A stretch of DNA of 64,000 nt from NCBI RefSeq assembly GCF_014652275.1, contig NZ_BMYM01000002.1:806001-870000 (forward strand), in the 5' to 3' direction. The notes beneath the pieces were generated by a model. It had not been told where the DNA came from. It searched no databases and was given only the letters and a program-made list of their open reading frames with translations. The translations under genes and the position numbers were made by a program. The first letter of the stretch is position 1. Each line of letters starts with the position of its first letter. This document shows, piece after piece, positions 1 to 64,000 of this stretch. Source of the DNA: Parahalioglobus pacificus. GTDB taxonomy: Bacteria > Pseudomonadota > Gammaproteobacteria > Pseudomonadales > Halieaceae.

Positions 1-16
1 CCGGCCCGAAAGGCAA

Positions 17-343
17 TTAGATAACGCCCTGCACCCACTCTTCGAGTTGGGTTTTTGACAGCGCACCTACTTTGGTTGCTTCTGCGTTGCCACCCTTGAA
101 GACGATCAGGGTGGGGATGCCGCGAATACCAAACTTGGGTGGAATGTCGGGATTGGCGTCAACATCGACCTTGGCAATTTTCAGCTTGCCGTCGAACTGG
201 TCGGCCAATTCGTCCAGCACCGGTGCAATCATTTTGCAGGGGCCACACCACTCTGCCCAAAAATCTACCAGTACTGGAAGCTCTGAATTCAGTACTTCCT
301 GATCAAACGTCGCATCGCTGACGTGTACGATCTTGTCGCTCAT
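17..343 (-). CDS. trxA: Thioredoxin 1
   Basis: Cytoplasmic dithiol oxidoreductase that keeps protein thiols reduced and feeds electrons to reductases such as ribonucleotide reductase and peroxiredoxins. The 108-residue product has the usual single-domain length. The WCGPC active site lies at residues 32-36 and the cis-proline IPT motif at 76-78. The start is placed at the ATG at 343 because GGAGA sits 6 nt upstream; an in-frame extension to 394 adds 17 residues with no family match. It is transcribed away from the flavoprotein fusion at 569. Identification is near certain from the motif and length. Confidence 0.97.
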
Positions 344-568
344 TGTCTTCTCCATCGTGCGGGCGATTGGGATCGCCGGTGTAAGTGGTGGCATGTTACC
401 ACCGGCTCTGCCGGCCTCAAGATTTGCCGCCAGAACGATTCGATATGCTCATATAGAAATTTGATCTAGGTCGGCGGTAATTTTACGGTGAACCGCCACC
501 TTCACTGCCTGTCATACCGGGTTCTCAACTATCATGGGGCCATACCCCGCTAAAACAAGGGACTCCTG

Positions 569-2704
569 GTGAATAAAAAGCAAGTCATCGTGCTGGTGCT
601 TCTGGCAGCTGCACTCTCTGGTTGGTTTTACTTCGATATTGGTAGCTACCTGCAACTGGATGTGGCCAAAGCCCAGTTGGGCGAGTGGCAGGCCTGGAAA
701 GACGAAAACCCTGTGATAGCAGGCCTGTTGTTCTTTGCTGTCTACGTCGTGGTGACAGGGCTGTCGCTGCCAGGTGCGGCCATCATGACCCTCGCAGGTG
801 GGGCGCTGTTTGGGTTCTGGTATGCGCTGGTCTTGGTGTCGTTCGCCAGTAGTGTGGGTGCGACCCTGGCGTTCCTGGTGTCACGTATCCTGCTCCGGGA
901 CTGGGTGCAGGGTAAGTTTTCACGTCAGCTGCGCGCGGTAAACGAGGGTTTTGCCAAAGACGGGGCCTTTTACCTGTTCTCATTGCGGCTGGTGCCGCTG
1001 TTTCCTTTCTTCGTGATCAACTTGCTGATGGGGCTCCTGCCCATTGGCGCGGCGCGTTTTTATTGGGTGTCACAGTTGGGCATGCTGCCGGCAACCGCTG
1101 TCTATGTGAACGCCGGCACCCAGCTCGGTCAACTGGAGAGCTTGTCGGGCATTATTTCAGCACCCTTGCTGGGCTCGTTCGTGTTGCTGGCCATTTTCCC
1201 CTTCCTGGCCCGCGCCTTGCTGTCACGTATTAAGGCCCGTCGTGCCTTTGCAGGGTTCACCAAGCCCAAGCAGTTCGATACCAATATGGTAGTTATAGGC
1301 GCTGGGTCAGCCGGACTTGTCGCATCGCTGATCGCGGCCACGGTGAAGGCGAAGGTGACGCTGATTGAGCGGGACCGTATGGGCGGTGACTGCCTGAACA
1401 CCGGTTGTGTGCCCAGCAAAGCCATTATTCGCTCCGCACGTATCGCAGACTACATGCGCCGGGGCGACGAGTTCGGTCTTGCGACAGTCGAGCCGTCGGT
1501 AGATTTTCGCGCGGTGATGGAGCGGGTGCAGGGCGTGATAAAGCGTATTGAGCCGCACGACTCGGTGGAGCGCTTCACTGGTCTGGGTGTGGATTGCGTG
1601 CAGGGCGATGCCACCATCGTGTCGCCCTGGGAAGTGGAGGTGAACGGTCAACGAATCACCGCCCGAAACATTGTCATCGCCAGCGGTTCGCGCGCGCGTG
1701 TGCCGGATATTCCCGGGCTGGACACAGTGGACTACCTCACCTCGGACACCCTGTGGGACATTCGCGAAGCGCCCCGTCGCTTGCTGGTGCTGGGCGCAGG
1801 ACCCATTGGTTGTGAGCTGGCACAGGCCTTCGCCCGACTCGGCAGCAATGTCACCCTCGCTACCCACAGCAGCCGATTACAGCCGCGCGAGGACGAGGAT
1901 GTGTCATCGCTAGTGCACACAGCCTTCGAGTCACGGGGCATGACCGTGCATACAAGTTTTGAGGCCAAGGCATTCAAGCGCGACGGTGACAGGCAATACG
2001 GGGTCTTCGATACGCCGGCAGGCGAGGTTGAGCTGGAGTTTGATCAATTGCTGCTGGCGGTAGGTCGCACCGCCAACACCGAAGGGCTGAATCTTGAAAA
2101 GCTCGGTATCGGTGTGACGCCTGCCGGCACTCTGGAAGTGGATGAATACCTGCGTACCGCTGTGCCCACTATTTACGCCTGCGGTGATATCGCGGGGCCC
2201 TACCAGTTCACACACATGGCCAGCCATCAGGCCTGGTATGCCACCGTCAATGCGCTGTTTGGCCGCTTCAGGCGTTTCAAGGTGGATTATTCCGTGGTGC
2301 CCTGGGCTACTTTCACCGATCCTGAGGTTGCACGGGTTGGCTTGAGTGAAACTGAGGCCAATGCTCAGGGCATCGAGTATGAGGTGACCCGCTACGGTAT
2401 CGACGATTTGGACAGGGCGATAGCCGATGGCGAAGACCACGGCTTTGTAAAAGTGCTTACCGAGCCCGGTCGCGACCGCATCCTGGGCGTCACAATTGTG
2501 GGTTACCACGCGGGCGAGTTGATCAATGAGTGGATTCTGGCGATGAAGTACAACATCGGCCTTAACAAGATTCTGGGCACCATCCACATTTACCCCACGC
2601 TCGGTGAGAGTAACAAGTTTGCCGCCAGTGAGTGGCGTAAGGCGCGCAAGCCCGAGGGTTTGTTGAATTGGGTAGAGCGCTTCCACGGCTGGCAGCGTGG
2701 CTGA
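569..2704 (+). CDS. TVP38/TMEM64 (DedA-like) membrane domain fused to FAD-dependent disulfide oxidoreductase
   Basis: A 711-residue fusion. Residues 1 to about 230 hold several hydrophobic segments of the SNARE-associated/TVP38-TMEM64 type. From about residue 238 a group-I flavin disulfide reductase of the mercuric reductase/dihydrolipoamide dehydrogenase family follows: FAD-binding GAGSAG near 244, a redox CxxxxC pair at Cys275/Cys280, a second GAGPIG nucleotide-binding motif near 410, and a C-terminal dimerisation domain. The His of the usual HPTxxE catalytic motif is replaced by Tyr675, while Glu680 is kept. It starts with GTG behind AAGG. Such fusions are known in proteobacteria but the substrate is unknown; membrane-anchored thiol or quinone reduction is an inference. 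Confidence 0.9.
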   Translation: MNKKQVIVLVLLAAALSGWFYFDIGSYLQLDVAKAQLGEWQAWKDENPVIAGLLFFAVYVVVTGLSLPGAAIMTLAGGALFGFWYALVLVSFASSVGATLAFLVSRILLRDWVQGKFSRQLRAVNEGFAKDGAFYLFSLRLVPLFPFFVINLLMGLLPIGAARFYWVSQLGMLPATAVYVNAGTQLGQLESLSGIISAPLLGSFVLLAIFPFLARALLSRIKARRAFAGFTKPKQFDTNMVVIGAGSAGLVASLIAATVKAKVTLIERDRMGGDCLNTGCVPSKAIIRSARIADYMRRGDEFGLATVEPSVDFRAVMERVQGVIKRIEPHDSVERFTGLGVDCVQGDATIVSPWEVEVNGQRITARNIVIASGSRARVPDIPGLDTVDYLTSDTLWDIREAPRRLLVLGAGPIGCELAQAFARLGSNVTLATHSSRLQPREDEDVSSLVHTAFESRGMTVHTSFEAKAFKRDGDRQYGVFDTPAGEVELEFDQLLLAVGRTANTEGLNLEKLGIGVTPAGTLEVDEYLRTAVPTIYACGDIAGPYQFTHMASHQAWYATVNALFGRFRRFKVDYSVVPWATFTDPEVARVGLSETEANAQGIEYEVTRYGIDDLDRAIADGEDHGFVKVLTEPGRDRILGVTIVGYHAGELINEWILAMKYNIGLNKILGTIHIYPTLGESNKFAASEWRKARKPEGLLNWVERFHGWQRG

Positions 2705-2954
2705 GGACTGCTGGCACGTTTACCTGTTGCGCTGCAGTGACGGTACCCTGTACACCGGCATCGCCAAAGATTTGCAGCGCAGGCTACGCCAGCACAACGG
2801 AGAGTTAGCAGGTGGGCCGAAATACACCCGGGGCAGGCGCCCGGTCAGTTTGCTGTGGTCCTGCACGGCAGAGGATCGCAGCGCCGCCTCACGGCGTGAA
2901 GCCGCCATCAAGCGCTTGGACAGGGGCGAAAAACTAGCCTTGGCTGAGCGCTAG
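2697..2954 (+). CDS. GIY-YIG nuclease-fold protein (YhbQ/UPF0213-like)
   Basis: An 85-residue single-domain protein. The N-terminal VYLLRCSDGTLYTGI segment carries the GIY-YIG signature, followed by the conserved basic stretch around RRLRQHN. The length fits the small stand-alone YhbQ family, whose members are linked to DNA nicking or repair. The GTG start lies inside the end of the preceding flavoprotein gene (8-nt overlap), so translational coupling is likely. Its 3' end runs 21 nt into the end of the convergent ABC-F gene. Family assignment is firm; the cellular role is not established. Confidence 0.88.
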   Translation: MAEDCWHVYLLRCSDGTLYTGIAKDLQRRLRQHNGELAGGPKYTRGRRPVSLLWSCTAEDRSAASRREAAIKRLDRGEKLALAER

Positions 2955-4829
2955 CTCCAGTGCTTCCTGCTGTTCAAGCCATTGCTCTTCCAGCGAATCA
3001 CTCTCGGACTTCAGCTCTCCCTCACGTTGCAGCAACTCTGCCAGTTCCGTCTTACGCGAAACGTCGTAGAGGGCATTGTCGGCTAACAGCTGCTGCACTT
3101 CGGCGAGTGCCTTCTCCGTCTTGGCCATGGCAGACTCCGTTGCCTTAACCGCCTTTTGCAGCGGTCTCAGGCGCTCGCGCTGCGCAGCGGCCTGTTGGCG
3201 TTGGGATTTTTTGGAGCTATCGCGCTCGTCGGCAGTGGAGGGCGCTGCGGCATCACTCACTTCCCGGCTGAGGGTCCAACGCTCGTAGGCCGCCAGGTCA
3301 TCCGACCATTCAGTGACGCGGCCATCATGCACCAGTGCCAATGTTTCAACAGTATTGCGCAGTAAGTGACGATCATGACTGACCAGCAGCAGCGCGCCCT
3401 CAAACCCTTGCAGCGCTACCTCCAGGGCATGGCGCATGTCCAGATCCAGGTGGTTGGTGGGTTCATCCAGCACCAATAGATTGGGGCGCTGCCAAACCAC
3501 CATGGCCAATGCCAATCGGGCTTTCTCACCACCAGAGAAGGGGCGTATGGCGGTGGTTGCCGCGTCGCCACGAAAGTCAAAGCCACCCAGGAAATCCAGC
3601 ATCTCCTGCTGTCGCGCGTCCGGGCTCAGGCGCTGCAGGTGCAGCAGCGGGCTGGCGTCCAGGTCCAGAACGTCCAGCTGTTGCTGGTCGAAGTAGCCAA
3701 TGGCGCAGTGGGCGCCGGGTTGGCGTTGCCCGCTTAACAGCGCGAGTTTGCCGCTGAGCGATTTGAGCAGTGTGGATTTACCTGCGCCATTGCGTCCCAG
3801 GAGTCCCAGGCGATCACCGGGGCGGATTTGCAGGTCGACCTGTGTCAGCACACTGCGGTCCGTGTAGCCCAGGTCTGCCTCATCCAGCCTGAGGATGGGG
3901 TCGCTGGCGCGCTCGGGCGCCAGGAACCGGAATTCAAAGGGCGAGTCAAAGTGTGCGGGCGCGGCAATCTGCATGCGCTCTAACTCTTTCAATCGACTCT
4001 GTGCCTGCTTGGCCTTGGTGGCCTTATAGCGGAAGCGCCGAACGAAGTCTTCGATTTCGGCAGCGCGTCGCTGTTGTTTTTCAAAGCTGGCCTGCTCATT
4101 GGCAAGGCGTTGGGCGCGGTCGCGTTCGAAGTCGGAGTAGTTACCCTTGTAGGCATTCAATCGCTGACCTTCGATATGAAGCACGCGCTGGCAGGTTGCG
4201 TCTATAAAATCCCTGTCGTGGGAAATCAGCAGCAAGGTGCCCTCGTAGCGTCCCAGCCAATCCTGTAGCCAGAGTGTGGCATCCAGGTCCAGGTGGTTGG
4301 TGGGTTCATCCAGCAGTAGCAGCTCGGAGGGGGTCATCAGCGCCCGGGCGAGATTCAGGCGAATCCGCCAGCCGCCGGAGAAGCTGGTCACGGCGCGCTC
4401 GCCCGCGTCTTCCTCGAAGCCCAGACCACGCAACAGCGCCAGCGCCCGACGCGGGGCATCGTAACCATTGGCTGCATCCAGTGCCTGGTGAGCGGCAGCG
4501 GCTGCTTCAAAGTCACCACTGGCTTCTGCTTTTCGGCTTCGGTGAATCAGCGCTGCCACAGCTGCGTCCCCCCCGAGCACATAATCTGCCGCTGTTTCAT
4601 CCGCAGCGTGGACCTCCTGCGCCATATGCGCAATACGCAGGCCCTGCAGCCCCTCAATGCTGCCAGTGTCGGCGCCCAGCTCGCCCAGCAGCATGGCGAA
4701 CACGCTGGACTTGCCGCAGCCATTGGCGCCAATCAGTGCCAGGTGTTGTCCCGGCTGCAGGGTCACACTGGCTTCCGACAGCAAAAGCTTGCTGCCCCGG
4801 CGAATCGCGATGTCGCGTAGAATAATCAT
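2934..4829 (-). CDS. yheS: ABC-F family ATPase, YheS-like
   Basis: A soluble ABC-F protein of 631 residues with two ATPase domains and no membrane segments. Domain 1 has Walker A GANGCGKS, signature FSGGW and the DEPTNHLDLD Walker B block. Domain 2 has GRNGAGKS, FSGGEKARL and a second DEPTNHLDLD. An ABC-F linker lies between them and a charged coiled-coil tail follows. Length and sequence are close to Escherichia coli YheS. ABC-F proteins act on the ribosome; a translation-factor role is inferred from the family. The ATG at 4829 is chosen because ABC-F proteins typically begin MIxL; a GTG at 4862 would add 11 atypical residues. A TIGR02444 gene starts divergently 63 bp away. Confidence 0.94.
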   Translation of the reverse strand: MIILRDIAIRRGSKLLLSEASVTLQPGQHLALIGANGCGKSSVFAMLLGELGADTGSIEGLQGLRIAHMAQEVHAADETAADYVLGGDAAVAALIHRSRKAEASGDFEAAAAAHQALDAANGYDAPRRALALLRGLGFEEDAGERAVTSFSGGWRIRLNLARALMTPSELLLLDEPTNHLDLDATLWLQDWLGRYEGTLLLISHDRDFIDATCQRVLHIEGQRLNAYKGNYSDFERDRAQRLANEQASFEKQQRRAAEIEDFVRRFRYKATKAKQAQSRLKELERMQIAAPAHFDSPFEFRFLAPERASDPILRLDEADLGYTDRSVLTQVDLQIRPGDRLGLLGRNGAGKSTLLKSLSGKLALLSGQRQPGAHCAIGYFDQQQLDVLDLDASPLLHLQRLSPDARQQEMLDFLGGFDFRGDAATTAIRPFSGGEKARLALAMVVWQRPNLLVLDEPTNHLDLDMRHALEVALQGFEGALLLVSHDRHLLRNTVETLALVHDGRVTEWSDDLAAYERWTLSREVSDAAAPSTADERDSSKKSQRQQAAAQRERLRPLQKAVKATESAMAKTEKALAEVQQLLADNALYDVSRKTELAELLQREGELKSESDSLEEQWLEQQEALELALSQG

Positions 4830-4892
4830 GGGCGCGCATTGTACTGCCAGCGCTGCCGCCACCTCTAGACAACTCGCAGGAAATCGATAGAC

Positions 4893-5420
4893 GTGTCAGA
4901 TCCCAATGCCAAAGCCAATCAAGGTGTCATGCTGGAAAATGATCTGTGGTCCTTTGCTACGCGGGTCTACGCAGCACCAGAGGTCGCCGCTGCTTGCCTC
5001 GCTGCGCAGGATGATTACTCCATCGACGTGAACCTGTTGTTGTACGGTGCCTGGCTCGGCAAGTCCGGTAAGCGTCTTGATAAGACCCACTTTGATGAAG
5101 CTGAGACTCGCGTCGCCCACTGGCGACAGCGCAGTGTTCAGCCACTACGGCGGGTCCGGCGATATCTCAAGGAGGTGCCGGGTGCTGAGGCATTGCGCCA
5201 GCGTGTTTTAGAGTTGGAGTTGTCAGCAGAGCAGCATCAACTGGGGCTGCTGTATGCCGGCGCAGGCAAGGCGAATGGCTTGAGCGAAGCGGGCAATGCA
5301 CTGGCTCAAAATCTCCGGCTTGTATTCAGTGTCACAGCGGGGGAGTCGCCCGTATGGGAGTCCCTGTTCCAGCGCTTGCTGGCCGCGCTTTCGGGGGTAG
5401 CCGAGACAGAGACACAATAG
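4893..5420 (+). CDS. TIGR02444 family protein (DUF2390)
   Basis: A 175-residue predicted soluble, helical protein that looks like the TIGR02444 family: the N-terminal LWSFATRVYAAPEVAAACL stretch and the following YSIDVNLLLYGAWLG segment are characteristic. No catalytic motif or membrane segment is visible. It starts with GTG behind AGGAA. Family members are often found beside the YheS-type ABC-F gene in pseudomonads, as here, and the divergent arrangement suggests a shared promoter region. Function is unknown. Confidence 0.82.
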   Translation: MSDPNAKANQGVMLENDLWSFATRVYAAPEVAAACLAAQDDYSIDVNLLLYGAWLGKSGKRLDKTHFDEAETRVAHWRQRSVQPLRRVRRYLKEVPGAEALRQRVLELELSAEQHQLGLLYAGAGKANGLSEAGNALAQNLRLVFSVTAGESPVWESLFQRLLAALSGVAETETQ

Positions 5421-5554
5421 TACTATCGCTCACTGCTGCCGCGTTTCGGTTCTTAACGTAATCAACTTTTCCTCTTTCTGGCCTGCATGGTGCCAGTGGG
5501 GGTGCTTGATGTTCAGCCCCGCGGTTTCGACTGAACTGTCACTTGGAAGGAATT

Positions 5555-6328
5555 ATGAAAAAACTCGCTCTTCCCGCGGTTATCGCCGCAATGCTCGTAG
5601 GCCTGCAGGGCTGCAGCCAGGACTCTGGCTCCGGCGCAGACGCTGAGGTTGCACTGGATACACCCACCAAGCGTTTGAGCTACGGCTTTGCTTATCGTAT
5701 GGGTCAGCGCATGGTCACCGACGGTATGGATCTGGATGCCGACGCCTACTCAGCAGGCATGCGTGATGCTATGGCAGGTACTGACTCACGTCTGACTGAC
5801 GAAGAGATCAACGCCGAGATGGTTGCCTTCCAGGAGCGTATGGAAGCTGAGCAGCAGGCCAATGCCACTGCGCTCGCTGAGGCCAACGCAGCCGCAGCAG
5901 CAGAGTTCTTGGCAGCGAATGCACAGCGTGAAGGCGTGATCGTGACAGAGTCAGGATTGCAGTATGAAGTGGTCGAGGCCGGTGAGGGCGCACTGCCCGG
6001 TGCTGAAGACACCGTTGAGGTGCACTACCGCGGCACCTTGATCGATGGCACTGAATTTGATTCTTCTTATGGCCGCGGCCAGACCGTCACCTTCGGTGTG
6101 GGTCAAGTGATTGCCGGTTGGACAGAAGCCCTGCAATTGATGCCCGCCGGTTCCAAGTGGAAGCTGTACATTCCCTCTGAGCTGGCCTACGGCTCTGGTG
6201 GTGCAGGTCAGCTGATTGGTCCTAATGCTGCACTGGTATTCGACGTTGAGCTGATTGCCATCCCCAGCCAGGCTGCTGCCGAGGAAGGCGCTAGCGACGA
6301 GGCTGCCGCTGAGGCCAGCGAAGGCTAA
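5555..6328 (+). CDS. FKBP-type peptidyl-prolyl isomerase, lipoprotein (FkpA/Mip-like)
   Basis: Catalyses cis-trans isomerisation of proline bonds in envelope proteins. The 257-residue product begins with a lipoprotein signal ending LQGC (Cys20); Ser at +2 favours the outer membrane. Residues about 35-130 form the Ala/Glu-rich helical dimerisation region of FkpA/Mip proteins. The C-terminal FKBP domain, with VEVHYRGTLIDGTEFDSSY and later the SELAYGSGGAG loop, follows. The ATG at 5555 is preceded by GGAAGGA. An Ala/Glu-rich tail follows the FKBP domain. It converges on rsd with only 7 bp between stops. Confidence 0.93.
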   Translation: MKKLALPAVIAAMLVGLQGCSQDSGSGADAEVALDTPTKRLSYGFAYRMGQRMVTDGMDLDADAYSAGMRDAMAGTDSRLTDEEINAEMVAFQERMEAEQQANATALAEANAAAAAEFLAANAQREGVIVTESGLQYEVVEAGEGALPGAEDTVEVHYRGTLIDGTEFDSSYGRGQTVTFGVGQVIAGWTEALQLMPAGSKWKLYIPSELAYGSGGAGQLIGPNAALVFDVELIAIPSQAAAEEGASDEAAAEASEG

Positions 6329-6335
6329 TTTGCCC

Positions 6336-6818
6336 TCAAACCGGCGCCGGTGATTCCACCAGGCGTCGGTGCGACTGATGCAGACCGGCAATCAGTCGGT
6401 CTTCCAGCACAAATCTTGATTCCAGCACTTCACCCAGGGCCGACAGATCTCGCGGCAAGGTCTCCGGGTAATTGCCGCCATCTCCATACTTCTCCTCATA
6501 GGCCAGGATGACCTCGGTGGTATCACCGATAGAGGGCATCAGTTGCACGGCCACATCTTTGCTGCCATCGTCGAATTGCTCCGCCTCTGCCAGCAACTCG
6601 TGGAAGACCTCGAAGTGTCCACTTGAGGTGTAATCAATCAGCCGTGTGCACAGCTCCAGTTGACGCTGTTTCAACGCGTCTTCAGAGCTCTGGATATCCA
6701 GAGACACAACCAGTTCGGTATAGCGGGTCAGCAGGCTGCGGCGCTCCGCCAGCCAGCGGGTAAGCAATTCGTCCACAGCGACAAACTGTGCGGTCGCATT
6801 CTCTTGTCTCTCCGGCAT
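6336..6818 (-). CDS. rsd: Anti-sigma-70 factor Rsd/AlgQ family
   Basis: A 160-residue helical cytoplasmic protein matching the length of Rsd (158) and AlgQ (160). Family features are the N-terminal LLTRWLAERRSLLTRYTELV helix, the DYTSSGHFEVFHEL segment and the C-terminal helix from LGEVLESRFVLEDRLI. Family members bind sigma-70 region 4 and shift RNA polymerase toward alternative sigma factors in slow growth; in pseudomonads AlgQ also affects alginate and virulence genes. The start has GGAG 8 nt upstream. It stands alone between acpH and the convergent FKBP gene. Confidence 0.88.
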   Translation of the reverse strand: MPERQENATAQFVAVDELLTRWLAERRSLLTRYTELVVSLDIQSSEDALKQRQLELCTRLIDYTSSGHFEVFHELLAEAEQFDDGSKDVAVQLMPSIGDTTEVILAYEEKYGDGGNYPETLPRDLSALGEVLESRFVLEDRLIAGLHQSHRRLVESPAPV

Positions 6819-6848
6819 GGAAAGCGCTCCGGCTTGGATGAGTCCTCA

Positions 6849-7454
6849 CTATACGGCTGCGGGCTCCGGCGCAGCAAGAGCACGCCACCGACGGACCTCC
6901 CCCATCAGTCGCGGGTAAAACGCGAGAAAAGCCGCCTCCATATCAGGCCGCAGGGCTCGCAGACTGGCGTCGGTATCGCGCAATGCGTTGCCGCGTTTTA
7001 AACGCTCTCCCACGCGGCTGGCGCTGCCCGCGATCATGTCCCATTCGCGGTAGCGCAGCAGTACGCCATGCTCCCTGAAACCGCGAATGGTTCGCTGGCT
7101 ACGCGCATCCAACTGATGGCTTTCCCGTTCCAGTATGTCCAGGCTTTGCTCAGCAAAGTCTTCCAGCATGTCTGCGTGAAACTGGGTCCAGTGCAGGGCG
7201 AGAAAGTGATCGAAGGCCAGATCCAGCAAGATGCCGGCGTAACGACGCAGCGATGGCGGGAAGCGATTGCGAAGCCCGCCAAGCGCCTCGTCACTGTCTG
7301 TGAAGGCGTCAATGCGGCGATGCAGTCGTACGCCCAGAGCCAGCGGTTTCGGGAGGCTTTGTGACACCGGGCCTTTACGGTAGTCACCCTCAATGGCGCC
7401 GCACAGCAGGCCCGGGTCGGGCCATGCCAGGTGCAAATGCGCCAGATGATTCAT
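6849..7454 (-). CDS. acpH: Acyl carrier protein phosphodiesterase
   Basis: Removes the 4'-phosphopantetheine arm from holo-ACP. The 201-residue product begins MNHLAHLHLA, the hallmark of AcpH, and continues with the LHRRIDAFTD and LLDLAFDHFLALHW blocks, which carry the His/Asp metal ligands of this HD-like family. Length is near the 193 residues of Escherichia coli AcpH. It begins 5 bp after the gshA stop on the same strand, so the two are probably cotranscribed. This pairing of glutathione synthesis with ACP turnover is not explained by known function. Confidence 0.9.
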   Translation of the reverse strand: MNHLAHLHLAWPDPGLLCGAIEGDYRKGPVSQSLPKPLALGVRLHRRIDAFTDSDEALGGLRNRFPPSLRRYAGILLDLAFDHFLALHWTQFHADMLEDFAEQSLDILERESHQLDARSQRTIRGFREHGVLLRYREWDMIAGSASRVGERLKRGNALRDTDASLRALRPDMEAAFLAFYPRLMGEVRRWRALAAPEPAAV

Positions 7455-7459
7455 GGGTG

Positions 7460-9049
7460 CTACAGGTGGTTGTATTGGTCGTAGAACTGATTGAGGTAGT
7501 CGGTAAAGCTCTCGGTGTCGGTAGCCGCTTCCAGCTCAGCCTGTGCCGTCAGTGAGCGCTGTGTCTCATCGTTGAATCGCGCCTGCGTCTCGGTGGATAG
7601 CTGACGACGACGGAAGTGTTGTGCCCACTCCTGGCTGTAAGCCATCGCCAGGCGGAAGAAAGGCAGATCCTTTTCGCGCATCTCCCGCAGTATGCGTGCA
7701 GAGGGCGTCAATTCAGGGTCGTCGATCTTGGCCCGCTGATCCAGCACCGCATTGCAATACCCCGACTCGTGATTGGCGGCATCCAGCAGCTTTGCTACGG
7801 GCTTCATGGCCTGCAGCAGCGACTGGCCCATTGCTGTTAGCGCCTGCTCGCCCTCTGCGGCCTGAAGGTTCAGACCGGGCTCGCGGCCGCGTGTCACCAC
7901 TGCCTGCATGTTTGCGGTTTGGCGCGCGAGGTCCGCCTCGTCACAGTCGGGGCTGTCGGCCAACAGGCAATACAGCAGGAAGGTGTCGAGAAAACGGATT
8001 TGCTCGCCGTCCAGCCCCAGCGGGGTAAAGGGATTGACGTCGACACAGCGCACTTCAATGTACTCAATACCGCCGCGGCGCAGTGCCCCCAGGGGCGTTT
8101 CCCCGGAGCGGGCGACGCGCTTGGGCCGGATCGGGCTGTAAAACTCGTTCTCGATTTGCAGCAGGCTGTCATTGAGCTGCTCGTAGTTACCATCCTGCCC
8201 GCTCGGGAACTCGGCGTAGTCTGCGTGGGGCTGCATGATGGCAGAGCGCAGGGTGGTCACGTAGCGATCCAGTGAGTTATAGCAAACAGTCAGGTCTTTC
8301 TGGGCTGAGCTGTTGTAGCCCAGGTCGCCCATCCGCAGCGACGTACCGTAGGGCATGTGCAAGCTGCGGGCGTCGCCGTCGAAGGGCTGTAGGTCATGGT
8401 CGGTATTGCCGCGCAGGAAGCTGGCACAAACCGCGGGCGACGCGCCGAACAGGTAAATCAACAACCAGGAGTGGCGTTTGAAGTTGCGGATCAGGCCCAG
8501 GTAACGCTCAGTGATGTAGTCCTGGCGCTCACCCTGGCGGCCGTCGGCTTCCCAACACTTGTCCCAGAATGCTTCCGGCATAGAGAAGTTGTAGTGGATA
8601 CCGGCGATGGTCTGCATGATGCGACCGTAGCGATGCCCCAGGCCCAGTCGATAGACTTTCTTCATGGTGGCGACATTCGAGCTGCCGTATTCCGCGACCG
8701 GGATACCTTCATCGCCATTAACGATGCAGGGCATGCTGGCGCACCACAGCGTTTCGTCATCCAGTTTTTGGTAGGTAAAGGTATGGATATCCGCCAGCGT
8801 TTCCAGACCCGACTGGATATTCGTATCCACCGGAGTGATGAACTCCAGCAGGGCTTCGGAATAGTCGGTGGTGATGAAGTCGTGCGTAAGAGCAGAACCC
8901 AAACCCCGCGTGTGCGGCGTTTGTGCCAGCTTGCCTTCTTCGTTCAGCCTGAGGCTCTCTTTCTCAATGCCGCGCTGAATGCCCGCTAGCAGGTGTGTGC
9001 TGTCGGGGTCGGCAAGCGCGTCCAGCGAGCGCTGCAATTGATCGGACAA
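7460..9049 (-). CDS. gshA: Glutamate-cysteine ligase (gamma-glutamylcysteine synthetase)
   Basis: First step of glutathione synthesis: ATP-dependent joining of glutamate and cysteine. The 529-residue product matches the proteobacterial GshA type (Escherichia coli 518). Supporting stretches include RGIEKESLRL, the DFITTDYSEALLEFITP segment and EVRCVDVNPFTPLG, which contribute to the active site. The start codon is TTG at 9049, supported by AGGAG six nt upstream and the expected MSDQLQ-type beginning; no better ATG is nearby. acpH follows 5 bp after the stop. Confidence 0.96.
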   Translation of the reverse strand: MSDQLQRSLDALADPDSTHLLAGIQRGIEKESLRLNEEGKLAQTPHTRGLGSALTHDFITTDYSEALLEFITPVDTNIQSGLETLADIHTFTYQKLDDETLWCASMPCIVNGDEGIPVAEYGSSNVATMKKVYRLGLGHRYGRIMQTIAGIHYNFSMPEAFWDKCWEADGRQGERQDYITERYLGLIRNFKRHSWLLIYLFGASPAVCASFLRGNTDHDLQPFDGDARSLHMPYGTSLRMGDLGYNSSAQKDLTVCYNSLDRYVTTLRSAIMQPHADYAEFPSGQDGNYEQLNDSLLQIENEFYSPIRPKRVARSGETPLGALRRGGIEYIEVRCVDVNPFTPLGLDGEQIRFLDTFLLYCLLADSPDCDEADLARQTANMQAVVTRGREPGLNLQAAEGEQALTAMGQSLLQAMKPVAKLLDAANHESGYCNAVLDQRAKIDDPELTPSARILREMREKDLPFFRLAMAYSQEWAQHFRRRQLSTETQARFNDETQRSLTAQAELEAATDTESFTDYLNQFYDQYNHL

Positions 9050-9176
9050 GTGGTGCTCCTTTCCCTAGGGCTGGCCCGCTGTGCGGTTGGCAGGCAGGGT
9101 GCCGGCCAGCGTGCGGGGCAAGTGTATATGGCTGGACGGAACCAGTACAGGCAGTACTTACGCAGCCGTGGTCCTG

Positions 9177-10247
9177 TCAGACCTGTGTGTGAGAGGCCAT
9201 TCGCCGGGCCAGCAGCTGGCAGGCAAAGTTCTCCTGTACCTCGCTGGCCTGGCCCGTGGCCAGCATAATGCGCGATAGCAAAAGTCCGTATCTGAGCCCG
9301 GCGAAGATCTCGTAGTAATCGTAGTGCTCGGCACCAAAGCCGCTAGCGCGGGCCCAGCGCTCCGTGGTGCTGGCATAGTCGGGTAGGCCCGGCAGCCTCG
9401 GTAGGCCAAGCCCCTCGGCAAAGGTGGCATCGAGGAAGTTAAACCAGGCGATGTCCTGTACCGGATTACCCAGCACCGCCATTTCCCAATCCAGCACGGC
9501 TGCCACTTCGCCAAGATCTTCGCTGAAAATCATATTGCCGATGCGGGAGTCTCCCCAGCACAGCACCGTCGGCTCATCGGCAGGCTGGTTTGCGCGCAGC
9601 CAGGCCATGGCCTGCATGCAAATCAGGTGCTGCTCTCCTTCCAGCCCCCAGTCATGGTAGTGCTGCCAGTAGTCCAGTTGCTGCTGTAAAGGTGTCTTGC
9701 CCTGCACCTCAAGGTCGGCAAATCCCAGCGCCCGATAATCCAGGGTGTGAAAGCGGGCCAAAGTGTCCACGGCGGCGTTCCAAAGGCTCTCGCGTTGGGC
9801 CTCGTCGGTGTCCTGCACCATCCAGCCATCCATATTGTAGGGAGGCATATCGCTGGGGATGCGACCCGCGGTGTGCTTCATCACATAAAACTGAACGCCC
9901 AGGACACTGGTGTCCTGTTCCAGGCCCAGTAGAGCCGGCACGGGAATGTCGCTGTGTTGGCCCAATTCCTCCATCACACGATACTGCAGGCTCAGGTCGT
10001 ACTCGGGAAATACCGGGCGCGCGATTTCTGGCTGTAGCCGTCCCACGCAGGCATGACGGTGGGTTGTGGCCCGCTGTTCATAACTGATGTCGAACAGCAG
10101 GGTGACATTGGACATTCCCGACCCCTCGGGAATGCGCAGGTTTTCTATAGTGACTGCATGGCCTAGCCGCTCGGCCAACCACTGGCACAGCGTCTCCCGG
10201 GTGCGATCAAGGTCATCTACCAAGGGTGTGGGACGTTCAGCATCCAC
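9177..10247 (-). CDS. Aminoglycoside phosphotransferase-fold protein (ACAD10/11-like kinase family)
   Basis: A 356-residue APH/choline kinase-fold protein. The phosphotransfer loop reads LCWGDSRIGNMIF near residue 230, with Trp where many relatives have His, and the metal-binding VLDWEMAVLGNP block follows. The N-terminal half resembles kinases fused to acyl-CoA dehydrogenases in ACAD10/11, which phosphorylate 4-hydroxyacyl-CoA; here the kinase stands alone. The GTG at 10247 is chosen because GGGAG lies about 7 nt upstream; the longer frame has no signal. Antibiotic resistance is unlikely; a role in hydroxy-fatty-acid catabolism is inferred from the family only. Confidence 0.85.
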   Translation of the reverse strand: MDAERPTPLVDDLDRTRETLCQWLAERLGHAVTIENLRIPEGSGMSNVTLLFDISYEQRATTHRHACVGRLQPEIARPVFPEYDLSLQYRVMEELGQHSDIPVPALLGLEQDTSVLGVQFYVMKHTAGRIPSDMPPYNMDGWMVQDTDEAQRESLWNAAVDTLARFHTLDYRALGFADLEVQGKTPLQQQLDYWQHYHDWGLEGEQHLICMQAMAWLRANQPADEPTVLCWGDSRIGNMIFSEDLGEVAAVLDWEMAVLGNPVQDIAWFNFLDATFAEGLGLPRLPGLPDYASTTERWARASGFGAEHYDYYEIFAGLRYGLLLSRIMLATGQASEVQENFACQLLARRMASHTQV

Positions 10248-10467
10248 TGGCTTTCTCCCGCCTGACTGTGACGACTGAGTATAGGTCGGTGCGTGAGAGG
10301 GCCTCCAGTGAACAAATGATCGAGGTATCAGGGGGCCGCGTATGGTATGCAGCGCTGCACTATGCACCTTTGTATACTGCGCGCCACGTTTTCCACCGCC
10401 AGCGGCTCAAGGTGCCGCCGGTGTGGTCCACCTGCCACCCATGGGTGGGCCCAGATATGGAGCACTT

Positions 10468-11508
10468 ATGCGCCCAATAACTGTTGTTGCAGCTGCACTT
10501 GGCGCCGCCGCATTGGCCTATTGGTTCTGGCCGGCAGAAGATGGCGGCAGCGAAGCACCTCGCGGACGCTCGCCGGCGGCCGTCACCACTTACGCTGTGG
10601 AGGAGCGGCCCTTTCAAGATGAGCTGTCGGCATTGGGCACTCTGCGTGCCTGGGAGTCGGTAGACATCACCGCCAGCGTGTCCCAGATTGTGACCGAACT
10701 GGCCTTCACCGATGGTCAATCCGTAGAGAAGGGCGCCGTGCTCGCCAGGCTGAAGCAGGATGCCGAGCAGGCCTCCCTGCGCGAATTGCAGGCAACCTTG
10801 GTAGACGCTCGCCGTGAAGTGCAGCGGCTTTCAAATCTGGCACGCCAGAATCAGGTGGCGCAAACCGAACTGGATAGCGCATCCACCCAAGTAGAGATCG
10901 TCAGTCACCAGATAGAGGAAGTTCAAGCGCGCATTGCCGATCGCACGTTGGTTGCTCCCTTTGCAGGAGTTCTCGGCTTGCGCGAGATCTCTGAAGGCGC
11001 CCTGGTAACGCCGGGTCAGCGCATCACCACTCTCGATGACCTTAGCCAAATGCGTCTGGACTTCAATGTTCCGGCGCTGCGGCTCGGATTCCTGGCTGCC
11101 GGCCAGGAGATACAGGCCCGAACGCCGGCCTTTGACACGGTATTTACTGGCCGCTTACTGGCGGTGGACTCCCGGGTTGATCCCGTGGCGCGTGCAGTGA
11201 CAGCGCGCGCGGTGATTGATAATCCGGGCGGCCTATTGCGCCCCGGACTGCTGATGGAAGTGGTGATTCGCGGCCCCGAGCGCAGCGCGCTGATGGTGCC
11301 AGAGGAAAGCCTTCAGTCCCGCGCGTTACAGCACTTTGTCTGGTCTGTTGCTGGCGACGATACCGTGCGAACCGAGATCGAAATCGGTGCCCGGGTGCCC
11401 GGCTGGGTGGAGGTGCTGGATGGGCTCAACGTCGGCGATGAAATTGTGCGTGATGGCGTTGGAAAGTTGGGCGGGCAGCGCGCGAAAGTGCTGGTGGTGG
11501 AGCCCTAA
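10468..11508 (+). CDS. RND efflux periplasmic adaptor (membrane fusion protein), system 1
   Basis: A 346-residue membrane fusion protein. An N-terminal hydrophobic anchor (residues about 4-18, ending near WFWPAEDGG) is followed by a biotinyl/lipoyl-like half around residues 50-90, a helical hairpin near 95-145, the second lipoyl half with TLVAPFAGVLGLREISEGALV, then beta-barrel and membrane-proximal domains. It bridges the inner-membrane RND pump and an outer-membrane channel. The ATG at 10468 has GGAG 6 nt upstream. The pump gene starts 2 bp after the stop. No outer-membrane factor gene is nearby, so a TolC-type channel from elsewhere is presumably used. Confidence 0.93.
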   Translation: MRPITVVAAALGAAALAYWFWPAEDGGSEAPRGRSPAAVTTYAVEERPFQDELSALGTLRAWESVDITASVSQIVTELAFTDGQSVEKGAVLARLKQDAEQASLRELQATLVDARREVQRLSNLARQNQVAQTELDSASTQVEIVSHQIEEVQARIADRTLVAPFAGVLGLREISEGALVTPGQRITTLDDLSQMRLDFNVPALRLGFLAAGQEIQARTPAFDTVFTGRLLAVDSRVDPVARAVTARAVIDNPGGLLRPGLLMEVVIRGPERSALMVPEESLQSRALQHFVWSVAGDDTVRTEIEIGARVPGWVEVLDGLNVGDEIVRDGVGKLGGQRAKVLVVEP

Positions 11509-11510
11509 CC

Positions 11511-14500
11511 ATGATGCTTTCTGATACGGCGGTGCGCCGCCCGGTGATGGCCGTGGTGGGCTGCGCCCTGTTGTTCGCCTTTGGTCTTTTGTCTTTCGAT
11601 CGATTGCCCTTGCGGGAATACCCCGACATCGATCCACCCATTCTTAACATCATCACACTCTACCCCGGTGCATCTGCTGCGGTGGTAGAGAACAAAATCA
11701 CCGAGTTGATTGAGGACCGTCTGTCTGGTCTTGAAGGCATTAAGACCATGACCTCGACCAGCTCCGATGGCCGCTCCAGCATCGAGTTGGAATTCCAGCT
11801 GGGCCGCGACATCGACAATGCGGCCAACGATGTCCGCGACCGAGTCTCACGCATTCTCAATAATCTGCCTGATGAAGCCGAGCCACCGGAGGTGCGCAAA
11901 AGCGCTAGCGACGAGCAGGTGATCTTCTGGGCGCACCTGTCATCACCCTCCATGAATTCGCTGGAGCTGACGGACTATGCCCGGCGCTACCTGGAGGACC
12001 GCTTTTCGGTGCTGGAAGGCGTGGCGCGCGTACGCATTACCGGTGAGCAGGTCTACTCCATGCGCGTTTGGCTGGACCGGGATGCACTGGTTGCGAGGGG
12101 GCTGACTGTTTCAGATGTGGAAGCCGCTATCCGTCAGCAGAACGTGGAACTGCCTGCGGGCACGCTGAACTCAGAGCAGCGGGATTTCGTGGTGCGCATT
12201 GAGCGCGGCTACAGTACCGAAGAGGATTTTCGCGCGTTGGTCATCCGCCGTTCCGCGGATGGATACCTGATTCGGTTGGGTGATGTGGCACGGGTTGAGC
12301 TGGCCAGCCGGGAACACCGAAGCCTGTTCCGTGGTAACGGCGCCTCCATGGTGGGTATGGGCGTTGTCAAACAAAGCACGGCCAATGCGCTCACCGTTGC
12401 ATTGCAGGTGCGTGAAGAGATCAAGCGCATCAACCGCCAGCTGCCCGAAGGCATGGAGGTCATTCCCAGCTTCGACAACTCTGTGTTCGTGGAGTCTGCG
12501 ATTGATGAAGTCTACAAGACGCTGCTGATTGCCGCTGTGCTGGTTGTGCTGGTGATTTTCCTATTCCTTGGCGATCCGCGTAGCCTGCTGGTGCCGGCCT
12601 TGACTGTGCCGATATCGCTGGTGGCAGCGTTCTCGGCACTCTGGCTGTTTGGCTACAGCATCAATCTGCTCACCTTGTTGGCGCTGGTGCTGGCGATTGG
12701 CCTGGTGGTGGATGACAGCATCGTGGTGCTGGAGAACATTCATCGGCGCTTGGTGGATAAGAATGAGTCGCCGCTGGTGGCAGCCTATCGCGGTTCCCGT
12801 CAGGTAGCCTTTGCTGTGATTGCTACCACACTGGTGCTGGTGGCGGTGTTTGTACCTATTACTTTCCTCGAGGGTAATGTCGGCCGTCTATTCGGTGAGT
12901 TTGCCGTGACGATGGCGATTGCAGTTGTCTTTTCCAGCTTCATTGCCCTGACCCTTGGTCCGGTGATCTGCAGCAAGTTGCTCAGCCGCGAGGCGGTGTC
13001 CAATCGCATGGCGACCATGGTCGAGGGGATCAGTCTGCGACTGGAGAACAGCTATCAGCAGCTTCTGCGACCGCTGGTGAGTCGCCCATGGCTGGTAGTG
13101 CCCGTGTTATTGGCCAGCCTGTTGGGTGCCGGACTGGTGTACAGGGCGGTACCTCAGGAGTACTCACCCCTGCAGGATCGCGGGCTGCTGTTCATGATTG
13201 TGACTGCGCCGGAGGGTTCTTCTTATGACTACACCGTGCGCCAGATCGAGGAAGTCGAAAAGCGGCTGCTACCCCTGGTAGAGAGCGGCGACGTCAAGCG
13301 CTTGCTGATTCGCGCACCGCTAAGCAGTGGTGGTGAGGCCTTTAACCGTGGCTTCGCCATGATGGTATTGGCGGATTGGGATCAACGTAAACGCAGCACC
13401 TGGGACATTCAGGCCGATGCCCGCTCTCGGGTAGCGGATATTGCCGGTGCCCGTGTTTTCATCCGCGCACCTCAGGGTCTGGGCGGTTCCAGCGACGATC
13501 CTGTGCAGTTTGTTGTGGGTGGCGACAGTTACGAAGAGCTGGCCGAGTGGCAGGATCTGCTGCGAGAGAAGATCGCCGAAAACCCAGGATTGGTGGGTGT
13601 AGATACGGACCTGCGTCCTACCAAGCCGCAATTGCGCGTCACCATTGATAGGAACCGAGCCGGTGATCTGGGCGTCAGTCTCCTGGATATCAGCCGTACG
13701 CTGGAGACCCTGCTGGGCGCTCGCAGCATTACGACTTTCATCATGGGTGGGCGCGAATACGATGTGATCGTAGAGGGCGAGCGTGATCGCCAGCGTACCC
13801 TCACTGATCTCGACAATATCTATGTGCGCTCGGGTAGCACCGGCGAACTGATTCCGCTGGCCAACCTGGTCACTCTGCGTGAGCAGGCCGATGCGGGTAG
13901 CCTCAACCGCTACAACCGTGTGCGCGCGCTGACTGTGTCGGCAGACCTTGCCGATGGCTATGCGCTTGGGGACGCCTTGGCATACCTGGAAGACCTGGTG
14001 CGCAGTGAGCTGCCGGATCATGCCTCCTTCGACTATAAAGGCGAGTCGCTGGAGTACGTGGAAGCCGGTGGCAGTGTGCTGTTCGTGTTCGCGCTGGCAC
14101 TGCTGGTGGTGTATCTGGTGATGGCGGCCCAGTTCGAATCCTTTGTACACCCGGCGATCATCCTTTTCACCGTACCGCTGGCCCTCATTGGCGGTCTGGG
14201 CGGTTTGCTGCTGTTTGACCAGACCCTGAACATCTACAGTCAGGTCGGCATGATCATGCTGGTGGGTCTGGCTACCAAAAATGGCATCCTGATAGTTGAG
14301 TTTATTAATCAGGTTCGCGATTCCGGTCGTGACTTTGAGGACTCGATACTGGAAGGCGCGTCCAAGCGACTTCGCCCGATTGTGATGACGGCGTTTACAA
14401 CGGTGATTGGTGCCATTCCCCTGGTGATCTCCAGTGGCCCCGGGCACGAAGTGCGCACCGTGATCGGCATTGTGGTGATGTGCGGCGTTGCCCTTGCAAC

Positions 14501-14606
14501 GGTGATTACGCTTTTCGCGGTACCCGCCGCCTATGCGCTGTTTGCGCGCAACACGCAGCCACCCGGCACGGTGAGCCGTCAGCTGGACGCTGAACTGGCG
14601 CAATAA
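11511..14606 (+). CDS. RND efflux permease (AcrB/MexF-type HAE family), system 1
   Basis: A 1031-residue inner-membrane, proton-driven exporter with the duplicated RND layout: one N-terminal helix, a large periplasmic loop, helices 2-6, then a repeat. The helix-4 proton relay pair is visible in GLVVDDSIVVLENIHR. The helix-10/11 region contains GLATKNGILIVEFINQVRDSG. Length fits multidrug HAE-1 pumps rather than heavy-metal pumps. Two consecutive ATGs occur at the start, and the gene follows its adaptor by 2 bp. Substrates cannot be read from sequence. Confidence 0.94.
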   Translation: MMLSDTAVRRPVMAVVGCALLFAFGLLSFDRLPLREYPDIDPPILNIITLYPGASAAVVENKITELIEDRLSGLEGIKTMTSTSSDGRSSIELEFQLGRDIDNAANDVRDRVSRILNNLPDEAEPPEVRKSASDEQVIFWAHLSSPSMNSLELTDYARRYLEDRFSVLEGVARVRITGEQVYSMRVWLDRDALVARGLTVSDVEAAIRQQNVELPAGTLNSEQRDFVVRIERGYSTEEDFRALVIRRSADGYLIRLGDVARVELASREHRSLFRGNGASMVGMGVVKQSTANALTVALQVREEIKRINRQLPEGMEVIPSFDNSVFVESAIDEVYKTLLIAAVLVVLVIFLFLGDPRSLLVPALTVPISLVAAFSALWLFGYSINLLTLLALVLAIGLVVDDSIVVLENIHRRLVDKNESPLVAAYRGSRQVAFAVIATTLVLVAVFVPITFLEGNVGRLFGEFAVTMAIAVVFSSFIALTLGPVICSKLLSREAVSNRMATMVEGISLRLENSYQQLLRPLVSRPWLVVPVLLASLLGAGLVYRAVPQEYSPLQDRGLLFMIVTAPEGSSYDYTVRQIEEVEKRLLPLVESGDVKRLLIRAPLSSGGEAFNRGFAMMVLADWDQRKRSTWDIQADARSRVADIAGARVFIRAPQGLGGSSDDPVQFVVGGDSYEELAEWQDLLREKIAENPGLVGVDTDLRPTKPQLRVTIDRNRAGDLGVSLLDISRTLETLLGARSITTFIMGGREYDVIVEGERDRQRTLTDLDNIYVRSGSTGELIPLANLVTLREQADAGSLNRYNRVRALTVSADLADGYALGDALAYLEDLVRSELPDHASFDYKGESLEYVEAGGSVLFVFALALLVVYLVMAAQFESFVHPAIILFTVPLALIGGLGGLLLFDQTLNIYSQVGMIMLVGLATKNGILIVEFINQVRDSGRDFEDSILEGASKRLRPIVMTAFTTVIGAIPLVISSGPGHEVRTVIGIVVMCGVALATVITLFAVPAAYALFARNTQPPGTVSRQLDAELAQ

Positions 14607-14627
14607 TCAGAAAAGTCCATTTCTTAT

Positions 14628-14646
14628 CTTGCCAGCCCCCGGCAAG
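14628..14646 (+). terminator. Possible terminator hairpin after RND system 1
   Basis: CTTGCC and GGCAAG form a 6-bp stem around a 7-nt C-rich loop, 22 bp after the pump stop. The downstream sequence is only moderately T-rich (TTGATACTCTTT), so intrinsic termination is plausible but not strong. Confidence 0.4.
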
Positions 14647-14761
14647 TTGATACTCTTTCCTCACTCATCATTCAGATGGGTGGGGAACCATGTATTTAGG
14701 ACAGCAACACGACTCAAAGGAATTGGGCCCACGGGCCCCTGTTGTGTAGGGGGACACTCAC

Positions 14762-15895
14762 GTGCGAATCACTCAATGGCTGAAGCTGCTCGCCAGCGAA
14801 AACGGCTCCGATCTCTATCTCAGCACCGGCGCACCGCCCTGCGCCAAGTTTCAGGGCAAGCTTAAACCCATTGGGGGAGACATCCTCAAGCCGGGTGAGA
14901 TCAAGGACATTGCCTGGGAAGTGATGGATGCCATGCAGCAGGCGGAATTTGAGCAGGAGTTAGAGATGAACCTGGCGCTGTCGTTGCCCGGATACGGGCG
15001 CTTCCGCGTGAACATTTTTATGCAGCGCAACGAAGTGGGTATCGTCGCCCGTAATATCGTTGCCGAGATTCCCCACTGGAAAGACCTTCGCCTGCCGGAA
15101 ACCCTCACCGAAGTGGTGATGCGCAAACGTGGTCTGGTGCTGTTTGTGGGTGCTACCGGTTCGGGCAAGTCCACCTCACTGGCGGCGTTGATTGATTACC
15201 GCAACGCCAACTCCAGTGGCCACATTGTGACTATCGAAGACCCCGTTGAGTACGTCCATAATCACAAGAAATCCATCGTCAACCAGCGCGAGGTCGGGGT
15301 TGATACACGCAACTGGCACAACGCATTGAAGAACACCCTGCGCCAGGCGCCTGACGTGATCCTGATCGGTGAGATTCGAGATCGCGAGACCATGGAACAC
15401 GCCATTGCTTTTGCCGAGACCGGCCACCTTTGCATTTCCACCCTGCACGCCAATAACGCCAACCAGGCCCTGGACCGCATCATCAACTTCTTCCCGGAAG
15501 ACAGGCGTCAGCAGCTGCTGATGGACCTGTCGCTGAACATTCAGGCCTTTGTGTCCCAGCGCCTTATACCCACCACCGACGGTAAGCGCTGTGCCGCCAT
15601 TGAAGTCCTGCTGGGCACACCCATGGTGGCTGATCTTATCCTCAAGGGTGAGATCGAAGGCATCAAGGAGGTGATGGAGAAATCCGAGAACATCGGCATG
15701 AAGACCTTCGACAGCGCGCTGTTCGAACTGTACGTGGAAGGGCTGATTTCAGAGGAAGAGGCACTCAAGAACGCCGATTCGCCCAACAATGTGCGTCTCA
15801 AGATCAAGTTTGCCAAAGAGGAGGCGGATGATGCCTCCGGTCTCAGCTTGCAGACACTGGACGGCGAGGACGAGGAAGTAACCGTCTTCCGATAG
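14762..15895 (+). CDS. pilU: Type IV pilus retraction ATPase PilU
   Basis: Hexameric cytoplasmic ATPase that assists PilT in pilus retraction and twitching. The 377-residue product has Walker A GATGSGKS at 130-137 and the Asp/Walker B region ending LIGEIRDRETMEHA. The ETGHLCISTLHANNANQALD block is typical of PilU rather than PilT, as are the long C-terminus and the NADSPNNVRLKIK segment. It starts with GTG behind a G-rich Shine-Dalgarno sequence. It is a single gene here; pilT, often adjacent in pseudomonads, is not in this window. Confidence 0.93.
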   Translation: MRITQWLKLLASENGSDLYLSTGAPPCAKFQGKLKPIGGDILKPGEIKDIAWEVMDAMQQAEFEQELEMNLALSLPGYGRFRVNIFMQRNEVGIVARNIVAEIPHWKDLRLPETLTEVVMRKRGLVLFVGATGSGKSTSLAALIDYRNANSSGHIVTIEDPVEYVHNHKKSIVNQREVGVDTRNWHNALKNTLRQAPDVILIGEIRDRETMEHAIAFAETGHLCISTLHANNANQALDRIINFFPEDRRQQLLMDLSLNIQAFVSQRLIPTTDGKRCAAIEVLLGTPMVADLILKGEIEGIKEVMEKSENIGMKTFDSALFELYVEGLISEEEALKNADSPNNVRLKIKFAKEEADDASGLSLQTLDGEDEEVTVFR

Positions 15896-16127
15896 GCGCT
15901 TCCTTTAACCGCCGGTGTAACTCAGACGATGATAAACTCGCCTGCGCGCTGGTTCTTATAAGGCTCGGCGGTGGTATTGCCAGGCAGCAGCATCAGATCG
16001 TGTGCCGACCGCGTGGAGGGAGACCGTAGGGCTCGCGACCAAGTGAGGGGAGCTCGGAGGGCCACCGATCAGGCGCCGGCAAAAACAGCGGCGGGCTTAA
16101 GCGCCCTGCACCGACACCACTTGGTGA

Positions 16128-16331
16128 TTAATCCAGCACCTTCCAAGCCACCATACCGATGAACACAGCCCACAGCGCCCACATCAGGTACAAGCGCCAC
16201 GCGGCTGGAGGCTGCTCCTCTTCAGCAGCGCTGGACCCTCGTGTAAGGGCAAACGAGCCGCAGGCGGGGCAGTCGCCGCTGGGGCTCGCTGTTTTACCGC
16301 GATAGCTGCAATCCTGGCAGTAATAGGTCAT
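16128..16331 (-). CDS. Small zinc-ribbon membrane protein
   Basis: A 67-residue protein I do not recognise as a named family. Cys5/Cys8 and Cys21/Cys24 form two CxxC knuckles of a rubredoxin-like zinc ribbon. A hydrophobic helix at about 45-65 follows, suggesting an N-terminal cytoplasmic ribbon anchored in the inner membrane. It begins 4 bp after the VWA gene stop on the same strand, so it is probably the last gene of the MoxR-VWA transcription unit. Its small size and good codon context argue that it is real. Confidence 0.72.
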   Translation of the reverse strand: MTYYCQDCSYRGKTASPSGDCPACGSFALTRGSSAAEEEQPPAAWRLYLMWALWAVFIGMVAWKVLD

Positions 16332-16335
16332 AGGC

Positions 16336-17793
16336 CTAGCGGGTGCTTTTCAGCAGTTGCTCGATGATGCGTTCCAATTGCTTGAGGTTATTGCACTCCG
16401 CCGCGAAATGACAGGCACTTTGGTAGCGCGGCATTTCCGAGTCGCCCGTGCCCCAGGCCTTGCGCGATTCCGGATTTAGCCAGATGACCTGTTTGGCCCG
16501 CTGGTAAATGCTCTGCAGGATGTCCAGCCGCGGTTCGCCGCGATTGTTGCGCGCATCTCCCAGAATGATGACCGTGGTTTGCGTGTTGATATCGTCCATC
16601 GTCAGACGCGCAAAGTCTTCCAGGCTGCCGCCGTAATCTGTGGCGCCTCCGTACTGCCAATTTACCAGCTCGACCGCCCGCTCCACCGGATGCTCGTCGA
16701 ACAGGCCGCTGACCTCTCCCAGGTGATTGGAGAAGGCAAAGCTGCGCACTCGCGGCAATACGTCCTGCACCGCATAGAGAAACATCAGCAGGAACTTCGC
16801 GTAGGCGGCCACCGACCCGCTGACATCACACACGGCCAGCACCTGCGGCTTGTCGCGACTTACCTGACGGAAGTAGGTGTTGAACAGCACGCCGTCTGTG
16901 GCAACACCCTTGCGGATGGTTCGCGCCATGTTCAGTTGGCCGCGCCGTGTTGTCTTGCGCTTGCGCCCGTAACGGGCCGCCAGTTTGCGCGCCATTTTTT
17001 GCACCAGCGCCTGCACTTTTTGCTGGTAGTGGTGTTCGATGTTGTTCAGCCGCGTTTTGCTGAGTATGTCATCCATAAACTGCTGGTTGCGGCCTTCGGC
17101 GTGCAGGAGATATTCCCGATCTACCAGGTCGCGCACCTGCTCACGCAGCATGTCCCGGTAGCGGCGCAGTTCATCCAGTGCCGGGCTGTTGGCCCGTTCC
17201 AGCTCAATGACTGCCTGGCGGATATGGGCTTCGCCCAGTTCATCCAGAATCTTGCGGCTGAACTGGCCCTTCTGGGTGAACATCTCAATCTGGTTGAGGC
17301 CTACTTTCGCCGCGGCCTGGCTCATTGCCATGCTGAGCGCATTGCGGTCGTTGTTCATCAGGCTTTGCATCAGCGAGCTGTCCAGCAATTGCTGAAGCTC
17401 CGGGGAGTCTCCCGCCGCGTCCGCCAGCGGGTTGTCGCCAGCGCTGCCGTCCTGCTCGTAGGATTCGCCATCACCGGCGGCCTCGCCGCTTTCTCCGTCC
17501 GCGGTTTGGCTGTCGGCGTTTGTTTCGCCGGCTTCAGGCTGAGCATCTTCCGCCTGCGAAGAATCAGACAGGTCTGCCAGTTTGTGGCTGAAGTAGCGAT
17601 CAAAGCACTGCATGAACACCGCTTCTTCGTGCGGGGTTTTCGCCAGTGTCATCGCCAGTCCGTCGCGCAGCTGATTGCGATCGCTGTAGCCCAGGGCATC
17701 GGCGACATCCATTGCGTCCAGCGTCTCGGCCGGCGAGATGCGCACATCGTGACTGCGCAATACCTGAATAAAATTGACGAGGCTGGTTTGCAC
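16336..17793 (-). CDS. VWA (CoxE-like) domain protein
   Basis: A 485-residue protein. The N-terminal 90 residues are globular. Residues about 90-135 are acidic and Asp/Glu/Gly/Ser-rich, probably disordered. A helical middle follows, and the C-terminal von Willebrand A domain contains the MIDAS metal site DVSGS near residue 320 and the later LGDARNNRGEP loop. This is the CoxE/VWA_CoxE type. Such proteins act with MoxR-type AAA ATPases in cofactor insertion or complex assembly. The GTG start follows the MoxR stop by 5 bp. The target of the pair is unknown here. Confidence 0.88.
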   Translation of the reverse strand: MQTSLVNFIQVLRSHDVRISPAETLDAMDVADALGYSDRNQLRDGLAMTLAKTPHEEAVFMQCFDRYFSHKLADLSDSSQAEDAQPEAGETNADSQTADGESGEAAGDGESYEQDGSAGDNPLADAAGDSPELQQLLDSSLMQSLMNNDRNALSMAMSQAAAKVGLNQIEMFTQKGQFSRKILDELGEAHIRQAVIELERANSPALDELRRYRDMLREQVRDLVDREYLLHAEGRNQQFMDDILSKTRLNNIEHHYQQKVQALVQKMARKLAARYGRKRKTTRRGQLNMARTIRKGVATDGVLFNTYFRQVSRDKPQVLAVCDVSGSVAAYAKFLLMFLYAVQDVLPRVRSFAFSNHLGEVSGLFDEHPVERAVELVNWQYGGATDYGGSLEDFARLTMDDINTQTTVIILGDARNNRGEPRLDILQSIYQRAKQVIWLNPESRKAWGTGDSEMPRYQSACHFAAECNNLKQLERIIEQLLKSTR

Positions 17794-17798
17794 GGTGC

Positions 17799-18743
17799 TT
17801 AGTTGTCGCCGGTGTTGCTGCGCAACATGGTGCGCACTTCCGACTCGGCGCTCTCGATATCGTCTTCGAATTTCAGCAGCACGTTGAGGGTAGAGCGCAC
17901 CAGCTCCTCATCCAGTTCCTCGGTATGCAGCAACAACAGGCTGCGGGCCCAGTCGATGGTTTCGGAAATTGCCGGTGTCTTTTTCAGGTCTAGCTCACGC
18001 AGTGAGTGGACAAACTGCACCAGTTGGTGACGCAGGCTTTCGTCCACGTCCGGGACACGACTGCGCACGATGCGCTCTTCCAGTTCCACGGAGGGGAAGG
18101 GAATGTACAGATGCAGGCAGCGCCGTTTCAGTGCATCAGAGATATCCCGCGTATTGTTACTGGTAAGGAACACCATGGGCGAGGTGCGGGCTTGCACGGT
18201 GCCAATCTCCGGAATCGATACCTGATAGTCAGAGAGTATCTCCAGCAGCAGGGATTCGAACTCATAGTCAGATTTGTCGACCTCATCGATCAGAAGAATG
18301 GCCCCTTTGTCCTGTTGCATGGCTTTCAGCAGCGGCCGCGGTTCCAGGAAGTCTTCCGAGTAAAAGATGTCGCCGAATTTATGTAGACGTTCTACTGACT
18401 CGGCCAGTCCTTGAGCACCTTGTAAGAGGTCGCCCAGTTTTTCCTTTAGTACCTGTGTGTAAAGCAGCTGCTTGCCGTACTTCCACTCATATAGCGCCTT
18501 TGCCTCATCCAGTCCCTCGTAGCACTGCAGTCGAATAAGTGGCAGGGACAACAGTTCCGAGGTGGTTTTCGCCAGCTCGGTTTTACCGACGCCGGGAGGG
18601 CCCTCTACCAGAATGGGCTTGCGCAGCTGGAAGGCGAGAAAGACGGCCGTCGCTATCTTGCGGCTGCAGATGTAGCCGTAGGACTCAAAGCCCTCAATGA
18701 TACGCTCGACCGACTCGAGCTGCGGGAAATCCTCAGTGTTCAA
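17799..18743 (-). CDS. MoxR-family AAA+ ATPase
   Basis: A 314-residue AAA+ ATPase with Walker A GPPGVGKT near residue 49, Walker B ILLIDEVDKSD and the sensor region FLTSNNTRDISDALKRRC. The layout is that of MoxR/CoxD chaperones, which partner VWA proteins. The start is a TTG at 18743 preceded by GAGGA with an 8-nt spacer; no ATG or GTG alternative gives a full N-terminus. The VWA gene follows 5 bp after its stop. moaA lies 56 bp upstream on the same strand and may be in the same unit. Confidence 0.9.
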   Translation of the reverse strand: MNTEDFPQLESVERIIEGFESYGYICSRKIATAVFLAFQLRKPILVEGPPGVGKTELAKTTSELLSLPLIRLQCYEGLDEAKALYEWKYGKQLLYTQVLKEKLGDLLQGAQGLAESVERLHKFGDIFYSEDFLEPRPLLKAMQQDKGAILLIDEVDKSDYEFESLLLEILSDYQVSIPEIGTVQARTSPMVFLTSNNTRDISDALKRRCLHLYIPFPSVELEERIVRSRVPDVDESLRHQLVQFVHSLRELDLKKTPAISETIDWARSLLLLHTEELDEELVRSTLNVLLKFEDDIESAESEVRTMLRSNTGDN

Positions 18744-18799
18744 CTAATATTCCTCTTACTGACTGTGTGCTCGGTGCACACTGGGAAAGGGGGGGGCGG

Positions 18800-19807
18800 T
18801 CAGCCACCCGTCATATTCATGAAGCGCACGATCTGGGGTTCGTCGTCGCTGTGAAAGTGGTGTTTTTCAGGCTTGATGTCCATGGCATCAACAATTGCAC
18901 GCTTCAGCGACTCGGCGCTGGCATCGGACGCTCGAAGGCGTTCACGCAAATCCACGGAATGTTCATTTCCAAGGCACAGCAGCAAGCGCCCCTCTACGGT
19001 AATGCGCACCCGATTGCACAAATGGCAGAAGTTGTTGCTGTGGGGCGAAATGAAGCCTACCCGCGAGCCGGTGTTATCCAAGCTGAAGTAACGCGCCGGC
19101 CCTGCGTTGCCACTGGGATCGCCCAGTGCGGTCAGGTCGTAGCGTTCAGCAATCTGTTGGCGAAGTTCGTCGCTGCTGCACAGGCTCAGCTTGCGATCAT
19201 GCTCGACAATCGCACCCAGGGGCATCTCTTCAATGAACGCAATATCGATGCCGCGATCAACAGTAAAGTCGACCAGGTCCAGAACCTCATCGTCATTGCG
19301 ACCCTTTAAAACCACGCTGTTCAGCTTGATGCCGTCGAAGCCTGCAGCGATAGCCGCATCAATGCCTGCAATGACTTGGTCCAGGTTGCCGTGGCGTGTG
19401 AGGCGGCGAAACTTCCGGGCTTGCAGGCTGTCCAGGCTGATATTCAGCCGCTTAACACCGGCCTCCCTCAGAGGGCCAGCCAGGCGGGGCAGTTGCGAAG
19501 CGTTGGTGGTGAGTACCAGCTCATCCAGTCCGGGCAGGGCGCCCAATCGCTGCACCAGCGACAGAATGTTATTGCGAATTAGCGGCTCACCACCGGTGAG
19601 GCGAATCTTACGCACGCCTAACTCGGTGAACGCCTGACCCAGCTGGAACAGTTCCTCCAGGGATAGCACCCGCGCCTTGGGTACAAAGGTCATATCCTCG
19701 GCCATGCAGTAAACACAGCGAAAATCGCATCGGTCTGTGACGGAAAGTCGCAAGTAGGTGACTTGGCGGCCGAAACGGTCGACGAGCTGTGAGGGCAGTG
19801 ATGACAT
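18800..19807 (-). CDS. moaA: GTP 3',8-cyclase MoaA
   Basis: Radical-SAM enzyme of molybdenum cofactor synthesis that converts GTP to 3',8-cyclo-GTP. The 335-residue product has the N-terminal cluster cysteines Cys27, Cys31 and Cys34, the GGEPLIR motif, the C-terminal second cluster region [21 protein letters not shown], and the conserved Gly-Gly terminus. No other mo-cofactor gene is in the window. It lies upstream of the MoxR-VWA genes on the same strand, which fits, but does not prove, a link to assembly of a molybdoenzyme. Confidence 0.96.
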
Positions 19808-19913
19808 AAGAGCTACGAGTCTAGTCGGTTACGCTGTCGCCCACCAGAGCAGCTGCGCTTTACAGCGTGTCGCGGCTGGGACAGGATTGCCAGCAGCGAA
19901 AGGAGACGCCCCT

Positions 19914-20984
19914 ATGCGCCAAACTTGGAAAGTGATGATACGTAGTCAGCTGGCGCTGGCTTTTGTGCTTGCCATTATGAATACCTCTATGGGGTATGCG
20001 CAGGCTGACTGTGAGCCCGTTGATGGGGTTGTACCTATTTGCGGTCTGGTGGGACCCGAAGACCTGGAGAGAACGCCTGACAACCGGTACATCGTGATCA
20101 GCTCCATGGGATCCCCCGGTGGCTTATTGGTGTTGGATCCGCAAACCGACGCGCTAACGCGCATCTATGGCGAGGGCGTGGGCGAAAATTCCCCCGAGCC
20201 GGGTTGGGGCGACCCCGCCTGTACCGCGGCCCCTGACTGGGTCCTCAGTCACGGTATTGATGTGCGTGTCAGAGCTGATGGTCGCTGGCAGGTGTTGGTG
20301 GTGAATCATCAGCAGCGTGAATCGGTGGAGTTTTTTGAGCTGCTGCCGGGCGACCCAGCGCCGACGGCTGTGTGGCGCGGCTGCGTTAGTGGCCCTGATA
20401 ACGCCAACTTCAATGATACGGTGGCTCTGGCCGACGGCGGTTTTTTAGTGACACACATGGCTGATCAGGGGCTTTTGCCCTGGCAGCTGCTGCGCGCAGT
20501 ATTGGGCTTTGACACGGGCTTCCTGTATCGCTGGTCGCCCGAGACCGGTTTTGCGCAGGTGCCCAATACCCAGGCACGTTTTCCCAACGGTGTCTCCCTT
20601 GCACCCGATGGGCAGAGCTTCTATCTCAACGATTATTTCGGCAACACCGTGCGTCGCCACAACCTCGAGACCGGTGAATTATTGGCACAGGCCGAGGTGA
20701 TGCAAACCGATAACGGTGCCTGGACAGAGGGCGGGAAGTTGCTGGTGGCCTCACACCCGGTAAGCGTGCTCGATCTGGTGGTATCGCTGGGGCACGGATT
20801 CGAAACTCCAAGCCTGCTGCCTTTTGACATTGTGGAACTGGACCCTGAGACCCTGGCGTCGCGATTGCTGATTAGCCGTGAAGGGCCGCCCATGGGTGCT
20901 GGCACGGTAGCCTTACAGCATGGAGACTTTCTGTACATCGGGTCTTATTTAGGCGACCGTTTGATTAAGGTGCCTCTCAATTGA
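19914..20984 (+). CDS. Exported SMP-30/strictosidine-synthase-like beta-propeller protein
   Basis: A 356-residue secreted protein. The N-terminus has a long signal peptide ending around GYAQA (residue about 30). The rest carries repeated propeller-blade elements, including YIVISSMGSPGGLLVLD, the FPNGVSLAPDGQSFYLNDYF blade typical of SMP-30/gluconolactonase-like proteins, and MGAGTVALQHGDFLYIGS near the end. Lactonase or arylesterase activity is possible from the fold. The ATG at 19914 has AAGGAG 8 nt upstream; the longer open frame overlaps moaA. The stop overlaps the start of the permease gene, so the two are translationally coupled and may share a substrate. Confidence 0.78.
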   Translation: MRQTWKVMIRSQLALAFVLAIMNTSMGYAQADCEPVDGVVPICGLVGPEDLERTPDNRYIVISSMGSPGGLLVLDPQTDALTRIYGEGVGENSPEPGWGDPACTAAPDWVLSHGIDVRVRADGRWQVLVVNHQQRESVEFFELLPGDPAPTAVWRGCVSGPDNANFNDTVALADGGFLVTHMADQGLLPWQLLRAVLGFDTGFLYRWSPETGFAQVPNTQARFPNGVSLAPDGQSFYLNDYFGNTVRRHNLETGELLAQAEVMQTDNGAWTEGGKLLVASHPVSVLDLVVSLGHGFETPSLLPFDIVELDPETLASRLLISREGPPMGAGTVALQHGDFLYIGSYLGDRLIKVPLN

Positions 20985-22360
20985 TGCCCTGGCGCGATCA
21001 TGCGCTGTGGCTGGGGCCAGCCTCGGCCCTTGCGGCAGGCCTGTGGCTGTTTGCCACCGACTACAGCGTGGCGATGAGCGTGGTGCTGAGTGTTGCCGTG
21101 CTGTGTGTTGTCTGGTGGGTGTTTGAACCCATCCCTATCCCCGTCACATCCCTGCTGCCGCTGGCCGTGTTGCCGTTGGCCGGGATTCTGACGCCGGCCG
21201 AGGTCGGTGCCGCCTACGGCTCGCCCTTGATCCTGCTACTACTGGGTGGGTTCCTGCTCTCCAAGTCGATGGAGCACTCGGGCGCGCACCGACGTATAGC
21301 GCTGGGCATGGTGAACCTTTTTGGTGCCAGCAGTCCGCGTCGGTTGGTATTGGGTTTTATGGTCGCCGCGGCCGCCCTGAGTATGTGGATCTCCAACACG
21401 GCAACCACCCTGATGTTATTGCCGGTGGCGCTGGCTGTGCTGGATGGCACTAGTCAGCGTGAGCGCTTGGCGGTCCCATTGCTTCTGGGTACTGCCTATG
21501 CGGCCAGCGTGGGTGGCTTGGGAACGCCAATAGGAACGCCGCCCAACTTGATTTTTATGCAGGTCTACCAGGAGTACACCGGGCAGTCCGTGAGCTTTAC
21601 CCAGTGGATGAGTTGGGGCGTGCCCGTGGTCGCCGTTATGGTGCCCGCGATGGCTTATGTGTTGACTCGCGGTATGGGTGGCGGCCTAGCGATCACTCTG
21701 CCCGAGGTTGGCCGCTGGCGGGTAGAGGAGCGGCGCGTGATGCTGGTTTTTGCCGTCACGGCACTGGCCTGGATTACCCGCAGTGAACCCTTTGGTGGTT
21801 GGAAAACCTGGCTCGGTGTGCCTTGGGCGAATGATGCTTCGGTTGCCCTGCTGGCGGTGGTGGTTATGTGTCTGGTGCCCAACGGTCGCGGCGGTCGGCT
21901 GCTGGACTGGGAGCGAGCCAGCACCATTCCCTGGGGCGTGCTGTTGCTGTTCTCAGGGGGAATCTGTCTGGCGCGTGGCTTTGTCAACTCCGGGCTCTCG
22001 GGTTTGATCGGTGATGGTCTTGCCGGTCTTACCGCAATGCCATTGTGGGTGCTGATGGCCAGTGTGTGCCTGGTGGTGACCTTCATGACCGAAACCACCT
22101 CCAACACGGCCAGCACAACGCTGTTGATGCCCGTGCTGGCCGCTGCAGCATTGGCGGCGGGCATTCCGCCCGAATGGATTATGGTGCCGGCCGCGATGAG
22201 TGCCAGCTGTGCCTTCATGTTGCCCGTGGCCACAGCGCCGAATTCGGTGGTGTTTGGCAGCGGCCTGATTACAACCGCACGCATGGCCAGGGAAGGGGTC
22301 TTGCTGAACCTGCTGGGGGTGCTGGTTATCAGCACCCTGTGCTATCTGCTGATTACCTGA
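20984..22360 (+). CDS. DASS/SLC13-family anion symporter
   Basis: A 458-residue inner-membrane protein with 11 or more hydrophobic helices. Two copies of the Ser-Asn-Thr signature, ISNTATTLMLLPVA and TTSNTASTTLLMPVL, and the GTPIGTPPNLIFM stretch identify the divalent anion:sodium symporter family, which imports di- and tricarboxylates or sulfate. The ATG overlaps the stop of the beta-propeller gene (TGATG). Tight coupling to an exported lactonase-like protein suggests uptake of a carboxylate product made outside the cytoplasm; this is inference. Confidence 0.9.
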   Translation: MPWRDHALWLGPASALAAGLWLFATDYSVAMSVVLSVAVLCVVWWVFEPIPIPVTSLLPLAVLPLAGILTPAEVGAAYGSPLILLLLGGFLLSKSMEHSGAHRRIALGMVNLFGASSPRRLVLGFMVAAAALSMWISNTATTLMLLPVALAVLDGTSQRERLAVPLLLGTAYAASVGGLGTPIGTPPNLIFMQVYQEYTGQSVSFTQWMSWGVPVVAVMVPAMAYVLTRGMGGGLAITLPEVGRWRVEERRVMLVFAVTALAWITRSEPFGGWKTWLGVPWANDASVALLAVVVMCLVPNGRGGRLLDWERASTIPWGVLLLFSGGICLARGFVNSGLSGLIGDGLAGLTAMPLWVLMASVCLVVTFMTETTSNTASTTLLMPVLAAAALAAGIPPEWIMVPAAMSASCAFMLPVATAPNSVVFGSGLITTARMAREGVLLNLLGVLVISTLCYLLIT

Positions 22361-22506
22361 GTACGACTGGCAAAACGGGACAATGGCTGGGCAATGACGC
22401 TTATTGCAAGCCTTCTTGGCTCAATCGGATATTGTTCGCTGAGGTCAGTCGCGTAAGGTCATCGCCATGGTCCGGCGCTGGGCCGTGCAAAAAAAGAGGG
22501 AGTTTT

Positions 22507-23496
22507 ATGAGCAAGCGATATCCAATGCCCATTCCTCACGGCTGGTATGCCGTGGCCTATTCCGACGAATTAGAAGTGGGTCAGTCCAGGGCTGTACGCT
22601 ACTTTGGGGAAGACTTGGTGCTCTTTCGTACTGAGTCTGGCAATGCTGCCTTGCTGGATGCCTATTGTCCGCACCTGGGTGCACATCTGGGCTACGGCAT
22701 TCATGAGAACACCGGCCGTGGCGGCGGCATTCAGGGCGAGTCAATCGTCTGCCCCTTCCACGCCTGGAAATTCAACGGGGAAGGTGAGTGTACGGACGTG
22801 CCTTACGCCAAGAATATGCCGCCCAAGGTGCAGGGCACCCGTTGTTTGAAATCGTACCGGATTACCGAGACTAACCAGGTCATTTGGGCCTGGTACCACC
22901 CGGATGGTATCGACCCCTTGTGGGACGTCGTGGTACATGACGAGGCCAATAGCGATGACTGGGCACCGCTAAAACGGTACGAGTGGCACATTACAACCCA
23001 CCCCCAGGAGATGGCCGAGAATGCTGCGGATCCCGCGCACTTCCGCTACGTGCATCGCACTGCCTCTATGCCGCAGTGGGAAACGACCTATGAGGGCCCG
23101 CGCGCCACGGGTGTGCAGCGCGCCAAGATGCCAACGCCGCGCGGCGAGATTGACGGCGCCATTTACACCAACTCAATGGGACCCGGTCAGGGCTTCACCA
23201 AGTTTGAAGGCATCGCAGATACCTTCCTGATGGGCCTGACGACGCCGATTGACGACGAGAATGTCATTCTCCGGTTCGCCTTCACCCAGCCCAAAGTGAA
23301 TGGTCAGGTCAAAGAAGGTGGTGTTAATGCCGCCATCATGGCGGACATTGTGGGCCAGCTGGAAGAAGACAAGCCCATCTGGGAGCACAAGGTTTATCGC
23401 CGTCTGCCTGTGCTATGTGACGGTGACGGGCCCATCGCCAAGTTTCGCAAATGGTACGGTCAGTTCTATAGCAACTACGATCCCAGCGCGCTGTAA
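22507..23496 (+). CDS. Rieske non-heme iron oxygenase, KshA-like
   Basis: A 329-residue oxygenase component. The Rieske 2Fe-2S centre is formed by CPHLG near residue 57 and CPFHAWKF near 83. The mononuclear iron site is the ExxxDxxHxxxxH motif in ENAADPAHFRYVH near 176. Domain order and length resemble the 3-ketosteroid 9-alpha-hydroxylase oxygenase KshA and cholesterol-7-desaturase-like enzymes. The ATG at 22507 has GAGGGAG upstream. No ferredoxin reductase partner is adjacent. Genes for a PqiA domain and a START-like lipoprotein follow 47 bp downstream. Sterol or steroid substrate is a family-based inference. Confidence 0.88.
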   Translation: MSKRYPMPIPHGWYAVAYSDELEVGQSRAVRYFGEDLVLFRTESGNAALLDAYCPHLGAHLGYGIHENTGRGGGIQGESIVCPFHAWKFNGEGECTDVPYAKNMPPKVQGTRCLKSYRITETNQVIWAWYHPDGIDPLWDVVVHDEANSDDWAPLKRYEWHITTHPQEMAENAADPAHFRYVHRTASMPQWETTYEGPRATGVQRAKMPTPRGEIDGAIYTNSMGPGQGFTKFEGIADTFLMGLTTPIDDENVILRFAFTQPKVNGQVKEGGVNAAIMADIVGQLEEDKPIWEHKVYRRLPVLCDGDGPIAKFRKWYGQFYSNYDPSAL

Positions 23497-23521
23497 GCAC
23501 GCAGCCACACTGGCTATCATG

Positions 23522-23542
23522 CAGCCTTCATCCTGGAGGCTG
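23522..23542 (+). promoter_or_regulatory. Hairpin covering the ribosome binding site of the PqiA-like gene
   Basis: CAGCCT and AGGCTG form a 6-bp stem with a 9-nt loop directly before the ATG at 23544. The 3' arm contains most of the GGAGG Shine-Dalgarno sequence, so translation could depend on ribosomes arriving from the Rieske gene. Confidence 0.4.
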
Positions 23543-23543
23543 T

Positions 23544-24155
23544 ATGAGCGCACAACGTAAATTCCTCTGCCTACTGCTGGCGCTGGCATCACTGGCCCTG
23601 TTGTACCCCGGCGTTACCCAACCGGTAATGACGCTGACAGGCGACATCGACAAGTCGAAGATAGCAGCGCTGGGCGTGGATCTGGTGGCCGGCGAAAACG
23701 CGGACCCTCAAACCCGGCGAATGCTGGCGATGTTTTCCAGTTTACTGGGCCTTGATCAAATTGAAGGGCAGCTGCGCGCCTATGAGACAACACGCTCTAT
23801 CTGGGGCACTGTGCAGAGCCTGTCGCAGGGCGGCAACCTGTTGGTTGCTCTACTGATCGTCACCTTCAGCGTGGTTATCCCGGTGTTGAAACTTCTGCTG
23901 CAGCTGGCCGCGCTGGTCTTGCCCAATCCGGCCTGGCGTGTGGCATTGCTGCAACTGAACGCGGGCATGAGTAAATGGTCTATGGCGGATGTCTTCGTTA
24001 TGGGGCTGTTGGTCTCTTACATGGCCGGCAGCGCGGCTGGCCAGATGGGCGACATGCTCACTATGGACGCGCGACTCGAACCCGGCTTCTATTATTTCCT
24101 TGCCTATTGCCTGTTTTCGATAGCAGCAGGCACCCTGATGCGGAGAGCTGCATGA
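23544..24155 (+). CDS. PqiA-domain membrane protein (single domain)
   Basis: A 203-residue integral membrane protein with four predicted helices: residues about 6-25, 95-115, 120-140 and 175-195. The KWSMADVFVMGLLVSYM stretch is the hallmark of the paraquat-inducible protein A family. Escherichia coli PqiA carries two such domains and works with the MCE lipid-shuttle protein PqiB. Here only one domain is present and no MCE gene is adjacent. Instead the stop overlaps the start of a START-like lipoprotein (ATGATGA). Lipid movement across the periplasm is inferred. Confidence 0.85.
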   Translation: MSAQRKFLCLLLALASLALLYPGVTQPVMTLTGDIDKSKIAALGVDLVAGENADPQTRRMLAMFSSLLGLDQIEGQLRAYETTRSIWGTVQSLSQGGNLLVALLIVTFSVVIPVLKLLLQLAALVLPNPAWRVALLQLNAGMSKWSMADVFVMGLLVSYMAGSAAGQMGDMLTMDARLEPGFYYFLAYCLFSIAAGTLMRRAA

Positions 24156-24757
24156 TGAAATTCCCGGTAATCCTTGCCCTGTGTGTGTCGCTGCTGGTCT
24201 TGACGGGCTGCTCCGGGTCACCCAACCCCGAGCGTGGCGCTGGGGTGTCTGTGGTTGCCGACATCGATCACGATACAGCCTGGAGCCTGTTGCAGGATTT
24301 CTCTCTGGCACACAATTACGTGCCGGGACTGTCGCGCACGGAGATTATGTCGGATGCGACCAGCGGAGTCGGTGCGCACCGGCGTGTATACGATATGGAC
24401 GGCGGTTATATCGAAGAGACGATTTTCCGCTGGGAACCGGGCAGTGGCTTTACGATTCGATTGCACGAGGGTGAAAAACCGATGGCGCCATTTGAGTCTG
24501 TGTTCTTCGACTACGCGCTGTTCGATGCTGGCAAAGGGAAGACGCGGATTGAGCTGGCCTTGCGCTTTGTGATGCCCTGGGGTGGTCTGGGCGACTGGAT
24601 CGGGCGACAGTTTATTGTGCCCACTATGGAAGAGAGTCTGATCGAGGTGGCCGCGGGAATGAAATCGTTCTACGAGACGGGGAAGCCGGCTACCGACGCG
24701 GATCGGGCCAGACTGGCATCGCAGGTCTCAGTGACCCGCGATGCAGGCGACGCTTAG
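24152..24757 (+). CDS. START/SRPBCC-fold lipoprotein
   Basis: A 201-residue lipoprotein: signal peptide ending LTGC at Cys20, followed by one domain of about 150 residues with the SRPBCC (polyketide cyclase/START-like) pattern VVADIDHDTAWSLLQDF at its start and a C-terminal long helix. This fold has a deep hydrophobic ligand cavity. Ser at +2 suggests outer-membrane targeting. It is translationally coupled to the PqiA-like gene, so a periplasmic lipid-binding partner of that permease is plausible. Its last 4 bp overlap the end of the convergent peroxiredoxin gene. Confidence 0.8.
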   Translation: MMKFPVILALCVSLLVLTGCSGSPNPERGAGVSVVADIDHDTAWSLLQDFSLAHNYVPGLSRTEIMSDATSGVGAHRRVYDMDGGYIEETIFRWEPGSGFTIRLHEGEKPMAPFESVFFDYALFDAGKGKTRIELALRFVMPWGGLGDWIGRQFIVPTMEESLIEVAAGMKSFYETGKPATDADRARLASQVSVTRDAGDA

Positions 24758-25233
24758 AGCAGCGCCATCATGGTCTCGGCTGAGCTCACATCGACGCCGG
24801 GGCCGGGCTCAACATTGAGGTGGCTGACTTTGCCATCTTCAACGATCATCGCGAAGCGCTGGCTGCGATGACCCAGGCCGAAACCCGTTCCATCCAGTTC
24901 CAAACCCAGGGCTGTGGTGAATTCACCGTTGCCATCGGCCAGCATGATGATCTCTTCGGCGTTCTGGGCCTTGCCCCAGGCATCCATCACGAATGCGTCA
25001 TTCACGGCCATACAGACGATGGAATCAACACCTGCCACCTTGATTTTGTCTGCATTGACCACGTAGCCGGGCAGGTGAGTCATGGAGCAACCGGGAGTGA
25101 AGGCGCCCGGAACCGCAAACAGTACAACTTTCTTACCGGCGAACAGCTCGTCGGTGGTGATATCAGTGGGGCCCTGGTCGCCCATCACTTTCATGGTGCA
25201 CGCGGGTACGTTTTCGCCAACCTGTATGGTCAT
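24754..25233 (-). CDS. Peroxiredoxin, Prx5/type II family
   Basis: Thiol peroxidase that reduces hydrogen peroxide and alkyl hydroperoxides, usually with glutaredoxin/glutathione or thioredoxin. The 159-residue product has the PGAFTPGC motif with peroxidatic Cys49, followed by MTHLPGY, typical of the Prx5 group. Cys12 and Cys74 are other cysteines that could take part in resolution. Length is that of stand-alone Prx5. It starts with ATG preceded by AAGGAG. The gene sits alone, convergent with the START-like lipoprotein gene. Confidence 0.94.
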   Translation of the reverse strand: MTIQVGENVPACTMKVMGDQGPTDITTDELFAGKKVVLFAVPGAFTPGCSMTHLPGYVVNADKIKVAGVDSIVCMAVNDAFVMDAWGKAQNAEEIIMLADGNGEFTTALGLELDGTGFGLGHRSQRFAMIVEDGKVSHLNVEPGPGVDVSSAETMMALL

Positions 25234-25281
25234 TGGAATCTCCTTGTTAGTCAGGCCTTGGGAAGCGGGGAAGCATAGCAG

Positions 25282-25932
25282 ATGGAGCAGTCATCGCCCT
25301 GTCCTCTGTGTGCGCATGAGCACAGTGAAGCATACGCCAGTGATCGCCGCAGGGATTACCTGCAATGCCAACGCTGCGATCTCGTCTGGGTACCCGCACG
25401 GTTTCACCTGAGCGAGGAGGCGGAGCGCGCGGAGTACGATTTGCACCAGAACCGGGTAGACGATCCCAGCTACCGCCGATTTCTCTCCCGTCTGGCGCAG
25501 CCGTTGGTACGGCAGTTGCCCGACGCCTGCCAGGGTCTTGATTTTGGCTGCGGCCCAGGCCCTGCGCTGGCTGCAATGCTGTCAGAGGCGGGGCACAACA
25601 TGGCCCTCTATGACCTCTTCTATGCGGATGATCGCAGCGTGTTGAATCGCGAGTTCGACTTTATCACTGCCACTGAAGTTGTTGAGCATCTGAGCCAGCC
25701 CGGCGAGGTGTTGTCCGGGCTGTGGCGCCAACTGCGACCCGGGGGGTGCTTGGGTGTGATGACGAAGCTGGTGCGCTCCCGCGAGGCTTTTGAGGGCTGG
25801 CATTACAAGAACGACCCGACGCATATCAGTTTTTTTAGCCGGAGTAGTTGGCAGTGGTGGGCTGGTGAGTACGGCGCCGAACTGCAGTTTCACGGCGATG
25901 ACGCGATGCTGCTGCTCAAAGCCCAAGTCTGA
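25282..25932 (+). CDS. Class I SAM-dependent methyltransferase with N-terminal zinc knuckles
   Basis: A 216-residue cytoplasmic protein. Residues 7-10 (CPLC) and 29-32 (CQRC) form a likely zinc site. The SAM-binding motif I is LDFGCGPG near residue 84, and motif post-III is the LRPGG turn. A terminal Trp-rich segment follows (DPTHISFFSRSSW). This arrangement is common in uncharacterised Methyltransf_23-type proteins; the substrate cannot be read. It is divergent from the peroxiredoxin gene with 48 bp between, and runs toward the PHA regulator gene on the opposite strand. Confidence 0.85.
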   Translation: MEQSSPCPLCAHEHSEAYASDRRRDYLQCQRCDLVWVPARFHLSEEAERAEYDLHQNRVDDPSYRRFLSRLAQPLVRQLPDACQGLDFGCGPGPALAAMLSEAGHNMALYDLFYADDRSVLNREFDFITATEVVEHLSQPGEVLSGLWRQLRPGGCLGVMTKLVRSREAFEGWHYKNDPTHISFFSRSSWQWWAGEYGAELQFHGDDAMLLLKAQV

Positions 25933-25952
25933 TCGGCCCGGCGGCTATCGGT

Positions 25953-26606
25953 TTAGTAGCGCTCCAGCATGTCTGCGTAGATGCTCTCGCAGTCGTGATA
26001 GAAGGTGATTTGGTCTTCACCTAAATAGGGGGCGACCATGGTGAGCAACTGCAGCACGCCCTGGTGAATAATGAGCTGTGGCTCCCGCTCCCCGTGCAGC
26101 AGCCTGGCGTAGTTCAGCCAGTAGTTGAGTACCAGGGTCATATTGTCGACCAGACTTACCAGCTGCTGCTCCTCGGTTTCGATTACCGACTCCTCGATGA
26201 GGCGTTGGCAGATAGCAAACAGCGCTGCTCTCTTCAGCTGAATTAGCTGGCGAAACCGTTTTTCGATAGCGGGGTAACGGTGCAGGATGTCGTCGAGATT
26301 GTGGTAGAGAAAGCGGTACTGGTACATCTCTTCCAGCACAACGTAGAGGTAATACCAGTTGTTTTCGACGGAGTCTCGCTCGCTGCCTAATGGGCTTTCA
26401 AGCGGGGCGGCCAACGTGCCGGTGATAGCCACTTCGTACTGGTGGAACAGCTCGGCAATGAGCTGATCTTTGCCTTTGAAGTGGTAGTACAGGTTGCCTG
26501 GGCTGATATCCAGTTCATTGGCGATGTCGATGGTGGTCGTATGGGCCTCGCCCTCCTCATTGAACAGGGCGAGACTGGTAACCAGAATGCGGTCCCGGGT
26601 TTTCAC
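25953..26606 (-). CDS. phaD: TetR-family regulator, PhaD-like
   Basis: A 217-residue one-component regulator. The N-terminal MKTRDRILVTSLALFNEEGE helix and the ELDISPGNLYYHFKGKDQLI recognition helix closely resemble PhaD of pseudomonads, the TetR-like activator of polyhydroxyalkanoate genes that responds to a fatty-acid-derived ligand. The GTG start lies 8 bp past the stop of the PhaF-like gene on the same strand, so it is cotranscribed with the phasin genes. The PHA synthase gene is not in the window. Assignment rests on the N-terminal resemblance and context. Confidence 0.8.
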   Translation of the reverse strand: MKTRDRILVTSLALFNEEGEAHTTTIDIANELDISPGNLYYHFKGKDQLIAELFHQYEVAITGTLAAPLESPLGSERDSVENNWYYLYVVLEEMYQYRFLYHNLDDILHRYPAIEKRFRQLIQLKRAALFAICQRLIEESVIETEEQQLVSLVDNMTLVLNYWLNYARLLHGEREPQLIIHQGVLQLLTMVAPYLGEDQITFYHDCESIYADMLERY

Positions 26607-26614
26607 CGGTTGCG

Positions 26615-27136
26615 TTAGCCCTTCCTGGCGCGGGCGGTGCTGGCTTTGCGCTTAGCGGGGGCCTTTTTGGCGGCCCCCTTCTTGGGTGCGGCAGTTTTTC
26701 GGGTTGCCGCTTTTTTGGCTGGCGCCTTCTTTTTTGCGGCCTTTTTGCGCGCAGGTTTCACCGCGCCCTGATCGGCCATAGCGCGGGTAAGCGCCTCCAC
26801 TTTATTGCTCAGGCGATCAATCTTTTCGTGCAATGCCAACAGGTCTTCGCCGCGGGCGGGTCGCTGCAAATTAAAGTTCTCGCGAACGCGACCAATGCGC
26901 TCCTCGACGGAGTCCCGGGCGGTTTGCCCCGCCTGCAGGGCTTCGCGCGCCTCCTCCTCCAGAGCGGCACCGGCTTTCACCAGGTCACGGAATAGCTTAG
27001 GCGGCTGGCCGCCCACTTTGCCGAGCCTGTCTTGGGCTTCATCAACGGCGCGGCCATAGGCGCCCACGCCAGCCAGCCAGATGTTCTTGGCAATCTCGCC
27101 GGCTTTATCAGTTACTTTGTTTTTATCGTCTTTCAT
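26615..27136 (-). CDS. phaF: PhaF-like phasin with C-terminal histone-like tail
   Basis: A PHA-granule surface protein of 173 residues. Residues 16-30 contain the phasin motif around IWLAGVGAYGRA, followed by a helical coiled-coil region to about 120. Residues 126-173 are almost entirely Lys, Ala, Pro and Arg (AKKAPAK-type repeats), like the DNA-binding tail of Pseudomonas PhaF, which ties granules to the nucleoid. The ATG at 27136 is chosen over a longer frame reaching 27259, whose added residues overlap a terminator. PhaD-like regulator downstream. Confidence 0.88.
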   Translation of the reverse strand: MKDDKNKVTDKAGEIAKNIWLAGVGAYGRAVDEAQDRLGKVGGQPPKLFRDLVKAGAALEEEAREALQAGQTARDSVEERIGRVRENFNLQRPARGEDLLALHEKIDRLSNKVEALTRAMADQGAVKPARKKAAKKKAPAKKAATRKTAAPKKGAAKKAPAKRKASTARARKG

Positions 27137-27245
27137 TGTCTGCTCGTTGTATCGCGGGATGTTGCGCAGATGCGTGTTGGCATTAAACCAGAACAGGGGG
27201 CAAAAAAAAGACTTGCGCACCGGGAATCGAGGCGGCTTTTGGGAT

Positions 27246-27270
27246 AAAAAAGGGGCCACAATGTGACCCC
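27246..27270 (-). terminator. Intrinsic terminator between the two phasin genes
   Basis: Read on the minus strand, GGGGTCAC, a 3-nt loop and GTGGCCCC form an 8-bp stem (one G-U pair) followed by six T. It sits 41 bp after the stop of the upstream phasin gene, so that gene can be expressed apart from the PhaF-like gene and regulator. Confidence 0.85.
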
Positions 27271-27311
27271 GAAAAATCCCCTAAACCGGGGATGAGTGAG
27301 CCTGGATGGGC

Positions 27312-27836
27312 TTAAGCGGCGTTGCGGAAGTTAACCTGCTCGCGCAGATCTTCGAAACGTGCCTTGGCTTTCTTGAGCTGCTTGTCCAGCTCTTTGCGAT
27401 CGGTCAGGTTATCCAGTTCAACCTTGGGCAGCTCGATGTCGTTGATGGCGCTTTTGGCGTCTTTCTCGACTTTCTTGCCACGCTTGATCAGGTCCTGGTA
27501 AACCTTGTCAGCCTTCTTGCGACGGGCAGTCAGCTCGTCCTGAAGGTTGGAGAACTGCTCTTGCAGCTGGTCGTAGGCCTTGCCGTAGAAGCCCAGGCTG
27601 GCCAGGAATGCGTTGCGACCGGCTTCGCGCGCCTGAACGCCAAACTCTTCGGCCTGCTTAACAGCCGCATTCTGCTTGGGTGCAGCCTTGCGCGCAGTGG
27701 TTTTGCGAGCAGTCGTCTTACGTGCCGCCGTCTTGCGAACAGTGGTTTTGCGCGCAGTTTTCTTGGCTGCAGTCTTCTTAGCAGCGGTTTTCTTGGCCGG
27801 CGCTTTCTTCGCCGTTGCTTTGGTCTCTTCAGCCAT
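27312..27836 (-). CDS. Phasin-family protein with N-terminal histone-like tail
   Basis: A 174-residue protein. Residues 5-50 are a Lys/Ala/Thr/Arg-rich tail built of AKKTAAKKT and RKTTARK units. Residues about 55-174 form a phasin-like helical body that includes RNAFLASLGFYGKAYDQL, similar in position and pattern to the WLAGVGAYGRA motif of the neighbouring phasin. The start has AGGAG 8 nt upstream. It is the first gene of the PHA block and is followed by a terminator. The reversed position of the basic tail relative to PhaF is unusual. Confidence 0.82.
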   Translation of the reverse strand: MAEETKATAKKAPAKKTAAKKTAAKKTARKTTVRKTAARKTTARKTTARKAAPKQNAAVKQAEEFGVQAREAGRNAFLASLGFYGKAYDQLQEQFSNLQDELTARRKKADKVYQDLIKRGKKVEKDAKSAINDIELPKVELDNLTDRKELDKQLKKAKARFEDLREQVNFRNAA

Positions 27837-28171
27837 GTGTCATCTCCTGAAAGTTAAAACAGCGCCGTGGCACCGATGAAGAGAACGTTACGCCAGAAAA
27901 TTAGAATAAACATACTAAAGTCGTGTGCCACTGAGATGCCATCTGTGAGGGTCGGGCTAACGTATACACTTTTTAACAGAGCTGATTTCAGATTCTCGCT
28001 ACAATCGTAGCCCCGCGTGGGCTAGGTTCGCTCCGGCTTGTTGTGGCATTTTTGTGTGAAGCACATAGCGAGTGCTAGGGAGCGTACTGCGCATGCGAAT
28101 TGGCGCAGGCAGTGAGTAATAGACAGTTTTCAGTAAGACGTGATGAGAAGGGTGAAAGGTGAGAGGCGGAT
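27837..28171. other. 335-bp intergenic region between phasin block and RND system 2
   Basis: Divergent upstream region of the phasin (minus) and RND adaptor (plus) genes. I see no gene. A TACAAT -10-like hexamer at 28000 has no good -35 partner. Two modest dyads are present: AGCAC/GTGCT at 28060-28076 and CTGCGC/GCGCAG at 28087-28108, both in what would be the adaptor leader. Confidence 0.5.
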
Positions 28172-29371
28172 ATGACTCCCAAGTGGCGTAAACACTGGTT
28201 TCGTGCCACGGCGGTGGTCCTTATAGGGGGTGCTGTGGCTTACGGCATATTGACGGGTAAGCCCACGCCGGAGCCGCAGGTAGCCCCTGCGTTGGCGCCA
28301 CCAACGGTGGACGTACTTGTTGCTCAGCCGTCACCTCAGGCACTGAGTGTGGAGACACAGGGCAGTGTAGAACCCCTGCGAGAGATCAACCTGGTCAGTC
28401 AGGTGGCCGGCTTGGTGGTGGGTCGGGCACCCGCTTTTGAAGTGGGTGGTTTTTTTCAGGCCGAGGAAGCACTGGTACAGATTGAGCAGGCCGATTACGA
28501 GTTCGCCATGGCCCGGGCCGAGTCTCAGGTGGCCAGCGCGCGACAGGTGCTGGCCGAAGAGCGCGGCCGAGCCCGACAGGCGCAGCGCGAATGGCGGGAC
28601 CTGGGCACAGATGAGGCCAACGACCTGTTCCTGCGCAAACCCCAGATAGCAGCAGCGGAGGCATCGCTTCGTGCGGCGCAGGCAGACCTCTCCTCGGCGC
28701 GCCTGAACCTCTCGCGCACCGCGATTTCAGCGCCCTTTAATGGTCGCATCAGCGAGAAAATGGTGGATGAAGGTCAGTACGTGGCCCCCGGGACAGTGAT
28801 AGCACGGGCGTACGCCACGGATGTTGCTCAGGTTCGGCTGCCGCTGACGGACCGCCAGGTAACCCTCTTGGACTTGCCGCTGAGCTACGACAACAGTGGC
28901 GATCAGGGCCAGGCATCACAGGTACCAATGGTCACACTCAACGCCCAGTTTGCCGGCCGGCTCTGGACCTGGAAGGGTCGCATTGTCCGCACCGATGCCA
29001 GTATCGACCTCAACAGCCGCGTTGTGTACGCGGTGGCCGAAGTGCTGCGACCGTTTGCCAAAGAGGAAGGCAGTGAGCGGCCGCCGTTGGCGCCCGGGCT
29101 GTTCGTCAGCGCAACTATCTCTGGCCGGGAAATCCCCGATGTCGTTACCCTGCCACGCAATGCCTTGCGCACCGATGGCTCGGTGATGGTGGTGGATGCC
29201 CAGCAGCGGGCCCAGGCGCGCCCCGTGGATGTGCTGCAGAGCGACGGGCGCCAAATGTGGGTGACCGGTATCAGTGCCGGTGAGCGGGTGGTGGTCAGCG
29301 ATCCCACCGTGGCTGTGGCGGGCGCCCCTGTTACGGTCAATGCGAATGAAGTGGCTGGGGGAGCGAACTGA
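28172..29371 (+). CDS. RND periplasmic adaptor, system 2
   Basis: A 399-residue membrane fusion protein. An N-terminal anchor (residues about 12-28) is followed by a first lipoyl half around GSVEPLREINLVSQVAGLV, a helical hairpin at about 115-175, the second half with TAISAPFNGRISEKMVDEGQ, and barrel and proximal domains. It starts with ATG preceded by GAGG. The pump gene follows 2 bp after the stop. It is distinct in sequence from the adaptor at 10468, so the two systems are not a recent duplication. Confidence 0.92.
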   Translation: MTPKWRKHWFRATAVVLIGGAVAYGILTGKPTPEPQVAPALAPPTVDVLVAQPSPQALSVETQGSVEPLREINLVSQVAGLVVGRAPAFEVGGFFQAEEALVQIEQADYEFAMARAESQVASARQVLAEERGRARQAQREWRDLGTDEANDLFLRKPQIAAAEASLRAAQADLSSARLNLSRTAISAPFNGRISEKMVDEGQYVAPGTVIARAYATDVAQVRLPLTDRQVTLLDLPLSYDNSGDQGQASQVPMVTLNAQFAGRLWTWKGRIVRTDASIDLNSRVVYAVAEVLRPFAKEEGSERPPLAPGLFVSATISGREIPDVVTLPRNALRTDGSVMVVDAQQRAQARPVDVLQSDGRQMWVTGISAGERVVVSDPTVAVAGAPVTVNANEVAGGAN

Positions 29372-29373
29372 CC

Positions 29374-32300
29374 ATGGGAGGCCCTGTTCGCTGGTTCATT
29401 GATAATCCGATTGCCGCCAACCTGTTGATGGTATTTCTTCTGATCGGTGGGTTTCTCGGTGTGCCGGCACTGAATAAGCAGTTCTTCCCAGAGTTCGAAA
29501 TCAACCGGGTGAGCATCACGCTTGCTTACCCGGGCGCAGGGCCGCGGGAAGTGGAAGAGCAGATCAATGTGCGCATTGAAGAAGCCATTCACGATCTCAG
29601 CGGTATTAAGGAGATCCGCTCTACGGCCCGCCAGAACGCGGGTACCGTGGTGGTTGAGGCCGAGACCGACTACGACATGCAGCGGCTCACGGCGGAGATT
29701 AAAACCCGGGTTGATGCGATCAACACATTCCCCGTAGACGCCGAGCGACCCGTGGTGACGGAGATCGCCTATCGGCACATGATGGCCGTGGTCTCCCTGG
29801 CCGGCAACCTCGGTGAGCGCGAGTTGAAAGCGCTGGGCGAGCAGCTGCGGGACGATCTGGCCAATCAACCTTACGTGTCGGTGGTGGAGATCGCGTCGCC
29901 CAGACCCTACGAGGTGTCAGTGGAGGTGTCGGAGTTCACCTTGCGCCGCTTCGGTCTAACGTTTAGCGACGTGGTAGCCGCCATTCAGGGCGCATCACTG
30001 AACCTGCCGGCCGGGGCTATTAAGGCTGAGGGCGGTGATATTCAATTGCAGACCCGCGGTCAGGCCTACAACCGATACGACTTCGAGCGTATTCCCTTGC
30101 TGACCAACCGTGATGGCACACAGGTGTTGTTGGGCGACGTGGCGGTGATTGTGGATGGCTTTGAAGACAAGGACGTACGCACCCGCTTCAACGACAAGCC
30201 CTCACACAATCTCTATGTGTTCGTGACCTCTGACCCGGACACCCTGAAGACCTCCGTGCGGGTGAATGCCTGGGTGGAACAGGCGCAAAAACGATTGCCC
30301 GCTGGCGTGGAGCTTGCGGTATGGCAGGACTCCTCCATTCCCTTTAAAGGCCGGGTGGAAACCTTGCTGAAAAACGGTATCGGCGGTTTGGTGCTGGTGT
30401 TTCTTGTGCTGGTGCTGTTTCTGCGACCGAAGCTGGCGATGTGGGTCTGTACCGGGATCATCGTCGCCTTTATGGGGACGCTATTTTTCTTGCAGTACAC
30501 CGGTGTGAGTCTCAACATGATCTCACTGTTCGCCTTCCTGCTTGTGCTGGGCATTGTGGTGGATGATGCGATTATTGTGGGCGAGTCGGTCTACGCGCGT
30601 CAGACCGCCGGTGAATCCGGGGCTAAGGGTGCCCTCAGCGGCACTCGCGGCGTGATCAAACCGGTGATGTTTGCCGTGATCAGCACCATGATTTTCTTCG
30701 TGCCCATGCTGTTCATGCCGGGAGAGATGGCAAATGCGGCGGCGGCGATTCCCATTGTGGTGATCTTGGCGCTTACCTTCTCTCTGGTGGAGTGTCTTCT
30801 GATCCTGCCGCCTCACCTGGCACACATGGCGCCCTCCAGGCCCAGCCGATTTGCCGCGCTGCGCAAGCTTGAGCAGTTGCGCGAGCGATGCGCCAGTTCG
30901 ATGAGCTATCTCGCTAAAGACGTTTATCGGCCTCTTCTGGAGCGCTGCCTGCGCGCCAATATGTTGGTGGCTGCTGTCTTTCTGGTGGCGTTAATGATCA
31001 GCCTGGCTTTCTACGCGGGCGGCTGGCTGCGCACCGGGTTTTTCCCGTCGATCAATGCCGACAACGTAAGCGCCGAGATCGAGCTGCCCGAGGGAGGGTC
31101 TTTTGAGGAGACGCTGCGCATACTGCGACAGGTTGAGTCGGCCGCTGTTGTCCTTAAGGCCGAGTACAACAGTAACCCTGCCTTGAACCTGTTTGGTCCC
31201 CCGATTGGGCATATCGACTCCCAGGCAGAGGACAACATCATTGATGTGCGTGTGCAGTCTGAATCCGACCTCGTCGATACGGCGGAACTGGCGGCACGCT
31301 GGGAAGAGCTGATGGGCGAGGTGGCACCGGTCAAGAAGATGCAGCTGGACTACACGGTGAACGAACGGGGTAAGCCGATACGCCTTGTGTTGGCATCGCC
31401 CTCGTTGGAAGACCTGCGCAATGTCGCACTCGAACTGCGTGCTGCACTGGCCAGCTATCCCGGCGTGTACAACATTAACGACACGCTGGATTCCCCGCGG
31501 GAGGAAATCGTACTGGATCTCAAACCCGCAGCCGAGAATCTGGGAGTGACCCTGGCGGAGTTGGCGCGACAGGTTCGCCAGGCCTTCTTCGGCGCCGAGG
31601 CGCAGCGGATTCCCCGCACCAAGGAAGATGTCAGGGTGATGGTGCGCTACCCAGAGCAGGAACGTTTGTCGGTAGAGAACCTCAGTGAGATGCGAGTGCG
31701 CACCCCCGCCGGGGAGGTGCCCTTTGATACCGTTGCCGAGATCCGCTACGCGCCCAGCTACATGGAGATCGAGCGCCTTAATCGCAAACGTACACTGGAG
31801 GTCAGTGCGGATGTGGCCGAGGGAACCTCAAATCCGCGCCAGGTCGTCAACGAGATTGTTCGCACACGAATGCCTGAGTGGCAGGAACAGTATCCAGGCC
31901 TGAGCATGGCGCTGGATGGGGAGTTGCAGGAAGAGTCCGAGTTTATGAGCGCGATGCTGCGCTACATGGGTCTGTCCATGCTGGTGATTTACGCGTTGAT
32001 GGCAATTCCATTTCGCTCTTATTGGCAGCCGATCCTGGTGCTCACCGCCGTGCCATTCGGCATCATGGGCGCTATTTTCGGGCACATGATGCTCAGCTGG
32101 GAGGTGAGTATGTTCTCCCTGATGGGTGTGATTGCCTGCGCCGGTGTTGTGGTCAATGACAATCTTGTCCTGATTGATCGCATCAACCAATTGCGCGCGG
32201 CCGGTCACAGTTTGGTGGACGCTCTGCTGCAGGGCGGTCAGGACCGGTTCAGGCCTATTATCCTGACCTCGCTCACGACCTTTATCGGGTTGTTGCCGAT

Positions 32301-32487
32301 CATGGCCGAAACCAGCCTGCAGGCGCAGTTCCTGATTCCAATGGTGATCTCCCTGGCGTTCGGAGTGTTGTTCGCGACCGGGGTAACCCTGTTGCTGGTG
32401 CCCTGCCTCTACTTGCTGGGTGAGCAGGTGGGTACGCACGTCTTGCGCCGTCGTCAAACGCTCACAGACGCGATGGACGGAATCTAG
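29374..32487 (+). CDS. RND permease, system 2
   Basis: A 1037-residue inner-membrane RND exporter with the duplicated 6+6 helix layout and two large periplasmic loops. The helix-4 acidic pair occurs in LGIVVDDAIIVGESVY. The first periplasmic segment PEFEINRVSITLAYPGAGP and the rest of the sequence place it in the AcrB-like group that is less studied than the HAE-1 multidrug pumps; substrate unknown. Its last 4 bp overlap the end of the convergent CHASE2 gene. No outer-membrane channel gene is adjacent. Confidence 0.93.
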   Translation: MGGPVRWFIDNPIAANLLMVFLLIGGFLGVPALNKQFFPEFEINRVSITLAYPGAGPREVEEQINVRIEEAIHDLSGIKEIRSTARQNAGTVVVEAETDYDMQRLTAEIKTRVDAINTFPVDAERPVVTEIAYRHMMAVVSLAGNLGERELKALGEQLRDDLANQPYVSVVEIASPRPYEVSVEVSEFTLRRFGLTFSDVVAAIQGASLNLPAGAIKAEGGDIQLQTRGQAYNRYDFERIPLLTNRDGTQVLLGDVAVIVDGFEDKDVRTRFNDKPSHNLYVFVTSDPDTLKTSVRVNAWVEQAQKRLPAGVELAVWQDSSIPFKGRVETLLKNGIGGLVLVFLVLVLFLRPKLAMWVCTGIIVAFMGTLFFLQYTGVSLNMISLFAFLLVLGIVVDDAIIVGESVYARQTAGESGAKGALSGTRGVIKPVMFAVISTMIFFVPMLFMPGEMANAAAAIPIVVILALTFSLVECLLILPPHLAHMAPSRPSRFAALRKLEQLRERCASSMSYLAKDVYRPLLERCLRANMLVAAVFLVALMISLAFYAGGWLRTGFFPSINADNVSAEIELPEGGSFEETLRILRQVESAAVVLKAEYNSNPALNLFGPPIGHIDSQAEDNIIDVRVQSESDLVDTAELAARWEELMGEVAPVKKMQLDYTVNERGKPIRLVLASPSLEDLRNVALELRAALASYPGVYNINDTLDSPREEIVLDLKPAAENLGVTLAELARQVRQAFFGAEAQRIPRTKEDVRVMVRYPEQERLSVENLSEMRVRTPAGEVPFDTVAEIRYAPSYMEIERLNRKRTLEVSADVAEGTSNPRQVVNEIVRTRMPEWQEQYPGLSMALDGELQEESEFMSAMLRYMGLSMLVIYALMAIPFRSYWQPILVLTAVPFGIMGAIFGHMMLSWEVSMFSLMGVIACAGVVVNDNLVLIDRINQLRAAGHSLVDALLQGGQDRFRPIILTSLTTFIGLLPIMAETSLQAQFLIPMVISLAFGVLFATGVTLLLVPCLYLLGEQVGTHVLRRRQTLTDAMDGI

Positions 32488-34226
32488 GGAGCGCTATCCG
32501 GCTCCCTGTCGCATAACGCGGTTAGAAAGCGTAGCGCAGTATCTTGCTGCTCTGCGTCAGCAGTATCGGCATGATGCGCCAGCGCCTCATCCAGCGCTGG
32601 CAGGCATTCGTCGGCACCATCAGTCGACCCGAGGCAGAGATGAACCAGCCGCTGCTGTGATGTATCCAGCAACTGAAACTCTGCCTGCAACGCTTGGTCT
32701 TGCTGAAGGCGGTGTTTTAGCCACGGCGACTGCAGTTCTGAGCCATGGGTACTCGTCAATGTCGCGCTCTGTAATAGGCCTGAGATACGCAAACGCTCTT
32801 CTTTTCGCGCCTGCGCCTCGGCTTCACGTGCCTTCGATACCTTGTCCAATTCGATCAGGGCGCTGGAAACCAGGCTGCCGATGACGGCGGAAAAAATGAT
32901 GAAGGTGGACGCCACGTCAAACAGGAGGCCCAGATGTATGAAGGCCAGCAGCCCTAACCCTGCAAGCGCCGCGTTTAAGCCCAGTGTGATCCACAGGTAG
33001 GCCCGTGGCACGGTTTGCAGAAAATGCGCCAGCGGTGACTCGGTCCTTGGAATGAACCAGACCAGCAGCAAACCCAGCGACAGTATCCCGCCTATCTCGG
33101 TCCACTTTATCCACCAGGGTCGCTGTATGAAACGGCCATCGAATAGGGATTCGATGAGTTGTGCCTGTATCTCGATGCCGGGCACCAGCTCCCCCAGCGC
33201 TGTTGTGCGCATGTCATTCAGGCCAAAGCCCGTGAGCCCCAGTAGCACCAGTTTGCCAGCGAGTAACTCCGGATCAGCCTCACCAGACAATAGTTTGGCG
33301 GCAGAGAGGTAGCGTCCACTGGAGGTGGCCGCCTCGGCGAAGTGCAGCCATACATCGCCCCCAGGCTGGGTGGGTACGGCGAGATCAGCCACTGATACCG
33401 ATGTCACGCCGCGTTCATCAGCGGTGGCAATGACCGCCTCCGAGCCTGTGGCCACACGGAACATCTCCATGGCGAGCCCGGGCACCAGCGTGTCGCCAAT
33501 GCTGCTGATTAGCGGTATGCGGCGAACAACCCCAAAATCCAGATCCACGCTGAGAATGGCCTGACCCCAGGCAGCAGACTGCAGTTCCGGCAAGCTGGCC
33601 AGCACGGCGGGGAAATGACGCACATGGGGCTGACTGCTGTGTCCCTGTTCGACGACAGGGGTGGTCACCAAGCCGCTGCGGGTAGTGTAGGTCTCAAAAT
33701 CAAAGCCAGCGGCCCCCAATACCGAGGGCGTGTTAAACAGCGCCTCAGCCAGCAACGCCTCGTGTTGCGGCAGCTTGGACAGGGCTTCCGCAATCGCTGG
33801 GTCGGTTGCCGGCGGCAACGCCGCTGCCACCTTGTCCGGTGACGTCTGGTCATACTCGGGCATGTACATATCCAGCCCCACGGCAGCGGGTTGGTATGCG
33901 CCAATGGCATTAATCAACTCAGCCAGTTGATCCCTGGGCCATGGCCACTGACCGATGGCGGCCAGGCTCGCCTCGTCGATGGCCACAATGGTGACGGGCT
34001 GAGACTGTCGTTCCCTGGGACTGGATTTCTGGTAGCCATCAAACAGCAGTTGCCGTCCGCTACTGAATGGCCGGGTGAAGAGACCTGAGTACTGGCTGAT
34101 GCCGCCAGGCAGAGTCAGCTCCGACAGCACCGACAGGCTGCAGGTCCAGAGCAGAATAAGCACGGCCACGGGTCTGCCCTTTTGGAAAGTGAGCAGCGCA
34201 CGTAAGGTCTGTAACAGCGGTTTCAT
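32484..34226 (-). CDS. CHASE2-domain membrane sensor without a recognised output domain
   Basis: A 580-residue protein. A signal-anchor helix lies at about 18-35. A periplasmic CHASE2 sensor spans about 70-370, with VTIVAIDEASLAAIGQWPWPR and the later LVLLGLTGFGLNDMRTTALG. Three membrane helices follow at roughly 375-470. A coiled coil (SKAREAEAQARKEERLRI) and about 90 acidic residues end the protein. CHASE2 proteins usually carry an adenylate cyclase, histidine kinase or GGDEF output; none is visible here. It is the last gene of a FecR-OmpA-CHASE2 unit, 17 bp after the OmpA-like stop. Confidence 0.85.
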   Translation of the reverse strand: MKPLLQTLRALLTFQKGRPVAVLILLWTCSLSVLSELTLPGGISQYSGLFTRPFSSGRQLLFDGYQKSSPRERQSQPVTIVAIDEASLAAIGQWPWPRDQLAELINAIGAYQPAAVGLDMYMPEYDQTSPDKVAAALPPATDPAIAEALSKLPQHEALLAEALFNTPSVLGAAGFDFETYTTRSGLVTTPVVEQGHSSQPHVRHFPAVLASLPELQSAAWGQAILSVDLDFGVVRRIPLISSIGDTLVPGLAMEMFRVATGSEAVIATADERGVTSVSVADLAVPTQPGGDVWLHFAEAATSSGRYLSAAKLLSGEADPELLAGKLVLLGLTGFGLNDMRTTALGELVPGIEIQAQLIESLFDGRFIQRPWWIKWTEIGGILSLGLLLVWFIPRTESPLAHFLQTVPRAYLWITLGLNAALAGLGLLAFIHLGLLFDVASTFIIFSAVIGSLVSSALIELDKVSKAREAEAQARKEERLRISGLLQSATLTSTHGSELQSPWLKHRLQQDQALQAEFQLLDTSQQRLVHLCLGSTDGADECLPALDEALAHHADTADAEQQDTALRFLTALCDREPDSAP

Positions 34227-34243
34227 ACCGGTTTCCAGTGCGG

Positions 34244-34858
34244 CTAGCGGATGTTGATCTCCACCCGTCGATTACGCGGCTCACTCACTTTGTCAGCGGT
34301 GGGCACCAGTAGTTCACGTTCGCCCCTTCCGCTGGCTTCCAGGGACGCCGCGTCTACCCCGGTCGCACTGATAACGTCGACCACGGTTTGGGCTCGCGCC
34401 CTGGAGAGGCTGTCATTGTCTTCCAGATCACCCACGGTATCCGTGTGGCCGATCACCAGGATTTCGGGTGCTGGCCGGTCTGCCAGAACGGCTTTCAAGC
34501 GATCTATTGTCTGCAGTGAGGTGGCGGTCAGCTCGGTGGATGATCCTGCCTCAAAGTAGACGGTGAGCGATACCGGCTCCGGCGGTTGTGCGTCCAGTAC
34601 ATTGCCATAGGCGGCGCGCACAGATGCCGCCGTTTCAGTCGTACTCTCCAGCGTGCCGCTGGCGGTGACTTCCAGTGCACCGTAGGCGCTGCTCAAGGTT
34701 TGCTCACCGGTAGCACTGCGTACCACAACCTCGCCAACGCTGCCGTCGGCATCGGGCAGCAGGATCACCTTATCGGCTACGGTATCCGGTATCTCTTCGG
34801 GCGTGAACAGTTCTACGATTTGCCAGGCCACAATCGGAATCAGTAGTGCTCCCCACAT
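34244..34858 (-). CDS. Membrane-anchored OmpA/MotB-domain protein
   Basis: A 204-residue protein with an N-terminal hydrophobic anchor (residues 2-18). A region of about 90 residues of unknown fold follows. The C-terminal OmpA-like domain from about 95 contains VIGHTDTVGD, LSRARAQTVVDVI and PRNRRVEINI, the usual peptidoglycan-binding elements. It probably sits in the inner membrane with the OmpA domain bound to the cell wall. It begins 3 bp after the FecR stop and precedes the CHASE2 gene by 17 bp, so the three are almost certainly one operon. Confidence 0.88.
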   Translation of the reverse strand: MWGALLIPIVAWQIVELFTPEEIPDTVADKVILLPDADGSVGEVVVRSATGEQTLSSAYGALEVTASGTLESTTETAASVRAAYGNVLDAQPPEPVSLTVYFEAGSSTELTATSLQTIDRLKAVLADRPAPEILVIGHTDTVGDLEDNDSLSRARAQTVVDVISATGVDAASLEASGRGERELLVPTADKVSEPRNRRVEINIR

Positions 34859-34861
34859 GGT

Positions 34862-35317
34862 TTACTGCACCCCTGCTTCAATGATGAACTCGGTACCTCG
34901 GACGCCAAGGGTCACGGTGGGTGTATGGAACTGCACACCATCGGGACTGGCCTTGGCGATCTTGCCGGAGATCACCGCAAGCGATCCTCGCTGTACTGTC
35001 GCATCCAATGCACCCTTGTGGGTGGTCTTGTCGAAACGAAAGGTATTCAAGTCCAAGGTTGTGTTGGGCCCAGCGGTGAGTCGCGTGTTGTCCTTCAGGG
35101 TGATACCCACAGCGCCGGTGGCACCGGTGATAATGCGATCACTGGTCGAGAGCGTGCTGCCAACCTGGGCAGGGAGACGGGTATCGTTGCGCAGGATATG
35201 GGCATCTCCCCGGCTGGTCTTGATCGTACCGGCGGCATCGGCGGCGAATGCGCTGCTCCAGGGTTGCAGGGCAATCACGGCGAGCAGGGCGAAGAGCAGT
35301 TGTGTAAGGGCCTTCAA
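34862..35317 (-). CDS. Periplasmic FecR-domain protein
   Basis: A 151-residue exported protein. I place the start at the TTG at 35317: GGGAGA lies 7 nt upstream and the resulting N-terminus, MKALTQLLF to SSAFA, is a textbook signal peptide. The alternative ATG at 35332 adds five residues and lacks a binding site of its own. The mature part is one FecR domain: VGSTLSTSDRIITGATGAVGI, then RGSLAVISGKI and the terminal TLGVRGTEFIIE. No anti-sigma region or membrane helix is present, so this is a stand-alone FecR protein. Confidence 0.86.
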   Translation of the reverse strand: MKALTQLLFALLAVIALQPWSSAFAADAAGTIKTSRGDAHILRNDTRLPAQVGSTLSTSDRIITGATGAVGITLKDNTRLTAGPNTTLDLNTFRFDKTTHKGALDATVQRGSLAVISGKIAKASPDGVQFHTPTVTLGVRGTEFIIEAGVQ

Positions 35318-35470
35318 GCTAGGTTCTCCCATTGAGTGCTAGCCATCAGTGTAGACGCCTTGCAGACCTAGTGTGAGGCGAAGGGGAACAAATCGGTGGT
35401 TGCTTGGTGGATGGAGCGTGCGTGTCGCGTGAACTGAGCCGCAGAGGCTGGTTTGCGCGGGGGCAAGTGA

Positions 35471-35495
35471 CCGGCGCGGCGTGTTGCCGCACCGG
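35471..35495 (-). terminator. Hairpin just after pckA
   Basis: CCGG-T-GCGGC and GCCGC-G-CCGG form a 10-bp stem (one G-U) with a 5-nt loop, 12 bp past the pckA stop. No T-run follows, so it may be a weak terminator or an mRNA-end stabiliser. Confidence 0.45.
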
Positions 35496-35507
35496 TAGGA
35501 TATCGGG

Positions 35508-37064
35508 TCAGGCTTTAGGGCCGGCGTCCACGATGGCCTGGGAAACATCGAACTTGGTGATGTTTTCCTGGAACAGCTGTGCCAGCTTGCTGGCCTGCTC
35601 GTCATAGGCGCTTTCGTCACCCCAGCTGGCGCGGGGGTCCACGTACTTGGCATCGACACCGGGAATCTCAGTCGGGAAGTCCAGGTTGAGGATATCCAGA
35701 TGCTGGGTCGGTGCATTGAGCAGGGCACCGCTCTGTGCCGCGGCGACAACAGCGCGAGTCACCGGGATGGGGAAGCGTGCCCCCGTGCCGCCCGGGGCGC
35801 CTGAGCCTCCGGTCCAGCCGGTGTTGATCAGGTAGACCTGACTGCCAAAGTCTTCAACGCGTTTCATCAGCAGCTCGGCGTAATCGCCGGCAGGACGCGG
35901 CATAAAGGGTGCGCCGAAGCAGGTAGAAAACGTGGGGTGAATGCCGGCCTCGGCACCGAGTTCGGTGGAGCCAACGCGCGCTGTGTAGCCACTGAGGAAG
36001 TGGAAGGCTGCCGCTTCTTTGGACAGTATGGATACCGGGGGCAGAACCCCGGAGACGTCACAGGTCAGGAAGATAACGCACTTGGGCTCGCCGCCGGCGT
36101 TGGCTTCCGTGCGCTTGGCCACGTGTTCCAGCGGATAACAGCAGCGGCCATTCTCCGTCAGGCTGGTGTCGCAGTAGTCGGCGTGGCGAGTGTCATCCAG
36201 CACCACGTTTTCGATAATTGAGCCGAAGCGGATGGCGTCCCAGATCACGGGCTCATTCTTTTGGCTCAGATCGATGGTCTTGGCGTAACAGCCGCCCTCG
36301 ATGTTGAACACAGAGCCCTTGGCCCAACCGTGCTCGTCGTCACCGATAAGGTAGCGGCTGGGGTCAGCAGACAGGGTTGTTTTACCCGTGCCAGAGAGGC
36401 CGAAAAACAGGGTGGTGTCGCCGTCTTCGCCAACATTGGCGCTGCAATGCATGGACATGACGTCTTTCTCAGGCAGCAGGAAGTTCTGCACTGAGAACAT
36501 GGCCTTTTTCATCTCACCGGCGTAACGCATGCCTGCCAGCAGTACTTTGCGCTGGCCGAAATTGATGATAACCACGCCGTCTGAATTGGTGCCGTCGCGC
36601 TCGGGGTCGCAGACGAAGCCAGCAGCGTTCATGATCTTCCACTCGGGCTTGTTGCCGGCATTGTATTGTTTGGGCCGGATGAACATGTTGCGACCGAACA
36701 GGCCTTGCCAGGCTGTTTCAGTGGTTACCTTCACCGGCAGGTAGTGGTCTGAGTGCTCACCCACGTGCAGGTGGGAGACGTAGCGCTCACGGCTAGCCAG
36801 ATGATCCTTGACCCGTGACCACAGGGCATCGAACTTGTCCGCGTCGAAGGGGCGGTTAACGCTGCCCCACTCAATGGCATCTTCGCTGGAGGGCTCGCGA
36901 ACGATGAAACGATCCGCCGGTGAGCGGCCCGTGCGTTTGCCAGTGGTAACCAACAGGGCGCCGGTGTCCGACAAAATGCCCTCTTCTCGGGTGAGTGCTT
37001 GCTCAACAAGCTGGGCAGATCCCAGATCGACGTGTTCCTGGGGGCTGGGGGTGTTCGCGGTCAT
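35508..37064 (-). CDS. pckA: Phosphoenolpyruvate carboxykinase (ATP)
   Basis: Converts oxaloacetate and ATP to phosphoenolpyruvate in gluconeogenesis. The 518-residue product has the kinase-specific P-loop [13 protein letters not shown] and the DDEHGW metal/substrate site. The [10 protein letters not shown] region and [10 protein letters not shown] stretch are also conserved in the family. The ATG at 37064 gives an N-terminus in line with family length; a TTG at 37136 would add 24 residues. A gluconeogenic enzyme fits growth on fatty acids and dicarboxylates, also suggested by fadBA and the DASS transporter. Confidence 0.96.
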
Positions 37065-37239
37065 GATGTACTCGTAGTCCTGTGGTCGGCGAAAGTTCGA
37101 TTTAGCGGTTGCCGGTTCATTCACATAGGGTGCCAAGGCCCGTCATACCGCCGATCTGGCTGCGGCGGAGGGCGTGCATTATGTCAGAATCGCTGAGCGA
37201 AGCGAACTGGCAGGGGTTAAAAATCCACCAGCGTTCTCG

Positions 37240-38127
37240 CTAGTGCAATGTGGGGTCTTCACCCCGTTCCAGCAGTGCGGCCAGGTCCTCTTTCTGGAAC
37301 ACATACCGCTGGTTACAAAACTCACAATCCATGGTCACGCTGCCCTGTTCGCGCAGGATATCCTCGATCTCATCAACGCTGATGGATGACAGCGCATTGA
37401 GGGTACGTTCCCGCGAGCAGGTACAGGAAAATCGTATGCCGCGTGGCTGGAACAGGCGCACTGGGTCCTCGTGAAACAGGCGGTAGAGCATGCGCTCGGC
37501 AGCCAGCTCAAGCAGCTCTTCGTCCTGAACGGTGGCGGCCAGTGTGCAGATATGTGCCCACTGTTCCTCTCGCTCACAGGCATCGGTCACCAACTGGGCC
37601 GGCAGCTGCTGCAGTAACAGGCCGGCGGCACGCTGGCCGTCGCTGCGCAACCAGAAACGGGTGTGTAGCTGTTCGGATTGCTCAAAATAGGCGTCCAGAC
37701 TGCTGGCAAGGCTGCCACCCACCAGCGGGACAATTCCCTGGTAGCGCTGGCCCTTCACCGGGTCGATGGTAATCGCCAGCTGCCCCTCACTGAGCAACTG
37801 ATCGAAATCCGAGGCGGTAGCCTCCTGCGCGCCGCGCGCGATGGCGCGCACGGTCAGCTCACTGTTGCATTCGGCCATGACCAATGGCACCTGGCCCTCG
37901 CTGCGCGCCTGCAATACCAACGTTCCCTCAAACTTAAGGGTTGTGCTCAACAGCACCGAGGCCGCCAGAAACTCGCCCAATAACACCTGCACACCGGGCG
38001 CGTACTGGTGGCTCTCCAACACATCGCTGAGCACCTGCTCCAGGTGCGCAGTCTCGCCGCGGATATCGGCCTGCTCGAACAGGAAACGGCGGGAAAGGTC
38101 GTTGTCTATGGGGGTGATGTCAGTCAT
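37240..38127 (-). CDS. hslO: Redox-regulated chaperone Hsp33
   Basis: Holdase activated by oxidative unfolding. The 295-residue product matches the family length (292 in Escherichia coli). The C-terminal zinc centre is formed by the CTC pair near residue 231 and DCEFC near 263, which form disulfides on activation. The N-terminal core contains VQVLLGEFLAASVLLSTTLKF. The ATG at 38127 gives the expected beginning; two upstream in-frame starts (GTG and ATG within 21 bp) overlap a strong hairpin. It is divergent from the flavin oxidoreductase gene. Confidence 0.93.
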   Translation of the reverse strand: MTDITPIDNDLSRRFLFEQADIRGETAHLEQVLSDVLESHQYAPGVQVLLGEFLAASVLLSTTLKFEGTLVLQARSEGQVPLVMAECNSELTVRAIARGAQEATASDFDQLLSEGQLAITIDPVKGQRYQGIVPLVGGSLASSLDAYFEQSEQLHTRFWLRSDGQRAAGLLLQQLPAQLVTDACEREEQWAHICTLAATVQDEELLELAAERMLYRLFHEDPVRLFQPRGIRFSCTCSRERTLNALSSISVDEIEDILREQGSVTMDCEFCNQRYVFQKEDLAALLERGEDPTLH

Positions 38128-38142
38128 GCGCGCATTGTAAAG

Positions 38143-38167
38143 CATCACCGCGCGAGCGCGGGTGATG
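38143..38167. repeat. GC-rich inverted repeat in the hslO leader
   Basis: CATCACC and GGTGATG plus inner CGC/GCG arms form a 10-bp stem with a one-base bulge and 4-nt loop, 15 bp upstream of the hslO ATG. It contains the alternative upstream start codons of hslO. Confidence 0.6.
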
Positions 38168-38276
38168 TTGGCTATTCGCTCGGGGAATCAATAGACCGGC
38201 GTGTGACCACTGGCGAAAGCCGGATAGTTGATGGGTCATTGGCCGTTAAACGAGGGTTAGAGGTTCAGCATTTAAT

Positions 38277-38318
38277 GCCAAGTGGGCTGATTTGCCCGAC
38301 AGAAGTCGGGCACTTGGC
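38277..38318. repeat. 42-nt nested inverted repeat between hslO and the flavin oxidoreductase gene
   Basis: Outer arms GCCAAGTG/CACTTGGC flank an inner 7-bp stem GCCCGAC/GTCGGGC with a 4-nt loop. The two stems share one base at 38311, and a 5' insert of about 9 nt can instead pair as GGGC/GCCC. No T-run follows. It lies 59 bp upstream of the ATG at 38378. Confidence 0.65.
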
Positions 38319-38377
38319 CCGATCAGGCAGCGTATGACGTATAAGTCCCACACCCAAGCACAGTGCAGGAGAATTCC

Positions 38378-39247
38378 ATGCGTTTCAATTATCAGGTGGG
38401 GATGAGTGTCGCAGAGCACTATCTGCCCTTAGCCAAGGCCGCTGAGGAAGCTGGCTTCGACGGGATTACCATTCCCGACAGCATCTGTTACCCCAAGGAG
38501 TGCAGCTCCAAATACCCCTATAACGCCGATGGCAGTCGCGAGTTTCTGGAGAGCGTACCTTTCCTGGAAAGCTTGATCGCAGTCTCTGCGATGGCCGCTG
38601 TGACTGAGCACATCCGATTTGCCACCTTTGTTTATAAGCTGGCGGTTCGCCAGGCCCCAGTGGTGGCAAAGCAGGTGCAGAGCATCCAGCAGCTGTCCGG
38701 CAACCGGTTTGATTTCGGTGTGGGGATCAGCCCGTGGGAAGAAGACTTCGCGGTGTGCGACGTGCCCTGGGAGAAGCGCGGAAAGCGATTTGATGAGCAA
38801 ATCGATATCCTTCGCGGGCTGGAGTCAGGTGAGTTCTTTGGGTACGAGGGCGAGATTCACAATATGCCCGCGAATAAAATGTGCCCGGTGCCCACCGAGA
38901 AAACCCCCATCCTGATCGGCGGGCATGCAGAGCCTGCTTTGAAGCGTGCTGCGCGAGTGGGCGACGGCTGGATGTGTGCCGGTGCAGACATGGAGCAGCT
39001 TACCGCCTATATCCGCCGCATTAATGAGCTGCGCGATGAATACGGCACCGCCGACCGACCTTTCCGAGTGTTTACCACCGGACAGAATGCTTTCACCAAA
39101 GAAGGTATCGAGGAGCTTGAGGCCATCGGCGTCACTGATGTCATTATTGCCTTCCGCAACGTGTATGAGCTGGAGCCCGACCACACGCTGGAGCAAAAGC
39201 TGCAGATGATGCAGTGGTACGCAGGCGAGTTCATCAAGCAGGGATAA
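38378..39247 (+). CDS. LLM-class flavin-dependent oxidoreductase
   Basis: A 289-residue luciferase-like monooxygenase-fold protein (TIM barrel). Family features are EAGFDGITIPDSI near residue 24, the FDFGVGISPWEEDF segment, and PILIGGHAEPALKRAARVGDG, which matches the coenzyme-binding loop of F420- or FMN-dependent members. Similar bacterial proteins are often annotated F420-dependent, but nothing here proves F420 use over FMN. The ATG at 38378 has AGGAG 8 nt upstream. A structured leader lies just before it. Confidence 0.87.
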   Translation: MRFNYQVGMSVAEHYLPLAKAAEEAGFDGITIPDSICYPKECSSKYPYNADGSREFLESVPFLESLIAVSAMAAVTEHIRFATFVYKLAVRQAPVVAKQVQSIQQLSGNRFDFGVGISPWEEDFAVCDVPWEKRGKRFDEQIDILRGLESGEFFGYEGEIHNMPANKMCPVPTEKTPILIGGHAEPALKRAARVGDGWMCAGADMEQLTAYIRRINELRDEYGTADRPFRVFTTGQNAFTKEGIEELEAIGVTDVIIAFRNVYELEPDHTLEQKLQMMQWYAGEFIKQG

Positions 39248-39329
39248 GGCTGCTGCGCGCCGGCGCTTCTGCCGGCGCTCTATGCTACAGTGCGCGGCCT
39301 TGTGAGCAGGGTCGGATGAATCCCCGGCG

Positions 39330-40205
39330 ATGAACAATTCCGCACTGTATGTACTGACGGTCCTGATTTGGGGTTCCACCTGGCTCGCCATCACCTATCA
39401 GCTGGGTGACGCTTCCCCACTGGTTTCAATCGCTCATCGTTTCGCCCTGGCAGGCGCCCTGGTGTTCGCCTGGCTAGTCCTGCGACGCCAGCGCGTGCGA
39501 ATGGCGCTGCGCGACCACGCGTTTGTCCTGTTGCAGGGACTGTGCCTGTTCTGCATCAACTACGTCTTCATTTACACCGCCACCCAGCAGCTCGCCAGCG
39601 GTCTGGTGGCGGTGGTGTTCTCCAGCATGGTGATTCTGAACATGCTGGGAGGTGCGGTTTTCCTGGGGGCGCGCATGAATGCCGGGGTAGCCGTGGGTGG
39701 CATCATCGGTATGGTGGGCATGGCAGGTGTGTTCTTACCCGAACTGGAAGCGCTGGACCTCAGTGATGCAAACTTTCGCGCCTTGTTGCTGTGTCTGGCC
39801 GGTACCTGCTTTGCATCTTGCGGCAATCTCGTGGCCGCCAGGCACCATAAGCGTCAGTTGCCCGTGTTGACGTCGAATGCCTGGGGCATGGTGTACGGCT
39901 CGCTGGTGCTCTACGCGGCGGCGTTTGCGATGGGTCATGAAATCCGCCTGGTGCTGACGCCCGAGTACATCGGCTCGCTGCTGTATCTGTCGGTATTTGG
40001 CTCCGTGATTGCCTTCTGGGCCTACCTCACGCTGATCGGTCAAATTGGGGCCGACAGGGCTTCCTACTCCAACCTGCTGTTCCCGATCGTTGCGCTCATG
40101 CTGTCCACTCTGATCGAGGGCTACCAATGGACGCTGCCCAGCTTCCTGGGTTTATGCCTAGTGCTGTTCGGTAACTGGCTGGTCATGCGCAGTCCCCGTA
40201 GCTGA
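39330..40205 (+). CDS. EamA/DMT-family transporter
   Basis: A 291-residue inner-membrane protein with ten hydrophobic helices in two EamA repeats. The N-terminal VLIWGSTWLAITYQLGDASP and the second-repeat GSVIAFWAYLTLIGQIGADRAS are typical of drug/metabolite exporters of the RhaT/YdcZ-like group. The substrate is not predictable. It lies 82 bp downstream of the flavin oxidoreductase gene on the same strand. A five-codon open frame at 39316, ending over the start codon, could act as a tiny leader but is probably chance. Confidence 0.9.
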   Translation: MNNSALYVLTVLIWGSTWLAITYQLGDASPLVSIAHRFALAGALVFAWLVLRRQRVRMALRDHAFVLLQGLCLFCINYVFIYTATQQLASGLVAVVFSSMVILNMLGGAVFLGARMNAGVAVGGIIGMVGMAGVFLPELEALDLSDANFRALLLCLAGTCFASCGNLVAARHHKRQLPVLTSNAWGMVYGSLVLYAAAFAMGHEIRLVLTPEYIGSLLYLSVFGSVIAFWAYLTLIGQIGADRASYSNLLFPIVALMLSTLIEGYQWTLPSFLGLCLVLFGNWLVMRSPRS

Positions 40206-40243
40206 CATATACTGCAAAAAACAAGAGGCATTGAGCAGCGCGA

Positions 40244-40519
40244 ATGGCCGGATTCAGAGTGAGCAAACCCTACACAATGCCCGTTGAAGAGCTGCGCGAA
40301 GCCGCGCAGGGCCTGGCCGCCACGCTGGAGCAGCAGCACGGTGTGAAGGCGCGCTGGCAGGGAGATAGCGTGCGCATCAAGGGCGCAGGTGTAGACGGCG
40401 AACTCAGTTTTGAGGGGGGCGTCGTCGACGTATCCGTGCGCCTGGGATTGCTCGCTTCGGCGTTCAAGGGTGTGTTGGAGAACGAAGTGCGCCGTTATCT
40501 GGACGAATACATCACCTAA
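40244..40519 (+). CDS. Polyhydroxyalkanoate granule-associated small protein (PHA_gran_rgn family)
   Basis: A 91-residue protein matching the TIGR02610/PHA_gran_rgn type: an N-terminal helix (PVEELREAAQGLAATLEQQHG), a central beta region with GAGVDGELSFEGG, and a C-terminal amphipathic helix (FKGVLENEVRRYLDEYI). Family members are found with PHA genes. The ATG at 40244 has only a distant AGAGG; a GTG at 40259 (MSKPYTM) with a nearer GGA is an alternative start. It converges on the patatin-like gene, a possible lipid or PHA hydrolase. Confidence 0.8.
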   Translation: MAGFRVSKPYTMPVEELREAAQGLAATLEQQHGVKARWQGDSVRIKGAGVDGELSFEGGVVDVSVRLGLLASAFKGVLENEVRRYLDEYIT

Positions 40520-40543
40520 GTTGTGATCCGCGCTTGCGGGTCT

Positions 40544-41614
40544 TTAGTCGAGCACCGTGACACCCGCCAGCGGGTCACTGCCGGTCATCAACAGGTTGAA
40601 CTCATCGGCCAGCGCATGGCTCCTCGTGACACAGGTTTCCCAGTTAGCGACCCGTTCCTCGGGGGACAGGCGAGTGAAGTCGCTGCGATCCGGGATCTTA
40701 CCCAGCGGTAGCTCCGCCACAAAGGCCGGGTTTGGGCATAGCAGCACCAGTTTGTCGTAAGCTGCCAGCGCACGCTTTCGCCAGGGCAGAAACTTGTCAA
40801 ACCAGCCGGGGGTAATGTCTGCACGGAAATGCGGGTATAGCAGCAGGCCATCGCGGTAGTATTGGCGCAAATCGAAGTGGTAATCGATGATGCCGCCGTC
40901 CCAGTACTGGCCTCGCGGGGCGCCGGGAATATCCTGCTCGCCGGTCAGCACAAAAGGAATGGAGCCTGAGGCGTGCAGCGCAGAGCGTATATTTTCTTCC
41001 GCCATGGGCACGTGCAGGGTGTCGAAGTCGTGGAAATCCAGAGCCGGCTGCAGGGTCTCGCCGCTGTAAAAGACCACGCGCTGGAAGTGGCGGTGCAGCT
41101 GCTCGCGGCTCATGGCATTGCGTACTGCCGCCATCCCCATTCCTGCAATCAGTGAGGGACCGCCCTGTCTCGATGCCAGCCCCAGGCCGCGTGCCGTCAC
41201 TACATGGCTGCTGTAGCGAGGGTGCGCAATGATCTCCGCCAGCCCGTCTTTCTCAAGCACGCTATCAAGAATGCCGGTACTGACTTGGCTGATCTCTTTC
41301 GCGCTGGGTTTTGCCGAGCTGTACTCCTGATACAGGTAGCCCGCTTCAAGTCGACGGATGGCCGCTGCAGGGTCCGACTGCGGGAGGCAGGCGTGTCGCC
41401 AGCTGCCGATGGATGACCCCAACGTCGTCAGTGGTTGTGAGCCGCGTGCCAGGAAATCGCCAAACAGGGTCTGGTCCAGGCCGCTGAGAATGAACCATTT
41501 GGGACCGCCGGATGCGCCCATCAGCAGATCGAAGTGATCGGGGTGCCAACCCTGCTCGGCAATGCGCGCTGCGGCCTCGCGCCCCAGATAAACCGATAGT
41601 GCCTTAGCCGGCAT
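40544..41614 (-). CDS. Patatin-like phospholipase/acyl hydrolase
   Basis: A 356-residue serine hydrolase of the patatin fold. The nucleophile elbow reads GASGG near residue 35, with GPKWF following, and the catalytic Asp lies in YWDGGIIDYH near 239, giving a Ser-Asp dyad. No signal peptide or membrane helix is visible, so it is likely cytoplasmic. The ATG at 41614 has AGAGG 7 nt upstream and lies inside the end of the AraC gene (11-bp overlap). Lipid or storage polyester as substrate is speculative. Confidence 0.84.
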   Translation of the reverse strand: MPAKALSVYLGREAAARIAEQGWHPDHFDLLMGASGGPKWFILSGLDQTLFGDFLARGSQPLTTLGSSIGSWRHACLPQSDPAAAIRRLEAGYLYQEYSSAKPSAKEISQVSTGILDSVLEKDGLAEIIAHPRYSSHVVTARGLGLASRQGGPSLIAGMGMAAVRNAMSREQLHRHFQRVVFYSGETLQPALDFHDFDTLHVPMAEENIRSALHASGSIPFVLTGEQDIPGAPRGQYWDGGIIDYHFDLRQYYRDGLLLYPHFRADITPGWFDKFLPWRKRALAAYDKLVLLCPNPAFVAELPLGKIPDRSDFTRLSPEERVANWETCVTRSHALADEFNLLMTGSDPLAGVTVLD

Positions 41615-42602
41615 CACGTACCTCTCGCGGTGTGCGCCCTGTCCACTTCTGAAATGCCCTGCGGAAGTTGGAGGCGTCATTAAAGCCCACCATGTAGGCG
41701 ATGGTAGACAGTGGTAGGCGCGTGTTTAGGAGGTAGCGGGTGGCATGCTCCGCCCTGACAGTATCCAGCAGTTGTTGATAGGAGCGCGATTCACCCTCCA
41801 GGCGGCGTCTGTAGGTACGAGAGCTGTAGTTCAGCATCTGGGCTAGCTGTGGCATCTGGGGATACTGCCCCTCAAGCTTGCGCAGCAAACGCAATGTTTG
41901 CTCCGCGACTGAGTCTTCCTCTTCCAGGTCTGCCAACAGGCGTGCGCACTCACTCTCATACAGACCGCGCAGCGCCGGGTTTGAAGACGGTAGCTGCGTA
42001 TCAAGCAGCGATTTGTCCATGACGATGCGGCCGCGCACGCTGTTGAACTGCACATGTTCTCCCAGCAGGCGGTGGTACTCCTGGGCGTAGTCGGGTGCGG
42101 GGTAGGGGAACGACACTGTCAGTGGCAGGTCTGTGCGCCCAAGTAAGCCGTCCAGCGTATTGCGAAAGGCGGCAAACATCATTTCGTAGGCGAACTCGAC
42201 CGTGTTCTCCTCCGGCGTGGAGACGATAGTGAATACGGCTTGGTCGCCCTCTGCTTCATACTCCAGATACAGCGCCGGTGACAGCAGGTGGTAGTACTTG
42301 AGAAACAGTTCCATCACTTCATGCAAGTCGTTGCAGGTCATGATGGCCTGCCCCAGGACGGCATGGGCGCTCATATTCAGGCGCATGCCCAGATGTAGCC
42401 CCAATGCCGCATCATGGGTCAGGGCATAGGCATTGCGCACCAACTGGGCGAAATCTGATTGGCTGACCCGAGCACCGATACCGTCGATGCCTGTGACGGC
42501 CAGTGTTGTATCGGCCAGTAGCGCATCGCGCCTATGGCCCTGTGCCTCCACCATGTCGATGAGGATCAGCGCGTACTGCGCAGGGGTTGTGGCTTTCTGC
42601 AT
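41604..42602 (-). CDS. AraC-family regulator (arabinose-binding-domain type)
   Basis: A 332-residue regulator. The N-terminal ligand domain (about 20-190) resembles the Arabinose_bd family seen in OruR, ArgR and lipid-linked regulators. The C-terminal AraC DNA-binding domain has two helix-turn-helix units, the second being PLSTIAYMVGFNDASNFRRAFQKWTGRTP. The ATG at 42602 is one of several possible starts and none has a clear binding site; a longer version starts at 42659, inside the rpsT terminator region. It overlaps the patatin-like gene and is the likely regulator of it. Confidence 0.85.
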   Translation of the reverse strand: MQKATTPAQYALILIDMVEAQGHRRDALLADTTLAVTGIDGIGARVSQSDFAQLVRNAYALTHDAALGLHLGMRLNMSAHAVLGQAIMTCNDLHEVMELFLKYYHLLSPALYLEYEAEGDQAVFTIVSTPEENTVEFAYEMMFAAFRNTLDGLLGRTDLPLTVSFPYPAPDYAQEYHRLLGEHVQFNSVRGRIVMDKSLLDTQLPSSNPALRGLYESECARLLADLEEEDSVAEQTLRLLRKLEGQYPQMPQLAQMLNYSSRTYRRRLEGESRSYQQLLDTVRAEHATRYLLNTRLPLSTIAYMVGFNDASNFRRAFQKWTGRTPREVRDAG

Positions 42603-42657
42603 ATGTGCATTTGGCCACATATGACTGATGACTGGCAAGCCGATAAAAAAATCGGGC

Positions 42658-42684
42658 AAAAAAAAGGCCGGCGAGTGCCGGCCT
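42658..42684 (-). terminator. Intrinsic terminator of rpsT
   Basis: On the minus strand, GGCCGGC, a 4-nt loop and GCCGGCC form a perfect 7-bp stem followed by a run of eight T, about 20 bp after the rpsT stop. Confidence 0.93.
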
Positions 42685-42704
42685 TCTTTGATTGGTGCAG
42701 TGGA

Positions 42705-42971
42705 TCAGGCAGCCAGGGCCTTGATCTGGGCATTCAGGCGGCTCTTGTGACGAGCGGCCTTATTCTTGTGAATGATGCCCTTGTCTGCCATGCGGTCGAT
42801 GACCGGCACAGCTTGCGCATAAGCGGCTTTTGCCTGCTCTGCGTCGCCGCTGGAGATAGCAGCAATAACTTGCTTGATGCGGGTGCGAACCAGTGAGCGC
42901 AGGCTGGCGTTGTGTACACGACGCTTTTCGCCCAGGCGGGCACGCTTTTTCGCTTGTGGTGAATTCGCCAC
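42705..42971 (-). CDS. rpsT: 30S ribosomal protein S20
   Basis: Small-subunit protein that binds 16S rRNA early in assembly. The 88-residue product begins [18 protein letters not shown] and contains the [11 protein letters not shown] and [22 protein letters not shown] segments of the family. The start codon is GTG, preceded by AGAGGAC; Escherichia coli rpsT also uses a non-ATG start that serves autoregulation. A strong promoter lies 39-67 bp upstream and a terminator follows, so it is a single-gene unit. Confidence 0.97.
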
Positions 42972-43009
42972 GGTATTGTCCTCTAGGGGTCAAAAATCAG
43001 GGAGCGCGA

Positions 43010-43038
43010 ATTATTCATACTCCGCTGTGGCTTGTCAA
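43010..43038 (-). promoter_or_regulatory. Sigma70-like promoter of rpsT
   Basis: On the minus strand a perfect TTGACA -35 (43033-43038), a 17-bp spacer and AATAAT -10 (43010-43015, 5 of 6 matches). It would give a leader of about 30 nt before the GTG. Confidence 0.82.
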
Positions 43039-43073
43039 CCGTGACAGGCTTGCCGCTGACGCGGCCCTGCGGG

Positions 43074-43469
43074 CTAGCCTTGCCACCACTGCCACAGGCT
43101 GGGTACCCAGGCAGCCAGGAACAGCGCCAGGCTCACAAAGACTGTGGCGGAGCCGATGTCTTTAGCCTGACCTGACAAGGGATGCTGCTCAGGGCCGATG
43201 CGATCTACCACGGTTTCGATGGCGGTGTTGACCAACTCGGCGAGGATGACCAGTGCACAGACCACCAACAGGAGCAGCTGGTGTACCAGCGATTCGCCGA
43301 CAAAGAACGCCAGAGGCACAAAGGCCAGCGCGAGGCTCGCTTCCAGGCGAAAGGCTTCTTCATTGCGCCAGGCGGCGGCAAACCCATCGGCTGAGTGGCG
43401 TGTCGCTGCAACCAACCTGGCCAAGCCGCGCTTGCCGGGCTTGCTCATGGCATCGTGTGAATCCTGCAC
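43074..43469 (-). CDS. dgkA: Diacylglycerol kinase
   Basis: Trimeric inner-membrane kinase that recycles diacylglycerol to phosphatidic acid. The 131-residue product has three transmembrane helices. The EEAFRLE segment near residue 38 and ELVNTAIETVVDRIGPEQH, with KDIGSATV, carry the conserved catalytic Glu and Asn residues. The GTG at 43469 has AGGGG 6 nt upstream; an in-frame ATG at 43448 (MSKPGKRG) is an alternative. The rpsT promoter lies in the gap downstream. Confidence 0.94.
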   Translation of the reverse strand: MQDSHDAMSKPGKRGLARLVAATRHSADGFAAAWRNEEAFRLEASLALAFVPLAFFVGESLVHQLLLLVVCALVILAELVNTAIETVVDRIGPEQHPLSGQAKDIGSATVFVSLALFLAAWVPSLWQWWQG

Positions 43470-43533
43470 TTTCGCCCCTGTTACTGCCGTCAGTAGAAAT
43501 AGTGGGGCACAAGAATATGTCCTAGCGGTGTGT

Positions 43534-43562
43534 GTGAAAAGTGGGGTGCGTGAAAAGTGGGG
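43534..43562. repeat. Two direct copies of GTGAAAAGTGGGG
   Basis: The 13-bp unit occurs twice with a 16-bp period, in the gap upstream of dgkA and downstream of the NTF2-like gene. A further AGTGGGG occurs at 43501. It may be a regulator-binding repeat or replication slippage. Confidence 0.6.
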
Positions 43563-43602
43563 CTGGGGTAGCGGCGTCAGTGCGGCTTACATCGGCAGCG
43601 CC

Positions 43603-44028
43603 TTAGACCTCGATTAACAGGTGTCGACTGAGGTCACCCAGTAGATCTATGCCGATGTGCCGTCGAGTGAATACCCACTGACCCTCAAGGCGGCTCAATT
43701 CGTCTTCGTAGTGCCCGCTGATGATGGCCTGTAGCGGGAAATCCTCGGTAGCCTGCATCACCGTGTAATAGCTACGGCAGCGGGCGCGATCGCCGTCCAG
43801 CTCGATGGCAAGGTTGGTGGTGAGGTGACGTGTTTTGGGAGTGCCGTTGGGGTAGAGCCGCGTTGAACTCCGGTACATTGCCAGTATTGCCGCCTCTCCC
43901 TCCACATCGCCTTGGAGCGTGCTGATGCGCCCATGCTTAAACAGTGCTGCCACGCCCTCGAAGTCACCGGCATCAATGCGCCGTGCATACTCAAAAATCA
44001 GATTGCTGATTTGCGTTTCTTCGCTCAT
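43603..44028 (-). CDS. NTF2/SnoaL-like fold protein
   Basis: A 141-residue protein of the SnoaL_4 (nuclear transport factor 2-like) type. The N-terminal helix ISNLIFEYARRIDAGDFEGVAALF and the later RHLTTNLAIELDGDRARCRSYYTVMQ strand pattern are typical of this group, which includes small dehydratases, isomerases and beta subunits of ring-hydroxylating dioxygenases. Catalytic residues cannot be assigned. It is divergent from a TetR regulator with a palindrome in between, so it is a candidate target of that regulator. Confidence 0.8.
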   Translation of the reverse strand: MSEETQISNLIFEYARRIDAGDFEGVAALFKHGRISTLQGDVEGEAAILAMYRSSTRLYPNGTPKTRHLTTNLAIELDGDRARCRSYYTVMQATEDFPLQAIISGHYEDELSRLEGQWVFTRRHIGIDLLGDLSRHLLIEV

Positions 44029-44089
44029 TTCAGGCCGTCCTTGTCAGGTTGTGGTTTGTTCATGAATCACCCGCGCGGGCTGGGGTATA

Positions 44090-44103
44090 CTAATGACCAT
44101 TAG
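44090..44103. promoter_or_regulatory. Candidate TetR operator
   Basis: A perfect 14-bp palindrome, CTAATG-AC-CATTAG, overlaps the last bases of a TATACT -10 hexamer (44086-44091) for the TetR gene and lies between the two divergent genes. Autorepression is the simple reading. Confidence 0.6.
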
Positions 44104-44125
44104 TTATCAGTTAAGCAGGTCCTTT

Positions 44126-44773
44126 GTGGCTCAGTCCAGTTCCACTCCCTCCCTGGCCGCGTCGCCAGACACTGCACCTACCGCGCAGCGTATTCTCGAT
44201 GCGGCAGAAGATCTGTTTGCGCAGAAGGGCTACAGCGCAACCTCTCTGGGTGAAGTGGCTGATCAGGTCGGTATCCGCTCGCCCAGCCTATACAACCACT
44301 TCCGCAATAAGGAAGCGCTGTATACCGCGGTTCTTGAGCGCTTGCTGGATGATTTCACCGGACCCATGGAAGAGCTGAACCGCGGACCCATCACGCAGGA
44401 GCGCGTGCTTGAGTGGTTGGAGACTATCGTGCGCAAGCACCAGGCCAACCCCAATCTGGCGCGTCTGTTACAGCACGCTGCCCTGTCAGGCGGGCCCCAG
44501 ACCACAGCCCTGATCGACCGCTACTTTGCCCCCATGTTTGTCTCTGATACCGAGATAGACGGTGCCTCTGGTATGTTGCTGGGCGATTCCGGATTGCAGC
44601 CGTGGGCCGTCATGGCCTTTAACAACCTGGTCATGTCCTACGTGACCATGGCACCCATGTATCGCGATTTGTTGGGGGAGGACCCCTTCAGTGATGCAGC
44701 GCTGAACAAGCAGTTGGCGTTGATGCAGACGCTCCTGCGGGCAGTGTTCAGTTACCAGGGGCCTGAGCAGTAG
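44126..44773 (+). CDS. TetR-family transcriptional regulator
   Basis: A 215-residue regulator. The N-terminal DNA-binding domain is clear: TAQRILDAAEDLFAQKGYSA followed by LGEVADQVGIRSPSLYNHF. The ligand domain has no further assignable motif. The start is placed at the GTG at 44126, with AGG 7 nt upstream; an ATG at 44093 lies inside the candidate operator and promoter and would be untranslated. It is divergent from the NTF2-like gene and 54 bp upstream of the tyrosine phosphatase gene on the same strand. Confidence 0.87.
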   Translation: MAQSSSTPSLAASPDTAPTAQRILDAAEDLFAQKGYSATSLGEVADQVGIRSPSLYNHFRNKEALYTAVLERLLDDFTGPMEELNRGPITQERVLEWLETIVRKHQANPNLARLLQHAALSGGPQTTALIDRYFAPMFVSDTEIDGASGMLLGDSGLQPWAVMAFNNLVMSYVTMAPMYRDLLGEDPFSDAALNKQLALMQTLLRAVFSYQGPEQ

Positions 44774-44827
44774 CCCCGTTACCTTAGACACCGATACTCC
44801 CTACACCGACTTTCGCAGAGTTACCCT

Positions 44828-45826
44828 ATGCCCTTAGATCCTGACAGCGTCCACATTTGGCGAGAGCCGGATGGGGTGCACCATATCCGCTGGGATGTGT
44901 CCCACCCAGATACCCGCGTCAGCGTCCAGCCGATGGCGGCAGACGCAGGCGATTTCACGCTTGAGCAGGCAGCTGGACGCGCCCGGCTGGAAGGCCTACC
45001 CCGCCAGGGTCGCCATTACTTTCGTGTTCAGGACCAGCATGGCAATACGGTAGAGGCGCCTGAGCGCCGCCTCGGCATGGAGGGCACACCCAACTTTCGT
45101 GATTTTGGCGGCTATGCCACCGAGCAGGGCCGGCGCGTGCGCTGGGGTAAGCTGTTTCGGTCAGGGCAGCTTTCCACCCTGACCGAGCGGGATTTGGACC
45201 TGATGTCTGAGCTCGACATCGATCTTATCTGCGACTTTCGCCGACTGGATGAGCAGGAGAACGAGCCCAGCCGCTTGCCGGGCAAGCGCACACCCCGCAC
45301 TGCCAGTCTGCCGATAACGCCCGGCAGCAATGCCGCTTTTTTCGAGGAGGCGGGCGCGGCGGATTTTGAGGGGCGGCAGTCCATGTTCGATTTCATGGTC
45401 CTTATTAATGAAGACTTTGCCCTGGCCCAGACGGAGACCTACTCTCGGATGTTTGCCGAGCTGCTGGCCATCGACGATGCCAGCGTGCTGGTGCACTGCG
45501 CGGCGGGCAAGGATCGCACAGGCTTTGCGGCTGCAATCATCTTGCTGGCGCTGGGGGTTTCCCGGGATCAAGTGATGGCGGATTACCTGCTGACTCAGGA
45601 GTTCTTTTCGCCGGATGCGGAAATTGAGCGGCTGAAGCGAAAGTACGGTATGGAGGCCCTGCCCTGTGAGGCGGTGCGGCCCATGCTTGAAGTGCAGCCG
45701 GACTATCTGGCCAAGGCCCTGGACAGTATCGACCAACACTACCCTTCACTGGATGCCTATCTCAAGGATGCGCTGGGGGTGGGGAGCGCGGAACGCGATG
45801 AGCTGTACCGCCGTTATCTGGACTAG
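44828..45826 (+). CDS. Tyrosine/serine phosphatase family protein (Y_phosphatase3)
   Basis: A 332-residue protein. Residues 1-80 form an N-terminal beta-rich domain of unknown function. The phosphatase domain starts at NFRDFGGYATEQGRRVRWGKL, and the catalytic CX5R loop is HCAAGKDRTG with Cys224 and Arg230. This is the DSP-like Y_phosphatase3 family, to which mycobacterial PtpB belongs. No signal peptide is visible, so it is likely cytoplasmic. Tyrosine-phosphoprotein or phosphoinositide substrates are both possible. It may share a promoter with the upstream TetR gene. Confidence 0.88.
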   Translation: MPLDPDSVHIWREPDGVHHIRWDVSHPDTRVSVQPMAADAGDFTLEQAAGRARLEGLPRQGRHYFRVQDQHGNTVEAPERRLGMEGTPNFRDFGGYATEQGRRVRWGKLFRSGQLSTLTERDLDLMSELDIDLICDFRRLDEQENEPSRLPGKRTPRTASLPITPGSNAAFFEEAGAADFEGRQSMFDFMVLINEDFALAQTETYSRMFAELLAIDDASVLVHCAAGKDRTGFAAAIILLALGVSRDQVMADYLLTQEFFSPDAEIERLKRKYGMEALPCEAVRPMLEVQPDYLAKALDSIDQHYPSLDAYLKDALGVGSAERDELYRRYLD

Positions 45827-45875
45827 AGACCGAGCCTGCGTCTCAACGCTGAGTGCCGTGGGGCATGCGGCGAGT

Positions 45876-45903
45876 AAAAAAAAGCCGCGACAGGGTCGCG
45901 GCT
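45876..45903 (-). terminator. Intrinsic terminator of the small cysteine-containing gene
   Basis: On the minus strand, AGCCGCGA, a 5-nt loop and TCGCGGCT form a perfect 8-bp stem followed by eight or more T, 22 bp after the stop at 45926. Confidence 0.92.
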
Positions 45904-45925
45904 CTTGATCAAGCAACTGCGCTAA

Positions 45926-46198
45926 CTAAGCGGCTTTACAGGCCTTCTTGGCGGCTTTGATCTGCTTCTTCTGGCATTCTTCGCTGTCCATGCCACCGAC
46001 ACACCACTTGCGGCGGTTGTCCCAAGCAGTCAGCTCCATTTTCTTGCCATTAGAGCACTTCACCATGTAGGTGGAGTAGGCGGTGCCTTCACCGTTCTCG
46101 CCATTGGCTTCGAAAACGATGCTAGTGGGTTTTGCGGCGAAGCTGGCCGCGGAGACTGCCATTAATGCGCTGGCAGCAGCAATCTTGATCAGTTTCAT
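45926..46198 (-). CDS. Small secreted protein with four cysteines
   Basis: A 90-residue protein not matched to a named family. The first 21 or 22 residues are a clear signal peptide (MKLIKIAAA to SFA). The mature part of about 68 residues has Cys48, Cys66, Cys75 and Cys87, which could form two disulfides, and a Lys/Ala-rich C-terminal helix. The ATG at 46198 has AAGGA 7 nt upstream. It has its own predicted promoter (TATAAT) and a strong terminator, so it is a single-gene unit, possibly well expressed. Function unknown. Confidence 0.82.
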   Translation of the reverse strand: MKLIKIAAASALMAVSAASFAAKPTSIVFEANGENGEGTAYSTYMVKCSNGKKMELTAWDNRRKWCVGGMDSEECQKKQIKAAKKACKAA

Positions 46199-46279
46199 AA
46201 GTACATCCTTAACTGGTAAAACATTCACTATGGACCCGATGGGTAATACTCTGGGCAGCCTCCCCTCTGGACGGCCCGG

Positions 46280-46310
46280 ATTATATGCAGAGCTTACGGT
46301 GGGTTGTCAG
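46280..46310 (-). promoter_or_regulatory. Predicted promoter of the small secreted protein gene
   Basis: On the minus strand a perfect TATAAT (46280-46285) with CTGACA (46305-46310) at a long 19-bp spacing. It lies about 80 bp upstream of the ATG at 46198. Confidence 0.55.
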
Positions 46311-46424
46311 TTACGGATTTGTAACCGTTTGGGTAAAAGCGTAACAAGTGCCGACCTTGGGTGGTCGATTTTCTCTTAAGCCATTGAAAATTGGGATATA
46401 TTTAGGATTTTTTGTGGCGGGTCA

Positions 46425-46454
46425 GGGCAACATTACAGATTGGTAATGCTGCCC
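46425..46454 (-). terminator. 12-bp stem-loop after the small membrane protein gene
   Basis: As minus-strand RNA, two 12-nt arms (GGGCAGCATTAC and GTAATGTTGCCC, one G-U pair) enclose a 6-nt loop, 14 bp after the stop at 46469. No T-run follows. The G-U pair exists only on this strand, which favours an RNA role on it. Confidence 0.5.
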
Positions 46455-46468
46455 AAAAGGTGCAGGTG

Positions 46469-46693
46469 TTACTGCGAAAGCCAGATAAGTACCCAACCTA
46501 CGAGTGCCACCAGCAGGGCCTGGCCAGCCTTGTCCAGACGGAACAATCCGTAGAGGTAGGCGAAGGGGGGGAGTAGCAGGGCGCACAGACCCCAGGCATA
46601 GTCTTCTCGCCAGGCGACGATCAGCATCAGTACCCAGCTCGCCAGCAGTGTGGCGACCCCAAACGTTAACAGTGTGGCGTTAGCCGCTTCCAT
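46469..46693 (-). CDS. Small two-helix membrane protein
   Basis: A 74-residue protein with hydrophobic helices at about 8-27 and 55-72 and a less hydrophobic proline-containing segment between (CALLLPPFAYLYGLFRLDK). I do not recognise a named family. The ATG at 46693 has GGGGA 7 nt upstream; a longer frame to 46999 would overlap the divergent acyltransferase gene and is unlikely. It stands alone between a stem-loop and the divergent gene. Confidence 0.72.
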   Translation of the reverse strand: MEAANATLLTFGVATLLASWVLMLIVAWREDYAWGLCALLLPPFAYLYGLFRLDKAGQALLVALVGWVLIWLSQ

Positions 46694-46857
46694 GGTGTTT
46701 CCCCGTGTCTCTGTCGTGATTGCATGGTGTTGGTCAAAAAGCGGGCGCAGGGTAGCAGAAACGTGGCCCGTCGTCAGCGGGCCAGACCGCCCCTGCGGAT
46801 GACGGCAACGGTTAATTTGGGTAAGGTGTGCGGCGTTTTTGAGTGCCGGAGACAGGC

Positions 46858-48015
46858 TTGAACGACCCCTACGAGGCGATTCGCCCCTACCGCGACCAGG
46901 AAGTTGCACCGGTACTGGCCAGACTGCTGCAGGACAAGGAATTATTGGGCGCCCTGGCGAGTTTTCGCCTGGGTCGTCTGGCAAGCCTTTTCCCCGCACT
47001 GTGCCGGCCGTTGGTTCGCCGCACCCTGAGCAAACAGCTGCAGGGCATCGATGACGTCTATGGCATGCAGATGGTCATCAAGCACTATGTTGAGCAGATG
47101 ATTGCCGATACCACCGGCGGGTTCTCGGTGTCTGGCCTGAATGCCCTGGACCCTTCCAGATCCTATCTCTTCATGAGCAATCACCGCGATATTGCCATGG
47201 ACCCAGCCTTCACTAACTATGCCTTGAACCAGAATGGCCACGACACGGTGCGCATCGCCATTGGCGATAATCTGCTGACCAAGCCGTGGGTGTCCGACCT
47301 CATGCGGCTGAACAAGAGCTTTATCGTCAAGCGTTCTGTCAGCGGCCCGCGAGAGCTGCTGGCGGCATCCAAGCAACTCGCGGCCTATATTCGCCACTCG
47401 CTGCAGGAGGAGAATGTCCCAGTGTGGATTGCGCAGCGGGAGGGTCGGGCCAAAGATGGCGTCGACAGAACTGAACCTGCCATCATCAAGATGCTGGGAA
47501 TGAGTCGAGACAAGCGCAATGAGTCGTTTGGCGAGCATATTGCCGGCCTTGGCATTGTGCCCGTGGCGATTTCCTATGAGCTCGATCCCTGTGATGCGCT
47601 GAAGGCCAACGAACTGCATCAGATCAGTGCACAGGGCGTATACGAGAAGGGTGAGCAGGAAGATGTTGCCTCAATTGCCCAGGGCATCGAGGGCCAGAAG
47701 GGGCGGGTACATGTGAGCTTTGGCAGCCCGCTGGGAGCAGAGTTTGAAACCCCGGATGCGGTGGCTGCAGAGGTTGATCGGCAGGTGATTCGCGATTACT
47801 GCCTGCACCCCACGAATCTCTATGCCTGGGAGCGGCGCACGGGTCGCGACCGCAGTGAGCTGCCGGCGGGCCTTTACACGGAAGAGGGCGATACATCCCG
47901 TGCCGCCTTTGAAGCGCGTATCGATGCCCTGCCTAGTAGTCACAGGCCTTATGCGCTAGATATCTATGCCAACGCGGTGAATAGCAAACTCAAACAATTG
48001 CAGGCAGCGGAGTAG
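46858..48015 (+). CDS. Glycerol-3-phosphate/lysophosphatidate acyltransferase-like protein
   Basis: A 385-residue PlsC-superfamily protein. The acceptor motif reads SNHRDIAMDPAF near residue 110, an HX5D spacing instead of the usual HX4D; the AQREGRAKDG stretch corresponds to the phosphate-binding EGTRS-like block. Start at a TTG (46858) with GGAGA 5 nt upstream is preferred over the GTG at 46843, which lacks a binding site. No transmembrane helix is obvious. The dinG-like gene follows 2 bp after the stop, so the two are cotranscribed despite unrelated functions. Confidence 0.8.
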   Translation: MNDPYEAIRPYRDQEVAPVLARLLQDKELLGALASFRLGRLASLFPALCRPLVRRTLSKQLQGIDDVYGMQMVIKHYVEQMIADTTGGFSVSGLNALDPSRSYLFMSNHRDIAMDPAFTNYALNQNGHDTVRIAIGDNLLTKPWVSDLMRLNKSFIVKRSVSGPRELLAASKQLAAYIRHSLQEENVPVWIAQREGRAKDGVDRTEPAIIKMLGMSRDKRNESFGEHIAGLGIVPVAISYELDPCDALKANELHQISAQGVYEKGEQEDVASIAQGIEGQKGRVHVSFGSPLGAEFETPDAVAAEVDRQVIRDYCLHPTNLYAWERRTGRDRSELPAGLYTEEGDTSRAAFEARIDALPSSHRPYALDIYANAVNSKLKQLQAAE

Positions 48016-48017
48016 GC

Positions 48018-50144
48018 TTGCTCAGCGACGAGATCAAAGACCAGATTCGCACCGCGTACACGGCCATCGTAGAGCGCAAGGGTCTGAGCCCCCGCTGGGG
48101 TCAGCGGCAAATGATCGCGGAGATCGCGAACACCCTGGGCCGTATTCCTGAGGACCCCGACGCCATCCCGGAAAGCTCCGCCGTGTGTGTGATCGAGGCA
48201 GGCACCGGGACCGGCAAAACCATTGCTTACGCGGTCGCCGCTATTCCGCTAGCGCAGGCGCTGGGCAAAAGGCTGGTGGTGGCCACCGCTACCATTGCCC
48301 TGCAAGAACAGTTCGTCGACAAGGACCTGCCCGACATTCGCAGTCACAGCGGGCTGGATTTCGATTTTGTGCTGGCCAAGGGGCGCAGGCGCTATGTCTG
48401 TTTGTCCAAGCTGGATCGGCTGATGGCGGACAGCGAGGGCGATACACAGCTGCTGCCGCTATACCCCGATGAGGCCGCACAGGCCAGCTCTGCCGCTGCT
48501 GCGCTGCCGGTGTACACCGCCATGATAGATGCCCTTGGGCGCGGGCAGTGGGACGGTGACAGGGACAACTGGCCCGATGCGCTCGACGAGGGCGTATGGC
48601 TCGCGGCCACAACCGACCATAGCGGCTGCAGTGGGCGTCGCTGCCCGAACATCAGCCAGTGCAGCTTCTATCGAGCGCGCGATGCGCTGCAGACCGCGGA
48701 TATCATTGTCACCAATCACGACCTTGTGTTGTCAGACCTGGCACTGGGCGGTGGTGCAATTCTCTCGCCCCCTGAAGACAGCATTTACATCTTCGATGAA
48801 GGCCATCATCTGCCCGACAAGGCGCTTTCGCACTTCTCGGGATTTTGCCGCCTGCACACGACAGTTCAGTGGCTGGAGGAGAGCGGCAAGCTCCTGCCAC
48901 AGGCGGCCAGTCTCAGCGCATCGATTCTGGGTTTGGGCCACCCGCTGTCGCAATTGCCCGAGGCCATGGAGCAGTCTGCAGATGGTCTTCGCGTTGCCGA
49001 GCAGCAAGTAGCGGCGCTGTTTGAGGATCACGAATTCGATGAGCGCCGTGATGACCAGGTACTGCGTTTTGAGCACGGTGAGGTGCCGTCCGCACTGCGC
49101 GAGATGGCAACCACGCTGGCGGGCAGCTTTCAGCAGGTAGTGGATTACCTGACCAGGGCCGAGCGACTGTTGGAGTCGGCACTGGATGAGGAGTTCGCAG
49201 ACCTTCCGCGGGACGACGTGGAAACCTGGCATCTGAATATTGGTGCCATGTTGGGGCGAGCCGAATCCGTGCTTGCGCTCTGGCAGGCCTACGCCATAGA
49301 AGACATTGCGGGTCAGCCGCCGATGGCGCGCTGGATTACGATGCTGGGGGGAGACACCTTTGGCTTTGACCTTCGATGCAGCCCAATACTTGCCGCCGAT
49401 ATCCTGGATGAGACCCTGTGGACGCGGGCCGCGGGTGTTGTCATCACCTCTGCCACCCTGTCTGCGCTGAATTCGTTCGAGCGCTTTATTCTGCACAGCG
49501 GTTCGCCCCGCGATGGCGTCTACAAGCAAGTGGCCAGTCCCTTTGATTATGGCAGCGCTGTGTTCAGCGTGCCGGCCATGGACTGCGACCCCAGTGACGC
49601 CACAGCGCACACCCAGGCGCTGATCGATATGTTGCCGCGCCTACTCGATCCTGCACAGGGTTCTCTGGTGCTGTTCTCATCACGCCGGCAGATGCTGGAT
49701 GTTTACGATGGCGTAGAAGCCCAGCTGGGTAGCTGGCTGCTGATGCAGGGCGATTACAGTAAGCAGGAGGTACTGCGCCGGCACAAGGAGGCCATTGACG
49801 CTGGCAGCGGCAGTGCCATCTTTGGACTGGCTTCGTTTGCCGAGGGCGTGGATTTGCCCGGTGACTACTGCCGTCATGTAGTCATCGCCAAGATCCCCTT
49901 TGCGGTGCCTGACAGCCCGCTTGAGGCGGCACTGGCCGAGTGGGTGGAAGCGCAGGGCCGCAACGCTTTCATGGAGATCAGCGTGCCGGATGCGGCACTG
50001 CGGGTGGTGCAAGCTGCTGGGCGCCTATTGCGTACGGAAACGGATTCCGGCCTCGTGACGCTGTTGGACCGGCGTATCATTACCCGCCGTTATGGCCGCG
50101 CGATCCTCGACTCATTGCCGCCGTTCCAGCGCAATCTGGCCTGA
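48018..50144 (+). CDS. dinG: ATP-dependent DNA helicase DinG family
   Basis: A 708-residue iron-sulfur superfamily-2 helicase (XPD/DinG group). Walker A is GTGTGKT at 62-68 and the DEGHH box is at about 260-264. The 4Fe-4S cysteines are at YVC near 123 and in the GCSGRRCPNISQC stretch near 198-210. C-terminal helicase motifs include ITSATL and the QAAGRLLRTETDSGLV block. Length is near the 716 residues of Escherichia coli DinG. The TTG start has GGAG 6 nt upstream, 2 bp after the acyltransferase stop. A role at R-loops and stalled forks is known for the family. Confidence 0.93.
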   Translation: MLSDEIKDQIRTAYTAIVERKGLSPRWGQRQMIAEIANTLGRIPEDPDAIPESSAVCVIEAGTGTGKTIAYAVAAIPLAQALGKRLVVATATIALQEQFVDKDLPDIRSHSGLDFDFVLAKGRRRYVCLSKLDRLMADSEGDTQLLPLYPDEAAQASSAAAALPVYTAMIDALGRGQWDGDRDNWPDALDEGVWLAATTDHSGCSGRRCPNISQCSFYRARDALQTADIIVTNHDLVLSDLALGGGAILSPPEDSIYIFDEGHHLPDKALSHFSGFCRLHTTVQWLEESGKLLPQAASLSASILGLGHPLSQLPEAMEQSADGLRVAEQQVAALFEDHEFDERRDDQVLRFEHGEVPSALREMATTLAGSFQQVVDYLTRAERLLESALDEEFADLPRDDVETWHLNIGAMLGRAESVLALWQAYAIEDIAGQPPMARWITMLGGDTFGFDLRCSPILAADILDETLWTRAAGVVITSATLSALNSFERFILHSGSPRDGVYKQVASPFDYGSAVFSVPAMDCDPSDATAHTQALIDMLPRLLDPAQGSLVLFSSRRQMLDVYDGVEAQLGSWLLMQGDYSKQEVLRRHKEAIDAGSGSAIFGLASFAEGVDLPGDYCRHVVIAKIPFAVPDSPLEAALAEWVEAQGRNAFMEISVPDAALRVVQAAGRLLRTETDSGLVTLLDRRIITRRYGRAILDSLPPFQRNLA

Positions 50145-50178
50145 AGCGCCTAATACGTTCGCGGCACAGGAGCCCCAG

Positions 50179-51216
50179 ATGTCAGTGCCTACAGACGCCA
50201 CAACGCCCACCATGCAGGCTGCTGTACTCACTCGGTTTGGCGATGCCGACAGTTTCCAGTGTGTACCCCTTCCCAGGCCCCAGCCCGAGGGGGATGAACT
50301 GCTTATCCGGGTTGCCTACGCCGGTGTGAACCCGGCGGACTGGAAGGACAGGCGGGGCTACCTCACTGCTTTCTTTGATATCGAGTTCCCCTACGTTATT
50401 GGCTTTGATGCCGCGGGCTGGGTTGAGTGGGCGCCGCCTGGCAGCTCGTTCCAGGTGGGCGATCGGGTGGTAACGCCGTCAGCACACGGGCAGGGAAAGT
50501 GGGGCAGCTATGCGCAGTATTTAGTGGTATCGCCTGATGGTGTCGCCAGGGTCCCCGACTCCCTGGACTTGCGTGTTGCTGCCACGGTTCCGGTGTCTGC
50601 GCTCACCGCATGGCAGGCAATCACCCGCACCGATCGCGGTTACCTGCAGCCTGGGCAGTCAGTGATGGTGCACGGCGGTGCCGGGAGTGTGGGCCGCTTC
50701 GCGATACAGTTTGCGAAAGAACTGGGTGCTGATGTGACTGCCAGTTGCAGCGCGGCCAACCGTTCTGCCCTGGAGAACTTGGGTGCACACCGCACAGTGG
50801 ACTACCGCGCCGATCTGCCAGAGCAACTCGCCCGGTCTCACCCGGCGGGCGTGGATCTCTTGATCGATGCCGTAGGTGCGTCCAGCCTGCCGGATATTGC
50901 CGCACTGGTGAAGCCCGGCGGCCGTGTTGTCAGCATCGCAACTCTCAATGACGATGGGGATGTTCCTGCACTGATCGCCGATGCAGCGGGGGCTGGCATA
51001 GCCCGCCAGGTCTTCGCTATGGACGACGCTGACTGTGCTGCAGATCTGGCGACCATCGTGGATGCCGTTGCCGACGGCAGACTGCAGCTGCCTGCAATCC
51101 ATGAATATGCCCTGGCAGATGTAGCTGCCGCGCATCGCTTGCTTGAGAACGGCAAAGCTGCCGGTAAGCTGGTGCTGCGGGTCAGTGACTCAGCGTCTGG
51201 CGCTGCACCTGACTAG
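50179..51216 (+). CDS. Zinc-free medium-chain dehydrogenase (quinone oxidoreductase-like)
   Basis: A 345-residue MDR-superfamily oxidoreductase. The GroES-like N-terminal domain contains VAYAGVNPADWKDRRGY. The NADPH-binding motif is VMVHGGAGSVGRFAIQFAKELGA near residue 165. Zinc ligands of classical alcohol dehydrogenases are absent, so the quinone oxidoreductase/enoyl reductase group fits. The ATG at 50179 has AGGAG 7 nt upstream; a longer frame overlaps dinG. It follows dinG by 34 bp on the same strand. Confidence 0.9.
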   Translation: MSVPTDATTPTMQAAVLTRFGDADSFQCVPLPRPQPEGDELLIRVAYAGVNPADWKDRRGYLTAFFDIEFPYVIGFDAAGWVEWAPPGSSFQVGDRVVTPSAHGQGKWGSYAQYLVVSPDGVARVPDSLDLRVAATVPVSALTAWQAITRTDRGYLQPGQSVMVHGGAGSVGRFAIQFAKELGADVTASCSAANRSALENLGAHRTVDYRADLPEQLARSHPAGVDLLIDAVGASSLPDIAALVKPGGRVVSIATLNDDGDVPALIADAAGAGIARQVFAMDDADCAADLATIVDAVADGRLQLPAIHEYALADVAAAHRLLENGKAAGKLVLRVSDSASGAAPD

Positions 51217-51279
51217 CGAGGGAGTCGCTGGATAAGCCGGCGCTGCTGCCCTTTAAGCAACGGTGTACACTCAGGCCTC

Positions 51280-51666
51280 ATGAGCGATCAACAAGAAGCC
51301 ATAAACGAGAGCAATGCAGTCGTGCGCACCGATATTGCAGCGGTGTTAATCGATGTCGAAGCACAACTGCGACAGCTGGGCCTGTGGGACAAGATTCCGC
51401 CCTCGGCCGAGGCGCTGGCTTCAGAGCAGCCATTTTGCGTAGACACCCTGACCTTGCCCCAATGGCTGCAGTTCGTGTTTTTGCCCACCCTGTACACCAT
51501 GTTGGACAACCATCAACCCCTGCCGGATCGATGCGGTATTGCACCTATGGCCGAGGAGTTTTTCCGCGGCTCTGGATTGTCCTACGAAACCCTAGTTACA
51601 TTGCTGGAGCGCATAGACGAACTGCTCAGCGGCACTGCGGGCGACGACAACTACACCGTGGCATGA
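51280..51666 (+). CDS. yqcC: YqcC family protein (DUF446)
   Basis: A 128-residue soluble helical protein. The EALASEQPFCVDTLTLPQWL stretch and the following FVFLPTLYTMLDNHQPLP match the YqcC family (109 residues in Escherichia coli), where the gene usually lies beside truC. Here truC is not adjacent. The N-terminus is about 20 residues longer than in Escherichia coli. Function is unknown. Confidence 0.85.
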   Translation: MSDQQEAINESNAVVRTDIAAVLIDVEAQLRQLGLWDKIPPSAEALASEQPFCVDTLTLPQWLQFVFLPTLYTMLDNHQPLPDRCGIAPMAEEFFRGSGLSYETLVTLLERIDELLSGTAGDDNYTVA

Positions 51667-51684
51667 TGTCGTAACGCACAGCGC

Positions 51685-52080
51685 TTAATCGGACTCTGCC
51701 TGCGTAGCCTGCCAGGCACTGATGACTTCATCGGCTGCGCGAAACGCCTCCATGCCTGCGGGAAAGCCGCAGTACACCGTTGCGTGCAGCAGCGCACCCT
51801 GGATTTCCTCAACGCTACAGCCATTGTTGAGCGCACCGCGCACGTGGCCTTTCAGCTCGTTAGATGCACGCAGGGCTGTCAGAATACTGAGAGTCATCAG
51901 GCTGCGTGTGGCTGGCGATAACTCATCGCGTTGCCAGGTTTCGCCCCAGCAGTTACGGGTCACCAGTTCCTGCAGTGGCTGTGTGAACTCGCTGGCGCCG
52001 GCCAGTGCCTTGTCGACAAAGCTATCACCCATCACCTCGCGGCGCTTGGCCATGCCATGCTCAAACTTTTCCGAACTCAT
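51685..52080 (-). CDS. Carboxymuconolactone decarboxylase family protein
   Basis: A 131-residue helical protein of the CMD/AhpD-like fold. The SLMTLSILTALRASNELKGH helix and the EIQGALLHATVYCGFPAGMEAF helix are typical of the PcaC (4-carboxymuconolactone decarboxylase) branch. The CxxC of AhpD peroxidases is absent. The ATG at 52080 has a strong GGAGGAAAT site. It lies just past the fadBA terminator on the same strand, so it is probably separately expressed. No other protocatechuate-pathway gene is near, so the substrate is open. Confidence 0.87.
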   Translation of the reverse strand: MSSEKFEHGMAKRREVMGDSFVDKALAGASEFTQPLQELVTRNCWGETWQRDELSPATRSLMTLSILTALRASNELKGHVRGALNNGCSVEEIQGALLHATVYCGFPAGMEAFRAADEVISAWQATQAESD

Positions 52081-52101
52081 ATTTCCTCCAAAGGTTTCGC
52101 C

Positions 52102-52130
52102 AAAAAAAACGGCGCTCAGTGAGCGCCGTT
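52102..52130 (-). terminator. Intrinsic terminator of the fadBA operon
   Basis: On the minus strand, AACGGCGCTC, a 3-nt loop and GAGCGCCGTT form a perfect 10-bp stem, followed by eight T. It ends 25 bp after the fadA stop and precedes the next gene's ATG by 22 bp. Confidence 0.95.
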
Positions 52131-52154
52131 GGGGTAGTGAAACTGTGTGTGGGT

Positions 52155-53348
<1,194 letters not shown>

Positions 53349-53360
53349 TTAAGCCCGAAC

Positions 53361-55508
53361 TTAGTAATAGGTTTCGCTGTTAGACAGCATTTCGCGCATG
53401 CGCTCGGTCACCTCGTAGGCTTTACCCAGGTACGCATACTTCTCGGACTGTTCCACGATGTAAGCCATACCGACCGTGTCCATCCAGCGGAAGACACCGC
53501 CGCGGAAGGGAGGGAAGCCAACGCCATACAGCAGTGCCAGGTCCGCTTCTGCTGGGGTTTCCACAATGCCTTCTTCCAGGCAGCGTGCCAGTTCAATGGC
53601 CATGGGCAGCATCATGCGTGGAACGATCTCGTCCTTGTCGAAGTCCTTGCGGGCCTCCACATGGGGCTCGAGCAGGGCGTAGGTTTCTTCAGAGACCACT
53701 TTTTTGGGCTTGCCCCGTTTGTCAGTGACGTACTCGTAGAAGCCCTTGCCGTTCTTCTGACCCAGACGATCGTTCTCGAACATGATGTCGGTCGCAGTCT
53801 TGTACTGCGGCGTCATGCGATCGGGGAATCCATCTGCCATCACCTCAACACAGTGAACGCCGGTGTCGATGCCAATAACGTCGGACAGATAGGCGGGGCC
53901 CATGGGCCAGCCCCAGCGCTCCATGACTTTGTCCAGTTGCTGGAAATCGGCGCCGTCTTTGACCAGGCCGGTAAAGCCGGCGAAGTAGGGGAACAGCACG
54001 CGATTAACCAGGAATCCTGGGCAGTCACGCACAACTACCGCTTTCTTGCCCATCTTGTTGGCGTAGGCCACGGTGCGGGCAACGGCGGTATCGGAGGTCT
54101 TCTCACCGCGAATCACCTCTACCAATGGCATGGCGTGAACGGGGTTGAAGAAGTGCATGCCGCAGAAGTTCTCGGGACGTTCCAGTGCCTCGGCAAGATA
54201 CGTAATGGAGATAGTCGAGGTGTTCGATGCCAGTACGGCATCCTTGTCGATCTGCTTTTCAGTTTCCGCCAGGACAGCGTGCTTCACCTTCGGGTTTTCG
54301 ACCACCGCTTCCACAACGATGTCCACGTCCTCGAAACCGTTGTAATCCAGTGTGGGGTCGATGCTGTTCAGTACCTCACCCATCTTCTGCGGTGTCATGC
54401 GGCCACGGCTGACGCGCTTGGAGAGCAGTTTGTTGGCTTCGTTAAGGCCCAGATCCAGCCCGTCCTGATTGATGTCCTTCATCTTGATCGGGGTTCCGCG
54501 CAGTGCTGACTGATACGCAATTCCGCCGCCCATGATGCCGGCACCCAGTACTGCGGCGCGCTCGATGGCCTTGTCCGCTTTCTTCTCCCAGCCCTTGGCT
54601 TTCTTGGAGAGGAATTGGTCGTTCAGGAAGATGCCGACCAGTGCTTGCGCTACGGGTGTTGTGGCAACTTCCGCAAAGCCATCGGCTTCGACCTGCAGTG
54701 CCTCTTCCAGACTCATGCTGCGGGCCTTTTCGATCACATCGACCACTTTCAGCGGTGCGGGGAAGTTCTTGCCTGCTTGTTGCGCAACCATGGAACGGAT
54801 AGTGAAGAAGCTCATCATCGCTTCGGTATCGTTCAGCGGTAACGGGCCGTGCTTGCGCGCGCGGCGCTCGCTGTATTCCAGCTTGCCATCCACTGCCTGC
54901 TGCAGTGTTGCGAGCGTGACCGCGCGAAGCTGATCCGGCTCGGCGATGGCATCCACGGCGCCAGCTTTCAGTGCTTCATCGGCGCGTTTTTCGGCACCGG
55001 TGGCCATCCACATCACGGCCTCATCTACGCCGATCAGGCGCGGCAGGCGCACTGTGCCACCCCAACCGGGGATGATGCCCAGTTTGGTTTCTGGCAGGCC
55101 CACTTTGGCGGCCGTGCTCATCACGCGGAAATCGCAGGCCAGGCAGGCTTCCAGACCGCCGCCCATGGCATAACCATTGATGGCTACTGCGCTGGGGTAG
55201 GGCAGCTTGCCGATGCGGTTCAGGTTGGTGTTGTTAGGCACGAACACCGGCTTGATCTCGTCCGCGGTGGACTTAAACAGCTCGGTAAACTCGGTGATGT
55301 CTGCGCCAACGATGAAGACACCCTTGCCACTGGTAACCAGCAGCCCCTTGATGCCTGATTCGGTTTCCAGCGCGTCCAGCGCAGCCGTCAGGTCGTTGAC
55401 GGTAGCCTGATTGAATTTGTTGACGGATTCGCCGTTGAGGTCAAAGTTCAGCTCAGCGATATCGCCCTCAAGGCGGGTGACCGTGAGTGAATCACTCTGG
55501 TAGATCAT
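53361..55508 (-). CDS. fadB: Fatty acid oxidation complex alpha subunit (enoyl-CoA hydratase/3-hydroxyacyl-CoA dehydrogenase)
   Basis: Multifunctional beta-oxidation enzyme of 715 residues, the same as in pseudomonads. The N-terminal crotonase domain has catalytic Glu120 (GGGLEAC) and Glu140 (GLPETKLG). The dehydrogenase domain begins near residue 314 with the NAD-binding GAGIMGGGIA, and MHFFNPVHAMPLVEVI carries the catalytic His. It assembles with FadA as a hetero-oligomer. The ATG at 55508 has AGGAC 8 nt upstream; 18 further upstream residues in frame lack a site. Confidence 0.97.
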   Translation of the reverse strand: MIYQSDSLTVTRLEGDIAELNFDLNGESVNKFNQATVNDLTAALDALETESGIKGLLVTSGKGVFIVGADITEFTELFKSTADEIKPVFVPNNTNLNRIGKLPYPSAVAINGYAMGGGLEACLACDFRVMSTAAKVGLPETKLGIIPGWGGTVRLPRLIGVDEAVMWMATGAEKRADEALKAGAVDAIAEPDQLRAVTLATLQQAVDGKLEYSERRARKHGPLPLNDTEAMMSFFTIRSMVAQQAGKNFPAPLKVVDVIEKARSMSLEEALQVEADGFAEVATTPVAQALVGIFLNDQFLSKKAKGWEKKADKAIERAAVLGAGIMGGGIAYQSALRGTPIKMKDINQDGLDLGLNEANKLLSKRVSRGRMTPQKMGEVLNSIDPTLDYNGFEDVDIVVEAVVENPKVKHAVLAETEKQIDKDAVLASNTSTISITYLAEALERPENFCGMHFFNPVHAMPLVEVIRGEKTSDTAVARTVAYANKMGKKAVVVRDCPGFLVNRVLFPYFAGFTGLVKDGADFQQLDKVMERWGWPMGPAYLSDVIGIDTGVHCVEVMADGFPDRMTPQYKTATDIMFENDRLGQKNGKGFYEYVTDKRGKPKKVVSEETYALLEPHVEARKDFDKDEIVPRMMLPMAIELARCLEEGIVETPAEADLALLYGVGFPPFRGGVFRWMDTVGMAYIVEQSEKYAYLGKAYEVTERMREMLSNSETYY

Positions 55509-55665
55509 ATCTGTGTCCTGTTGTGAAAGGTGGGGACGTCGATGGTTAACGTAGCGCTGCACGGCAGCGTGGGCTACGGGGGGCGGGTATTGTAGTGCGG
55601 CTCCGCCCTCCGGGGAAGGCGAAGTTTACAATGCTTACATAGGGAGTCGCCAGTGGCCTTTGAGG

Positions 55666-55723
55666 GCTATCGAACCTGAACCAGAGGGCTACCGAACCTG
55701 AGCGTGAATGCTACTGAACCTGA
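55666..55723. repeat. Three tandem imperfect 22-bp repeats across a stop codon
   Basis: The 14-bp core GCTAYYGAACCTGA (Y varies T/C) occurs at 55666, 55688 and 55710, exactly 22 bp apart. The rightmost copy contains the stop and last codons of the solute-binding protein gene on the minus strand; the other two lie just downstream. Confidence 0.85.
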
Positions 55724-56457
55724 ATCTGTACGGGTATCCAGCGGTTGATGATGTACTGCAGCGTGCCGTTGTTACGCATCTGCCGCAGTGCGCTGTTGAG
55801 TTCGGTTACCAGCGCCCCGTCGTCCTTGCGCACGGCCCAGGCGAGATACTCCTCGGTCAGCGGCTTGTAGGTGCTGATCAGATCATCGGTTTCCAGCGAG
55901 TTGGCCAGCTGCCAGGCGGTGGGTGCATCGTGAATGTAGATATCGATGGCATCGGCGCGAAGACCGGCGAAGGCCTCCGTGCCATCGGCGAAGTAGCTGA
56001 TCTGGGCCTCTGTGAGTTCGCGCTCTGCAAAGGCAGCGCCGGTGGTGCCTGGCTCTACTCCCACGCGCACGCCTTCGCGATAGATAGCCCAGGGCTGGGC
56101 GAAGCTGCCGATTCTGTCCTTGTGCATGACGGCCATCTGGCCGACCTTGAGGTAAGGTTCAGCAAACATAACCCGCTGCGAACGTGCAGCGGTCACACTC
56201 AGACCTGACATGATGACATCCACTCGACCTTGTTCTAAGGCAGGGATGAGCTCGTCGAAGGGGTATTCAAAAATCGCCAGTTCTTTGCCCATGATTTTGG
56301 TCACGGCACGGGCATTATCGGGCTCTACACCAACGACGGCACCATCCTGTTTATATTGCAGCGGTGGGTAGTCGGCAGACAGCCCGACGCGCAAGGTCTG
56401 CGCGCTGACCCACTGCGGCAGCGCAATTAACAACAGGACGAGAAACAGGCGATGCAT
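55711..56457 (-). CDS. Periplasmic solute-binding protein, family 3
   Basis: A 248-residue exported protein. The signal peptide ends near QWVSAQ (residue about 19). The mature part has the SBP_bac_3 pattern: LRVGLSADYPPLQYKQDGAVVGVEPDNARA at its start and FDELIPALEQGRVDVIMSGLSVTAARSQRVMF in the first lobe. Family members bind amino acids or other small ligands for ABC importers; no permease or ATPase gene is adjacent. The ATG at 56457 has GGAG 7 nt upstream. Its final codons lie within a 22-bp tandem repeat. Confidence 0.9.
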   Translation of the reverse strand: MHRLFLVLLLIALPQWVSAQTLRVGLSADYPPLQYKQDGAVVGVEPDNARAVTKIMGKELAIFEYPFDELIPALEQGRVDVIMSGLSVTAARSQRVMFAEPYLKVGQMAVMHKDRIGSFAQPWAIYREGVRVGVEPGTTGAAFAERELTEAQISYFADGTEAFAGLRADAIDIYIHDAPTAWQLANSLETDDLISTYKPLTEEYLAWAVRKDDGALVTELNSALRQMRNNGTLQYIINRWIPVQIQVQ

Positions 56458-56536
56458 GGTGCACTCCGGATCATGAATTCGTGCTGAGAGCATAAACGCT
56501 GGCGCGGGCTGCGCCAATTCTTTGCGCCGTATTGGC

Positions 56537-57250
56537 TCAAGTTGAGGCCGTATTGCCGCCCGCGGCCAGCCTCTGGTGTTCGCGCAAGTGCAGCGCGATA
56601 TCCACGGCGGTCTTCAATACCACAAGAATCAACAGCATAAACAGGGGCTGCCCAAGGGCGGTAATGGCCATTGCCCCCAGAATGACGGCGATGTGCATCA
56701 CGATGATGCGGCCATAGGGCGCAGTCATTAGCGCATTCAATGCCGTTTTTTCTCGTTCTCTTGCCTGCAGAAAGTTGAGAACAAAGGAGACACCGTGGCT
56801 GATGAACAGGGCGGCGAAGGCCCACAGCCACTGGGTGGGCGCTTGGGCCAGCACGAAGCTCACCACGTCGACCAGCAGCTCCACGAACACGAAAAAGAAA
56901 GGCCAGGTCTGGCCGCCGGCCAATACGTCGGCCTCGGGGTCCACCAGCAAAGTCACGATGAACAGCCCGTGGACCGCGCAGAAGCCACCGTAGTGGATCA
57001 AAAAGAAAAGGCCTGAAAATACGCCACCCACGGGAGAAGTGACGAGCATCTTCGCCAGAGTGTAAAACCCCAGGACAAGATTTTCTGACCAGTACAACAC
57101 AACTAGGGCGGCCACATCCCAGTCGTAGAACAGTACGCCGATTAGCGGCAGAATATTAGCCACAATCAGGGTTACAAGGCTTATCAGTCGGCGATCGCCG
57201 GTGTATTCGTGGGTAACGTGCTCAAGGCTCATGACAGAGCTCGGGGTCAT
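56537..57250 (-). CDS. Multi-pass membrane protein, DUF6498-like
   Basis: A 237-residue inner-membrane protein with about six hydrophobic helices. The first half contains LVVLYWSENLVLGFYTLAKM and FLIHYGGFCAVHGLFI, a pattern I associate with the DUF6498 family, whose function is unknown. Conserved Trp-Ser-Glu-Asn and His-Tyr-Gly clusters in the membrane suggest a possible active site. The start may be 57250 or the ATG at 57232; neither has a strong binding site. It lies 79 bp upstream of the solute-binding protein gene on the same strand. Confidence 0.78.
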   Translation of the reverse strand: MTPSSVMSLEHVTHEYTGDRRLISLVTLIVANILPLIGVLFYDWDVAALVVLYWSENLVLGFYTLAKMLVTSPVGGVFSGLFFLIHYGGFCAVHGLFIVTLLVDPEADVLAGGQTWPFFFVFVELLVDVVSFVLAQAPTQWLWAFAALFISHGVSFVLNFLQAREREKTALNALMTAPYGRIIVMHIAVILGAMAITALGQPLFMLLILVVLKTAVDIALHLREHQRLAAGGNTAST

Positions 57251-57332
57251 TTCGGTGCAGTGGCACGGTTTGGCGGGGGAGAGGGTCCAAGCAGCCGACT
57301 AAGAAAGCCGGCTGTGATCAGCCCATCGAAGG

Positions 57333-57533
57333 TTAGTGCAGGATGCGATCTGAGCCAGCCAGCTCCTCCACGGGTTCTTTGCTGGATTTCTTTTGTGCCG
57401 CAGCTTCCTGTTCCTGTAGGTAAGTGCGCAGTCGGCCTACGACGCTGTTCATCACATCGATGGTCTGGCTGATCTGGTCCAGCGCCATCAGGATGGTCTC
57501 ATTGTCGCTCTGGCTTTTATCGCTCTTGTCCAT
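57333..57533 (-). CDS. Small conserved-looking hypothetical protein
   Basis: A 66-residue acidic protein I do not recognise. Residues about 12-45 form a predicted amphipathic helix (ILMALDQISQTIDVMNSVVGRL), followed by a charged Lys/Glu-rich tail. No signal or membrane helix. The ATG at 57533 has GAGGG 8 nt upstream, supporting a real gene. It lies 85 bp after nrdB, with a hairpin between, and 82 bp before the DUF6498-like gene. Confidence 0.65.
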   Translation of the reverse strand: MDKSDKSQSDNETILMALDQISQTIDVMNSVVGRLRTYLQEQEAAAQKKSSKEPVEELAGSDRILH

Positions 57534-57582
57534 GGGTTGGCCCTCAGGTTGAGCTCGTTATTTCAGTCACCGCCACGAGTGG

Positions 57583-57612
57583 GCGCCACCTTGTATACAG
57601 CAACGGTGGCGC
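57583..57612 (-). terminator. Hairpin after nrdB
   Basis: GCGCCACC and GGTGGCGC form a perfect 8-bp stem with a 14-nt loop, 6 bp after the nrdB stop. No T-run follows; it may terminate weakly or protect the nrdAB mRNA end. Confidence 0.5.
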
Positions 57613-57618
57613 ACCGGA

Positions 57619-58872
57619 TTAATCCCAGCTCAGCGCACCGCCTGTCTGGTATTCAATAACGCGCGTTTCGAAGAAGTTCTTCTCCTTGCGCAGGTCCATG
57701 ATTTCCGACATCCACGGGAAGGGGTTCTGCACGCCAGGGAACTGCTCAGGCAGGCCCAGCTGCGACAGGCGCCGGTTGCAGATGAACTGCAAATATTCTT
57801 CCATCATGGCCGCGTTCATACCCAGTACACCGCGGGGCATGGTGTCACGCGCGTATTCGATCTCCAGCTGCGTGCCTTCCAGAATCATTTCGACGACTTC
57901 CTGCTTGAAAGTCTCTGTCCACAGCTGAGGATTCTCCAGCTTGATCTGGTTGATCACATCGATGCCGAAGTTCAGGTGCATAGACTCATCACGCAGGATG
58001 TACTGGAACTGTTCGGCGACGCCGGTCATCTTGTTGCGCCGGCCCATGGAGAGAATCTGGGTGAAGCCGCAGTAGAAGAAGATGCCTTCGGTGACGGCGT
58101 AAAAACCAATCAGGTTGCGCAGCAACTCCTGGTCCGATTCCAGTGTACCGGTGGTGAAGGTGGGGTCGGACAGGCTCTGGGTCTTGCCCAGGCTCCAGGC
58201 CGCCTTAGCTGCGACCGAGGGGACTTCCCGGTACATATTGAAGACTTCGCCCTCGTCCATGCCCAGCGACTCGATGCAGTACTGGTAAGCGTGGGTGTGG
58301 ATGGCCTCTTCAAACGCCTGGCGCAGCAGGTACTGGCGACACTCCGGGTTAGTGATCAGCCGATAGATGGCCAGCACCAGGTTATTGGCAACTAGCGAGT
58401 CCGCGGTTGAGAAGTAGCCCAGGCTACGCATCACAATGCGGCGCTCGTCTTCGGTCAGACCCTCGGGATCTTTCCAGGTGGCGACGTCGGCCGTCATGTT
58501 GATTTCCTGCGGCATCCAGTGGTTGGCGCAGCCATCAATGTACTTCTGCCAGGCCCAGTCATACTTGAAGGGCACCAGCTGGTTGAGGTCGGCGCGGCAG
58601 TTGATCATGGCCTTTTCGTCAACCGAGACGCGCGCGGCGCCCATTTCCAGCTCTTCAAGGCCGGGCGCGACATCCAGCGTGGCCAGGTTTCGCGCCGCCG
58701 CTGCGACATTGTCATTGGCGGCGGGTGCGGGCTCCGCTACGGGCTCTGGCGCGGCGGCAGGTGCCGCTGCCGCGGGCGCGGGCTCGGGTGCTGCCTCAGC
58801 GACAGCTGCGGCGGCTGCCGCTGCGGGTGCGCCAGCGGCTTCTTCGGTGTTGTAATCATCCCAGTTCAACAT
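57619..58872 (-). CDS. nrdB: Ribonucleoside-diphosphate reductase beta subunit (class Ia)
   Basis: Radical-generating subunit that carries a diiron-tyrosyl centre. In the 417-residue product the ligand region [11 protein letters not shown] has Glu, His and the radical Tyr in the ExxHxxxY order; other ligands lie in [18 protein letters not shown] and [10 protein letters not shown]. The C-terminal TGGALSWD tail docks into NrdA. Residues about 10-60 are an Ala/Pro-rich linker, as in Pseudomonas NrdB. It follows nrdA by 56 bp. Confidence 0.97.
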
Positions 58873-58928
58873 CTGTTTGCTATCCCCTGGTGTTGAGTTT
58901 CTACTCTTTCGGTCGTTAGTAATCGTGG

Positions 58929-61808
58929 TTACTGACAGGCTTCACAGTCAGGATCGTCCAGTGAGCAAGCCTGCGGTACAGGTGCCGGCTGCGGCTCCGA
59001 GTTGTTAGACACCGCGTTCAACGCGCCGGTATCGATGGTGGACTTCTCGGTGCCAGTGGCTGCCAGTGAGCGCAAGTAGTAGGTTGTCTTGAGACCGCTG
59101 TACCAGGCCATACGATAGGTAATATCGAGCTTCTTACCGCTGGCATTATTGATGTACAGGTTCAGAGACTGTGCTTGATCTATCCACTTTTGGCGGCGGC
59201 TCGCAGCGTCGACCAGCCAGCGAGGTTCTACCTCGAAGGCTGTGGCGTAGATGGCCTTGAGATCAGCCGGAATGCGATCAATCGCCTGCACGGAGCCATC
59301 GTAATATTTCAGGTCGTTAACCATCACTCCGTCCCAGAGGCCACGCTCTTTGAGGTCATTGACCAGGTAGGGATTAACCACAGTGAACTCGCCGGACAGG
59401 TTCGATTTCACATACAGGTTCTGGTACGTGGGCTCGATGGACTGCGACACACCGGTAATGTTGGCGATAGTCGCCGTGGGGGCAATCGCCATCACGTTGG
59501 AGTTGCGCATACCTCGCTGGGCAACCAGCTCACGTAGTGCGGGCCAGTCCAGAGTCTGCTCTTTATTCAGCTGGATGTACTCGCTGCCGCGGTGCTCTTC
59601 CAGGATATCCAGCGAATCAATGGGCAATATGCCTTGGCTCCACAGGGACCCCTCGTAGCTGCTGTAGCGGCCGCGCTCTGCAGCCAGCTCGCTGGAGGCT
59701 TCGATCGCGTAGTAGCTGATTGCCTCCATGGAGCGGTCGGCAAATTCCACCGCCTGCTCGGAACCATAGGCCAGGTGTTGCTTGTACAGCGCATCCTGGA
59801 AGCCCATCAGGCCCAGACCCACAGGGCGGTGACGCATGTTTGACTGCTCAGCCGTACCCACGGAGTAGTAGTTGATGTCGATCACGTTATCGAGCATGCG
59901 CACGGCTGTCCGAACGGTGTTGCGCAGCTTGTCCAGATCCAGTCCGTTCTCACCGATGTGTTGGGGCAGGTTGATCGAGCCCAGGTTGCATACCGCGATC
60001 TCTTCGTTGGACTTGGTATTCAGCGTGATCTCCGTACACAGGTTGGACGAGTGCACCACGCCCGCGTGCTGCTGTGGCGAGCGCAGGTTGCAGGGATCCT
60101 TGAAGGTCATCCACGGATGGCCTGTTTCGAACAGCATGCCCAACATCTTGCGCCAAAGGTTGGCGGCTTGGACGCGCTTAAACAACTTCAGTTCGCCGCT
60201 GCGTGTTTGCGCTTCATAGTGCTCGTAGCGCTCCTGGAACTCCTTGCCATACAGGTCGTGGAGGTCGGGCACGTCGTTGGGTGAGAACAGCGTCCACTCG
60301 CCGTCGTCGAAAACCCGCTTCATAAACAGATCTGGAATCCAGTTGGCGGTGTTCATGTCGTGAGTACGGCGACGATCATCACCGGTGTTCTTGCGCAGCT
60401 CCACGAACTCTTCAATGTCCATGTGCCAGGATTCCAGGTAGGCACAGACAGCGCCCTTACGCTTGCCACCCTGGTTAACGGCAACTGCGGTGTCGTTCAC
60501 CACCTTAAGGAAGGGCACAACGCCCTGTGATTTGCCGTTGGTGCCCTTGATGTAGGCGCCCAGTGCGCGCACAGGCGTCCAGTCGTTACCCAGGCCGCCG
60601 GCGAACTTGGACAGCATCGCGTTGTCGTGGATAGCGCCATAAATACCGCTGAGATCATCCGGCACTGTTGTGAGGTAGCAGGAAGACAGCTGTGGGCGCA
60701 GGGTGCCCGCGTTGAACAGTGTGGGGGTAGAGCTCATGTAGTCGAAGGAAGACAGCTGACGATAGAACTCTATGGCCCTTGCATTGGGGTTGTCTTCGCG
60801 CGCTGCCAAGCCCATGGCCACGCGCATGAAGAACACCTGGGGCAGTTCAAAGCGGACTTCATCGCTGTGGATGAAGTAACGGTCGTAAAGGGTTTGCAGG
60901 CCCAGGTAGGTGAACTGCAGATCCCGGGCAGGATCCAGCGCGGCACCCAGCTCCGCCAGATCATAGTCAGCAAGTTCGGGAGCCAGCAGTTCCAGTGCGA
61001 CGCCTTTCTCAATGTAGGCAGCCAGCGCCTCGGTATACAGCGAACCCATGTCCGCCTGGGTGGCATTCTCGGCCACGCCGAGGAAGTTCAACGCTTCGCT
61101 GCGCAGGTTGTCACACAGCAGGCGTGCCGCGGCGTAGCTGTAATTGGGTTCTTGCTCAATCAGGGTGCGCGCAGTAATCACCAGTGAGGTGCTGAGTTCC
61201 TCGGCGGTCACGCCGTCGTAGAGGTTTTTCAGTGCCTCATCCAGAATGCGGGTTTCGCTGACATCGGTCAGGCCGTCGCAGGCTTCCGAGACGATGGTGT
61301 GCAGACGCTCGATGTCCAGCGGTGCGCGGCTGCCATCGGCCTGAATCACGTTGATGCCGTTGGCGGCTTCCTGGGTAGCAGGGGAGAGAGCCTGCTTGGC
61401 AGCGCGTTTGCGTGATTGTTCTTCCCGGTAGATTACGTAGTCGCGGGCGATCTTGTGCTCGCCCGCACGCATCAGTGCCAGCTCTACCTGGTCCTGAATA
61501 TCTTCGATGTGCACGGTGCCGCCCGAGGGCATGCGACGCTTAAAGGTTGCAGTGACCTGCTCGGTCAGTTTGGCGACGGTTTCGTGGATGCGACTGGAGG
61601 CTGCTGCCGTGCCGCCTTCAACTGCCAGGAAAGCTTTGGTAATGGCCACGGAGATTTTGCTCTCCTCAAACGGTACCACAGTGCCATTGCGTTTAATGAC
61701 CCTCAGATGCCCGGGCGCGGTCGCGGCGATGTTACCGCTGACAGAGGCCTGTTCTGTGCCGGCGGGCACATTTTGGGTAGTACCGGTGGGGTTGGTTTCA
61801 GTCTGCAT
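58929..61808 (-). CDS. nrdA: Ribonucleoside-diphosphate reductase alpha subunit (class Ia, two ATP-cones)
   Basis: Catalytic subunit that reduces all four ribonucleoside diphosphates. The 959-residue product starts with an unstructured tail. ATP-cone 1 follows at about 35-130 ([18 protein letters not shown]) and a second cone at about 150-240 ([18 protein letters not shown]), as in Pseudomonas aeruginosa. The barrel has [11 protein letters not shown] and the catalytic NLCTEITL, and IAVCNLGS supplies another active-site Cys. The C-terminus CEAC is the thiol pair recharged by thioredoxin or glutaredoxin. The ATG has GGAG 6 nt upstream. It is expressed from a far-upstream promoter. Confidence 0.97.
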
Positions 61809-62058
61809 CGTCTCTCCGAGTTTGGCGCTTGGCCTTATAGTTGTTGATTACCACAACAGCGTTTTTTTCCAGCCATCGAGGACCACTCGTCGAGAGGCGC
61901 CGCGTAGCAACGCCTGAATGCAGCTGCCCCCGGAAGCGGGCTGATCACTGCTGATGTGTGTTCCCCTGGTCGTGCCTTCAGTGCGCTGTGCTATGAGTGA
62001 GGCTCAATGGCCTAAAGCCCCGCTCTAGCGCCCTGAAAACGTGACTGCCCCAGCCCTG

Positions 62059-62106
62059 TCACGATGATCGCTGGCTTTATGGTCGATTTTTGACCAGCGA
62101 TTGTGA
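62059..62106 (-). ncRNA. Long hairpin in the nrdA leader
   Basis: ATCGCTGG (62067-62074) and CCAGCGAT (62094-62101) form an 8-bp stem, extended by TCAC/GTGA outside a small asymmetric bulge. Inside the loop GGTC/GACC can pair as an alternative. No T-run follows on either side, so it is not a simple terminator. Confidence 0.5.
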
Positions 62107-62112
62107 GCAAAT

Positions 62113-62128
62113 CCCCAACATCTTGGGG
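62113..62128. promoter_or_regulatory. NrdR box 1
   Basis: CCCCAACATCTTGGGG is a 16-bp imperfect palindrome whose core CAACATCTTG fits the NrdR pattern CWAYATMTWG at every position. It lies just downstream of the predicted transcription start of nrdA. Confidence 0.72.
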
Positions 62129-62144
62129 TAGGTGAGTCACTGGA

Positions 62145-62160
62145 ATACAAGATAATGCGC
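62145..62160. promoter_or_regulatory. NrdR box 2
   Basis: The core CAAGATAATG matches 8 of 10 positions of the NrdR pattern and overlaps the -10 of the nrdA promoter. It starts exactly 32 bp from box 1, the spacing seen for NrdR box pairs. Confidence 0.62.
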
Positions 62161-62177
62161 CTATTGGGCCAATGCAA
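62149..62177 (-). promoter_or_regulatory. Predicted nrdAB promoter
   Basis: On the minus strand TTGCAT (62172-62177), a 17-bp spacer and TATCTT (62149-62154). Each hexamer matches 4 of 6. Its overlap with the NrdR-like pair supports it. It implies a leader of about 330 nt. Confidence 0.6.
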
Positions 62178-62199
62178 GGGCAATAGACTGGGATTATGC

Positions 62200-62208
62200 T
62201 GTGGATAA
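62200..62208. promoter_or_regulatory. DnaA box upstream of nrdA
   Basis: TGTGGATAA is the exact complement of the strong DnaA box TTATCCACA. It lies about 23 bp upstream of the -35, the position expected for DnaA control of nrdAB as known in Escherichia coli. Confidence 0.7.
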
Positions 62209-62238
62209 GGTGTGCGCGGCGGGGTATACCAAACGGGT

Positions 62239-62250
62239 GTAGGTACCTAC
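62239..62250. repeat. 12-bp perfect palindrome GTAGGTACCTAC
   Basis: A fully symmetric 12-bp site between the DnaA box and argF. It could be an operator, but no regulator can be named. Confidence 0.45.
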
Positions 62251-62392
62251 TAACCTGTGAGTTAGCGACTTACCTGAAAGACCGGCTCGACAGACATCCC
62301 CTGAGCCATTTTCGGGAAGCCTACGATCATTTTTTTATAACGACCTTGACGTATATTCGTCCCAGTTATTTAGCTGGGGCAGCCGCCCGGAT

Positions 62393-63307
62393 TTAGCGCC
62401 GGGCAGCGTCCAAGAGGGTCTCCAGCAGCGCTTTCTGCGCGTGCAGGCGATTTTCTGCCTCGTCCCAGATAACCGTGTCTGGATTGTCCATCAGTCCCGC
62501 GCTGATCTCCTCGCCGCGGTGGGCGGGCAGGCAATGCATGTACAGTGCGTCGCTGTTGGCGTGTGCCATCAACTCCTCATTCACCTGATAGGGCTGGAAC
62601 ATTCCCTCGCGTGCGGTCTGTTCCTCCTCCTGACCCATCGAGGCCCAGACATCAGTTACCACCAGGTCGGTATTGCGGACGGCGGCAACAGGGTCGTGCT
62701 CGACGTGGACGCGCTGCCCGTGTTGGCTCATCAGATCGGCGTCGGGCTCAAAGCCGGGAGGGCAGGCAATGGTGAGCTCAAAATCAAACTGCGCGGCGGC
62801 ATTGATGTAAGACTGGCACATATTGTTGCCATCCCCGACCCAGCACACCCTGTGGCCGGCGATATCGCCGCGCCGTTCAAACCAGGTTTGCATATCGGCC
62901 AGCAATTGGCAGGGATGGTAGCTGTCAGTGAGGGCATTGATAACCGGAACGCTGGAGTGTGCGGCAAAGCGCTCCACAATATCGTGCCCAAAGGTCCGTA
63001 TCATGACCACGTCCACCATGGAGGAGATCACGCGCGCGGAATCCTCGATGGGCTCTCCACGCCCAAGCTGGGTATCGTTTGGCGACAGGAACATGGCGTG
63101 GCCGCCCAGCTGAGCCATGCCGGCTTCAAAAGATACGCGGGTGCGGGTGGAGGATTTGGCAAAAATCATGCCCAGCACAGTGCCGGGGTAGCGGCGCTGA
63201 TCGACACCGTCGGCCCGTTCCTGCTTGAGCGTAATCGCGCGCCGGATAATGGTGCGCAATTCTTCTGGGCTGAAGTCCATCAGTGTGAGGAAATGCTGAG
63301 TCGCCAT
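62393..63307 (-). CDS. argF: Ornithine carbamoyltransferase
   Basis: Makes citrulline from ornithine and carbamoyl phosphate in arginine synthesis. The 304-residue product has the carbamoyl-phosphate motif STRTR near residue 53, HPCQ near 131 and the ornithine-binding [10 protein letters not shown] loop near 261. The ATG at 63307 has AGGA about 8 nt upstream; a TTG two codons earlier is less likely. It follows argD by 114 bp on the same strand, so both may be in one arginine operon. Confidence 0.96.
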
Positions 63308-63421
63308 GGCCAATCCTATTCTTGCCTGTGCTGTCTAAATCGCTGCGTGTTTGTGTAAACCGGTTCGAGGTGCTTAACGGCGTAGGTCTCGCTGTGCCTT
63401 CATCGTCCCTGCCAAATGCCC

Positions 63422-64000
63422 CTAGGCGTAAAAAGCGTTGATCAGGGCGGCAACGCCGGCACCGAGCTCGCCTGCCTGTTCCTTGCTCATGACGAGCGGC
63501 GGCAACAGTCGAATCGTATTGCCGGCTGTTACGTTAATCAGTAGCCCTGCCCCCAGCGCTTGCCCAACAAGCTCAGTGCAGTCACGAGTCAGCTCGATGC
63601 CGATCATGAGCCCCTGACCACGCAGATCTGTAATGACTGAATTGTCAGCGACCCCTGCCACGACAGCGCTACGAACGGTTTCGCCAAGGGACAGTGCCCT
63701 GTTTGTAAGGTCACCGCCGCTGAGCGTGTTGGTGACGGCCAGGGCGGCGGCGCAGGCCAGGTGCCCGCCGCCGTAGGTAGAGCCATGGTGGCCGGGCCCA
63801 AACACATCGGCGGCTTTGCCCCGCGCCATACACGCACCGATGGGCATGCCGTTGCCCAGGCCTTTCGCGGTGGTAACGATGTCGGGTACTACATCGGTGC
63901 CCAAATAATAGAAGTGATGGCCGGTGCGGCCGTTGCCAGACTGCACCTCGTCGTAAATCAGCAGCCATTCATTGGCATCGCACAACGTGCGAAGCTCGCG
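63422..64000 (-). CDS. argD: Acetylornithine aminotransferase, 3' part (partial)
   Basis: The C-terminal 192 residues of a class III PLP aminotransferase; the gene continues beyond the window edge. The PLP-binding Lys lies in TTAKGLGNGMPIGA, preceded by the IYDEVQSGNGRTG block with the cofactor-binding Asp, and GSTYGGGHLACAAALA follows. ArgD is chosen over other class III members by the GHHFYYLG and GIELTRDCTELV stretches and by the argF neighbour. ArgD enzymes often also act on succinyldiaminopimelate in lysine synthesis. Confidence 0.93.
   Translation of the reverse strand, partial: RELRTLCDANEWLLIYDEVQSGNGRTGHHFYYLGTDVVPDIVTTAKGLGNGMPIGACMARGKAADVFGPGHHGSTYGGGHLACAAALAVTNTLSGGDLTNRALSLGETVRSAVVAGVADNSVITDLRGQGLMIGIELTRDCTELVGQALGAGLLINVTAGNTIRLLPPLVMSKEQAGELGAGVAALINAFYA

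Follow-up and report, generated by a model that had tools for sequence, protein, structure and literature searches.

Closest Described Systems

The LetAB (YebS/YebT) and PqiABC lipid transport systems of E. coli are built on membrane proteins whose PqiA modules each carry N-terminal zinc-ribbon cysteines. PqiA domains occur with MCE genes in the literature on MCE operons (PMC5561183, PMC10897342), and most type III and IV MCE genes have two PqiA domains upstream (Sci Rep 2017, PMC5561183). A chimeric Mla-Pqi system is described in Brucella (PMC12436622). SRPBCC (START-like) proteins, including PYL, PR-10, Aro/Cyc, and YPO0625, share a helix-grip fold. KshA is the oxygenase of 3-ketosteroid 9alpha-hydroxylase, and SdmA is also a Rieske-type oxygenase. 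In Methylococcus, the sterol carriers BstABC are encoded beside the sterol demethylases SdmA and SdmB, which places envelope carriers of a hydrophobic ligand next to sterol-oxidizing enzymes, and direct sterol binding was shown (PMC10942540). The locus described here would resemble this arrangement, but BstA is an RND-family transporter and BstB and BstC have other carrier folds, not those of PqiA or SRPBCC.

The Locus in Parahalioglobus pacificus

The window is a 64,000-nucleotide stretch of the Parahalioglobus pacificus genome. The first gene of the locus (22507..23496, + strand) encodes a KshA-type Rieske mononuclear iron oxygenase of 329 aa, assigned by Pfam (Rieske, 3e-20; KshA_C, 4e-33) and PDB matches. 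Its top PDB match is KshA (4qdc, 7e-39), and the iron-ligand residues of KshA are kept in the alignment with 4qdc. It has the Rieske cluster motif as well as the KshA_C catalytic domain, and no export signal. Compared with KshA, it is distant and shorter, and its gene has no steroid cluster or reductase alongside. The genome encodes three KshA_C proteins including this one, and one of the others scores higher.

The second gene (23544..24155, + strand) encodes a PqiA/LetA-type inner-membrane protein of 203 aa, identified by PF04403 (7e-19; 68.7 bits against a curated cut-off of 23.8), and the genome has no other PqiA gene. In the AlphaFold model (pLDDT 82), four helices cross the membrane and a beta sheet lies on the periplasmic side, as in LetAB and PqiABC. 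The model has the LetA fold, with E. coli LetA (9n8w) as the nearest solved structure (Foldseek 4e-4; Z 16.7, 3.0 A over 148 residues) and claudins and TARPs as the next structural matches. However, the protein consists of one module, not two (the Pfam match spans residues 77-198 only), and it lacks the N-terminal cysteine pairs, having only Cys9 and Cys189 with profile positions 1-27 unmatched. The locus also differs from LetAB and PqiABC in having neither an MCE gene nor PqiC. The only MCE gene of the genome belongs to an MlaE/ABC/MlaD/DUF330 locus located on a different contig (L147:3560-7044, G000 contig C1). This lipoprotein-containing locus possibly resembles the chimeric Mla-Pqi system of Brucella (PMC12436622).

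The third gene (24152..24757, + strand) encodes an SRPBCC (START-like) lipoprotein of 201 aa that matches Polyketide_cyc2 (PF10604, 1.6e-10). The model is a helix-grip fold with pLDDT >90 over nearly its whole length; it matches PYL10/PYL2/7tmu at Z 16.8, and the likeness to PYL, Aro/Cyc, and YPO0625 extends over the whole fold (Z about 16). Unlike those proteins, this one is a lipoprotein, with a Leu-Thr-Gly-Cys lipobox (LTGC; 24200..24211, + strand) followed by Ser at +2, and its gene overlaps PqiA. The two genes overlap by four bases (ATGA) within GCATGATGAAA, which hold the PqiA stop codon (TGA, 24153-24155) and the SRPBCC start codon (ATG, 24152-24154).

A first-pass annotation of this DNA had called a KshA-like Rieske oxygenase, a lone PqiA domain, and a lipoprotein with a START/SRPBCC fold whose gene shares ATGATGA with PqiA. 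All three assignments were confirmed for P. pacificus, and the coordinates of the genes and their overlap were exact. Two features had been overlooked at first pass, namely the DASS symporter gene upstream and a -10-like motif ahead of PqiA, both described below. Absence of an MCE gene from the operon, fixed in advance as a test, was also confirmed, both here and in the corresponding position of the relatives described below.

Conservation and Variation in Halieaceae

Gene order was compared across 146 related genomes, and a PqiA of this kind was present in 36 Halieaceae genomes. Among named relatives, Halioglobus, Pseudohalioglobus, Parahaliea, Seongchinamella, and HTCC2148 are nearest to the window. 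In 31 of the 36, PqiA lies between a DASS symporter gene and a peroxiredoxin/methyltransferase/TetR block (hereafter, the slot), and in five it is far from this position. The upstream neighbor in the window is a DASS-family anion symporter (20981..22360, + strand; NCBIfam dass, 3e-77). This gene is the most constant neighbor, preceding PqiA in about 29 of the 31 slots, and DASS–PqiA alone is the commonest slot form. An SMP-30/gluconolactonase-like gene overlaps the DASS gene (window 19758-22360), and this pair also occurs in relatives (L040, L043).

PqiA is followed by SRPBCC in 14 of 31 slots from five genera (g1, g3, eight genomes of g12, three of g16, and g26). Where a slot holds both genes, SRPBCC is always directly behind PqiA, and the overlap is mostly 4, 8, or 11 nt in these 14 genomes. 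PqiA is retained without an intact SRPBCC gene in the remaining 17 slots. One genome (G039) has a 45-residue SRPBCC remnant fused behind PqiA, indicating loss of SRPBCC rather than chance juxtaposition. Judged by gene order, the PqiA–SRPBCC pairing is conserved beyond chance. The adjacency proposed for P. pacificus extends to other genomes of the family, which had been set beforehand as a test of that proposal.

Six of 31 slots have the Rieske gene between DASS and PqiA, and all six also hold SRPBCC (hereafter, trio loci); the g26 trio locus is missing the DASS gene. In two g5 genomes, the order is DASS–Rieske–SRPBCC without PqiA (G004, and G029, where it is cut by a contig end), and the g21 slot has only DASS–Rieske, with PqiA relocated. 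A Rieske gene, whose frequency beside the PqiA–SRPBCC pair had been raised as a question at first pass, adjoins the pair in the six trio loci, and Rieske also accompanies SRPBCC where PqiA is missing. No two of the slot genes are strictly interdependent, because PqiA occurs without SRPBCC (17/31) and Rieske–SRPBCC occurs without PqiA (g5). The slot Rieske genes form a single clade (support 94/97), and SRPBCC is present in eight of the nine slots with a Rieske gene of this clade. Rieske-bearing lineages are at several deep positions in the DASS tree. The distribution fits an older, fuller operon that would have undergone repeated losses, with gain as the alternative.

Other arrangements were also seen. 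In genus g14 (L029, L031, L159, L162), the place of SRPBCC behind PqiA is occupied by an opposite-strand gene that is dihydroorotate dehydrogenase-like, as assigned by Pfam on the L029 copy. In G020 (L155:5864-8407), an instance of the DASS–Rieske slot, the relocated PqiA and another DASS-like gene are arranged head to head. Rieske relatives outside the slot (62-69% identity) adjoin TonB-dependent receptors in at least three Halieaceae genomes (L130, L141, L126), which hints at a possible imported substrate. Further non-slot relatives adjoin thiolase genes.

Searches beyond the family used profiles of both proteins. No PqiA–SRPBCC adjacency was found outside Halieaceae in 391 genomes of the order, where three non-Halieaceae genomes hold both genes on different contigs. 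The SRPBCC subfamily is nearly absent from the class, with one strong match besides the P. pacificus genome in 369 genomes, and the distant PqiA relatives in Granulosicoccaceae and Gemmatimonadota have no neighboring SRPBCC gene. Within Halieaceae, G055 (L134:562-4879) has a signal-less SRPBCC paralogue flanked by an SDR gene on one side and by the alpha and beta genes of a ring-hydroxylating dioxygenase on the other, and all of these genes are co-directional.

Predicted Export of SRPBCC Proteins

Localization of the SRPBCC proteins varies. The lipobox is found in the P. pacificus protein only (one of 14 PqiA-linked SRPBCC proteins); every slot orthologue lacks it. In the five other trio loci, four proteins have an N-terminal membrane segment and one has a Sec-type signal. 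The eight g12 proteins begin directly at the fold and have no signal; in four of their genes, no more than nine codons separate the start from an in-frame stop upstream, which makes an overlooked signal impossible there. Predicted export or anchoring therefore occurs in all six trio loci and in none of the nine other readable slot loci (eight PqiA–SRPBCC pairs without Rieske and one Rieske–SRPBCC locus without PqiA). In a tree of the fold alone, the P. pacificus protein is among signal-less proteins, and parsimony gives two changes; a single export clade is not favored, but neither is it rejected (p = 0.085). The predicted export pattern is thus one or two evolutionary events, not six.

Export is not universal among PqiA-paired SRPBCC proteins, as a periplasmic shuttle would call for, with six of 14 exported or anchored. 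Because the other eight are signal-less, a general role of SRPBCC as the periplasmic stand-in for MCE proteins is excluded. Because SRPBCC export accompanies only the full set of three genes, an MCE-free lipid hand-off to the oxygenase is possible in the trio lineages.

Control Region of PqiA

A hairpin with a 14-bp stem (23517..23547, + strand; z -3.3) covers the Shine-Dalgarno sequence of PqiA together with its start codon. Most orthologues have a weaker hairpin or none, and the other trio loci keep it only in part. A -10-like motif, TATCAT (23515..23520, + strand), overlaps the 5' arm of the hairpin and is conserved upstream of PqiA as a putative promoter element. In 21 of 30 loci, TAT(C/G)AT, mostly with GG in front, precedes the start of PqiA by 20-30 nt; this count comes from related and hence non-independent sequences and includes the relocated copies L023 and L028. 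The motif persists as its surroundings diverge, and no convincing -35 box stands out ahead of it. Because the motif accompanies PqiA to new locations, PqiA probably has its own promoter, and a promoter serving PqiA and the gene behind it seems the simplest reading. Its presence suggests regulation of PqiA separate from Rieske. We rejected the idea that the hairpin couples translation of PqiA to that of Rieske, since most orthologues do not retain it and it overlaps the -10-like motif. The hairpin noted at first pass is real in this sequence, but the dependence on upstream translation attributed to it is weakened.

Interpretation of the Locus

The best-supported explanation is that PqiA and SRPBCC act on one shared hydrophobic molecule at the inner membrane. 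What the analysis shows is the predicted folds, the gene overlap, and the localization pattern. PqiA would be a one-module LetA-type protein with its own promoter-like element, and SRPBCC, translated from the overlapping start, would be its partner. SRPBCC would bind a hydrophobic molecule, and PqiA would move the same molecule between membrane leaflets. In lineages that keep Rieske (P. pacificus, g3, g16, g26), SRPBCC would be sent to the periplasmic side by a lipoprotein modification, anchor, or signal peptide and would hand the compound to PqiA or take it over from there; the cytoplasmic Rieske enzyme would then hydroxylate it. In lineages without Rieske, SRPBCC would be cytoplasmic or lost, and PqiA would persist. 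A periplasmic SRPBCC would thus go with the joint presence of Rieske and PqiA, and a cytoplasmic one with every other combination. We infer the PqiA–SRPBCC contact, the ligand, the direction in which it moves, and any connection with the oxygenase. This explanation is supported by the occurrence of the pair in five genera, the G039 remnant, the Rieske clade and its co-occurrence with SRPBCC in 8/9 slots, export in 6/6 trio loci, the LetA and helix-grip model matches, and the lack of MCE genes in the slot. It is weakened by the 17/31 slots with PqiA and no SRPBCC, the g5 loci without PqiA, the promoter-like motif of PqiA, and the one or two localization changes behind the export pattern. The wider reading, a modular accessory operon in which PqiA and SRPBCC co-handle a ligand that Rieske hydroxylates in trio lineages, is offered tentatively.

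About equally likely, the stretch from DASS to the peroxiredoxin gene is a permissive site, where PqiA may do a general inner-membrane lipid or stress job alone and Rieske and SRPBCC would be independent passengers; we regard this as possible and hold it just as tentatively. It is consistent with the predominance of DASS–PqiA slots and their freely varying gene content, the entry of other genes such as that of g14, the -10-like motif of PqiA itself, the five Halieaceae genomes in which it is distant from the slot, and its occurrence outside the family without SRPBCC. Against independent passengers are the invariable position of SRPBCC immediately behind PqiA, mostly overlapping by 4-11 nt in five genera, and the joint presence of Rieske and SRPBCC in all but one of the slots with Rieske.

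In an unlikely reading, Rieske and SRPBCC are the functional pair, SRPBCC binding or presenting the hydrophobic substrate of the oxygenase, and PqiA is incidental. The two genes are adjacent without PqiA in G004 and the truncated G029, the G055 paralogue adjoins a ring-hydroxylating dioxygenase gene pair, and the TonB receptors beside the nearest Rieske relatives in some genomes would agree with an imported substrate. However, the eight g12 genomes hold PqiA–SRPBCC without a slot Rieske, and the trio SRPBCC proteins are predicted to be exported, away from the cytoplasmic oxygenase.

Joint handling of a ligand by PqiA and SRPBCC can also be taken further for the trio lineages: an exported START-like protein, together with a LetA-type protein of one module, could form an MCE-free route that delivers a hydrophobic compound over the inner membrane to a dedicated Rieske oxygenase, with START export having evolved only with the oxygenase. 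We consider this stronger form rather improbable. The first-pass interpretation as a whole is partly supported, by adjacency, the lack of MCE, and export in trio loci; the lipobox confined to this genome, the signal-less orthologues, the probable promoter of PqiA itself, and the Rieske gene, which is mostly absent, speak against it, and any transport toward the oxygenase would be hypothetical. Its specific form, in which a lipoprotein of the START type takes the place of PqiA's MCE bridge and supplies a KshA-like oxygenase with a sterol, is very doubtful: no LetB- or PqiB-type MCE gene is near PqiA, the lipobox and START fold are real, and a cholesterol-degrading Halieaceae isolate is known (PMC5790920), but no orthologue has the lipobox and most are signal-less, Rieske is missing from most slots, and no steroid cluster is near the slot or the lone HsaC-like gene.

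Growth on cholesterol and its degradation are known for that isolate (PMC5790920), and a steroid substrate is possible. No steroid genes were found around the slot, and the genome has a lone BphC/HsaC-type gene scoring 270 bits against a cut-off of 450.

The domains at this locus were already known. In the open literature searched, we found no description of a START lipoprotein system with either PqiA or Rieske, or of a conserved MCE-free PqiA–SRPBCC gene pair; as far as searched, such a pair is confined to one family. The role of PqiA/LetA domains without an MCE partner appears little studied, and the overlapping, conserved pair provides a concrete candidate partner for MCE-less PqiA. Halieaceae, which include cultured strains, vary naturally in whether they have the partner, the oxygenase, and the export signal, and comparison within this family can put the question to the test.
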